From Rubrivivax sp. (lineage in GTDB: Bacteria; Pseudomonadota; Gammaproteobacteria; Burkholderiales; Burkholderiaceae_C): a stretch of DNA of 32,565 bases. The stretch spans positions 1 through 32,565 of the forward strand of contig JAEUPE010000257.1 in the NCBI GenBank assembly GCA_016790435.1. The letters are read 5' to 3'. The notes beneath the pieces were generated by a model. It was not told where the DNA came from. It worked only from the letters and a program-made list of their open reading frames with translations, and ran no database searches. Below are positions 1 to 32,565 of the stretch, one piece after another. How positions within the stretch are numbered: position 1 is the stretch's first letter; every line of letters begins with the position of its first letter. The position numbers and the translations under genes were made by a program.

Positions 1-1
1 G

Positions 2-463
2 GTGCCCTCCATCCGCCGCACCAGCGAGCTGGTGCAGGAGATCAGCGCCGCCAGCGGCGAGCAGAGCGAGGGCGTGGGCCAGATCACCGCCGCCATGGGC
101 CACCTGTCCACCGCCACCCAGCAGACCGCCAGCGCCAGCGAGGAACTCTCCGCCACCGCCGAGGAACTCTCCGCCCAGGCCACGCAGCTGCAGGAGCTGA
201 TGGGCTTCTTCCGCATCGGCTCGAACGAGGACGGCGGTGCGCTGGACTTCGGCGCCCGTCGCAGCCTCGACAGCCCGGCCGCCCTGGCCCGCACAACCAC
301 GCTGGCCGCGGCCAGGGTTTCGGCCGGCGCGCGTGGCACGCCGCGCTCCCAGGCCCCAAGCAGCCCGGCCGCCCTGGCGACCCGGCTCGCCAAGGGGCAC
401 CGGTCTGCGGCAAGAACCGCCACCGAGGCGGAGAGCGAAGACAAGGGCTTCGTGCGCTTCTGA
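2..463 (+). CDS. Methyl-accepting chemotaxis protein, C-terminal end (5' truncated by window)
   Basis: This is the end of a chemoreceptor that senses ligands and signals through CheW and CheA at the inner membrane. The frame is open to the window edge, so the apparent GTG start is not a real start. The visible part is the last helix of the signalling domain: heptad-rich SELVQEISAASGEQ, then a QQTASASEELSATAEELS stretch typical of the second methylation helix. A low-complexity tail of about 80 residues rich in Ala, Arg and Ser follows. The protein ends in GFVRF, which fits the x-[HFYW]-x-x-[HFYW] pattern of C-terminal CheR/CheB tethering pentapeptides. The gene stands 80 bp upstream of cheW and heads the che cluster, so it is probably the receptor served by that cluster. 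The sensor domain is out of view and the ligand cannot be inferred. Confidence 0.93.
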   Translation: MPSIRRTSELVQEISAASGEQSEGVGQITAAMGHLSTATQQTASASEELSATAEELSAQATQLQELMGFFRIGSNEDGGALDFGARRSLDSPAALARTTTLAAARVSAGARGTPRSQAPSSPAALATRLAKGHRSAARTATEAESEDKGFVRF

Positions 464-543
464 TCGCGCCCGCGCCATCGTCACCGCCGCCTGACACGAG
501 ACCGCACAGCCCCCGAACACCTCACACAGCCGAGCCCCTGCCC

Positions 544-1059
544 ATGAACCCGGACTCCAAGACCCTCGCCGCGCCGGAAGGCGGCGCGCCGCGCCAGTGG
601 CTGCGCCTGGCGGTCGGCGACGGGGTGTATGCCCTGCCGATCGACCAGGTGCGCGAAATCCTCCAGGTGAGCCGGCTCACGGTGTTGCCGCGGCTGCCGG
701 CGGCGATCCGCGGTGTCATGAACCTGCGCGGCGCCGTGGTTCCGGTGATCGACCTGGGCGTGCGCCTGGGCACGCGCGCCGTGACGCCGAGCCGACGCAG
801 CTGCATCATCGTCGTCGAGCAGGCGGTACAGGCGGACCGCCCGCCGCTCGTGGCCGGGGTGATGGTGGACGCTGTCTTCGAGGTCGTCGACGTGGATCCC
901 GCCAGCGTGAGCGCGGCACCCGCGCTCGGCACCCGTGTCGCGCCCGAGATGTTGAGCGGCGTGCTGCAACTTCAGGGTCGCCTGCTGCACCTGCTGGACG
1001 TGCCGCGCGTGCTCTCGCAGGCAGAGCTCACCGAACTGGTCGCCGCCCATGCCGCTTGA
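544..1059 (+). CDS. cheW: Chemotaxis scaffold protein CheW
   Basis: CheW couples chemoreceptors to the CheA kinase in the cytoplasmic receptor array. The 171-residue product is a single CheW domain of usual length. Visible family features are LRLAVGDGVYALPIDQVREIL near the start, the RLPAAIRGVMNLRGAVVPVIDL segment, and a C-terminal VLQLQGRLLHLLDVPRVL strand. There is no attached response-regulator domain. The ATG at 544 follows only a weak purine stretch. The stop overlaps the start of cheR by 11 bp, which suggests translational coupling. The order cheW-cheR-cheD-cheB with no cheA or cheY in view suggests these accessory genes work with a CheA encoded upstream of the window or elsewhere. Confidence 0.96.
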   Translation: MNPDSKTLAAPEGGAPRQWLRLAVGDGVYALPIDQVREILQVSRLTVLPRLPAAIRGVMNLRGAVVPVIDLGVRLGTRAVTPSRRSCIIVVEQAVQADRPPLVAGVMVDAVFEVVDVDPASVSAAPALGTRVAPEMLSGVLQLQGRLLHLLDVPRVLSQAELTELVAAHAA

Positions 1060-1894
1060 GACCCTGCCTGAGCGGGTCGCCCCGAGCACGCCGCAGCTTT
1101 CGGCGCGCAGCTTCGAGCGCGTGACGACGCTGTTCCGGGAGGTCTCCGGCATCAAGCTCACGCAGGCCAAGCACGCCCTCGTCGTCACCCGCCTCGCCAA
1201 GCTGGCGCACGAGTCCGGCGAGGTCGACCTCGACCGCTACGTCGAGAGCCTGTTCACCGGCGGGCTGCCCGACGAGGAGGTGACGCGCGTCATCGACCGA
1301 CTCACCACCAACGAGACCTACTTCTTCCGCGAGCCCGAGCACTTCCGCCACTTCGCCGACGTGCTCGAGCGCCATCCGGAGCGACCGTGGCGCGTGTGGA
1401 GCGGCGCCAGTTCGTCGGGCGAGGAGATCTACAGCCTGGCCATGCTGATGGCCGACCGGCTGGGGCTGGACTCACATCCGTGGGGCATCGTCGGCACCGA
1501 CCTCAGCACGGCGATGGTCGGACAGGCCCGCCGGGCGCTCTACAGCCAGGGCCGCACGCAGGGCATTCCCCCTGCCTACCTGAAGCGCTATTGCCTGAAG
1601 GGCACCGGTGAGTACGAGGGCCAGTTGCTGGTCGACCGCCGCCTGCGCCAGCGCGCGCACTTCGAGACGCTGAACCTGATGCAGGCGCTGCCCGCGGCCT
1701 TCGGACCGTTCGACGCGATCTGGCTGCGCAATGTGCTGATCTACTTCGAACACGAGGCCAAGGTCGCCATCGTCCGCCGCGTCATTTCCGCCCTCGCGCC
1801 ACAGGGCCTGCTCTACACCGGTCACTCCGAGTCGCTGGCCAATCTCGGCCTGCCGATCCGCAGCATCGCGCCCGCGGTGTACGTGCGCGCGTGA
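1049..1894 (+). CDS. cheR: Chemotaxis protein methyltransferase CheR
   Basis: CheR transfers methyl groups from S-adenosylmethionine to glutamates on chemoreceptors during adaptation. The 281-residue product has the all-alpha N-terminal domain (FERVTTLFREVSGI, then LTTNETYFFREPEHF). The SAM-binding domain follows with a SSSGEEIYSLAML motif, equivalent to the family's STGEEPYS motif, and a C-terminal LRNVLIYF strand typical of CheR. The ATG at 1049 lies inside the end of cheW, and the last codon overlaps the cheD start. Four che genes in this compact arrangement are almost certainly one transcript. The receptor gene just upstream ends in a candidate CheR-binding pentapeptide, so receptor and enzyme fit together. 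Confidence 0.96.
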   Translation: MPLETLPERVAPSTPQLSARSFERVTTLFREVSGIKLTQAKHALVVTRLAKLAHESGEVDLDRYVESLFTGGLPDEEVTRVIDRLTTNETYFFREPEHFRHFADVLERHPERPWRVWSGASSSGEEIYSLAMLMADRLGLDSHPWGIVGTDLSTAMVGQARRALYSQGRTQGIPPAYLKRYCLKGTGEYEGQLLVDRRLRQRAHFETLNLMQALPAAFGPFDAIWLRNVLIYFEHEAKVAIVRRVISALAPQGLLYTGHSESLANLGLPIRSIAPAVYVRA

Positions 1895-2523
1895 GTCCGG
1901 CGATGAAGCATCAGCCTCGCCTGCACGACCTCGCCAGCCGTGTGGCACAGACCCTCGCCCGGCCGCCGACGGCGCCGCCGGTCCGCGCCGTGGCGTCGCC
2001 GGCCCGCGCCATGACGCCGCCCGTCATCGGCTGGTGCATGGCGCAACCCGGCGCCGCGGTATCGCTGATGCCCGGAGAGCTGTGGTTCGGCGCAGAGGCC
2101 ACGAGCGTGCGGACGTTGCTCGGCTCGTGCGTGGCGCTCACCCTGTGGCATCCGCGCCTGCGGGTCGGCGGCATGTGCCACTACCTCCTGCCGAGTCGCA
2201 GGCGCAAGGATGGCGAGCCCCTGGACGGCCGCTACGGCGACGAGGCCGTGCTCGCGATGGTGAACCTGCTCGAGCGGCATGGCGGCCGCGCCGGCGAGTT
2301 CGTCGCCCATCTCTACGGTGGCGCCGACACCATGGCCGACGCTGCCGGCGTCAAGTTCAACGTCGGCGAGCGCAACATCGAACGAGGCTGGTCGTTGCTC
2401 GACCACTTCGGCTTCTCGCTCGAGGGGGTGGACGTCGGCGACAACGTGCCGCGCACCGTGACCCTCAAGCTGGACACCGGCGCCATCGACTGCCGGCGCG
2501 GCAATCCGCAACAAGAACCGTGA
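1891..2523 (+). CDS. cheD: Chemoreceptor glutamine deamidase CheD
   Basis: CheD deamidates receptor glutamines to glutamates, tuning receptor output. The 210-residue product keeps the catalytic pair: Cys80 in TLLGSCVAL and His97 in GGMCHYLLP. Their 17-residue spacing matches the Cys27/His44 pair of the Thermotoga enzyme. The region before residue 55 is an Ala/Pro/Arg-rich extension absent from compact CheD proteins. Two starts are possible. GTG at 1891 overlaps the cheR stop, and ATG at 1903 lies four codons later; the domain is unaffected by the choice. There is no CheC gene in view, so regulation by CheC cannot be assessed. Confidence 0.94.
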   Translation: MSPAMKHQPRLHDLASRVAQTLARPPTAPPVRAVASPARAMTPPVIGWCMAQPGAAVSLMPGELWFGAEATSVRTLLGSCVALTLWHPRLRVGGMCHYLLPSRRRKDGEPLDGRYGDEAVLAMVNLLERHGGRAGEFVAHLYGGADTMADAAGVKFNVGERNIERGWSLLDHFGFSLEGVDVGDNVPRTVTLKLDTGAIDCRRGNPQQEP

Positions 2524-2536
2524 TCGGAGCTCTCCC

Positions 2537-3661
2537 ATGACTGTCCGTGCAGCCCTCATCGACGACTCGGCCGTCGTGCGCACCCACCTGACCGAGTTGC
2601 TGCAGCGCGGGGGCATCGAGGTCATGTTGACCGCGCAGGATCCGGTCTTCGCATGGTCCAAGCTGCAGGCCCGGCAAGCGCAGGGTGGCGGCTGGCCCGA
2701 CGTGATCGTGCTCGATGTCGAGATGCCGCGCATGGATGGCATCACCTTCCTGCACCAGTTGATGGCCGAGCGGCCGACACCCGTGGTCATGTGCAGCACG
2801 CTCACCGAGGCCGGCTGCGCCACGACCATGCAGGCGCTGGCTGCCGGCGCCGTGAGCTTCGTCACCAAGCCCAAGCTGGGCCTGCGCGAATTCCTCGAGG
2901 ACCGCAGCAACGGTCTCGTCGAGGCGGTGAACGCGGCCGCACGCGCCAACGTGCGCGCCATGGGCCGGGCGACCGGGACGAACACGCCGCGGCCGAGTGC
3001 GGATGCGTCCGCTCCGGCGCTTCCGGCAGCGCCCGCGCCGATGCTGGCCGCCATGGCCGAGACGACCGACCGCGTCATCGCCATCGGCAGCAGCACCGGT
3101 GGCGTGCAGACGCTCGAATCGATCCTGCTGCGCATGCCGCGCACGACGCCGGGCATCCTGATCACACAGCACATGCCCGAGCGCTTCACGCGGGCCTTCG
3201 CCGAGCGGCTGAACAAGCTCGTGCCGATGGACGTGAAGGAGGCCGAGACCGGCGACCGCCTCGTGAACGGCCGCGTGCTCATCGCCCCCGGCGGCCGCCA
3301 CCTGCGCCTGAAGCGCAGCGGCGCGCACTACCTGGCCGACGTGACCGACGGGCCGCTCGTGAACCGCCACAAGCCGAGCGTCGACGTGCTGTTCCGCTCG
3401 GTCGCGCAGAGCGCCGGCGCCAACGCCATCGGCGTGCTGCTCACCGGCATGGGCGACGACGGCGCGCGTGGTCTGCTGGAGATGCGCAAGGCCGGTGCCC
3501 GCACTGCGGCGCAGGACGAGGCGAGCTGCGTCGTCTTCGGCATGCCGATGCAGGCCATCAAGCTGGGCGCCGCCGAGGACGTCGTGAGCCTCGACGGCAT
3601 GCCGCGCTGGCTGGTCGAGCGCGCGGCCGCACCGGTTCGGCCGGCCGCCAGGGCCGTCTAG
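2537..3661 (+). CDS. cheB: Chemotaxis response regulator protein-glutamate methylesterase CheB
   Basis: CheB removes receptor methyl groups (and deamidates glutamines) when phosphorylated by CheA, giving adaptation feedback. The 374-residue protein has an N-terminal receiver with phospho-acceptor Asp60 in VIVLDVEMPRMDG. An Ala/Pro-rich linker spans about 140-172. The esterase domain shows Ser186 (GSSTGG), His212 (QHMP) and Asp308 (GMGDDG). The spacings of 26 and 96 residues equal those of the Salmonella triad Ser164/His190/Asp286. A GGAG element sits about 8 bp before the ATG at 2537. It is the last gene of the che run and ends 31 bp from the convergent dehydrogenase gene. Confidence 0.97.
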   Translation: MTVRAALIDDSAVVRTHLTELLQRGGIEVMLTAQDPVFAWSKLQARQAQGGGWPDVIVLDVEMPRMDGITFLHQLMAERPTPVVMCSTLTEAGCATTMQALAAGAVSFVTKPKLGLREFLEDRSNGLVEAVNAAARANVRAMGRATGTNTPRPSADASAPALPAAPAPMLAAMAETTDRVIAIGSSTGGVQTLESILLRMPRTTPGILITQHMPERFTRAFAERLNKLVPMDVKEAETGDRLVNGRVLIAPGGRHLRLKRSGAHYLADVTDGPLVNRHKPSVDVLFRSVAQSAGANAIGVLLTGMGDDGARGLLEMRKAGARTAAQDEASCVVFGMPMQAIKLGAAEDVVSLDGMPRWLVERAAAPVRPAARAV

Positions 3662-3668
3662 AGAGACG

Positions 3669-3685
3669 GCCGGGATCGGCCCGGC
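3669..3685. terminator. GC hairpin between convergent genes
   Basis: GCCGGG and CCCGGC arms with a 5-nt loop lie in the 31-bp gap between the ends of cheB and the minus-strand dehydrogenase gene. There is no T-tract. The position between two convergent stops is the main argument for a bidirectional terminator. Confidence 0.35.
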
Positions 3686-3692
3686 AGGCGCT

Positions 3693-4799
3693 TCAACCGA
3701 TGCTCTGCACCTGCCGGCTCTGCTGGTAGGCGGCACCGAAGCGATTGGCCAGGAAGTCCGGCAACGCCACCTGCTCCTGCCGGATGAAGCCGCGCTGCGG
3801 CAGCTTGCCCTCGCGAAAGAGGTCCAGCGCGGCGCAGATGCCGGCGGCCGTGGTGATCTGGATCGCCGACAGCGGCTCCCCGCCGTCGCTCGGCGCGCGC
3901 TCGGCGAAGATCTTGCGCGCGAACACCTCCTGCACCAGCGCGCCGCGCTTCATGCCGCTGACGGTGACGAAGACGAGCACCACGTCCTGCATCGTGCTCG
4001 GGATCGAGCGGCGCATGATCTCCTTCAGCGTCTCCTGGTCCTTGTTCAGGTTGAGCTCCTCGAGCAGCATCTTCATCAGGAAGCGGTGCCCGGGGTAGCG
4101 CACGCTCTTGTAGTCGAGGTTGTGCACGCGGCCGGCCAGCGTCTCGCACAGCGTGCCGAGGCCGCCGCTGGTGTTGAAAGCCTCGTACTCGGTGCCGTCG
4201 AGCGAAAAGTGCTCCAGGCCCTCGAGGGGAAGCACTTCGATGTTCTGCCCTTCGCGGATGGCCTCGCAGGGGTGGCAGTACTCGTTGATGAGCCCGTCGA
4301 CGCTCCACGTGAGGTTGTATTTCAGCGAGTTCGTCGGGAACGCGGGCAACGCCCCGACCCGCATCTTCACGTCGTGCAGCGTCTCGAATCCCTGGGCAAG
4401 GTGGTTCGCGACGATGCCGATGAAGCCGGGCGCCAGGCCGCACTGCGGCATGAAGGCCGTGGCCGCACCTTCGGCGAGCTGCTTGATGGCGCGCGTCGCC
4501 GCCACGTCTTCGGTGAGATCGAAGTAGTGGCAGTGCGCCTCGCGCGCAGCGCTCGCGGCCAGCGTGGCCAGGTGGTAGGGCAGCGCATTGAGCACGGCAT
4601 CCTGGCCCTGCAGCGCCTGGCGCAGCGCACCGGCGTCGCCGGTGTCGATGACGCGCGTGGCCGAGGCGGCGTCAGGGGCCAGCAACTGCAGGGCCTGGGC
4701 GCTGCGGTCGATCACGGTGACTTGGTAGTCGCCGCAGCGTTGCAGCAAGCGGGCGATGGTCTGGCCGATGTGGCCGGCCCCCAGCAAGGCGATGCGCAT
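3693..4799 (-). CDS. Saccharopine dehydrogenase-family oxidoreductase (L-lysine 6-dehydrogenase-like)
   Basis: The 368-residue protein belongs to the saccharopine dehydrogenase/lysine 6-dehydrogenase family, whose members act on the epsilon-amino group of lysine or on its adducts using NAD(P). The N-terminus is a Rossmann fold (MRIALLGAGHIGQTIA, GxGxxG at about 7-12). A family-typical catalytic half follows, with MPQCGLAPGFIGIVANHL and AFNTSGGLGTLCETLAGRV segments. The ATG at 4799 is preceded by a good GGGAGAGGG ribosome site. The next genes upstream are an unknown ORF and an Lrp/AsnC regulator; in other proteobacteria such regulators often control lysine degradation genes. Which reaction it catalyses (lysine 6-dehydrogenation or saccharopine cleavage) cannot be settled from sequence alone. 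An array of four phased repeats lies 54-123 bp upstream of the start. Confidence 0.85.
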   Translation of the reverse strand: MRIALLGAGHIGQTIARLLQRCGDYQVTVIDRSAQALQLLAPDAASATRVIDTGDAGALRQALQGQDAVLNALPYHLATLAASAAREAHCHYFDLTEDVAATRAIKQLAEGAATAFMPQCGLAPGFIGIVANHLAQGFETLHDVKMRVGALPAFPTNSLKYNLTWSVDGLINEYCHPCEAIREGQNIEVLPLEGLEHFSLDGTEYEAFNTSGGLGTLCETLAGRVHNLDYKSVRYPGHRFLMKMLLEELNLNKDQETLKEIMRRSIPSTMQDVVLVFVTVSGMKRGALVQEVFARKIFAERAPSDGGEPLSAIQITTAAGICAALDLFREGKLPQRGFIRQEQVALPDFLANRFGAAYQQSRQVQSIG

Positions 4800-4852
4800 G
4801 GCACCCTCTCCCTCAGCAAAGCTCGTCTGCGGGAAGTCTAGGGAGATGCGAT

Positions 4853-4922
4853 GCCGAAATAAACAGCCATTCCGTCGAAACGGATGCTAGTCTGGTCGAA
4901 ATGACGAAGATGGCTGTCGAAA
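4853..4922. promoter_or_regulatory. Four GYCGAAA heptamers at an exact 21-bp period, probable operator array
   Basis: GCCGAAA begins at 4853, and GTCGAAA begins at 4874, 4895 and 4916, each 21 bp from the last, which is two helical turns. The base after each heptamer is T, C, T, C. Superimposed on this are an 8-bp inverted repeat, ACAGCCAT (4863-4870) with ATGGCTGT (4910-4917), and an imperfect palindrome at 4868-4886 with CCGT/ACGG arms. The array sits upstream of the minus-strand dehydrogenase (start 4799) and reaches to within 6 bp of the stop of the next gene. Helically phased sites suit an oligomer that binds one DNA face, such as an Lrp-type octamer. The Lrp gene at 5734 is the obvious candidate, but this is inference. 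Confidence 0.6.
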
Positions 4923-4927
4923 CATCT

Positions 4928-5506
4928 TCACGCGGCCTTCCTCATCGGTCGCCGCGGGCGCTTGCGGAACTCGCCGGCTGTCAGCATCCCCTTGAGGATC
5001 TTCGCCTCGGCACGACGTGCCCGCGTGGCCGCCTTCCGATACGCCTCTTCCGCTTCGGCCCGCATGAGCACCGCTCGCTTGACGGCCCCGCGCAGCTTGG
5101 TCTGCGTGAACGTGCCTTCCGTGGCGATGTAGACCGAGCGGCGCAGGGCAGCCTCGCCGAAGCGCGGCAGCAGCACCGCCAGGCTCAGATCGCGGGCCCG
5201 CCCGCCCGAACGGCCGCGCACGATGGGCCCGGAGATGCCCGGCGGCAAGGTACTCGACTTGTTGGCGCTCGGCGCTCGCTGCAGCGTCGTGGGCGCCTCG
5301 AGCGTGCCGATGCGGCGGATGAGTTCCTTGGTCGCCAGGGCGAGTGCCGCCTCGGCACCACTCCCGTCGTTGCTGTGGTCGGAGAACAGGCGCGTGCCGC
5401 CGTAGCGCAGCTGCCAGCCGTGCGTGGCCCGGTGATCGATGCGCTGGATGCACTGCGGCACCCGGTACCGGTCTCCGTTGAAGATCTCGACGTCTCGATA
5501 GATCAT
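4928..5506 (-). CDS. Conserved-looking hypothetical protein, 192 residues, possible AP2-like DNA-binding fold
   Basis: I do not recognise this protein with certainty. It is soluble, has no signal peptide and is basic at its C-terminus (RPRRPMRKAA). The N-terminal part reads FNGDRYRVPQCIQRID, then THGWQLRYGGTRLFSD, followed by a helix EAALALATKELIRRI. That strand-strand-helix pattern resembles bacterial AP2/integrase-type DNA-binding domains, but this is only a resemblance. A middle motif LPPGISGPIV and the final lysine/arginine-rich helix (about 140-175) complete it. The ATG at 5506 lacks a strong ribosome site. Its upstream DNA (5507-5600) is clearly more AT-rich than the rest of the window. 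It lies between the dehydrogenase and the Lrp gene and may be unrelated to both. Confidence 0.7.
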   Translation of the reverse strand: MIYRDVEIFNGDRYRVPQCIQRIDHRATHGWQLRYGGTRLFSDHSNDGSGAEAALALATKELIRRIGTLEAPTTLQRAPSANKSSTLPPGISGPIVRGRSGGRARDLSLAVLLPRFGEAALRRSVYIATEGTFTQTKLRGAVKRAVLMRAEAEEAYRKAATRARRAEAKILKGMLTAGEFRKRPRRPMRKAA

Positions 5507-5733
5507 GAACCCGCCCTCGCCGCGTCATCGGCCTTCATTGATAGCAATCTCTGGCGCCCAATGCTAATAAATGACAGGCCTCATTGGCCAACTGTGATCG
5601 CAAAGTTGATCCCCGCGCAATCGGGTGCCTCGCTGACGTGCCATCCGCGGCAGGCGGCAGAAGAGACGCCGCCCGGCGGATCGGGCGGGAGCGGCCGCGC
5701 CGGGACCGGCGACAGCTCGACCGGATGCCGGCG

Positions 5734-6171
5734 ATGAACCCGGACGACCTCGACCGCCGCCTTCTGGCCCTGCTGCAGGCCGATGCCCGCAGCTCCGCCG
5801 CCGACCTCGCTCGCAAGCTCGGGGTCGCGCGCACCACCGTCCTCGCCCGGCTCACCCGGCTGCAGCGGGAGGGCGTCATCGTCGGGTTCACGGTGCGCCT
5901 TGCCGCAGACACCGGCGAGCGGGGCGTCGAGGCCTACGTGGGCATCACCACCAGCCCGAAATCGGGGCGCGACGTGTCGCTACGCCTGGCCGCCCTGCCC
6001 GAACTGCGGCAGCTCTGTTCGGTGAGCGGCGAGTTCGACTACCTGGCCCTGCTGCGCGCCGAAAGCACGACGCGGCTGGACGCGCTGCTCGACGAGATCG
6101 GCGCCATCGACGGAGTCACCCGCACCATGACGTCGGTCGTGCTGGCGCGGCGGATCGACCGCACGGCCTGA
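5734..6171 (+). CDS. Lrp/AsnC-family transcriptional regulator
   Basis: This is a DNA-binding regulator with an N-terminal winged helix-turn-helix (LDRRLLALLQADARSSAADLARKLGVARTTVLARL). A C-terminal ligand-sensing RAM domain follows (AYVGITTSPKSG, VSGEFDYLALLRA). The family form is about 145-160 residues, so the ATG at 5734 (145 codons) fits better than the longer upstream-open frame, whose first 47 residues are unstructured and Arg-rich. An ATG at 5725 is the alternative. Neither has a clear ribosome site. The 227-bp region before it (5507-5733) includes an AT-rich patch near 5540-5580. It probably senses an amino acid and may act at the phased repeats upstream of the nearby dehydrogenase; that link is inferred from position only. 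Confidence 0.88.
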   Translation: MNPDDLDRRLLALLQADARSSAADLARKLGVARTTVLARLTRLQREGVIVGFTVRLAADTGERGVEAYVGITTSPKSGRDVSLRLAALPELRQLCSVSGEFDYLALLRAESTTRLDALLDEIGAIDGVTRTMTSVVLARRIDRTA

Positions 6172-6211
6172 CGAGGAGCCGCGGCCGACGCGCCCGAGCC
6201 GCGGGGCGATG

Positions 6212-6238
6212 CGCCCACTTGGGCGAGGCGGGCCCGCC
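6212..6238. terminator. Adjacent palindromes between convergent Lrp and rpe genes
   Basis: CGCCCA/TGGGCG arms with a 2-nt spacer (6212-6225) are followed by the 12-bp palindrome GGCGGGCCCGCC (6227-6238). They fill the gap between two genes that end facing each other. No T-tract is present, so a terminator role is weakly supported. Confidence 0.3.
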
Positions 6239-6247
6239 CGGCCCGCT

Positions 6248-6913
6248 CTAGGCGGCGAGCGCCTGCCGCATCGCGGCGATCACGGCCTTGTAGTCGGGCT
6301 GCCCGAAGATCGCGCTGCCGGCCACGAAGGTGTCGGCACCCGCGTCGGCCACGCGGCGGATGTTGTCGACCTTGATGCCGCCGTCGACCTCGAGGCGGAT
6401 GTCCCGGCCCGAACCTTCGATGAGGCGGCGCGCCCGCTCCACCTTTCGCAGCGCCGAGTCGATGAAGCTCTGGCCGCCGAAGCCGGGGTTCACGCTCATG
6501 ATGAGCACGAGGTCGACCTTGTCGATCACCCACTCCAGCACGTCCAGTGGCGCCGCCGGGTTGAATACGAGCCCGGCCTGGCAGCCCTCGGCCTTGATGA
6601 GCTGCAACGTGCGGTCGACGTGCGCGCTTGCATCGGGGTGGAAGCTGATCAGGTCCGCCCCCGCCTTGGCGAAGGCGGTCGCCAGCGCATCGACCGGCTG
6701 CACCATCAGGTGCACGTCGATCGGCACCGTGCTGTGCTTGCGCAGCGCCTGGCAGACCATCGGGCCGAAGGTGAGGTTCGGCACGTAGTGGTTGTCCATC
6801 ACGTCGAAGTGCAGCCAGTCGGCGCCGGCGGCAACCACGGCACGAACCTCCTCGCCCAGGCGGGCGAAGTCGGCAGAGAGGAGGCTGGGGGCGATGCGGT
6901 AGGTGCGACTCAT
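6248..6913 (-). CDS. rpe: Ribulose-phosphate 3-epimerase
   Basis: Rpe interconverts D-ribulose 5-phosphate and D-xylulose 5-phosphate in the pentose phosphate pathway and Calvin cycle. The 221-residue TIM-barrel protein has the usual length and all expected active-site residues. These are His35 and Asp37 ([13 protein letters not shown]), His68 (DVHLM) and Asp177 (LEVDGGI), plus the phosphate-binding VNPGFGGQ loop near 141-148. It is likely the housekeeping enzyme, not part of the neighbouring cassette. It has its own -10 element placed for a leaderless transcript, and in Burkholderiales rpe is commonly found beside apaG, which here lies 7.6 kb away on the other side of the catabolic cassette. 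The usual downstream gph-trpE genes are not present. Confidence 0.97.
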
Positions 6914-6919
6914 CGGCGC

Positions 6920-6925
6920 ATTCTA
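6920..6925 (-). promoter_or_regulatory. rpe -10 element, leaderless arrangement
   Basis: On the minus strand TAGAAT (five of six matches to TATAAT) ends 6 nt before the rpe ATG, and no ribosome binding site intervenes. Transcription starting about 7 nt downstream would begin at or next to the ATG. No convincing -35 is visible at 16-18 bp. Confidence 0.5.
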
Positions 6926-6937
6926 GGAAAGCGCCAG

Positions 6938-6956
6938 GCCCGGGAGCCTCCCGGGC
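6938..6956. repeat. Perfect 9-bp inverted repeat between the LacI-type gene and rpe
   Basis: GCCCGGGAG and CTCCCGGGC flank a single C. It lies 60 bp past the LacI-type stop codon and just upstream of the rpe -10 element. It could end the regulator transcript or bind a regulator at rpe. There is no T-tract to decide. Confidence 0.4.
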
Positions 6957-7016
6957 AACCGGTGCGCGCCGGCCTGCCGGTGCAGTCACGGCCCCAACTC
7001 GGGCCGGAGCCGCCGC

Positions 7017-8051
7017 TCAAGGCAGGCTCTCGCGCAGCACAATGCTGATGCGCACCGACTCGACGCCCCCATGGGGACTGCGCCCTTCGCGCAGGTTGGT
7101 GAAAAGGCGCACGGCGTTCAGCAGCAAGGTCTGCGGATGCTGGTTGAGCACTGCGTCCAGTGTGCCGTCGATGAGCAGCGCCCGCGTGTCCGGCGTCAGG
7201 CCGTGCGCGACGAAGACGGTCTGACGCTCGCGGCGGCGCTCCTTCAACGCACGGCCGACACCCTCCGCGCCGCCGCCGATGTTGTAAAGGCCCACGAGGT
7301 CAGGGTGCTGCTTGAGCAGCGCCAGCGCCAGCCGGTAGTTGGTGTCGGCGTCGTCGCGGCCCTCGCGCACGCCCACCACCTTCAGCGCCGGGAACTCATC
7401 CTGCATGAGGCGCAGGAAGCCCATCTCACGCTCCTCGTGGCCGCGGTAGGCGAGCGAGCCCGCGATCATGGCCACCGAGCCCTGGCGCGGGCCGACGAAG
7501 CGGCCGATCAGCATGGCGGCCGTGCGGCCTGCCGCGCGGTTGTCGATGCCGACATAGGCCACGCGCCTCGACTGCGCGAGGTCGGAGATCAACGTCAGCA
7601 CATGCACGCCCTGCGCCGACAACTCGTCCACCGCCTCGCGCACGCTCGGGTGCTCCAGGGCCATGAAGGCCAGCCCCTGCGCCCGGCGGCCGTGGCGGCG
7701 CAACGCCGAGGCCACGCGCGCCGGGTCGAAGCTGTCGATGTAGTGCACGCGGCAGCGCACGTCGAACGGCGCCAGCGTGTCGCCGGCGCCACGGATGCTG
7801 TCGCCGAGCATGCGCAGGTAGCGGTTGGTGCCGGCGGGCAGCAGGAATGCGAGCTCCATCGGCGGCGGGCGCAGGCTTCGCCAGAGCTGCGCGTCGGGCA
7901 GGTACTGCAGCTCGGCCGCCGCCTTGAGCACCCGCTGCGCGGTGGCCGGGCGCACCGGCAGGCGGCCATGCAGGACGCGGTCGACGGTGGCGGTCGAAAC
8001 GCCGGCGGCGAGCGCGATGTCCGGGATGCGGCGGCGCGGAGGCAGGTCCAT
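7017..8051 (-). CDS. LacI-family transcriptional regulator, probable controller of the divergent TRAP/RLP/kinase operon
   Basis: The 344-residue protein starts with a LacI-type helix-turn-helix (RIPDIALAAGVSTATVDRVLHGR, about 8-30). A hinge region and a periplasmic-binding-protein-like sensor domain follow (LEHPSVREAVDELSAQGVHVLTLISD; YVGIDNRAAGRTAAMLIGRF), as in regulators sensing sugars and sugar acids. The ATG at 8051 is preferred; the track of codons also allows a TTG one codon earlier. It is transcribed away from the TRAP receptor gene with 122 bp between starts, the usual layout for a local regulator. That gap holds a perfect 12-bp palindrome and a second inverted repeat. It probably represses the transporter and enzymes until the substrate, or a product of it, binds. 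Confidence 0.93.
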   Translation of the reverse strand: MDLPPRRRIPDIALAAGVSTATVDRVLHGRLPVRPATAQRVLKAAAELQYLPDAQLWRSLRPPPMELAFLLPAGTNRYLRMLGDSIRGAGDTLAPFDVRCRVHYIDSFDPARVASALRRHGRRAQGLAFMALEHPSVREAVDELSAQGVHVLTLISDLAQSRRVAYVGIDNRAAGRTAAMLIGRFVGPRQGSVAMIAGSLAYRGHEEREMGFLRLMQDEFPALKVVGVREGRDDADTNYRLALALLKQHPDLVGLYNIGGGAEGVGRALKERRRERQTVFVAHGLTPDTRALLIDGTLDAVLNQHPQTLLLNAVRLFTNLREGRSPHGGVESVRISIVLRESLP

Positions 8052-8058
8052 CAAAAAA

Positions 8059-8113
8059 CATCAAGGGCAGCAATTGCCGCAGGCCGCATTCGAACTTAAG
8101 GTGCACCTTGATG
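8059..8113. promoter_or_regulatory. Operator region between the LacI-type gene and the TRAP operon
   Basis: AAGGTGCACCTT at 8098-8109 is a perfect 12-bp palindrome. CATCAAGG (8059-8066) and CCTTGATG (8106-8113) form a wider 8-bp inverted repeat, the right arm overlapping the palindrome. A smaller GCAATTGC palindrome is at 8070-8077. A palindrome of this size between a LacI-type gene and its divergent operon is the expected place for the operator. No confident -35/-10 pair was seen. Confidence 0.6.
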
Positions 8114-8173
8114 CAAGCCGGCGCATCAGATTCCATCAGCGCTCATCGCACAAGCCGGCCAGGAGACAAAGAC

Positions 8174-9202
8174 ATGCTGACCCACCGCATCGCCCTTCCC
8201 CGGCGTGGCCTGCTGGCGCTGGCCGCGGCCTGTGCCTTCGGCGCCCTGGGCACCTTCGCGCCGCCCGCGCAGGCGCAGAAGTCCCTCGAGTGGCGCTACG
8301 GCCACATGAACCCGCCCGGCAGCGCCGCCGGCATGCAGGCGCAGTGGCTGGCCGAGGAGATCGCCAAGCGCACGGCCGGCAGCATCAAGGTCACCGTCTA
8401 CCCCTCTTCGCAGCTGGGCAAGCTGCAGGAGCTGGCGGAGGCCGTCTCCACCGGCACCATCGCGCTGTCGCACAACACGGCCGGCGGCATCGGCTCGCTG
8501 CACGAGCCTTTCGCCGCCCTGGACACGCCCTACCTCTACCGCGACGTCGACCACCTGATGAAGGTGATGGACGTCGGCTCGCCGGTCATGAAGCAGCTCA
8601 ACGAAGGCCTCGTCAAGGACGCCGGCGTGCGTGTGCTCTACGCCTATTACTTCGGCACGCGCCACCTCACGTCGAACAAGGCAATCCGGCAGCCGGCGGA
8701 CCTCTCGGGCATGAAGATCCGCGCCATCCCCTTCCCGATCTACATGACCACGGTCGAGGCCATGGGCGCGGTGCCGGTGCCGGTGGACTGGTCCGAGGTG
8801 CCCACGGCGCTGGCCACCGGCAAGGTCAACGGGCAGGAGAACCCGGTCAACGTCGTGCTCTCGTCCAAGCTCTACGAGACGCAGTCGCACCTGATGCAGA
8901 CCGGGCACATCATGAACGCCCAGGTCATCGTCATCAACGAGCGCGCCTGGCAGGGCTTGTCCGCCGCGCAGCGCGAGCAGATCACCGCCTCCGCCGCCGA
9001 GGTGCGCCGCCGCGCCACCGAGATGGTGCGGGGCCAGGAAGCGAGCGAGACGGCCGAACTGAAGAAGCTCAAGATGACAGTCATCGGCCCCGCCGAGGGC
9101 CTGGACGTCGCCGCGTTCCGCACCAACGTGCGCAAGGCCGTGGACCTGAAGTTCGGTGCCAAGTTCGGCGAGCTCTACAAGGCCATCGAAGCGGTGCGGT
9201 GA
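8174..9202 (+). CDS. TRAP transporter solute-binding receptor (DctP/SiaP family)
   Basis: This is the periplasmic receptor of a tripartite ATP-independent transporter, which binds an organic acid and delivers it to the membrane subunits. The 342-residue precursor has a signal peptide (LPRRGLLALAAACAF, likely cut after AQA near residue 35; the double Arg also allows Tat export). The mature family pattern follows, including the carboxylate-binding Arg in SGMKIRAIPFP and the ALATGKVNGQENPV segment. The ATG at 8174 has an AGGAGA site 7 bp upstream, so the longer upstream-open frame is not used. It is first in the operon controlled by the LacI-type regulator. Since the operon encodes an acid-sugar kinase and a RuBisCO-like protein, the ligand is probably a sugar acid. 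Confidence 0.94.
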   Translation: MLTHRIALPRRGLLALAAACAFGALGTFAPPAQAQKSLEWRYGHMNPPGSAAGMQAQWLAEEIAKRTAGSIKVTVYPSSQLGKLQELAEAVSTGTIALSHNTAGGIGSLHEPFAALDTPYLYRDVDHLMKVMDVGSPVMKQLNEGLVKDAGVRVLYAYYFGTRHLTSNKAIRQPADLSGMKIRAIPFPIYMTTVEAMGAVPVPVDWSEVPTALATGKVNGQENPVNVVLSSKLYETQSHLMQTGHIMNAQVIVINERAWQGLSAAQREQITASAAEVRRRATEMVRGQEASETAELKKLKMTVIGPAEGLDVAAFRTNVRKAVDLKFGAKFGELYKAIEAVR

Positions 9203-9822
9203 TGGACGCGCCGGCCCCAAGCTCCGGCGCAGCGCCCGTCCCGCAGCCCAGCCTGCACAACGGCCCCGAAACGGGGGCCCACGTGGGCCCGAGCGTGCCC
9301 GCCGGGCCGCTGCGCCCGCTGCTCCTGCCGCTGTGCCGGGCCTTCGAGTGGGCAGCGATGGCCCTGCTCGTCGGCACCACGACCGCCATCATGGTCGAGG
9401 TGTTCGCCCGCGGCCTGTTCAACCTCGGCCTGCCGGGCGCCGGCGAGCTGGCCAAATATGCCGGCCTCGGGCTCATCTTCCTTACCGTGCCGCTGTTGCT
9501 CGCACGGGACGAACACGTCAAGGTCGACATGCTGTTCGCGCGCAGCCGTGGCCTGCCACGGCGCGTGCTGGCGCTCTTCAACGAGCTCGCCACGCTCGCC
9601 TTCTGCGTGCTGTTCCTGGTGTCGTGCTGGTGGTTCATGCAGCGCGCCGCCCGCTTCTCGACGCCTGCGCTGGGCATTCCCAACCTCGTGTACTACCTGC
9701 CGGCCATCGCCGGCATGGTGCTGACCACCCTGGTGGCACTCGACCGCGTCATCGGCGTCGTGCGCGGGCGCGCAGCGCCGCGAGATCAGGCCGGCGCCAG
9801 CAGCATCGGCGTGGGCGCCTGA
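9202..9822 (+). CDS. TRAP transporter small membrane subunit (DctQ family)
   Basis: DctQ is the small membrane subunit that partners the large TRAP subunit for sodium-driven uptake. The 206-residue protein has a non-membrane N-terminal extension of about 45 residues rich in Pro and Gly, then four hydrophobic segments at about 50-72, 80-100, 125-150 and 165-185. It carries the family's conserved KVDMLFAR sequence after helix 2. The ATG at 9202 shares its first base with the last base of the receptor stop codon, so the two are translationally coupled. The large subunit starts two bases after its stop. Confidence 0.92.
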   Translation: MDAPAPSSGAAPVPQPSLHNGPETGAHVGPSVPAGPLRPLLLPLCRAFEWAAMALLVGTTTAIMVEVFARGLFNLGLPGAGELAKYAGLGLIFLTVPLLLARDEHVKVDMLFARSRGLPRRVLALFNELATLAFCVLFLVSCWWFMQRAARFSTPALGIPNLVYYLPAIAGMVLTTLVALDRVIGVVRGRAAPRDQAGASSIGVGA

Positions 9823-9824
9823 CC

Positions 9825-11108
9825 ATGCTGAGCGCCACCGCCATCGGCCTGTTCTTCCTGCTGCTGCTCGCCGGCACGCCGGTGGCCATCGCGCTCGGTC
9901 TCGGCTCGGCAGCGGCGCTGTGGTGGTTCGACATGCGGCTCGCGGTGATCGCGCAGCGCATCGTCAACTCGCTCGACTCGACCACGCTGCTGGCCGTGCC
10001 GATGTTCATCTTCGCCGCGGCGCTGTTCAACGCCACCGGCCTGACGGCGCAACTCTTCGACTTCATCCGCATGGTCATCGGCCGCATCCGTGGCGGCCTG
10101 GGCTACGTCACGGTGCTCACGCACCTCGTGTTCTCGGGCGTCTCCGGCGCCGCGCTCGCCGACATCGGCGCTCTGGGCAAGATCCAGATCGACATGATGC
10201 GCGAGCAGGGCTACCACGACCGCTTCTCCACCGGCATCTGCATGGCCGCGGCGACGCTCGGGCCGATCTTCCCGCCGTCGATCCCGCTCGTCATCTTCGC
10301 GATGGCGGCCGAGATCTCACCGGTGAAGGTGCTCATCGCCGGCATCATCCCCTCGCTCGTCATTGCGCTCTTCCTGATGGGCATGGTGTGGTGGGTGGCG
10401 CGCCGGTCGGGCCTGCCGCGCGACACCATCAGCGTCACGCGCGGCGAGTTCGCCCGGCGGCTGTGGTTCGCCATGCCCGCGCTGCTGGCGCCTTTCGTGC
10501 TCATCGGCGGCATCCTCTTTGGCCTCTTCGGCGAGACCGAGGCGGCGGCGGTCACCGTGGTCTACGCGCTGCTCGCCGGGCTCTTCTTCTACCGCGCGCT
10601 CACTTGGCGCCGCTACGTCGATGCGCTGCGCGAGACAGTGCGCTCCACCGCCGGCGTCATGTTCATCGTCGGTGCTGCCGCCCTATTCGCCTGGGTGCTG
10701 ACGATCGACCAGGTGCCCACCAGGGCGGCCGAGCTGCTGCTGGCGCTCTCGCGCGACCCGTGGGTGCTGCTGATCGTCGTCAACGTGCTGCTGCTCATCG
10801 TCGGCATGATCATGGAGACCATTGCCGCCATCCTGATCCTCACGCCGATCATCGTGCCGGCCCTCGCCGCCGCGGGTGTTGACCCGGTGCACCTCGCCGT
10901 GGTGGTGGTGCTCAACCTGATGATCGGCCTGCTCACGCCGCCGGTGGGCATGAGCCTGTACATGGTCGCGAGCGTGGCCGGCATGCCCGTGGAGAGCGTG
11001 ATCCGTGCGGCGCTGCCGTGGATCGCCTGCCTGCTGCTCTCGCTCGTGGCGGTGACCTTCGTGCCGGCCGCTTCGACCTGGCTGCCCGCCTTGATGCTCC
11101 GGCCCTGA
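9825..11108 (+). CDS. TRAP transporter large permease subunit (DctM family)
   Basis: This is the transport channel subunit of the TRAP system in the inner membrane. The 427-residue protein is almost entirely hydrophobic with about 12 helices. It has family landmarks such as AVPMFIFAAALFNATGL, FSGVSGAALADIGALG, the re-entrant GPIFPPSIPLVIF loop and GLLTPPVGMSLY. Length is usual. The ATG at 9825 is fixed by the adjacent end of the small subunit. Together with 8174-9822 it makes a complete P-Q-M set. It ends 37 bp before the VOC gene and is likely on the same transcript. Confidence 0.95.
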   Translation: MLSATAIGLFFLLLLAGTPVAIALGLGSAAALWWFDMRLAVIAQRIVNSLDSTTLLAVPMFIFAAALFNATGLTAQLFDFIRMVIGRIRGGLGYVTVLTHLVFSGVSGAALADIGALGKIQIDMMREQGYHDRFSTGICMAAATLGPIFPPSIPLVIFAMAAEISPVKVLIAGIIPSLVIALFLMGMVWWVARRSGLPRDTISVTRGEFARRLWFAMPALLAPFVLIGGILFGLFGETEAAAVTVVYALLAGLFFYRALTWRRYVDALRETVRSTAGVMFIVGAAALFAWVLTIDQVPTRAAELLLALSRDPWVLLIVVNVLLLIVGMIMETIAAILILTPIIVPALAAAGVDPVHLAVVVVLNLMIGLLTPPVGMSLYMVASVAGMPVESVIRAALPWIACLLLSLVAVTFVPAASTWLPALMLRP

Positions 11109-11145
11109 TGCTCCCGATGCTCCAACCCCGACCCAGAGAACCACG

Positions 11146-11700
11146 ATGAGCCGTCACTTCGGAGAGATCCGCCAGGTCGCTTACCTGGTGCCCGACATCG
11201 AGGCCGCCATGGACCACTGGGCGAACGTGCTCGGTGTCGGCCCCTGGTACTACAACCCGAAGGTGCCGATCCGCAACTACCACTACCGCGGCGAGCGCCA
11301 CGAGCCGCACAACTCGGTGGCGCTGGCCAACGCCGGCGCGCTGCAGATCGAGCTGCTGCAGCCGCGCAACGACGTGCCCTCGATGTACCGGGACTTCCTG
11401 CGCGCCGGCCAGCAGGGCGTGCAGCACGTGGCCTACTGGACCGAGAGTTTCGACGCCGACCTCGCCCGCGCCGAGGCGGCGGGCTTCCGCGTCTGCATGG
11501 GCGGCGAGGTCGGCGAAAATGGCCGCTTCGTCTACTTCGAAGACCGCATGGCCGACGGGTTGCCGCTGCCGGGTACCACCATCGAACTGTCGGAGGTGGC
11601 GGGGCCGAAGGGGCGGCTCTTCAAGCTCATCCGCGAGGCCGCCGTCGATTGGGACGGCCACGACCCTGTGCGGCCCTTCCCCGACCTGACCAAGCTGTGA
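11146..11700 (+). CDS. VOC-family (glyoxalase/methylmalonyl-CoA epimerase-like) metalloprotein of unknown reaction
   Basis: The 184-residue protein has two VOC beta-alpha-beta-beta-beta modules: IRQVAYLVPDIEAAMDHWANVLG, and GVQHVAYWTESFDADLARAEAAG. VOC enzymes use a divalent metal for isomerisation, epimerisation, lyase or dioxygenase chemistry. By position the likely metal ligands are Gln10 (replacing the usual His), Glu69, His94 and Glu147. The ligand set differs from methylmalonyl-CoA epimerase, and no CoA-related genes are nearby. It is encoded between the TRAP permease and the RuBisCO-like protein with short gaps, so it should act on the imported compound or an intermediate. An epimerase, isomerase or lactone-handling step would fit, but none can be proved. 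The start has a weak AGAGAA site. Confidence 0.85.
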   Translation: MSRHFGEIRQVAYLVPDIEAAMDHWANVLGVGPWYYNPKVPIRNYHYRGERHEPHNSVALANAGALQIELLQPRNDVPSMYRDFLRAGQQGVQHVAYWTESFDADLARAEAAGFRVCMGGEVGENGRFVYFEDRMADGLPLPGTTIELSEVAGPKGRLFKLIREAAVDWDGHDPVRPFPDLTKL

Positions 11701-11766
11701 GCGCACGCCGCCAGTCTCGACCCGCCCGACACTCACTTCGTTGCGCGCCGCGCTGAGGCTGACCGC

Positions 11767-13074
11767 ATGACCCTGGACACCCTGCGCGCCACCTACCTGA
11801 TCGAGACACCGCTCGACCCGGTCCGCGTCGCCGAGGTGCTGGCCGGCGAGCAGAGCAGCGGCACCTTCGTCCGCGTCGCCGGCGAGACCGATGCGCTGCG
11901 CGCGCGCAGCCGCGCCAGCGTGAGCTCGCTGCACGAGTTGGAGCCGCTGCCCGCGCCCAGCCTGCCCAGCGCCTGGCTACAGCGGCAGCGCGCCGCGGGC
12001 CCGACTGGCCTGAATGGCCAGACGGGCCCGTTCCGCCGCGCCCGCATCGAGGTCGACTTCCCGCTCGCCAACATCGGCCGCAACCTGCCGACGCTCGCCG
12101 CAACCGTGGCCGGCAACCTCTTCGACCTCGGCGAGACCACCGGCCTGCGCCTCGAGCGCCTGCAACTGCCGCCCACCTTGCGCGCGCGCTTCGAGCGGCC
12201 GCGCCACGGCGTCGCCGGCACGCGCGCCGCCGCCGGCGTGGCCGAAGGGCCGCTGGTCGGCACCATCATCAAGCCCAACGTCGGCCTCTCGGCCGCCGAG
12301 ACGGGCGCGCTCGTCGCCGAGCTGTGCCGCGCCGGTGTCGACTTCATCAAGGACGACGAGTGCTGTGGCGACCCCGAGCACGCGCCCATCGCCGATCGCA
12401 TCCGCGCCGTCATGGCGGCGATCCGTTCGCACCGCGAGGCGACGGGCAAGACGGTGATCATGGCCGTCAACATCAGCGACGAACACGACGCCATGCTGCG
12501 CCATGCCGAGCTGCTGCAGCGCGAAGGCGGCTGCTGTGCCATGGTGAGCCTCAATTGGACCGGCCACGCCTCGGTGCAGGCGCTGCGCCGCCACACCGAC
12601 CTGCAGCTGCACGGCCACCGCAACGGCTTCGGCATGTGGGCGCGCCACCCGGCGCTCGGCATCGCCTTCCAGCCCTATGCGGCGATGTGGCGCCTGGCCG
12701 GCGTGGACCACATGCACGTGCACGGCCTGGCGGGCAAGTTCGCGCAGGACGACGACGAGGTGCGTGAATCGGCGCGCGATTGCCTCACGCCACTGGCCGA
12801 CCCGGCTGACACCGCCGACACCGTGATGCCGGCCTTCAGCTCCGGCCAGTGGGCGGGCACGCTGCCGATGACCCTCGCAGCCGTGCCCAGCGGCGATCTG
12901 CTGTTCATGTGCGGTGGCGGCATCCTTGCCCACCCGATGGGCACTGCCGCGGGCGTGACCAGCCTGCGCCAAGCGTGGGCCGCATGGCGTGCCGGAGAGT
13001 CGCTGCAGGCCGCTGCCGCGAACGCGCCCGAACTGCGGGCCGCGCTGGCCTTCTTCGGCCCCGCCCCTCACTGA
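11767..13074 (+). CDS. RuBisCO-like protein (form IV large-chain homologue), probable acid-sugar-phosphate decarboxylase/hydrolase
   Basis: The 435-residue protein is a RuBisCO large-chain homologue with an N-terminal alpha/beta domain and a TIM barrel. Alignment by eye to plant RuBisCO places equivalents as follows: Lys169 (K175, IIKP), Lys195/Asp197/Glu198 (the carbamylated-Lys and Mg site, FIKDDE), His284-Arg285 (H294-R295), His317 (H327), Lys324 (loop 6 K334) and GGG 383-385 (phosphate loop). Lys177 is replaced by Asn171 and the H298 region is altered, which argues against true carboxylation. Characterised relatives OiaX and OiaT act on 3-oxo-isoapionate 4-phosphate in D-apiose catabolism, by decarboxylation or hydrolysis. 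The adjacent DUF1537 kinase would supply such a phosphorylated substrate. No RuBisCO small subunit or phosphoribulokinase is in view. The exact substrate is unproven. Confidence 0.9.
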   Translation: MTLDTLRATYLIETPLDPVRVAEVLAGEQSSGTFVRVAGETDALRARSRASVSSLHELEPLPAPSLPSAWLQRQRAAGPTGLNGQTGPFRRARIEVDFPLANIGRNLPTLAATVAGNLFDLGETTGLRLERLQLPPTLRARFERPRHGVAGTRAAAGVAEGPLVGTIIKPNVGLSAAETGALVAELCRAGVDFIKDDECCGDPEHAPIADRIRAVMAAIRSHREATGKTVIMAVNISDEHDAMLRHAELLQREGGCCAMVSLNWTGHASVQALRRHTDLQLHGHRNGFGMWARHPALGIAFQPYAAMWRLAGVDHMHVHGLAGKFAQDDDEVRESARDCLTPLADPADTADTVMPAFSSGQWAGTLPMTLAAVPSGDLLFMCGGGILAHPMGTAAGVTSLRQAWAAWRAGESLQAAAANAPELRAALAFFGPAPH

Positions 13075-13087
13075 CCGGGCGGCCGCC

Positions 13088-14500
13088 ATGCTGCGCCTGG
13101 CCTGGTACGGCGACGACTTCACCGGCGCCTCCGACACGCTGGCCACGGTGGCCGGCGCCGGGCTGCGCACCCTGCTCTTCACCGGCGTGCCCACGGCGAT
13201 GCAACTCGCCCGGGCTGGCGAGCTCGACGCGCTGGGCGTCGCCGGCACCGCGCGCGCTCTCGCGCCGGCGGCGATGCGCGAGGAACTTGCTCCCGTAGCA
13301 GCCTGGTTCGCGGCGCTGAACGCGCCGGTCACGCACTACAAGTGCTGCTCCACGTTCGACAGCGCGCCGCACGTCGGCAACCTGGCCGTGGGCCTGCAGG
13401 CGCTGCGCACGCCCGCTCACCAGGCTTGGGTGCCAGTGATCGGTGGCCAGCCGAGCCTCGGGCGCTTCTGCGCCTTCGCCACGCTCTTTGCCAGCGCTTC
13501 GGCCGGTGGCGAGGTGCATCGCATCGACCGCCACCCGACCATGAGCCGCCACCCTGTGACGCCGATGCACGAGGCCGACCTGCGCCGGCATCTGGCGGCC
13601 CAGGGGCTGACGGACCTGGCGCACATCGACCTGCGCCGGCTCGACGACGCGAGCGATGCCGCATTGGACGCGGCGCTGGACTCGCTGCTCGACGCAGCGG
13701 CGAACCCGGGCTCGCCACCCGCTGCCGGCATCCCGAAGGCAGGGCCGCGGCAGTTCGACCACGAGGGACACGCAGGTTGGCCCCCGCTTGCCACGCCAGT
13801 TGCAACGCTCTTCGACGTCACTCGCCACGAACATCTCGCGCGCATCGGCAGGCTGCTCTGGCAACGCGCGCGGCGCCGGCCGCTGCTGGCGCTCGGCGCC
13901 AGCAGTGTCGCGCAGGCGCTCGTCGCGCAGTGGCAGGCCGAGGGCCTCGGGCCCGCGGCACAGGTTCGCGTGGCGCCGGCCGCCGGGCCGGTGTTCGTGC
14001 TGGTCGGCAGCCTGTCGCCGGTCAGCGCGGCACAGGCCGACCACGCGGCCGCCTTCTTCGAGACGATCGAGGTGCGCGTCCCGTTGCTCATCGACAGCGA
14101 GGCCTACCTCCAGAACCTGGCCGACCAGTGCGCCGCGCTGTTGCGCCAGGGCCGCCCGGTGCTGGCGCGCACCTCCGCGCCCAGTGGCGGCTCCACGCCG
14201 CCGATGGATGTGGCCAGAACCTGCGGCCGCCTGCTCGCCCGCGTTCTCGACGGCGCGCCGCACGTGCGGCGCATCGGCGTGGCCGGCGGCGACACCTCGA
14301 GCTTTGCGCTGCGCGAGCTGAAGCCCTGGGCGCTCCGTTGGGCCGGCCCGCTGGTCCCCGGTCTGGCGCTGCTGCGGCTGTGCTCCGACGAGCCACGCCA
14401 TGAGGGTCTCGAAATGATCCTCAAGGGCGGCCAGATCGGTGGCCCGGATGCCTTCGAGCGCTTGCTGAAGGGCCCCGCCCGTCTAGACCTTGTCCGCTGA
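13088..14500 (+). CDS. DUF1537 four-carbon acid sugar kinase family protein (OtnK/OiaK-like)
   Basis: The 470-residue protein starts with the family's substrate-site signature (WYGDDFTGASDTLATVAGAG) and has HYKCCSTFDSAPHVGN near 80-95. It ends with the nucleotide-binding part (ARTSAPSGG and GGDTSSFALREL). DUF1537 proteins phosphorylate acid sugars such as 3-oxo-tetronates, D-threonate or 3-oxo-isoapionate with ATP. The ATG at 13088 is 13 bp after the RuBisCO-like gene; the open frame extends upstream to 12989, but that would overlap 86 bp of the previous gene with no homology. Pairing with a RuBisCO-like protein, and not with the aldolase and isomerase seen in Otn operons, points to the OiaK/OiaX type of pathway. 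The stop codon overlaps the -35 element of apaG. Confidence 0.92.
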   Translation: MLRLAWYGDDFTGASDTLATVAGAGLRTLLFTGVPTAMQLARAGELDALGVAGTARALAPAAMREELAPVAAWFAALNAPVTHYKCCSTFDSAPHVGNLAVGLQALRTPAHQAWVPVIGGQPSLGRFCAFATLFASASAGGEVHRIDRHPTMSRHPVTPMHEADLRRHLAAQGLTDLAHIDLRRLDDASDAALDAALDSLLDAAANPGSPPAAGIPKAGPRQFDHEGHAGWPPLATPVATLFDVTRHEHLARIGRLLWQRARRRPLLALGASSVAQALVAQWQAEGLGPAAQVRVAPAAGPVFVLVGSLSPVSAAQADHAAAFFETIEVRVPLLIDSEAYLQNLADQCAALLRQGRPVLARTSAPSGGSTPPMDVARTCGRLLARVLDGAPHVRRIGVAGGDTSSFALRELKPWALRWAGPLVPGLALLRLCSDEPRHEGLEMILKGGQIGGPDAFERLLKGPARLDLVR

Positions 14501-14525
14501 CATGCGGCGGGCGGTGCAATAGACT
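14497..14525 (+). promoter_or_regulatory. apaG promoter, leaderless arrangement
   Basis: CTGACA (14497-14502, five of six to TTGACA), an exact 17-bp spacer, then TAGACT (14520-14525, four of six). The expected start of transcription falls at 14532-14533, the A of the apaG ATG, and there is no ribosome binding site between. The -35 includes the stop codon of the kinase gene. Confidence 0.55.
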
Positions 14526-14532
14526 GAGCCGC

Positions 14533-14949
14533 ATGCCCGCATCCTCGAAGAAGGCCGTTCCCGCCAACGAAGGCGCCGCGCTGGCGCAGTTCACCTGCGA
14601 GGTGCGGGTGCAGTTCCTGCCCGAACAGTCCGAGCCGCCCGAAGGCCCGTACGCCTTCGCCTACACGGTGACGATCCGCAATACCGGCGAGGTGACGGCA
14701 CAGCTCGTGGCGCGCCACTGGACCATCACCAATGCCGAGGGCCGGCAGGAAGAGGTGCGCGGCCTGGCCGTCGTGGGCAAGCAGCCGGTGCTCAAGCCTG
14801 GCGAGCAGTTCGAGTACACGAGCTGGACGCGCATCGATACGCCGCACGGCCAGATGCGCGGCACCTATCTGTGCGTGAGCGAGGAAGCGCGCGCCTTCGA
14901 TGCCGAGGTGCCCGAGTTCCAGCTCGTCTATCCGGGGCTGCTGCAGTAG
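14533..14949 (+). CDS. apaG: ApaG protein (Co2+/Mg2+ efflux-associated ApaG/DUF525 domain)
   Basis: ApaG is a small soluble beta-sandwich (fibronectin type III-like, DUF525) protein conserved in proteobacteria. It is linked genetically to Co2+ resistance and Mg2+ efflux, with no settled biochemical role. The 138-residue product shows family hallmarks: YAFAYTVTIRNTGEVTAQL, RHWTITNAEGRQEEVRG, VVGKQPVLKPGEQFEYTSW and GQMRGTYLCV. The N-terminus has a 17-residue extension before the fold. In Burkholderiales apaG is commonly divergent from and adjacent to rpe; here the cassette separates them. It has its own promoter with a leaderless layout, so it need not depend on the upstream operon. Confidence 0.96.
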   Translation: MPASSKKAVPANEGAALAQFTCEVRVQFLPEQSEPPEGPYAFAYTVTIRNTGEVTAQLVARHWTITNAEGRQEEVRGLAVVGKQPVLKPGEQFEYTSWTRIDTPHGQMRGTYLCVSEEARAFDAEVPEFQLVYPGLLQ

Positions 14950-14957
14950 GCCGCAGC

Positions 14958-14973
14958 GCGCCCGACGGGGCGC
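14958..14973. terminator. Inverted repeat between convergent apaG and small membrane protein gene
   Basis: GCGCCC, a GACG loop, and GGGCGC exactly fill the gap before the minus-strand stop at 14974. It lies between convergent genes and may end both transcripts, but lacks a T-tract. Confidence 0.4.
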
Positions 14974-15126
14974 TCAGCGCTGCTCGGGATCGCGAACCTT
15001 CCCATCGCCGGGCGTGGCCTCGTCCGTCGAGGGCTCTTGAACGCGACGGCGACCCGACATCGTCCACGCGACGATGAAGACCAGCAGCGCGAGCGCAGCC
15101 AGCGCCTCCAGCACCAACAGCCACAT
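14974..15126 (-). CDS. Small single-pass membrane protein, 50 residues
   Basis: This short gene encodes one N-terminal transmembrane helix (MWLLVLEALAALALLVFIVA) followed by WTMSGRR and a hydrophilic, mostly charged tail of about 22 residues. The helix followed by a WT-basic junction is a pattern I recall from small proteins near apaG in Burkholderiales, but I cannot confirm homology here. The ATG at 15126 is 20 bp after the stop of the diguanylate cyclase gene on the same strand, so the two are probably co-transcribed. The function is unknown. A positively charged flank after the helix predicts the tail is cytoplasmic. Confidence 0.7.
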   Translation of the reverse strand: MWLLVLEALAALALLVFIVAWTMSGRRRVQEPSTDEATPGDGKVRDPEQR

Positions 15127-15146
15127 CGCGCGCGCCTCGGGCCTGC

Positions 15147-16328
15147 TCAGCGCCGGGTCGCGCGCATCGCGTGCACATTGGCCGCGAAGCCCGTCGGCGG
15201 CCGGGTGGCATCGGGCACCGCGCGACCGCGCGCCGCCTTCGCTTCGGCCAGCGCGGCGCCGGCTCGCTCGATCGTCTGCTCGATCGACTCGCCGGCATGG
15301 CGTTCCGCGAGCCCGGCCGACAACGTGACGGTGAGCGTGTGCATGCCGTGCACGATGCGCAAGGCGGCCACGCGCTGCTGCAGCCGCTCGAGGCCACCGC
15401 GCACGAGCGCGGCGCGCGTGTCGGGCAACATGAGCATGAACTCCTCGCCGCCCCAGCGCGCCAGCACGTCGGAGGCACGCACCTGTTGCAGCGCCTCCTG
15501 CGCCACGGCGCGCAGCACGGCGTCGCCCACCGGGTAGCCGTGCGCGTCGTTGATGGCGCCGAGGTGGTCGATGTCGAGCTTGGCGAGGCAGAACGTCTGG
15601 CCCGAGCGCGTGCAACGCTGGTGCTCGTGCTCGATCAGCTCCTGCATGTGGCGGCGGTTGATCAGGCCCGTGAGCTCGTCGCGGATGACGAGGTCGCGGA
15701 TCTGCGACAACGCCTCGGCCAGCTCGTGCCGGCGGCGGCGCAGCCGCTCGCGCATGCGAGAGAGGCGCACGGCCAGCACCGAGACCGTCGGCACCATCGT
15801 GGCGACCATCAGGAAGTGGCCGAACTCCACCGACGGCGGATAACGCACCGGGTCCAGCCAGCACATGGCCCCGGCGGTGACGGCGAAGAGCGCCACCGCA
15901 TAGGCGCTCACCCACATCATGTGCATCGGCGTGACGACGAACATGCCGAACATCAGGACGACCATGAAGATCGGGAACACACTGCCGCGCGCCGGGCCGA
16001 GCATGGTGTAGGCCATGGCCGCGCAGCTGAGCGCGAACACCATCTGCGGCACGGTCAGCGAGGGGTCCTCGCGCCGGCGCGACCAGCCGCTGCGGATGAG
16101 CGCGAACAGCACGACCATGCCGGCGAGCGAGAAGATCGTCCACAGCGCCACCGGGGCGGCGCGCGCCACGCCGGCCCAGACGAAGAACTGCATTGCCACC
16201 ACGCTGACGCCCACCATCGCCATCGCCAGCGCCGCCTGCGCGAGGCGGATGCGCTGCACCGGTTCGTCGGTGAACAGCAGGCTCTGCAGGCGTTTGACCA
16301 GTGCGGGCAGTTCGACGGGTTCGCTCAT
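15147..16328 (-). CDS. Membrane-bound GGDEF protein (diguanylate cyclase)
   Basis: The protein is predicted to make cyclic di-GMP at the inner membrane. The 393-residue product has about six hydrophobic helices in the first 200 residues with short loops, resembling a membrane sensor of unknown ligand. A short helical linker and a GGDEF domain follow. The active-site loop is RWGGEEF, and RASD five residues upstream fits the RxxD inhibitory site. Some positions depart from consensus: DIDHLGAIND has Leu-Gly where Phe-Lys is usual, HGYPVGD has Tyr for His, and the C-terminal DxALYxAK element reads AGAALAEAK. The ATG at 16328 is chosen because the frame upstream is not membrane-like. No EAL or HD-GYP domain is attached. 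Confidence 0.9.
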   Translation of the reverse strand: MSEPVELPALVKRLQSLLFTDEPVQRIRLAQAALAMAMVGVSVVAMQFFVWAGVARAAPVALWTIFSLAGMVVLFALIRSGWSRRREDPSLTVPQMVFALSCAAMAYTMLGPARGSVFPIFMVVLMFGMFVVTPMHMMWVSAYAVALFAVTAGAMCWLDPVRYPPSVEFGHFLMVATMVPTVSVLAVRLSRMRERLRRRRHELAEALSQIRDLVIRDELTGLINRRHMQELIEHEHQRCTRSGQTFCLAKLDIDHLGAINDAHGYPVGDAVLRAVAQEALQQVRASDVLARWGGEEFMLMLPDTRAALVRGGLERLQQRVAALRIVHGMHTLTVTLSAGLAERHAGESIEQTIERAGAALAEAKAARGRAVPDATRPPTGFAANVHAMRATRR

Positions 16329-16402
16329 CGGGAGGGGCGCAGCGGCGGGCGGCAAGGGTAGCACCAGAAATTCACGCTGCACCGCAGCAATGCCCGCACC
16401 TC

Positions 16403-16978
16403 TCAGGCACCCCCCCGCAGATGCGCGAGCGGCAGCGCCGCACCCGCCTTGACCTCGCCGAGCGAGAAGCTCGTGTGCAGGTCCTTCACGTTGGGCAGCT
16501 TGAACAGCGTTGCCATTGACCAGCGCGAGAAAGCATCGAGGTCGCGCGCCACCACGTGCAGCTCGAAGGTGCCGGCGCCGCTGATGTAGTGGCACGCAAT
16601 CACCTCGGGCAGGGCGCGGATGGCGTCTTCGAGCGCGCGCGTGGCATGGGCGTTGTTGCGCTCGGCGTCCACGCGCACGAAGGCCAGCACGCCAAGGCCG
16701 ATCTTGCGGCGGTCGATCTCGGCGCGGTAGCCCGTGATGTAGCCCTGCTCTTCAAGCCAGCGCACGCGCCGCCAGGTGGGCGCGGCCGACAGGCCGATGC
16801 GCGACGCCAGCTCGGCGTTGGTGAGGCGTGCGTCGCGCTGCAGTTCGCCGAGGATGGCGATGTCGTAGCGATCGAGCGTGGCGCCGTGTGTCTCGGCCTC
16901 GGCCGGCTCCGGTTCGGCGGAGGCGCGGCCCCGCAAAGTCCCGGTGGTTTTCCCGAGGGTGCGCTTCTTCGGCGTCAT
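16403..16978 (-). CDS. Lrp/AsnC-family transcriptional regulator, divergent from the indolepyruvate oxidoreductase
   Basis: The 191-residue protein has a charged N-terminal extension of about 30 residues, then a winged helix-turn-helix (LDRYDIAILGELQRDARLTNAELASRIGLSAAPTWRRVRWLE). A RAM sensor domain follows (IGLGVLAFVRVDAER; HYISGAGTFELHVVARDLDAF). The ATG at 16978 has an AGGTGA site a few bases upstream. It diverges from the oxidoreductase gene with 149 bp between starts. The gap contains two nested inverted repeats, consistent with control of the divergent gene and itself by an aromatic or branched amino acid. Lrp-type regulators next to IOR-type genes are a familiar arrangement in proteobacteria. 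Confidence 0.92.
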   Translation of the reverse strand: MTPKKRTLGKTTGTLRGRASAEPEPAEAETHGATLDRYDIAILGELQRDARLTNAELASRIGLSAAPTWRRVRWLEEQGYITGYRAEIDRRKIGLGVLAFVRVDAERNNAHATRALEDAIRALPEVIACHYISGAGTFELHVVARDLDAFSRWSMATLFKLPNVKDLHTSFSLGEVKAGAALPLAHLRGGA

Positions 16979-16995
16979 TCGATCACCTGCTACCG

Positions 16996-17044
16996 CTTTC
17001 GAGCAATGTCCTTGCTCGAAGCATGCCTGATCGGGCATCGAAAG
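16996..17044. promoter_or_regulatory. Nested inverted repeats in the Lrp/oxidoreductase intergenic region
   Basis: TTCGAGCAA (16998-17006) and TTGCTCGAA (17012-17020) form a perfect 9-bp inverted repeat with a 5-nt spacer. Next to it ATGCC (17023-17027) and GGCAT (17034-17038) pair across 6 nt. CTTTCGA at 16996 and TCGAAAG at 17038 enclose the whole block as a symmetric outer pair. This is probably the operator of the Lrp-type regulator. Confidence 0.6.
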
Positions 17045-17127
17045 AAAAGACACGATGCAGCAGCCGACCCTAAACTTCCAGCCCATCCCACCCTCAGTCT
17101 TGCCCGCCCACGCAGGAGCCGCCGCCG

Positions 17128-20100
17128 ATGAATGCACCGCTGCCCGAGTCGATCCGCAAGGCGCTCGAAACCGCGACCCTGGACGACAAGTACAGCCTCG
17201 AACAGGGCCGTGCCTTCATGAGCGGCGTGCAGGCGCTGGTGCGGCTGCCGATGTTGCAGCGGCAACGCGACGCGCTCGCCGGGCTCAACACCGCCGGATT
17301 CGTCAGCGGCTACCGCGGCAGCCCGCTCGGTGGCTACGACCAGGCGTTGTGGGCGGCGAAGAAGCATCTCGAGCGCGAGCACATCGTCTTCCAGCCCGGT
17401 GTCAACGAGGAACTGGCCGCCACGGCCGTCTGGGGCACGCAGCAGTTGGACCTCTACCCCGAGAGCAAGAAGCACGACGGCGTCTTCGGCATCTGGTACG
17501 GCAAGGGCCCGGGGGTCGACCGCTGCCTCGACGTGTTCAAGCACGGCAACATGGCCGGCACGGCGCGGCATGGCGGCGTCATCGCTGTGGCCGGCGACGA
17601 CCACGTGGCCAAGAGCAGCACCGCGCCGCACCAGAGCGACCACGTCTTCAAGGCCTGCGGCTTCCCGACCTTCTTCCCGAGCAACGTGCAGGACATCCTC
17701 GACATGGGGCTGCACGCCTTTGCCATGAGCCGCTATGCCGGCGTGTGGACGGGCATGAAGACGATCCAGGAGGTGGTGGAGTCGGCCGCCAGCGTCACCG
17801 TCGATCCGCGGCGCGTGCAGATCGTGATGCCGGAGGATTTCGCGATGCCGGTCGGCGGCGTGCACATCCGCTGGCCCGACGCCCCGCTGGAGCAGGAGGC
17901 GCGCCTCTTCGACTACAAGTGGTACGCGGCACTCGCCTACGTGCGAGCGAACAAGCTCAACCACAACGTCGTCTCCGGGCCGAACGACCGGTTCGGGCTC
18001 ATCGCCAGCGGCAAGGCCTACAACGACACGCGCCAGGCGCTCGTCGACCTGGGCCTGGACGATGACGTCTGCCGCGCCTTGGGCATCCGCGTGCACAAGG
18101 TCAATGTCGTCTGGCCGCTCGAGGCCACCATCACGCGCGACTTCGCGGCGGGGCTGCAGGAGATCCTCGTCGTCGAGGAGAAGCGCCAGGTCATCGAGTA
18201 CCAGCTCAAGGAAGAGCTCTACAACTGGCGCACCGACGTGCGGCCGAACGTGCTCGGCAAGTTCGAGGAACCCGAGGGCGACGGCTCCGGCGGCGAGTGG
18301 AGCATGCCCAACCCGAGCGAGAACTGGCTGCTTCGCGCCAAGGCCGACCTGACGCCGGCCATCGTCGCCAAGGCCATCTCCAAGCGGCTGCTGAAGACCG
18401 GCATCGTGAAGGCCGGCAGCGACGTTGCGGCGCGCATGAACCAGCGCCTGGAGATCATTGCCGCGCGCGAGCGCCAGCTCGTCGAGCTCAAGACGAACAC
18501 CGGCGACCGCATTCCCTGGTTCTGCAGCGGCTGCCCGCACAACACCAGCACGCGCGTGCCCGAGGGCAGCCGCGCCATGGCCGGCATCGGCTGCCACTAC
18601 ATGGCGGTGTGGATGGACCGCAGCACCAGCACGTTCAGCCAGATGGGCGGCGAAGGCGTGGCCTGGGTCGGCCAGGCGCACTTCACCAAGGACGCACACG
18701 TCTTCGCCAACCTCGGCGACGGCACCTACTTCCACAGCGGCATCCTCGCCGTGCGGCAGAGCATTGCCGCCGGCGTGAACATCACCTACAAGGTGCTCTA
18801 CAACGACGCCGTGGCCATGACCGGCGGCCAGCAGGTGGGCGAGCGGCCCGAGGGCCACTCGGTGCTGCAGATCCAGAAGAGCCTCGTCGCCGAAGGTGTG
18901 TCGAAGCTCGTCATCGTCACCGACCAGCCCGAGAAGTACGACGGCGCGGTGCTCGAGGCCGGCGTCACGGTGCACCACCGCGACGAGCTCGACCGTGTCC
19001 AGCGCGAGTTCCGCGAGATCAAGGGCACCAGTGCCATCCTCTACGACCAGACCTGCGCCACCGAGAAGCGGCGCCGCCGCAAGCGCGGCAAGATGGTCGA
19101 CCCGGCCAAGCGCACGGTCATCAACGAACTGGTGTGCGAGGGCTGCGGTGACTGCGGCGTGCAGAGCAACTGCCTGAGCGTCGAGCCGGTGGAGACCGAG
19201 TTCGGCCGCAAACGCCGCATCAACCAGAACAGCTGCAACAAGGATTTCTCCTGCGTGAAGGGCTTCTGCCCGAGCTTCGTCACCGTCGAGGGTGGTCAGC
19301 TGCGCAAGCCGAAGAAGGAGAAGAAGGGCTCGCTGGACGGTCTGGCCGTGCTGCCTGAGCCACCGCTGCCGCTGGCCGAACAGGCCTTCGGCATCGTCGT
19401 GGCGGGTGTCGGCGGCACGGGCGTCATCACCATCGGCCAACTGCTCGGCATGGCCGCGCACCTCGAGGGCAAGGGCGTCGTCACGCAGGACAGCGCCGGC
19501 CTCGCGCAGAAGGGCGGCGCCACGTGGAGCCACGTGCAGATCGCCAACCGGCCGGAGTCCATCCACACGAGCAAGGTCGACACGGCCAAGGCCGACCTCG
19601 TGATCGGCTGCGACGCCATCGTCGCCGCCTCGAAGGCCACGCTGGGCGTCATGCAGCCCGGGCGCACCTTCGTCGCGCTCAACACGCACGGCACGCCGAC
19701 GGCCGCCTTCGTCAAGCAGCCCGACTGGCAGGCCCCCGGCGCACAGTGCGAGGTGGCATTGCGTAGCATCGTCGGCGCAGAGGCGGTGGGCGCCTTCGAC
19801 GCCGAGCAGGCCGCCGAGCAGCTGCTCGGCGACAGCATCTACACGAACCCGCTCATCCTTGGCTACGCATGGCAGAAGGGCCGCGTGCCACTGTCGCACG
19901 CGGCGCTGATGCGCGCCATCGAGCTCAACGGCGTGCAGGTCGAGAACAACAAGGCCGCCTTCGAGTGGGGCCGGCGCTGCGCGCACGACCTCGCCTCGGT
20001 GCAGGCGCTGTTCAAGGCGCAGCAGGTGATCCAGATCGTCAAGCGGCCTTCGCTGGACGAAGCCCTCAAGACACGCGTCGAGTTCCTGACCGGCTACCAG

Positions 20101-20679
20101 GACGCCGCCTATGCCGCGCAGTACGCGGCGTTCGTCGAGAAAGTCAGGGCCAGTGAAGCACCGCTGGGTGGCACGCTCGCCCTCACGGAGGCGGTGGCGC
20201 GGTACCTCTTCAAGCTCATGGCCTACAAGGACGAGTACGAGGTGGCGCGCCTGCACACCGACCCGGCCTTCACGGCGAAGATCGAAGCCATGTTCGAGGG
20301 CGACTACAAGCTCGTGCACCACCTCGCGCCACCGGCGATGGCCAGGACCAACGAGCGCGGCGAACTGGTGAAGCGGCCCTTCGGTCCCTGGGTGCGCACC
20401 GCCTTCGGCGTGCTGGCGAAGCTGAAGAGCCTGCGCGGCACGGCGCTCGACCTCTTCGGCCGCACGGCCGAGCGGCGCATGGAGCGTGCCCTCATCGACG
20501 AGTACCGCGCCTGCATCGACGAGTTGCTGAAGTCGCTGGACATCGGCAACCGCGCGCTCGCCGCCGACATCGCCGGCATCCCGGAAGAGATCCGCGGCTA
20601 CGGCCACGTGAAGGAGCGCCACCTGAAGGCCGCGCGCCTGAAGTGGCAGGCGTTGATGGCGCGCTGGCGCGGCGCCTGA
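17128..20679 (+). CDS. Fused indolepyruvate ferredoxin oxidoreductase family protein (IorA-IorB type)
   Basis: This 1183-residue enzyme combines the alpha and gamma parts of the 2-oxoacid:ferredoxin oxidoreductase family. It likely converts aryl or related 2-oxoacids plus CoA to acyl-CoA and CO2 with reduction of ferredoxin. The N-terminal pyrimidine domain reads GFVSGYRGSPLGGYDQALW (about 57-75). CSGCPHNTS lies near 468. The thiamine diphosphate site is GDGTYFHSG from 530, with YNDAVAMTGG further on. A Cys cluster C670-x2-C-x2-C-x5-C682 and C703/C709/C714 suits iron-sulfur binding. A C-terminal gamma domain starts with VAGVGGTGVITIGQLLG near 755. AGGAG lies 9 bp before the ATG. It is probably used in aromatic amino acid breakdown. 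Confidence 0.93.
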   Translation: MNAPLPESIRKALETATLDDKYSLEQGRAFMSGVQALVRLPMLQRQRDALAGLNTAGFVSGYRGSPLGGYDQALWAAKKHLEREHIVFQPGVNEELAATAVWGTQQLDLYPESKKHDGVFGIWYGKGPGVDRCLDVFKHGNMAGTARHGGVIAVAGDDHVAKSSTAPHQSDHVFKACGFPTFFPSNVQDILDMGLHAFAMSRYAGVWTGMKTIQEVVESAASVTVDPRRVQIVMPEDFAMPVGGVHIRWPDAPLEQEARLFDYKWYAALAYVRANKLNHNVVSGPNDRFGLIASGKAYNDTRQALVDLGLDDDVCRALGIRVHKVNVVWPLEATITRDFAAGLQEILVVEEKRQVIEYQLKEELYNWRTDVRPNVLGKFEEPEGDGSGGEWSMPNPSENWLLRAKADLTPAIVAKAISKRLLKTGIVKAGSDVAARMNQRLEIIAARERQLVELKTNTGDRIPWFCSGCPHNTSTRVPEGSRAMAGIGCHYMAVWMDRSTSTFSQMGGEGVAWVGQAHFTKDAHVFANLGDGTYFHSGILAVRQSIAAGVNITYKVLYNDAVAMTGGQQVGERPEGHSVLQIQKSLVAEGVSKLVIVTDQPEKYDGAVLEAGVTVHHRDELDRVQREFREIKGTSAILYDQTCATEKRRRRKRGKMVDPAKRTVINELVCEGCGDCGVQSNCLSVEPVETEFGRKRRINQNSCNKDFSCVKGFCPSFVTVEGGQLRKPKKEKKGSLDGLAVLPEPPLPLAEQAFGIVVAGVGGTGVITIGQLLGMAAHLEGKGVVTQDSAGLAQKGGATWSHVQIANRPESIHTSKVDTAKADLVIGCDAIVAASKATLGVMQPGRTFVALNTHGTPTAAFVKQPDWQAPGAQCEVALRSIVGAEAVGAFDAEQAAEQLLGDSIYTNPLILGYAWQKGRVPLSHAALMRAIELNGVQVENNKAAFEWGRRCAHDLASVQALFKAQQVIQIVKRPSLDEALKTRVEFLTGYQDAAYAAQYAAFVEKVRASEAPLGGTLALTEAVARYLFKLMAYKDEYEVARLHTDPAFTAKIEAMFEGDYKLVHHLAPPAMARTNERGELVKRPFGPWVRTAFGVLAKLKSLRGTALDLFGRTAERRMERALIDEYRACIDELLKSLDIGNRALAADIAGIPEEIRGYGHVKERHLKAARLKWQALMARWRGA

Positions 20680-20730
20680 GCGACACGTCGGGGCCGGGTC
20701 ACCGGAGCCAAGCTGGCGCGTCGGGATCGA

Positions 20731-21606
20731 ATGAGCAACAAGAGCATCGGCGGCTCCGCACCTTGGAGCGCCCTCGCCGCGGCGCGCCGTGCAAGCATGC
20801 CGCGCGTGCCGTTCTTCGTGCGCGGCGTCGTGGTCGGCTCGGTGGCCGTGGCTCATCTGGACGCGTTGCGCCGCTTCGTTGACGCCGTGCGAATCGACGG
20901 CGGGGGGGTGCACGCTCTGGGCGACGATCCGAGCGAGGCACTCGCACCGGTCAATCTCGCGTTGCGCGAAGCCGGGCTCGTGCGCGCCTGGCGCAACGAG
21001 CTCTTTGCGCTGCCGCATCCGGGCACGCTGCAGCCGCTGGCGCGCATCGAGCGCGCCGCCGCGCGTTTCTGGGGCACCTTGACGCTGGGGGCGCACGCCA
21101 CCGGCTTCGTCCGTGGTGCTGACGGGCACCCCAGCCAGCTCTGGATCGCGCAACGGTCCTTCTCCAAAGCCACGGATCCCGGACGCTTCGACAACCTCAT
21201 CGGCGGCGGCGTCGGCCTGGGCCAGGCGCCCCGCGAGACGCTCTTGCGCGAGGCCTTCGAGGAAGCCGGCCTCGCGCCGGCCGAAGTGGCGGCAGCCACG
21301 CCGGGCCCGGTCATCGGGCTGGCGCGCGACATTCCCGAGGGCTATCAGCAGGAGTGGCTCTACGCATTCGACATCGAGTTGCCTGCCGATCGCACCCCCG
21401 TCAACCAGGACGGCGAGGTTGCCGCCTTTCGCCGCATGGACCTGGCCGAGGCCGCTGCGCTTGCTGCTGGCGACACGATGACCGTCGATGCGGCGCTGGT
21501 GACACTCGACTTCCTGCTGCGCCACGGCGGCCTGCCGGAAGCGGACGCTGAGACCTCCCGCCTGCGCGAGGCCCTGGCGGCGCTGGTGGTCAGATCGACC
21601 CACTGA
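20731..21606 (+). CDS. Nudix hydrolase with N-terminal DUF4743 domain
   Basis: The 291-residue protein has an N-terminal DUF4743-like domain (PFFVRGVVVGSVAVAHLDALRRF, about 27-50). A Nudix hydrolase fold follows with the box GGGVGLGQAPRETLLREAFEEAGL (158-181, shown here in abbreviated form; key residues Arg173, Glu174, Glu177, Glu178). The first Glu of the standard Nudix box is Gln164; in this DUF4743/thiamine-pyrophosphokinase-like subgroup that position varies. Members may hydrolyse nucleoside diphosphate derivatives or oxidised thiamine diphosphate; the substrate is unknown. It is 51 bp downstream of the thiamine-dependent oxidoreductase on the same strand. A link to thiamine diphosphate clean-up is tempting but inferred from position. 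The ribosome site at 20731 is weak. Confidence 0.85.
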   Translation: MSNKSIGGSAPWSALAAARRASMPRVPFFVRGVVVGSVAVAHLDALRRFVDAVRIDGGGVHALGDDPSEALAPVNLALREAGLVRAWRNELFALPHPGTLQPLARIERAAARFWGTLTLGAHATGFVRGADGHPSQLWIAQRSFSKATDPGRFDNLIGGGVGLGQAPRETLLREAFEEAGLAPAEVAAATPGPVIGLARDIPEGYQQEWLYAFDIELPADRTPVNQDGEVAAFRRMDLAEAAALAAGDTMTVDAALVTLDFLLRHGGLPEADAETSRLREALAALVVRSTH

Positions 21607-21660
21607 GTGGCACTGAGCGGTGCTGAGCGGCGCTGAGCGGCGCTGAGCGGCGCTGAGTCG
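21601..21660. repeat. Six tandem copies of a 10-bp repeat at the end of the Nudix gene
   Basis: Six consecutive 10-bp units close to CGCTGAGCGG run from 21601 to 21660: the two central copies are identical and the outer ones carry one to three changes. The first unit includes the TGA stop of the Nudix gene. No hairpin strong enough for a terminator is seen. The unit length allows slippage and copy number change. Confidence 0.85.
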
Positions 21661-21890
21661 CGTCGCGGCCGGCGCGTGACCGGAATGCGAAGTCCGCGTC
21701 GGCCGTATCCACCATCCGGCCGTGCTCGTGGGCAGGCCGAAGCGTCCAGGCGCCGTCGCCCGCGGCGCGAACAGGCCCCGGTGAGCAAGGGAAATACCTG
21801 CTTGCGACCCGTGGCCGGCGCTCTGATAGTGCGGGAGTCCGCGGCCGGCGTTGAAGCCGCTGTCTCTCACCAGATCCAACAGGAGACCCC

Positions 21891-23078
21891 ATGTCCGACC
21901 TCACCAAGGCCGAGCAGGCCAAGCCAGCGCGTCGAAGCTTTCTCAACGTGGCCGTGGCCGGTGCCGGAGCGGCGGCGCTCGCTGCCTGCGGCAAGAAGGA
22001 AGCCGCGGCACCTGCGGCCACGGGCGCGGCTCCCGCCGTTAGCGCGGCACCTTCGACGGTGGTGCTGAAGATGCAAGGTGCCTGGGGCGCCAAGGACATC
22101 TTCAACGAGATGGCCGAGGAGTACGTCAAGCGCGTCAACGAAATGGCCGGCGGCCGCGTGCGCATCGACTACCTCGTGGCCGGCGCGGTGGTCAAGCCCT
22201 TCGAAGTGATGGACGCCACCAGCAAGGGCGTGCTCGATGCCTGCCACGGCGTGCCGGTGTACTGGTACGGCAAGAGCAAGGTGGCTTCGCTGTTCGGCTC
22301 GGGGCCCATCAACGGCTGCGACGCGCCGCAGACGCTGGCCTGGATCTACCGCGGCGGCGGCCTCGAGCTCTACCAGGAGCTGCTGCAGAAGATCAACCTC
22401 GACGTCGTCGGCTACTTCGCGACGCCGATGCCGACGCAGCCGCTCGGCTGGTTCAAGAAGCCGATCAAGGACGCCAAGGAACTGCAGGGCCTCAAGTACC
22501 GCACGGTGGGCCTGGCGGCCGACCTCTTCCAGCAGATGGGTGCCAAGGTCACGCAGCTGCCCGGCGGCGAGATCATGCCGGCCCTCGAGAAGGGCGTCAT
22601 CGATGCCTTCGAGTTCAACAATCCGACCTCGGACATGCGCTTCGGCGCCCAGGACGTGATCAAGAACTACATGATGGGCAGCTACCACCAGGCGATGGAG
22701 TTCTTCGAGATCGCCTTCAACAAGAAGAAGCACGACTCGCTGCCCAAGGACGTGCAGGCCATCCTGCGTTACGCGGTGGAAGCCACGTCGTCGTCGAACT
22801 GGTGGACGGCGATGGACAACTATTCGCGCGACCTGCAGGAGCTGGTGAACAAGCACAAGGTCAACGTCATCCGCACGCCCAAGTCGGTGATGGTCGAGCA
22901 GCTCAAGGCCTGGGACGTGGTGGCCAAGAAGCTCGGCGACGAGGATCCCTTCTTCAAGAAGGTGGTCGACTCGCAGCTGGCCTGGGCCAAGCGAGTGGCC
23001 TACTACATGTTCGTCAACGAGGCCGACTACCGCCTCGGCTACGAGCATGTGCACAAGGTGAAGCTGCCGACGGCCTGA
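21891..23078 (+). CDS. TRAP transporter receptor, Tat-exported lipoprotein (2-oxoacid/TakP-like subgroup)
   Basis: The 395-residue receptor binds an organic acid for the TRAP system encoded downstream. The N-terminus has a twin-arginine motif (ARRSFLNVAVAGAG) and then a lipobox LAAC, so it should be exported folded and lipidated at Cys33. A short Ala/Pro linker precedes the receptor domain. It has YWYGKSKVASLFGSGPING, FATPMPTQPLGWFKK and LKYRTVGLAADLFQQMG with the carboxylate-binding Arg. The subgroup with the MPTQPLGWF signature includes the 2-oxoacid receptor TakP, so keto acids or lactate are plausible ligands. AGGAGA lies 4 bp before the ATG. A strong intrinsic terminator separates it from the membrane subunit genes. 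Confidence 0.92.
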   Translation: MSDLTKAEQAKPARRSFLNVAVAGAGAAALAACGKKEAAAPAATGAAPAVSAAPSTVVLKMQGAWGAKDIFNEMAEEYVKRVNEMAGGRVRIDYLVAGAVVKPFEVMDATSKGVLDACHGVPVYWYGKSKVASLFGSGPINGCDAPQTLAWIYRGGGLELYQELLQKINLDVVGYFATPMPTQPLGWFKKPIKDAKELQGLKYRTVGLAADLFQQMGAKVTQLPGGEIMPALEKGVIDAFEFNNPTSDMRFGAQDVIKNYMMGSYHQAMEFFEIAFNKKKHDSLPKDVQAILRYAVEATSSSNWWTAMDNYSRDLQELVNKHKVNVIRTPKSVMVEQLKAWDVVAKKLGDEDPFFKKVVDSQLAWAKRVAYYMFVNEADYRLGYEHVHKVKLPTA

Positions 23079-23128
23079 ACGCCGGCCGCGGCCGCCGTCA
23101 CTTCGGTGGCGGCCTCAGGCGACCAAAA

Positions 23129-23152
23129 GGGGCGGCCGGTCCGCCCCTTTTT
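23129..23152 (+). terminator. Intrinsic terminator between TRAP receptor and permease genes
   Basis: GGGGCGG, a 5-nt loop and CCGCCCC are followed directly by five T; four A precede the stem. It lies 50 bp after the receptor stop and 54 bp before the small permease gene. It probably gives partial termination, so more receptor than permease is made. Confidence 0.85.
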
Positions 23153-23205
23153 GCCGCCCAGCGAAACGACCCACTTCCGCGCCGGCCAGCGCCGGCCTCC
23201 ACACC

Positions 23206-23826
23206 TTGAACAAGATCATCCTCGCCATCGATCAGCTCAGCAAGACGGTGGGGCACGCCTTCGCGTGGTGCATCGTCATCCTCACGCTGGGCACCTGCTA
23301 CGAGGTCTTCGTGCGCTACGCGCTGAACGACCCCACGAGCTGGGCTTTCGACCTGAGCTACCTGATGTACGGCGCCGTCTTCTACATGGCCGGCGCCTAT
23401 ACGCTCTCGCGCGGCGGTCACGTGCGCGCTGACATGTTCTATCGCAAGTGGCCCGTGCGCACGCAGGCCGTCGTCGAGCTGGTCTTGTACGTGCTGTTCT
23501 TCTTCCCGGGCATGCTGGCGCTCATCATCGCCGGCGGCAACTACGGACTCGAGTCGATGCGCATCCGCGAGGTGAGCGTCAACAGCCCGGCCGGTGTGCC
23601 GATCTGGCCGCTGAAGATGATGATCCAGTTCGGCGCGGGCCTCATCGCGCTGCAGGGAGTGGCCGAGGTGCTGCGCTGCGTCGTCTGCCTGCGCGAGGGT
23701 GAGTGGCCGGCGCGCCTGCACGACGTGGAAGAGCTCGAGCAGCAGATCCTCGAGGAGCATGCGCGCAAGGCGGCCGCGGCCGCTGGCACGCTCGAGCCGA
23801 CACAGACCCAAGGAGCCGCACGATGA
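23206..23826 (+). CDS. TRAP transporter small membrane subunit (DctQ family)
   Basis: The 206-residue protein has four hydrophobic segments (about 14-34, 47-66, 88-110, 130-155), the family's YEVFVRYALN motif after helix 1 and GGHVRADMFY after helix 2. The tail from about 170 is hydrophilic and helical (VEELEQQILEEHARKAAAA), a longer C-terminal extension than in many DctQ proteins. The start is TTG at 23206, because no ATG or GTG precedes the first helix; there is no clear ribosome site. The stop overlaps the DctM start (ATGA). It works with the receptor at 21891 and the large subunit that follows. Confidence 0.88.
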   Translation: MNKIILAIDQLSKTVGHAFAWCIVILTLGTCYEVFVRYALNDPTSWAFDLSYLMYGAVFYMAGAYTLSRGGHVRADMFYRKWPVRTQAVVELVLYVLFFFPGMLALIIAGGNYGLESMRIREVSVNSPAGVPIWPLKMMIQFGAGLIALQGVAEVLRCVVCLREGEWPARLHDVEELEQQILEEHARKAAAAAGTLEPTQTQGAAR

Positions 23827-25169
23827 GCGATCCCGCCGTCGCCCTCGTGATGATGGGCATCCTGGTCTTCGTCATCTGCATCGGCTTCCCGGTCGCATTC
23901 ACGTTGATGGCGCTGGGCGTCGGCTTCGGCTACTACGCCTACTTCCAGGACGGCCAGTACTTCTTCGACAACCGTGTCTTCTACCTGCTGACGCAGAACA
24001 CCTTCACGGTGCTCAACAACGACGCGCTGGTCTCGATCCCGCTCTTCCTGCTGATGGGCTACCTCGTCGAGCGCGCCAACATCCTCAGCGACCTGTTCAA
24101 GAGCCTGCAGATCGCGCTCAAGCACCTTCCGGGATCGCTGGCGGTGGCCACGCTCGCCACCTGCGCGCTCTTCGCCACCGCCACCGGCATCGTCGGCGCC
24201 GTGGTCACGCTGATGGGGCTGCTGGCGATGCCGCAGATGATGAGGGCCGGTTACGACTCGCGGCTCGCCGCGGGTGTCATCTGCGCCGGCGGCTGCCTGG
24301 GCATCCTGATCCCGCCGTCGATCATGCTCATCGTCTACGGTGCCATGGCGGGCCTTTCGGTGGTGAAGCTCTATGCCGCCGCCTTCGTGCCCGGCTTCTT
24401 CCTCGCCGGCATGTACATCGTCTACGTCGTCGTGCTGGCGATGGTCAAGCCCGAGCGTGCGCCGCCGCTGCCGAAGGAAGAGGGCAACGTGCCTTTCGGC
24501 GAAGTGGTGGTGATGCTGTTCAAGTCGTTCGTGCCGCTGGCGCTGCTGATCCTGTCCGTGCTCGGCGCCATCATGTTCGGCATCGCAACGCCCACCGAGG
24601 CCGCCGCCGTGGGCGCGCTCGGCGCCGCCATCCTGGCCGCCGCCTACCGCGCGCTCACCTGGCAGGCACTGCGCGAGTCGGTCTTCCTCACGGCGCGCAC
24701 GTCGGCCATGGTGTGCTGGCTGTTCGTCGGCTCGGCGACGTTCGCGTCGATCTTCGCCTACCTCGGCGGCAACCAGATCATCAAGGAGTTCGTGCTCGAC
24801 CTGAACCTGAACGCGGTGACGTTCATGCTGCTCGCACAGGTGATCATCTTCATCCTGGGCTGGCCGCTGGAGTGGACCGAGATCATCATCATCTTCGTGC
24901 CGATCTTCCTGCCGATGCTCTCGCATTTCGGCATCGACCCGATCCTCTTCGGCGTGCTGATCGCGCTCAACCTGCAGACGGCCTTCCTCTCGCCACCGAT
25001 GGCGATGAGCGCGTACTACCTGAAAGGCGTCAGTCCGCCTTCGGTGCTGCTGACGCAGATCTTCAGCGGCTGCATGCCCTTCGTCTACGTGGTGCTGGTG
25101 ACGATGGTCATCGTCTACGTCTTCCCGGGCATCGCCTTGTGGCTGCCCAACGCGCTGTACGGTCGTTGA
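23823..25169 (+). CDS. TRAP transporter large permease subunit (DctM family)
   Basis: This is the channel subunit of the second TRAP system. The 448-residue protein has about 12 hydrophobic helices. The landmarks are ALVSIPLFLLMGYLVERANI, TGIVGAVVTLMGLLAMPQM, the CLGILIPPSIMLIVYG loop and LQTAFLSPPMAMSAYYLKG. The longer DctM form with an extended loop of about 30 polar residues near 215 fits the subgroup found with TakP-type receptors. The ATG at 23823 overlaps the DctQ stop. It ends 15 bp before the amidase, which is probably co-transcribed. Confidence 0.94.
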   Translation: MSDPAVALVMMGILVFVICIGFPVAFTLMALGVGFGYYAYFQDGQYFFDNRVFYLLTQNTFTVLNNDALVSIPLFLLMGYLVERANILSDLFKSLQIALKHLPGSLAVATLATCALFATATGIVGAVVTLMGLLAMPQMMRAGYDSRLAAGVICAGGCLGILIPPSIMLIVYGAMAGLSVVKLYAAAFVPGFFLAGMYIVYVVVLAMVKPERAPPLPKEEGNVPFGEVVVMLFKSFVPLALLILSVLGAIMFGIATPTEAAAVGALGAAILAAAYRALTWQALRESVFLTARTSAMVCWLFVGSATFASIFAYLGGNQIIKEFVLDLNLNAVTFMLLAQVIIFILGWPLEWTEIIIIFVPIFLPMLSHFGIDPILFGVLIALNLQTAFLSPPMAMSAYYLKGVSPPSVLLTQIFSGCMPFVYVVLVTMVIVYVFPGIALWLPNALYGR

Positions 25170-25184
25170 GGCACGCCCCCGGGC

Positions 25185-26516
25185 ATGGACACATCACAGT
25201 TGCACCGCCTGAGCGCCACCGAGGCGGCACGCGCCATCGCCGCAGGGCAGATCAGCTCGGAGCAGCTGGTGCAGTCCTGCCTCGACCGCATCCGCGACGT
25301 CGAACCGGCCGTGCAGGCCTGGCAGTTCCTCGACGAAGGCCACGCCTTGGCGCAGGCGCGCGCACGCGATGCCGACCGCGCCGAAGGCCGCGAGTGCGGC
25401 CCGCTGCACGGCCTGCCCATCGGCGTGAAGGACATCATCGACACGGCCGACATGCCCACCGAAGACGGCACGCCGTTGCACGTCGGGCGCACGCCCGACC
25501 ACGATGCCCCGGTGGTGGCCGCGCTGCGGGCCGCCGGCGCCGTGATCATGGGCAAGACCGTGACCACCGAGTGCGCCACCTACACGCCTGGCAAGACGCG
25601 CAACCCGCACGATGCCACTCGCACGCCCGGCGGCTCGTCTTCGGGTTCGGCGGCGGCGGTGGCTGCCGGCATGGTGCCGCTGGCCATCGGCACGCAGACC
25701 AACGGCTCGGTCATCCGGCCAGCCTCGTTCTGCGGCGTCTACGGATTCAAGCCGACCTTCGGACTGATCCCGCGCCATGGCATCCTCAAGATCTCGCGCA
25801 CGCTCGACACCGTGGGCCTGTTTGCCCGCTCCCTCGACGACCTCGCGCTGCTGGTCGAGCCGCTGGTCGGGCATGACGAACGCGACCCCGACACGCGGCT
25901 GCGCGCACGCATGCCGTTCACCGCGACGTTGAGCGCACCGCCGCCGATGCCACCGCGCTTCGGCTTCGTGAAGACACCCATCTGGGACCGCACCGACGAG
26001 AGCACGCGTGACGCCTTCGCCGAGCTCGTGCAGACGCTCGGCGGCCACTGCGAGGAAGTCGAGATGCCCGCTTCGTGGTCCGAGGCCTGGGACTGGCAGC
26101 GCTGCATCATGGAAGCCGAGATGGCATTCAACCTCGACGCCGAGTGGGAGCGCGGCCGCGAGCAGCTGTCCCCGGCGCTGCGCCAGCAGCTCGAGCGTGG
26201 TCGGGCCGTCGGCGCGCTGGACTACCAGCGGGCGCAGGCCAGGATTCCGCGCCTGCAAAGCGCGCTCGATGAGTGGTTCTCCCGCTTCGACGCCTTGATC
26301 ACCCCCGCCACGCCGGGCGTGGCGCCACCGGCCGAGACGACGGGTGACCCCGCCTTCTGCACGCTGTGGAGCCTGGCCGGCGTGCCGGCGCTGAACCTGC
26401 CGCTTTTGACCGGGCCCGGCGGGCTGCCGCTGGGTGTGCAACTGGTCGGCGAACGTGCGCGCGACGCCCGGCTGCTGCGCAGCGCGCGCTGGCTGCAAGG
26501 CCAGATCGTCAACTGA
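25185..26516 (+). CDS. Amidase (amidase signature family)
   Basis: Amidase-signature enzymes hydrolyse carboxylic amides to acids and ammonia through a Ser-cisSer-Lys triad. The 443-residue protein has the complete signature GGSSSGSAAAVAAG and GTQTNGSVIRPASF. The triad is Lys82 (IGVKDI), Ser151 and Ser175, with spacings of 69 and 24 residues as in malonamidase E2. Between the triad and the C-terminus the sequence is a standard single-domain amidase with no extra domain. It has no signal peptide, so it acts in the cytoplasm. Its position 15 bp after the TRAP permease suggests it hydrolyses an amide brought in by that transporter, or one made from it. The specific amide is unknown. Confidence 0.94.
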   Translation: MDTSQLHRLSATEAARAIAAGQISSEQLVQSCLDRIRDVEPAVQAWQFLDEGHALAQARARDADRAEGRECGPLHGLPIGVKDIIDTADMPTEDGTPLHVGRTPDHDAPVVAALRAAGAVIMGKTVTTECATYTPGKTRNPHDATRTPGGSSSGSAAAVAAGMVPLAIGTQTNGSVIRPASFCGVYGFKPTFGLIPRHGILKISRTLDTVGLFARSLDDLALLVEPLVGHDERDPDTRLRARMPFTATLSAPPPMPPRFGFVKTPIWDRTDESTRDAFAELVQTLGGHCEEVEMPASWSEAWDWQRCIMEAEMAFNLDAEWERGREQLSPALRQQLERGRAVGALDYQRAQARIPRLQSALDEWFSRFDALITPATPGVAPPAETTGDPAFCTLWSLAGVPALNLPLLTGPGGLPLGVQLVGERARDARLLRSARWLQGQIVN

Positions 26517-26548
26517 CCCGCCGACCCGACCCTTTCGGAGCAGACCGC

Positions 26549-26716
26549 ATGCCCACCAAGATCGTCGCCGCCTTCGTCGCCGTGGCCCTGATGCTGGCCT
26601 TCCTGCTGCCGCTGGTCTTCAAGCTGAAGGACGCCTCGCTGGCCGTGGTGGTCGGCATCGGCATCGCGATGATGCTGCGCGACCTGTGGCAGTCGCTGCG
26701 CGCCGGCGACAGCTGA
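26549..26716 (+). CDS. Small two-helix membrane protein, 55 residues
   Basis: This short gene encodes two hydrophobic segments (KIVAAFVAVALMLAFLLPLV and LAVVVGIGIAMML) separated by the short polar link FKLKDAS, ending in RDLWQSLRAGDS. The ATG at 26549 follows a GGAG-like sequence. It comes 32 bp after the amidase and is likely in the same transcript. Similar tiny two-helix proteins are annotated as hypothetical; I do not know a function. Confidence 0.7.
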   Translation: MPTKIVAAFVAVALMLAFLLPLVFKLKDASLAVVVGIGIAMMLRDLWQSLRAGDS

Positions 26717-26769
26717 GCGTACCGGCTCCAGCGGCGCGCCTCGCCGTCCGGGGCCTCCTGTCCTCGACG

Positions 26770-26794
26770 GGCCGCCACCGCGCCGGTGGCGGCC
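26770..26794. terminator. Strong hairpin between convergent small protein gene and Rrf2 gene
   Basis: GGCCGCCACC and GGTGGCGGCC pair perfectly across a 5-nt loop in the 90-bp gap between convergent genes. The following bases are C-rich with only two T, so intrinsic termination is uncertain. Confidence 0.45.
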
Positions 26795-26806
26795 CCCCCT
26801 TGCAGG

Positions 26807-27313
26807 TCAATGCCCCATCGAGTTCGCGAGCGCGAACACCGAGTTCGGCGCCGTGGAGCGCAGCGGGCGGGCCGCCGGCATGGGCGCGATGGCGCGCCGG
26901 CGCGGCGCCACGACGATCGGCTCGCCACGGTCGAGCTGCTTCTCCACGAGGCTCGCCAGCGAGATGCCGGCCATGTGCTGCCGCATCGTCTCCTCCAGCC
27001 TGAGCCAGAGGCCGGCAGTGGCAGGGGCGCCCGGGCGGTGGTCGGCGGGCGGCTCGCGCTCGTCGACTGCTAGCACGATGTCCGCCACGCTGATTTCCGC
27101 GGCGGGGCGCCCGAGGCGGTAACCGCCGCCCGGCCCGCGGCTGCTCTGCACCAGCCCGGCGGTACGCAGGCCTCCGAACAACTGCTCGAGGTAGGACAGC
27201 GAGATGCCTTGCCGCTCGCCAATGGTGGCCAGGGCCACGGGCCCGGCGGACTCGCGCAAGGCGAGATCGATCATCGAGTTGACGGCAAAACGGCCCTTGG
27301 TGCTGATGCGCAT
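26807..27313 (-). CDS. Rrf2-family regulator resembling IscR but without the iron-sulfur cysteines
   Basis: The 168-residue protein opens with the IscR N-terminus (MRISTKGRFAVNSMIDLAL) and keeps ERQGISLSYLEQLF and SRGPGGGYRLGR, the winged helix-turn-helix that recognises DNA in IscR. Where IscR carries its three cluster cysteines (residues 92-104 of the E. coli protein), this one reads DHRPGAPATAGLW and has none; there is no cysteine in the whole protein. It cannot bind a 2Fe-2S cluster as IscR does, so it either works like apo-IscR or senses something else. The tail from about 130 is basic and Pro-rich. The ATG at 27313 lies behind an AGGAG-like site. It diverges from the NhaR-like gene, and no isc genes are nearby. 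Confidence 0.88.
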   Translation of the reverse strand: MRISTKGRFAVNSMIDLALRESAGPVALATIGERQGISLSYLEQLFGGLRTAGLVQSSRGPGGGYRLGRPAAEISVADIVLAVDEREPPADHRPGAPATAGLWLRLEETMRQHMAGISLASLVEKQLDRGEPIVVAPRRRAIAPMPAARPLRSTAPNSVFALANSMGH

Positions 27314-27331
27314 GGTGGGACTCCTGATGGC

Positions 27332-27383
27332 TGGGGACCTTTCCCCATGACCGTAATCTAGGGACACGGCGGAATCACGTAAA
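27332..27383 (-). promoter_or_regulatory. Promoter of the Rrf2 gene with an overlapping palindrome
   Basis: On the minus strand TTTACG (27378-27383) and TAGATT (27355-27360) are separated by exactly 17 bp, four of six matches each. Just downstream TGGGGA and TCCCCA (27332-27347, 4-nt spacer) form an inverted repeat over the likely transcription start. This is a natural operator for autorepression. Confidence 0.5.
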
Positions 27384-27396
27384 TTCGAACTTTGAA

Positions 27397-27402
27397 CATA
27401 AT
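27397..27402 (+). promoter_or_regulatory. Candidate -10 of the NhaR-like gene
   Basis: CATAAT matches TATAAT at five of six positions and lies 20 bp before the ATG at 27423. No good -35 is present. A TTCGAA palindrome with a following TTTGAA at 27384-27396 could be the LysR-type binding site, which would explain activator dependence. Confidence 0.4.
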
Positions 27403-27422
27403 CACTTCGAGAAAAGCGCATC

Positions 27423-28322
27423 ATGAACCTGAAACACCTGCACTACTTCTGGGTCGCTGCGCGTGCGGGCGGGGTGGTGCGCGCCGGGCAGCAGCTGCAC
27501 ACGACGCCGCAGACGCTGTCCGCGCAGATCAAGTTGCTGCAAGACAGGCTGGGCCGCCAGCTCTTCCGCAAGCGCGGCCGCCAGCTCGAGCTCACCGACG
27601 ACGGGCGCGTGGCACTGCGCTACGCCGACGAGATCTTCGGCCTGGCGGGCGAGCTCGAGGCAACGCTGCGCGAGCGCCGCGTCGAGGGCCCACGCACCCT
27701 GGAGTTGCGGGTCGGCGTCGCCGACGCCGTGGCCAAGTCGGTGGCCTACCGGCTGCTCGAGCCGGCGCTCAACCTCGGCGAGCGCGTGCACCTCGTGTGC
27801 CACGAGTGGAAGTTCGCCGACCTGCTGGCCGATCTGGCGCTGCACCGGCTCGACCTCGTCATCGCCAACGAGCCCATCTCGCGCCGTGTCAGCGTGAAGG
27901 CGTTCAACCACGAGCTCGGCCGCTCGCCGATGAGCTTCTTTTGCGCGCCGGCGCTGCGGCAAAGCCTGCGTGGCGAGTTCCCGGCCTGCCTGAACGATGC
28001 GCCGATGCTCGTGCAAAGCACCTCCACGCCCGTGCGGCAGCAGTTCGACGCATGGCTGGCGCAGCAAGGCCTGGCGCCCCGCATCGTCGGCGAGTTCGAC
28101 GACAGCGCGCTCATGAATGCCTTCGGCCGCGAGGGCCGAGGCATCTTCATGGCCGCCTCGGTGCTCGAGGCCGAGATCGAGGCCAGCTTCGGCGTGCAGG
28201 TCATCGGCCGCAGTGCAGAGCTGGAGGAGGAGTTCTTCGCCATCACCGTGGAGCGGCGCATCCGCCACCCGGCCGTGGTGGCCATCACCGAGTCGGCGCG
28301 CGGCGAGCTCTTCGCTCGGTGA
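27423..28322 (+). CDS. nhaR: LysR-family transcriptional regulator, NhaR-like
   Basis: The 299-residue protein has the LysR helix-turn-helix with the NhaR-type opening MNLKHLHYFWVAARAGG, HTTPQTLSAQIKLLQDRLG and RKRGRQLELTDDG. A LysR substrate-binding domain follows (RVGVADAVAKSVAYRLLEP; DDSALMNAFGREGRGIFMAAS). In enterobacteria NhaR activates the Na+/H+ antiporter gene nhaA in response to sodium. No nhaA lies in this window, so the target and signal here are open. The next gene downstream is a small protein of unknown function. The name rests on overall resemblance and not on a known target. Confidence 0.85.
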   Translation: MNLKHLHYFWVAARAGGVVRAGQQLHTTPQTLSAQIKLLQDRLGRQLFRKRGRQLELTDDGRVALRYADEIFGLAGELEATLRERRVEGPRTLELRVGVADAVAKSVAYRLLEPALNLGERVHLVCHEWKFADLLADLALHRLDLVIANEPISRRVSVKAFNHELGRSPMSFFCAPALRQSLRGEFPACLNDAPMLVQSTSTPVRQQFDAWLAQQGLAPRIVGEFDDSALMNAFGREGRGIFMAASVLEAEIEASFGVQVIGRSAELEEEFFAITVERRIRHPAVVAITESARGELFAR

Positions 28323-28472
28323 CGGCGCCGGCGTGATGCCGGTCACGGCGGGGCACCCAAACCTCCCGGGGCATAGGCCACCGAGAGGATTGCTGCCTCT
28401 TCGGGCACGACTACAAAGGAGCCATGCGCTGGCAGTCGGCCGGCGCCACACGACCGACCGGGAGAAACAACG

Positions 28473-28724
28473 ATGCTCCAGCACCCCGCCACCCTCGAGC
28501 GCGCCCGCCGGTTCAACAGGGCGCCGCGCCTCCGCCCGTTCGGCGAACTCCTGGCCGCGCCGAGCAACGCGCCCGGCCTCGCGCTGCCTCAGGGCGGCCT
28601 CGAAGAGTGCGAGCGGTTCGCGCAGATGGCGCATGCTGACGCGGCCGACGCCAGTTTGCTGCGCCTGGTGCTGTGCGCCGCCGGCGCCACGCTGGCGCTG
28701 GCGGTCGCCTCGAGCCTCATGTGA
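28473..28724 (+). CDS. Small protein with a C-terminal hydrophobic helix, 83 residues
   Basis: No family is recognised. The first 60 residues are basic and polar (RARRFNRAPRLRPFGELL), followed by LRLVLCAAGATLALAVASSLM, a likely tail-anchoring helix ending at the stop. The ATG at 28473 follows GGGAGA at 28460-28465. It is 150 bp downstream of the NhaR-like gene and ends 6 bp before the convergent exported-protein gene. Coding status rests on the ribosome site and the membrane helix. Confidence 0.55.
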   Translation: MLQHPATLERARRFNRAPRLRPFGELLAAPSNAPGLALPQGGLEECERFAQMAHADAADASLLRLVLCAAGATLALAVASSLM

Positions 28725-28730
28725 TCCCGT

Positions 28731-29969
28731 TCAGCCGCGCGGCGCCGATGCCCCGCCACCGCGGGACCCGCCGCGCTCCTGCCGCGTGTAATCAGCCGGC
28801 ACCCGCATCAGGTCGGCCTCGGGCTCGCCGCGCTTCAGGTCCTTCAGGCGGTAGTTGACCTCGCCACTGCGCGGATCGAAGTCGCGTGACGAGACGGTGA
28901 GGAGCAGTTCCGGCGCTGTCCACACCTCGCGCACGATCTGGATCGGACGCTCGTTGCCGACGCGCCCGGCCTCGATCACCCAGGTGGTGCGCTCGCCGTT
29001 GGCACGCAGGCCTTCGATGTCGCGCCCGGGCAGCGCCGTCGTGATGCCCGGCCCGCGGGGGGCCAGATGCGTGGCGCGCCATTGCACCGCCGGCGGCGGG
29101 GCGGGGAAGTCCGCGCGCGACCCGTCACGTTCCATGCGCAGAACCGTGACCTCGGCTTCTCGCGGACCGGCCCGCTCGATGCGCGAAATGACGGCCGGCC
29201 GGGGTGGCAACGGGCCAATCGCAGCGGCAGGCGGCGGAAGTGGCATCGCCGGCACCGGCGACGTCGGGGGTGTCGGAGGTGTCGGAGGTGTCGGAGGCGT
29301 GGCCGGTGTCGCCGCGCCAAGCGGCACTCCGGCACCGGTGCCACCCGCCGCAGCCGAGCGCGCCTGGGCACGCGCCGCGTCGGCCGTGGCACGCGCCCAC
29401 TCGCGCATCTGTTCCGCATAGTCACGCCACGACGCAGCGTCGACCATCGCGTCCAGCGGCACCGAGCCGCCCGAGAAGCGCCGCGCCGTCTTGCGTTGCG
29501 GGTCGAGCACCCAGCCCTCGCGCGCCACAGGGTCGCGCAGGTAGACCAGGCGCCGGCCCGCACGCTCCACCTCCTGGCGGGTGCGCCCCTCGCCGTCGCG
29601 GCACAGCCGCGTGATGTTCTGACGCACGATGCGGTTCGGCGCGGCACCCGTGGGGTCGGGCAGCCATTGCACGGTTTCATGCACCGCCTCGGCACAGTAC
29701 GGCGCGCCTTTGACAACGCGTTCGCCGCCCCCTAGGCCGCCAGCATCAGCCCGAAGGTCGCGGTCGATCTCCATGCTCACGGCCTCAGCAGCCGCCACAA
29801 GCGCCGAGCGCGTTGCCGCTTCGGCGGCGGTGCCGACCGTTGCCTCGAACAAGGGTTCGGCCGGCGCCGCGGCGAGCGCCGGGACTATCGGCGTCATCGC
29901 GGCGATCGACGCTGCCAGCGCGACGCCGGGCGGCAGGAAGGACAGGGCGGGGTGTGTACGGCGGGTCAT
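28731..29969 (-). CDS. Exported protein of unknown function with a Pro-Pro-Thr insert, in the ECF sigma operon
   Basis: The 412-residue protein has a signal peptide (about 1-33, cleavage after the ALA near 32). An N-terminal conserved part (RIVRQNITRLCRDGEGRTRQE) is followed by YLRDPVAREGWVLDP. A proline-rich insert of PPT repeats lies near 225-236, and a C-terminal conserved part reads GRDIEGLRANGERTTWVI, IGNERPI-like RVGNERPIQIVREVW and DPRSGEVNYRLKDL. These two blocks resemble a family of secreted proteins I remember beside ECF sigma factors in Acidobacteria and Xanthomonadaceae. The ATG at 29969 has an AAGG site. It is the third gene after sigma and anti-sigma. A periplasmic sensing or effector role is possible but unproven. 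Confidence 0.8.
   Translation of the reverse strand: MTRRTHPALSFLPPGVALAASIAAMTPIVPALAAAPAEPLFEATVGTAAEAATRSALVAAAEAVSMEIDRDLRADAGGLGGGERVVKGAPYCAEAVHETVQWLPDPTGAAPNRIVRQNITRLCRDGEGRTRQEVERAGRRLVYLRDPVAREGWVLDPQRKTARRFSGGSVPLDAMVDAASWRDYAEQMREWARATADAARAQARSAAAGGTGAGVPLGAATPATPPTPPTPPTPPTSPVPAMPLPPPAAAIGPLPPRPAVISRIERAGPREAEVTVLRMERDGSRADFPAPPPAVQWRATHLAPRGPGITTALPGRDIEGLRANGERTTWVIEAGRVGNERPIQIVREVWTAPELLLTVSSRDFDPRSGEVNYRLKDLKRGEPEADLMRVPADYTRQERGGSRGGGASAPRG
29263..29298. repeat. Four 9-bp tandem repeats coding for Pro-Pro-Thr
   Basis: Four consecutive 9-bp units close to GTCGGAGGT run within the exported-protein gene; on the coding strand each reads as Pro-Pro-Thr or similar. The unit preserves frame, so copy number can vary without breaking the protein. 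Confidence 0.85.
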
Positions 29970-30063
29970 GAACTCAACCTTCCTGCGCCGAACGGCGCGG
30001 TGGCACGGACATGGAGGACAGCTTTGGTCTAGAAGGGCTTGAGCGGCAAGGCGCGCAGCCAGG

Positions 30064-30726
30064 TCAGTGGAGCAGTCGCACGGCCAGCACCTCGCCGCTG
30101 CCCGCCACCAGCAATTCGGCGCGCAGCCGTTCGGCTGCATGCCCAGGGTCGTAGGGCAGGCCCATGGCGGCAAGGCGCTGCTGCGGCAATTCGGTGGTCA
30201 CCACCCAGGCCGGGGTGTCCGCACCGACCGCGGCGCCGCTCGCGCGCTGCGCCTCGATGAGCGCGCGCATGCGCTCGGCGCTGACGAGCGGCACGAAGTG
30301 CATCGCCGGGGTCCATTCGCCCGCCACACCGGCGACTTGCGCGGCGGGCGGCAACGACGCCGCGCCGGGCAGTGCCAGCGGCAACGGGTCGGGCGTCGTC
30401 TGCGGCGGCCGCAGGGCCAGCAAGAGCGACACGCCCAACACGACGGCACACGTCGCGGCCCCGGCCCAGGCGCCCCACGGCCCTGGCCGGCGCGCGCCGC
30501 CGATGCCTGAGGCGAGCCAGCGCGGCATGCGCGACCCACCCGCCGGCGCGGCAGCGATCGGGCCTGTCGTCGACCCGTCGCGCGCCGCCCCACGTCGGGC
30601 CTGCACCGCCGCCCGCTTCGCCGCAGCCAGCACCGAACGCGGAGGAGCGGGTTGCGCCGAGAGGTCGTCGCGCAGCGCGGCGAGAGCCTGGGCCAGGGTG
30701 GTCTGGCGGTCGGGTGTCGGGTTCAT
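30064..30726 (-). CDS. Membrane anti-sigma factor candidate
   Basis: The 220-residue protein has a cytoplasmic N-terminal part (TTLAQALAALRDDLSAQP), a single transmembrane helix near 85-107 (WAGAATCAVVLGVSLLLAL) and a periplasmic domain of about 110 residues ending LAVRLLH. This is the topology of an anti-sigma factor that holds its sigma at the membrane. The HxxxCxxC zinc motif of the common zinc anti-sigma class is absent. The ATG at 30726 overlaps the sigma stop (ATGA), so the pair is co-translated. The domain after the helix (TPAMHFVPLVSAERMRALIE) would face the periplasm and could sense the neighbouring exported protein. Assignment rests on position and topology. Confidence 0.75.
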   Translation of the reverse strand: MNPTPDRQTTLAQALAALRDDLSAQPAPPRSVLAAAKRAAVQARRGAARDGSTTGPIAAAPAGGSRMPRWLASGIGGARRPGPWGAWAGAATCAVVLGVSLLLALRPPQTTPDPLPLALPGAASLPPAAQVAGVAGEWTPAMHFVPLVSAERMRALIEAQRASGAAVGADTPAWVVTTELPQQRLAAMGLPYDPGHAAERLRAELLVAGSGEVLAVRLLH

Positions 30727-31409
30727 GGGCGGGTTCCTGGCAGGTCGGGAGAGCCGCCGGCGCCGAGCAGCGCCGCCAGCCGCGCGCGGGCGCGGTGCAG
30801 CCGCGTGCGCAATGTATTGAGCTCGATGCCGGCGATCTGCGCCGCTTCAGCGTACGGCCGCTCCTGGAGATCGACGAGCACCACCGCCTCGCGGAAGACC
30901 ATCGGCAGCGCGCGCAGCGCCGCCCACAGGGCCTGCAGCTCTTGCGTGCGCACGAGCAGCGCCTCGGGCGACGCCGCAAGCTCGGGGTGGTGCGCGCCAG
31001 CCGCCGAGGCCGGCATGTCCGGTGCGCCGGCGTCGGCCGGCGCGGCAGCGTCGATGTCCACCAGCGGCTCCTCGCGTCGCAACTCGCGCCAGCGCGCCGC
31101 CAGCGCATGGCGCGCCACGCCTGCGAGGTAGGCGCCGATCTGCCCGCGTGCCGGGTCGAAACCCTGCGGCCGCGTCGCCAACGCGACGAAGGCTTCTTGC
31201 GTGGCATCGGCCGCCCAGGCGGCGTTGCCGCACAGGGCCAGCGCATAGCGGTAGACGCGGCCCGACTCCCGTCGGTAGAGGCTTTCGAGCGCCTCCAGAT
31301 CACCGCCAACGAGGCGCTGCAGCAGCCGCGCTGCAGCGCCCTCCGCGTCCACCGAGGCGTCGTCCGGGGCCGGCGTGCGCGCGCGCCGCTGCGGGGCGAA
31401 GAACATCAT
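30723..31409 (-). CDS. ECF-type RNA polymerase sigma factor
   Basis: The 228-residue protein has the two ECF domains. Region 2 reads LVGGDLEALESLYRRESGRVYRYALAL with DATQEAFVAL. Region 4 reads LRALPMVFREAVVLVDLQERPYAEAAQIAGI and LNTLRTRLHRARARL, which bind the -10 and -35 elements. A linker rich in Ala, Asp and Pro (about 125-160) joins them. Starts at 31409 or 31406 (adjacent ATGs) are both possible; the upstream-open frame is not homologous. It heads an operon with the membrane anti-sigma candidate and an exported protein. About 100 bp upstream is a GGGAACC/TCAATA pair that may be its own target promoter. Confidence 0.92.
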   Translation of the reverse strand: MMFFAPQRRARTPAPDDASVDAEGAAARLLQRLVGGDLEALESLYRRESGRVYRYALALCGNAAWAADATQEAFVALATRPQGFDPARGQIGAYLAGVARHALAARWRELRREEPLVDIDAAAPADAGAPDMPASAAGAHHPELAASPEALLVRTQELQALWAALRALPMVFREAVVLVDLQERPYAEAAQIAGIELNTLRTRLHRARARLAALLGAGGSPDLPGTRP

Positions 31410-31780
31410 CCCCGGGCAGTCGAGGGCAAAGTTGCCGTGGCTGGGCTCATGTCGGGCTCCCTCGGTGCGCGGTTCGCGGTTCGCGCCCGCTGCATGCGGG
31501 CTGCTTCCCGTATTGAAGCGGGCGGCCCAAAAGGTTCCCGGCGTCGGGGCTGGGCATTCCCGCACGTCGCCGGCGCTCCGCCCACGCCTCTCGGCGCCTC
31601 GCGATGAGCGGCCTGTCTGCAGGCGATGCAGCCTGTCGGGCGCTCTCGCGGTTGTGTCGCCTGCCCATGGCCCTCGGCGGGGCTGCCGCTACAGTGGGTG
31701 TCATCGGGTCCACGCCAACGACCGGTGCGGATCGGAGGGGGCCATCGAGCACCCACCGCGACACCTTGGCCCGCCCTGCG
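31410..31780. other. 371-bp divergent intergenic region
   Basis: The region lies between the sigma gene (minus) and the membrane coiled-coil gene (plus). It is GC-rich with short CG-rich repeats but no coding frame with a plausible start. The only signal I can support is the minus-strand promoter candidate at 31511-31539. For the plus-strand gene I see no convincing promoter; TACAGT near 31690 lacks a partner. Confidence 0.6.
31511..31539 (-). promoter_or_regulatory. Candidate ECF-type promoter of the sigma operon
   Basis: On the minus strand GGGAACC (31533-31539) and TCAATA (31511-31516) are separated by 16 bp. GGAAC is the hallmark of many ECF -35 elements. It is about 100 bp upstream of the sigma start and would allow autoregulation. 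The -10 is only a guess, as it varies between ECF groups. Confidence 0.45.
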
Positions 31781-32565
31781 ATGAACGCCCCTCCCGCCCC
31801 CTCCCCCCAGGCCTCGACAGCCACGCTGTGGCGCCAGCGCTGGCAGCACTTTTCGGCCGCTTCGCTGAAGGCTTTCCACGCCTATGCCTCGTGGCTGGTG
31901 AGCATTTCGTGGCGTCGATTCCTCCTCCTGGCGCTCCTGCTGCTCGTGGTGGTGGGCATCCTGCACGACCTGCCACCCTTCACCTGGACTTTCACCGAGC
32001 AGATCCAGGAGCGTGTGCCGCGCACGCCGACACCGCCAACGCCGCCAAAGCCAACCGCGCGGCCAGCCACGCCCGAACCACCCGCCCCCCCCAGGTCACC
32101 CGAGGTCGCGACGAAGCCTGGCCAGGACCTGCCCATCCGCATCGAGCGGCCGCGCAAGGGCGAGAAGACCGAGGGCCTGGACATCAGCATCGGCAAGGAC
32201 GGCATCCGCATCACGCCACGCACGGCGAGTGCCGCCAGTGCGCCATCGGCTGCCAGCGCACCGGGGGCACCGCAGGGCGCCGCATCGGCCGCAAAGGCAG
32301 ACGCCGACGCCGCCGTGCACATCGCGTTGCCCCCAGGTGCCACCAGCGAGGCGGTGCGCGAAGCGGTGGAGGAAGCCCGCCAGCAGATCGAGGAGGCGAT
32401 CCGCGCCGCGCGCGAAGAGGCCGAGCAGGCGCGACGCGATGCCGAAGAGGCGCGGGACGACGCCGAGCGAGCACTCGCGGAGGTCACCGGCACGCGCAAG
32501 CGCGTGCGCAAGACGCGCATCGGCATCGGCGACTTCCTGATGCAGTTCACGGTGCTGTGGGTGCT
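31781..32565 (+). CDS. Membrane protein with Pro-rich linker and coiled coil, 3' truncated by window
   Basis: From the ATG at 31781 a frame stays open to the window edge (261 residues, no stop). It encodes a polar N-terminus, one hydrophobic helix near 49-62 (FLLLALLLLVVVGIL), then a linker of TPPTPPKPT type. A stretch DGIRITPRTASAAS follows, then an Ala/Glu/Arg-rich helix (about 190-235, EEARQQIEEAIRAAREEAE) likely to form a coiled coil. The last residues (IGIGDFLMQFTVLWV) suggest a second membrane helix beginning at the edge. It diverges from the ECF sigma operon. Like the exported protein of that operon it carries a Pro/Thr linker, so the two may act together in the envelope. I do not recognise the family. 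Confidence 0.75.
   Translation, partial: MNAPPAPSPQASTATLWRQRWQHFSAASLKAFHAYASWLVSISWRRFLLLALLLLVVVGILHDLPPFTWTFTEQIQERVPRTPTPPTPPKPTARPATPEPPAPPRSPEVATKPGQDLPIRIERPRKGEKTEGLDISIGKDGIRITPRTASAASAPSAASAPGAPQGAASAAKADADAAVHIALPPGATSEAVREAVEEARQQIEEAIRAAREEAEQARRDAEEARDDAERALAEVTGTRKRVRKTRIGIGDFLMQFTVLWV

Follow-up and report, generated by a model that had tools for sequence, protein, structure and literature searches.

A LacI-TRAP-VOC-RuBisCO-like-kinase cassette distinct from the D-apiose/D-apionate module, and its possible role in the catabolism of an acidic sugar or sugar acid

The 3-oxo-tetronate pathway (OtnI, OtnK and OtnC) has the same isomerase, kinase and decarboxylase logic as the cassette considered here, in which a VOC protein and a RuBisCO-like protein (RLP) stand in place of what we take to be the OtnI and OtnC folds. 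The D-apiose and D-apionate pathways of Carter et al. (2018), on which PMC6302742 has a passage, employ OiaK with either OiaX or OiaT. An RLP of a D-hamamelose pathway is also in print, to go by the title of Kim et al. (2018) as cited in PMC10176493. The cassette is like the D-apiose/D-apionate systems in pairing a DUF1537 kinase with an RLP and in the retention of RuBisCO metal and enediolate residues. However, its proteins form separate clades, it has a VOC gene instead of ApnO, ApnL or a sugar dehydrogenase, it uses other importers, and it has a LacI-type regulator where ApnO-linked loci carry GntR or LysR. We read it as standing beside the D-apiose/D-apionate module, as a sister, and not as belonging to it. 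The label 'candidate undescribed' of an earlier sequence-only reading was checked against open-access full texts only, where none of the matches listed for OiaX, OiaT, OiaK and D-apionate dealt with this subject.

The window is the whole stretch analysed, 32,565 nucleotides of a Rubrivivax sp. contig (JAEUPE010000257.1). Gene calls with Pfam and NCBIfam scans reveal in it a divergent gene for a LacI-type regulator with a Peripla_BP_4 sugar-binding effector domain (7017..8051, minus strand; PF00356 51.4 bits, PF13407 123 bits), followed on the plus strand by genes for DctP, a TRAP solute-binding protein of the first type (8174..9202; PF03480 204.1 bits, TIGR00787 above cut-off), DctQ, the small TRAP permease (9202..9822), DctM, the large one (9825..11108; PF06808 373.5 bits, TIGR00786 above cut-off), a VOC-fold protein proposed to be a ketol isomerase (11146..11700; PF13669 90.8 bits), an RLP (11767..13074; PF00016 215.4 bits) and a DUF1537 acid-sugar kinase (13088..14500; PF07005 and PF17042, both above cut-off), the last two being of VOC-linked clades. 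The gaps between the six plus strand genes are -1, 2, 37, 66 and 13 bp. DctQ is a codon-model gene call whose assignment comes from its position between DctP and DctM and from its clustering with same-position ORFs in three related loci (L045, L072, L073), not from Pfam. With that proviso for DctQ, the gene calls, domain scans and gap lengths bear out what had been read from the letters, namely a divergent LacI gene and six co-directional, closely spaced genes encoding a full TRAP importer, a VOC protein, an RLP and a DUF1537 kinase. The cassette sits as an insert between two housekeeping genes, one read as rpe (6248-6913, minus strand) and apaG (14533-14949, plus strand). Could these belong to the pathway? 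They adjoin each other without the cassette in six of the seven same-genus relatives where apaG was found (in the seventh no rpe lay within the 1.5 kb examined), which rules them out as pathway genes. As the window's own genome is 81% complete, absences there are weak. At 8096..8111 a TGCA-centred imperfect palindrome, TTAAGGTGCACCTTGA, the inner part of which, AAGGTGCACCTT, is perfect, is weakly suggested by its sequence as a candidate operator. Counting the window, 11 of 77 LacI-importer gaps have such palindromes, where single-base shuffles average 2.5, a weak test since the pattern was picked after the window's palindrome had been spotted.

How widely is the arrangement shared? In the best 80 of 295 confirmed related loci, counted via tblastn, the VOC gene directly precedes that for the RLP in 79, the kinase gene directly follows it in 79, both hold in 78, and a divergent LacI gene is present in 77. 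This gene order is more than chance. The exceptions within that sample are L071, which lacks both VOC and LacI genes, and cases that are contig ends (L078 for the kinase, L113 and L146 for LacI). The hosts among the matches listed for these best 80 of 295 are Burkholderiales, Azospirillum and Rhizobiales, and a good many live in soil or with plants. Three importer types accompany the common VOC-RLP-kinase core: the TRAP type of the window, a second TRAP type and an amino-acid-type ABC transporter. Of the best 80 of 295, 8 have an SDR gene between those for LacI and DctP, as do L038 and L040, and given these genes some hosts may require an oxidation step. A survey of 300 genomes of the order yielded VOC matches in six, the window's own among them; four places matching at 61-73% are all in such cassettes, though L167 is without a LacI of the window's family, and two matches at 51-53% are outside them. 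The neighbourhoods of more distant VOC homologues (L168, L169) yielded no functional hint. In 19 of 85 VOC loci the kinase gene is followed within 200 bp by another gene on the same strand. These genes are mostly from different clusters, and scans of ten of them offered no clue to the pathway; outside the window, genes were called with a codon-model script.

Kinase and RLP logic as in D-apiose catabolism had been proposed for the cassette, and it does encode a DUF1537 kinase and an RLP of the same superfamily branch. Are they then OiaK and OiaX? The window RLP scores 391.7 bits against the OiaX model NF042437 and the kinase 282.5 bits against the OiaK model NF042436, in each case with a cut-off of 700, and six OiaX members above the cut-off score 772-786 and form another clade. 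Membership is thus rejected by scores and trees, and the tight clustering with OiaX and OiaK that would have marked a known pathway is not what was found. The RLP tree has 95 rows, with VOC-linked loci thinned to a chosen subset and with the copies L033, L034, L035, L039, L228, L230 and L231 and pieces under 380 aa (the G082 cassette RLP) left out. In it a 47-row clade, with support of 100/100, comprises 45 VOC-linked loci, L071 and PDB 3nwr, the last being placed in the VOC group irrespective of gene context; among the long branches flagged are those of L229 and L232, both of the VOC clade, and the meeting of OiaX with L227. In the kinase tree (71 rows, similarly thinned, by the quick method FastTree), 36 VOC-linked rows and L071 are in one clade; the RLP and kinase clades alike stand apart from the OiaX and ApnO-linked ones. 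Among PDB entries the structure 3nwr ('A rubisco-like protein') matches the window RLP best, at 614 bits, and within the VOC clade it is sister of a Paraburkholderia cassette RLP (L091; branches 0.02 and 0.016). In open-access full texts the term 3NWR was found only in an unrelated paper.

All 46 VOC-clade rows, 3nwr included, have the RuBisCO catalytic residues K175, K201, D203, E204, H294, R295 and K334. The same 46 rows, and all 21 of the main ApnO-linked rows, also keep E60, N123, H327 and S379, positions which in six of six OiaX rows are changed to D, G, Q and either G (five) or C (one); the window RLP, with E, N, H and S there, does not have the OiaX pattern. Departures from RuBisCO are at positions 66, 177 and 380 (F, N, S or N), 177 being N and not K. 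That the residues lost by OiaX are kept here suggests that the chain is cleaved to yield a phosphoglycerate, and not simply decarboxylated. A phosphoglycerate product is fitted by the presence of pyruvate kinase within two other RLP operons (L047, L252) and of enolase near L046; an unsystematic look beside VOC cassettes noted neither enzyme. The ApnO-linked RLP clade is presumably OiaT-like, a name given by elimination.

That the known D-apiose partner enzymes are missing from the cassette, with a VOC gene in their place, proved correct: the lactonase ApnL (NF049900) is not among the NCBIfam matches of the scanned cassette proteins, and tblastn with one ApnO query gave 0 matches in the stretches of the best 80 of 295 related loci. 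The further suggestion that partners may be encoded elsewhere is conceivable for the window's own genome, in which a different contig bears one gene of the ApnO family (PF16896), beside an SDR gene. Of 51 genomes with a window-type RLP, 39 gave no PF16896 match (12 have one), and 44 are without an ApnL match; these genomes comprise 43 from the best-80 loci and 8 others, include that of the VOC-less L071, and have completeness given for only 8. Two loci, each a single case, bear on what the VOC protein does. In L250 the LacI, DctP, DctM and VOC proteins are 70%, 81%, 78% and 87% identical to cassette members, yet its RLP and kinase are nearest ApnO-linked ones (best hits of 65% and 49%, where the VOC-linked ones reach 55-57% and 41%) and are outside the VOC clade in both trees, the placement of the RLP among ApnO-linked rows having support of 85/99 and not being starred. 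In L071, the sister of the window, a loss has left just the RLP and kinase genes at the same rpe/apaG site; an ApnO-family gene is elsewhere in that genome, and a search of it found no VOC match, an empty result that proves little. As L250 couples the LacI-TRAP-VOC part to an ApnO-type RLP and kinase, it suggests that VOC supplies what ApnO does, an intermediate of the 2-hydroxy-3-oxo acid kind.

Is the VOC protein suited to such a role? Its superfamily membership is evident from a PF13669 score above cut-off, from its fold, and from Q10, E69, H94 and E147, each on a predicted strand and conserved without exception in the 93 homologues called (among which a few loci count twice). Glyoxalase I has the same type of Q/E/H/E quartet, and in the cassette protein it is a candidate metal site. 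The structure model (pLDDT 92) has 3gm5 as best fold match, and the best matches are one putative and several true methylmalonyl-CoA epimerases, followed by glyoxalases and HPPD. From these fold matches an epimerase function would also fit. However, although the methylmalonyl-CoA epimerase fold is the closest, that specific role is rejected on a score of 29.5 bits against TIGR03081, where the cut-off is 114.95; moreover, the cassette VOC differs from that enzyme and from glyoxalase I, with both of which it has the fold in common, in that no CoA or glutathione context was seen around it.

The reading that we tentatively prefer, quite possible if short of probable, is that the cassette suffices by itself to break down a compound brought in from outside, an acidic sugar or a sugar acid, probably with a branched chain. 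An importer of carboxylates (TRAP in the window, the other TRAP type or an amino-acid-type ABC transporter elsewhere), under control of the divergent LacI-type repressor, would take up the substrate. VOC, as a metal-dependent isomerase of the glyoxalase I type, would convert it to a 2-hydroxy-3-oxo acid such as ApnO makes, and the kinase would phosphorylate the hydroxyl adjoining the ketone. The RLP would then form the enediolate and most likely cleave the chain in the fashion of OiaT, giving a phosphoglycerate along with another small hydroxy acid. With such products the cassette could do without an additional isomerase or aldolase. The entry compound is probably different from that of the described pathway, as had been surmised. 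A more specific version, rather improbable as it stands, is a redox-free route by which branched uronic acids (3-C-carboxyaldoses) are degraded, the foremost candidate being aceric acid, from the rhamnogalacturonan II of plants. VOC would then be an aldose-ketose isomerase, in effect a uronate isomerase with a fold new for that activity, and would make a 2-hydroxy-3-oxo acid from the aldehyde acid, the kinase would act on the new terminal hydroxyl, and the RLP would decarboxylate, recarboxylate and hydrolyse to 3-phosphoglycerate and lactate (glycolate for the apiose homologue). An acid such as aceric acid would require no redox step, and the route could do with a single isomerase, a single kinase and a single RLP, just the enzymes of the cassette.

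What else could the cassette be for? Degradation of D-apionate itself is unlikely, even if several features point that way. A dehydrogenase, the cassette SDR or one encoded elsewhere, would yield 2-oxo-apionate, VOC would shift the hydroxymethyl group, and the two together would replace ApnO. The SDR genes of 8 of the best 80 of 295 loci and of L038 and L040 are in keeping with this, as is the suggestion from L250 and L071 that VOC and ApnO feed one kind of RLP/kinase pair, and in G082 the cassette divergently adjoins a D-apiose-type locus. However, G082 retains both systems, as does Paraburkholderia graminis C4D1M, where besides the cassette (L107) a separate locus has OiaK and ApnL scoring 857.5 and 821.5, above the cut-offs, and the shortage of ApnL and ApnO-family matches among the 51 genomes also counts against it; we know of no VOC protein that catalyses hydroxymethyl migration. 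Quite doubtful too is a tetronate-type pathway with 2-oxo-tetronate imported or formed, VOC in the role of OtnI, the kinase in that of OtnK, and decarboxylation by the RLP to DHAP. It draws on the solved chains nearest to the window DctP, 4pdd, 4p9k and 4pdh, which we take to be D-erythronate or pantoate binders (the receptor structure model has a pLDDT of only 75, and no report of receptor ligands was found in open-access full texts), and on the kinase's secondary match to 3-oxo-tetronate kinase; this match, at 121 bits, is below the cut-off of 350, the 3-oxo-isoapionate models outscore for both kinase and RLP, and the L250 exchange points to the branched type.

A pathway of D-hamamelonate (2-C-hydroxymethyl-pentonate) type, with kinship to the D-hamamelose pathway and its RLP oxygenase, is very unlikely. 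A sister RLP clade (L046, L047, L049) whose examined stretches are without both ApnO and VOC, and whose loci have SDR genes, would accord with it, but most VOC cassettes in the best 80 of 295 loci are without a dehydrogenase gene and the D-hamamelose pathway, to our knowledge, involves no VOC protein. There is similarly little likelihood that VOC is an accessory that repairs or detoxifies some reactive keto acid, with the imported compound being already the 3-oxo acid for the kinase. L071 does keep the RLP and kinase without VOC, and the second TRAP receptor type resembles 4oan, presumably modelled with acetolactate, a 2-hydroxy-3-oxo acid; yet the 4oan gene itself adjoins other genes, not such a cassette, and was dropped as direct ligand evidence. 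Against an accessory role, VOC accompanies three importer types with almost the constancy of the RLP, and stays in L250, where RLP and kinase differ.

From the recurrence of the cassette one would expect its acid to be common in the environment, with a catabolic route that seems not to have been assigned. RLPs of the type solved as 3nwr gain a setting and a testable role, and in VOC the cassette has an enzyme that may substitute for ApnO. For the RLP family, the OiaX, ApnO-linked, sister and VOC clades are a natural series in which to follow the shift in RuBisCO chemistry between decarboxylation and carbon-carbon cleavage.

The LacI, TRAP importer, VOC, RuBisCO-like and DUF1537 kinase genes that the sequence-only reading had picked out are borne out by gene calls and profile scans: a LacI-type regulator (7017-8051, minus strand) and, on the plus strand, the TRAP receptor DctP (8174-9202), small permease DctQ (9202-9822), large permease DctM (9825-11108), then genes for a VOC-fold protein (11146-11700), a RuBisCO-like protein (RLP; 11767-13074) and, last, a DUF1537 kinase (13088-14500). 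The spacing between consecutive plus-strand genes ranges from -1 to 66 bp. On the left is a minus-strand gene (6248-6913) that we take, from its protein sequence, to be rpe, and on the right apaG (14533-14949; NF003967 over cut-off). Rpe and apaG are adjacent without the cassette in six of the seven same-genus relatives in which apaG was found, rpe not being seen within the 1.5 kb examined near apaG in the seventh, so the cassette has been inserted between two housekeeping genes. The assembly, in which the window is one contig, has 5.39 Mb in 302 contigs and is 81% complete. Elsewhere in the window are a second TRAP-like set (22059-25169; 339, 206 and 448 aa), whose large permease clusters with DctM, and a minus-strand protein (15147-16328), probably a diguanylate cyclase, with a GGEEF motif spotted by eye.

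How widely is this arrangement kept? RLP-superfamily matches occur in 118 of the 299 genomes of the family searched, only 14 genomes, the window's own included, having matches of at least 63% identity; below that come matches of 45-52% identity, and then a remainder of no more than 34% that takes in true RuBisCO. A true RuBisCO large subunit is encoded in the window's genome too (L001, G000:C108), along with an rpe-like gene and a neighbouring 146 aa protein that is probably the small subunit. At least 295 relatives of the close RLP set were confirmed in genome_contigs and the best 80 of the 295 loci were kept, their hosts being Burkholderiales, Azospirillum, several Rhizobiales and a few others. 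By tblastn on these best 80, VOC is immediately 5′ of RLP in 79, the kinase immediately 3′ in 79, both in 78, and a divergent LacI in 77. The importer varies: 67/80 have a second TRAP type, 8 an ABC system whose receptor is of family 3 (amino-acid-type), and 3 the window's TRAP type; none was seen in L071 or in L146, which stops at a contig end. The two types of TRAP receptor are ~25% identical. An SDR gene lies between LacI and DctP in 8/80, and likewise at loci L038 and L040.

Is the cassette a D-apiose module? That candidate was rejected: tight clustering with OiaK and OiaX, which, together with the usual partner genes elsewhere in the genome under shared regulation, would by the sequence-only reading have made this a known pathway, was not found. 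Against a cut-off of 700, the window RLP scores 391.7 with the NCBIfam OiaX model and its kinase 282.5 with that for OiaK; OiaX over the cut-off, at 772-786 bits, is present in 6 of 398 genomes of a phylum-wide sample. In a maximum-likelihood tree of 95 RLPs, with several long branches flagged by the tool (two of them in the VOC clade), the VOC clade has 47 rows and 100/100 support, comprising 41 rows VOC-linked at the outset, L237-L240, which proved to be VOC cassettes once their surroundings were fetched, L071 and PDB 3nwr, so that a structure of this RLP type exists. The main ApnO-linked clade (21 rows) and the OiaX clade (six rows) are each supported at 100/100. A parallel split is seen in the kinase tree (FastTree), where one clade holds 36 VOC-linked rows and L071. 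Paraburkholderia graminis C4D1M has both the cassette (L107) and, on a separate contig, a D-apiose-type locus whose kinase and lactonase (OiaK 857.5, ApnL 821.5, both above cut-off) are encoded beside a second RLP and an ApnO-family protein. Taking PF16896 to be the ApnO family, which agrees with locus context, a match to it is missing in 39, and one to ApnL in 44, of the 51 genomes with a cassette-type RLP, the 51 including that of L071. The acid-sugar proposal is partly supported: the cassette is a kinase/RLP pathway variant distinct from the D-apiose module, and apparently an undescribed one as far as open-access full texts show.

RLP residues were mapped through the window genome's own RuBisCO, with spinach numbering. 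K175, K201, D203, E204, H294, R295 and K334 are kept in 46/46 VOC-clade rows, 3nwr included. That clade departs from RuBisCO at position 66, which is F, at 380, which is S or N, and at 177. Positions 60, 123, 327 and 379 are E, N, H and S throughout both the VOC clade (46/46) and the main ApnO-linked clade (21/21), and D, G, Q and G or C in the six OiaX rows; position 177 is N, S and A in the three, respectively. OiaT yields a phosphoglycerate and a hydroxy acid. We infer the ApnO-linked clade, as distinct from OiaX, to be OiaT-like, in which case cleavage by the window RLP should give such products too. A phosphoglycerate product would fit the pyruvate kinase genes within two other RLP operons, L047 (sister clade) and L252 (whose RLP, L218, is closer to ApnO-linked rows), as well as the enolase encoded near L046. 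L046, L047, L049, L251 and L252 are RLP/kinase loci with SDR genes and some with TRAP genes, LysR adjoining the RLP in L047, L049, L251 and L252; neither ApnO nor VOC was found in the stretches fetched, and they possibly represent another uncharacterised pathway.

What might the VOC protein contribute? Its Q10, E69, H94 and E147 are invariant in 93/93 called homologues (a few loci counted twice), each on a strand of a confident predicted model (pLDDT 92). The metal quartet is Q/E/H/E in human glyoxalase I and H/Q/H/E in methylmalonyl-CoA epimerase. The nearest solved folds are 3gm5 (a putative methylmalonyl-CoA epimerase) and true epimerases, with weaker matches to HPPD and glyoxalases, and the window protein has 29.5 bits against TIGR03081 (cut-off 114.95). 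Since glyoxalase I and the epimerase both shift a proton adjacent to a carbonyl group, the natural guess would be that VOC isomerises a hydroxy-carbonyl acid. Distant homologues, 53% and 51% identical to the window VOC, occur outside RLP cassettes (L168, L169), one beside an SDR gene.

Mixed loci bear on how VOC and ApnO relate. At L250, LacI, DctP, DctM and VOC are 70-87% identical to cassette members, and the RLP and kinase are nearest to ApnO-linked ones (65% and 49%, vs 55-57% and 41% for VOC-linked), falling outside the VOC clade in both trees: the RLP is among ApnO-linked rows (85/99, not starred), the kinase paired with an ApnO-linked one at 90 (FastTree). L250, with L200, apparently the same place, looks like a natural exchange that couples the LacI-TRAP-VOC part to an ApnO-type RLP and kinase. 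L071 (8106-12305), the closest relative (88%) among the matches listed, has only RLP and kinase at the rpe/apaG site, 226 bp from rpe, without LacI, importer or VOC, and is the sole exception in the best 80 of 295 loci unexplained by a contig end. No VOC match was found in its genome, an empty search being a weak sign of absence. In that genome, as in the window's, a gene of the ApnO family adjoins an SDR gene; in the window's genome (L155, G000:C220) a 7.7 kb contig, on which neither an RLP nor a kinase was called, carries the SDR gene, the C-terminal part of a transketolase and then the ApnO-family gene. A second DUF1537 (PF07005) kinase of the window's genome is at G000:C300:10356-11063 (L270). 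The L250 exchange and the L071 loss, two single cases, suggest a shared INTERMEDIATE for VOC and ApnO, both of which may supply the kinase/RLP pair with one kind of compound, a 2-hydroxy-3-oxo acid. In genome G082 (L045, G082:C22:520500-540400) a VOC cassette with the window's TRAP type, no LacI gene in the stretch analysed and an RLP apparently split into two reading frames is divergent beside homologues of genes from the P. graminis D-apiose locus: transporter genes, one of the ApnO family, and one for an ApnL-like protein at 524 bits, below cut-off.

As to substrate, the window DctP is nearest to the solved receptors 4pdd, 4p9k and 4pdh, and the receptor of the second TRAP type to 4oan (~65%; its own gene is sited elsewhere), then to sialic-acid and sugar-acid receptors; ligands of some of these receptors are presumably erythronate, pantoate and acetolactate. 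Because most cassettes are without an oxidoreductase gene, a compound that already enters as an aldehyde or ketone would be an attractive substrate. Chemistry offers aceric acid (3-C-carboxy-5-deoxy-xylose) as a hypothesis: one aldose-ketose isomerisation would give a homologue of 3-oxo-isoapionate, and phosphorylation, then OiaT-type cleavage, would yield 3-phosphoglycerate and lactate. The cassette takes its place among the kinase/RLP acid-sugar pathways as a widespread, coherent variant, apparently an unassigned one as judged from open-access full texts.
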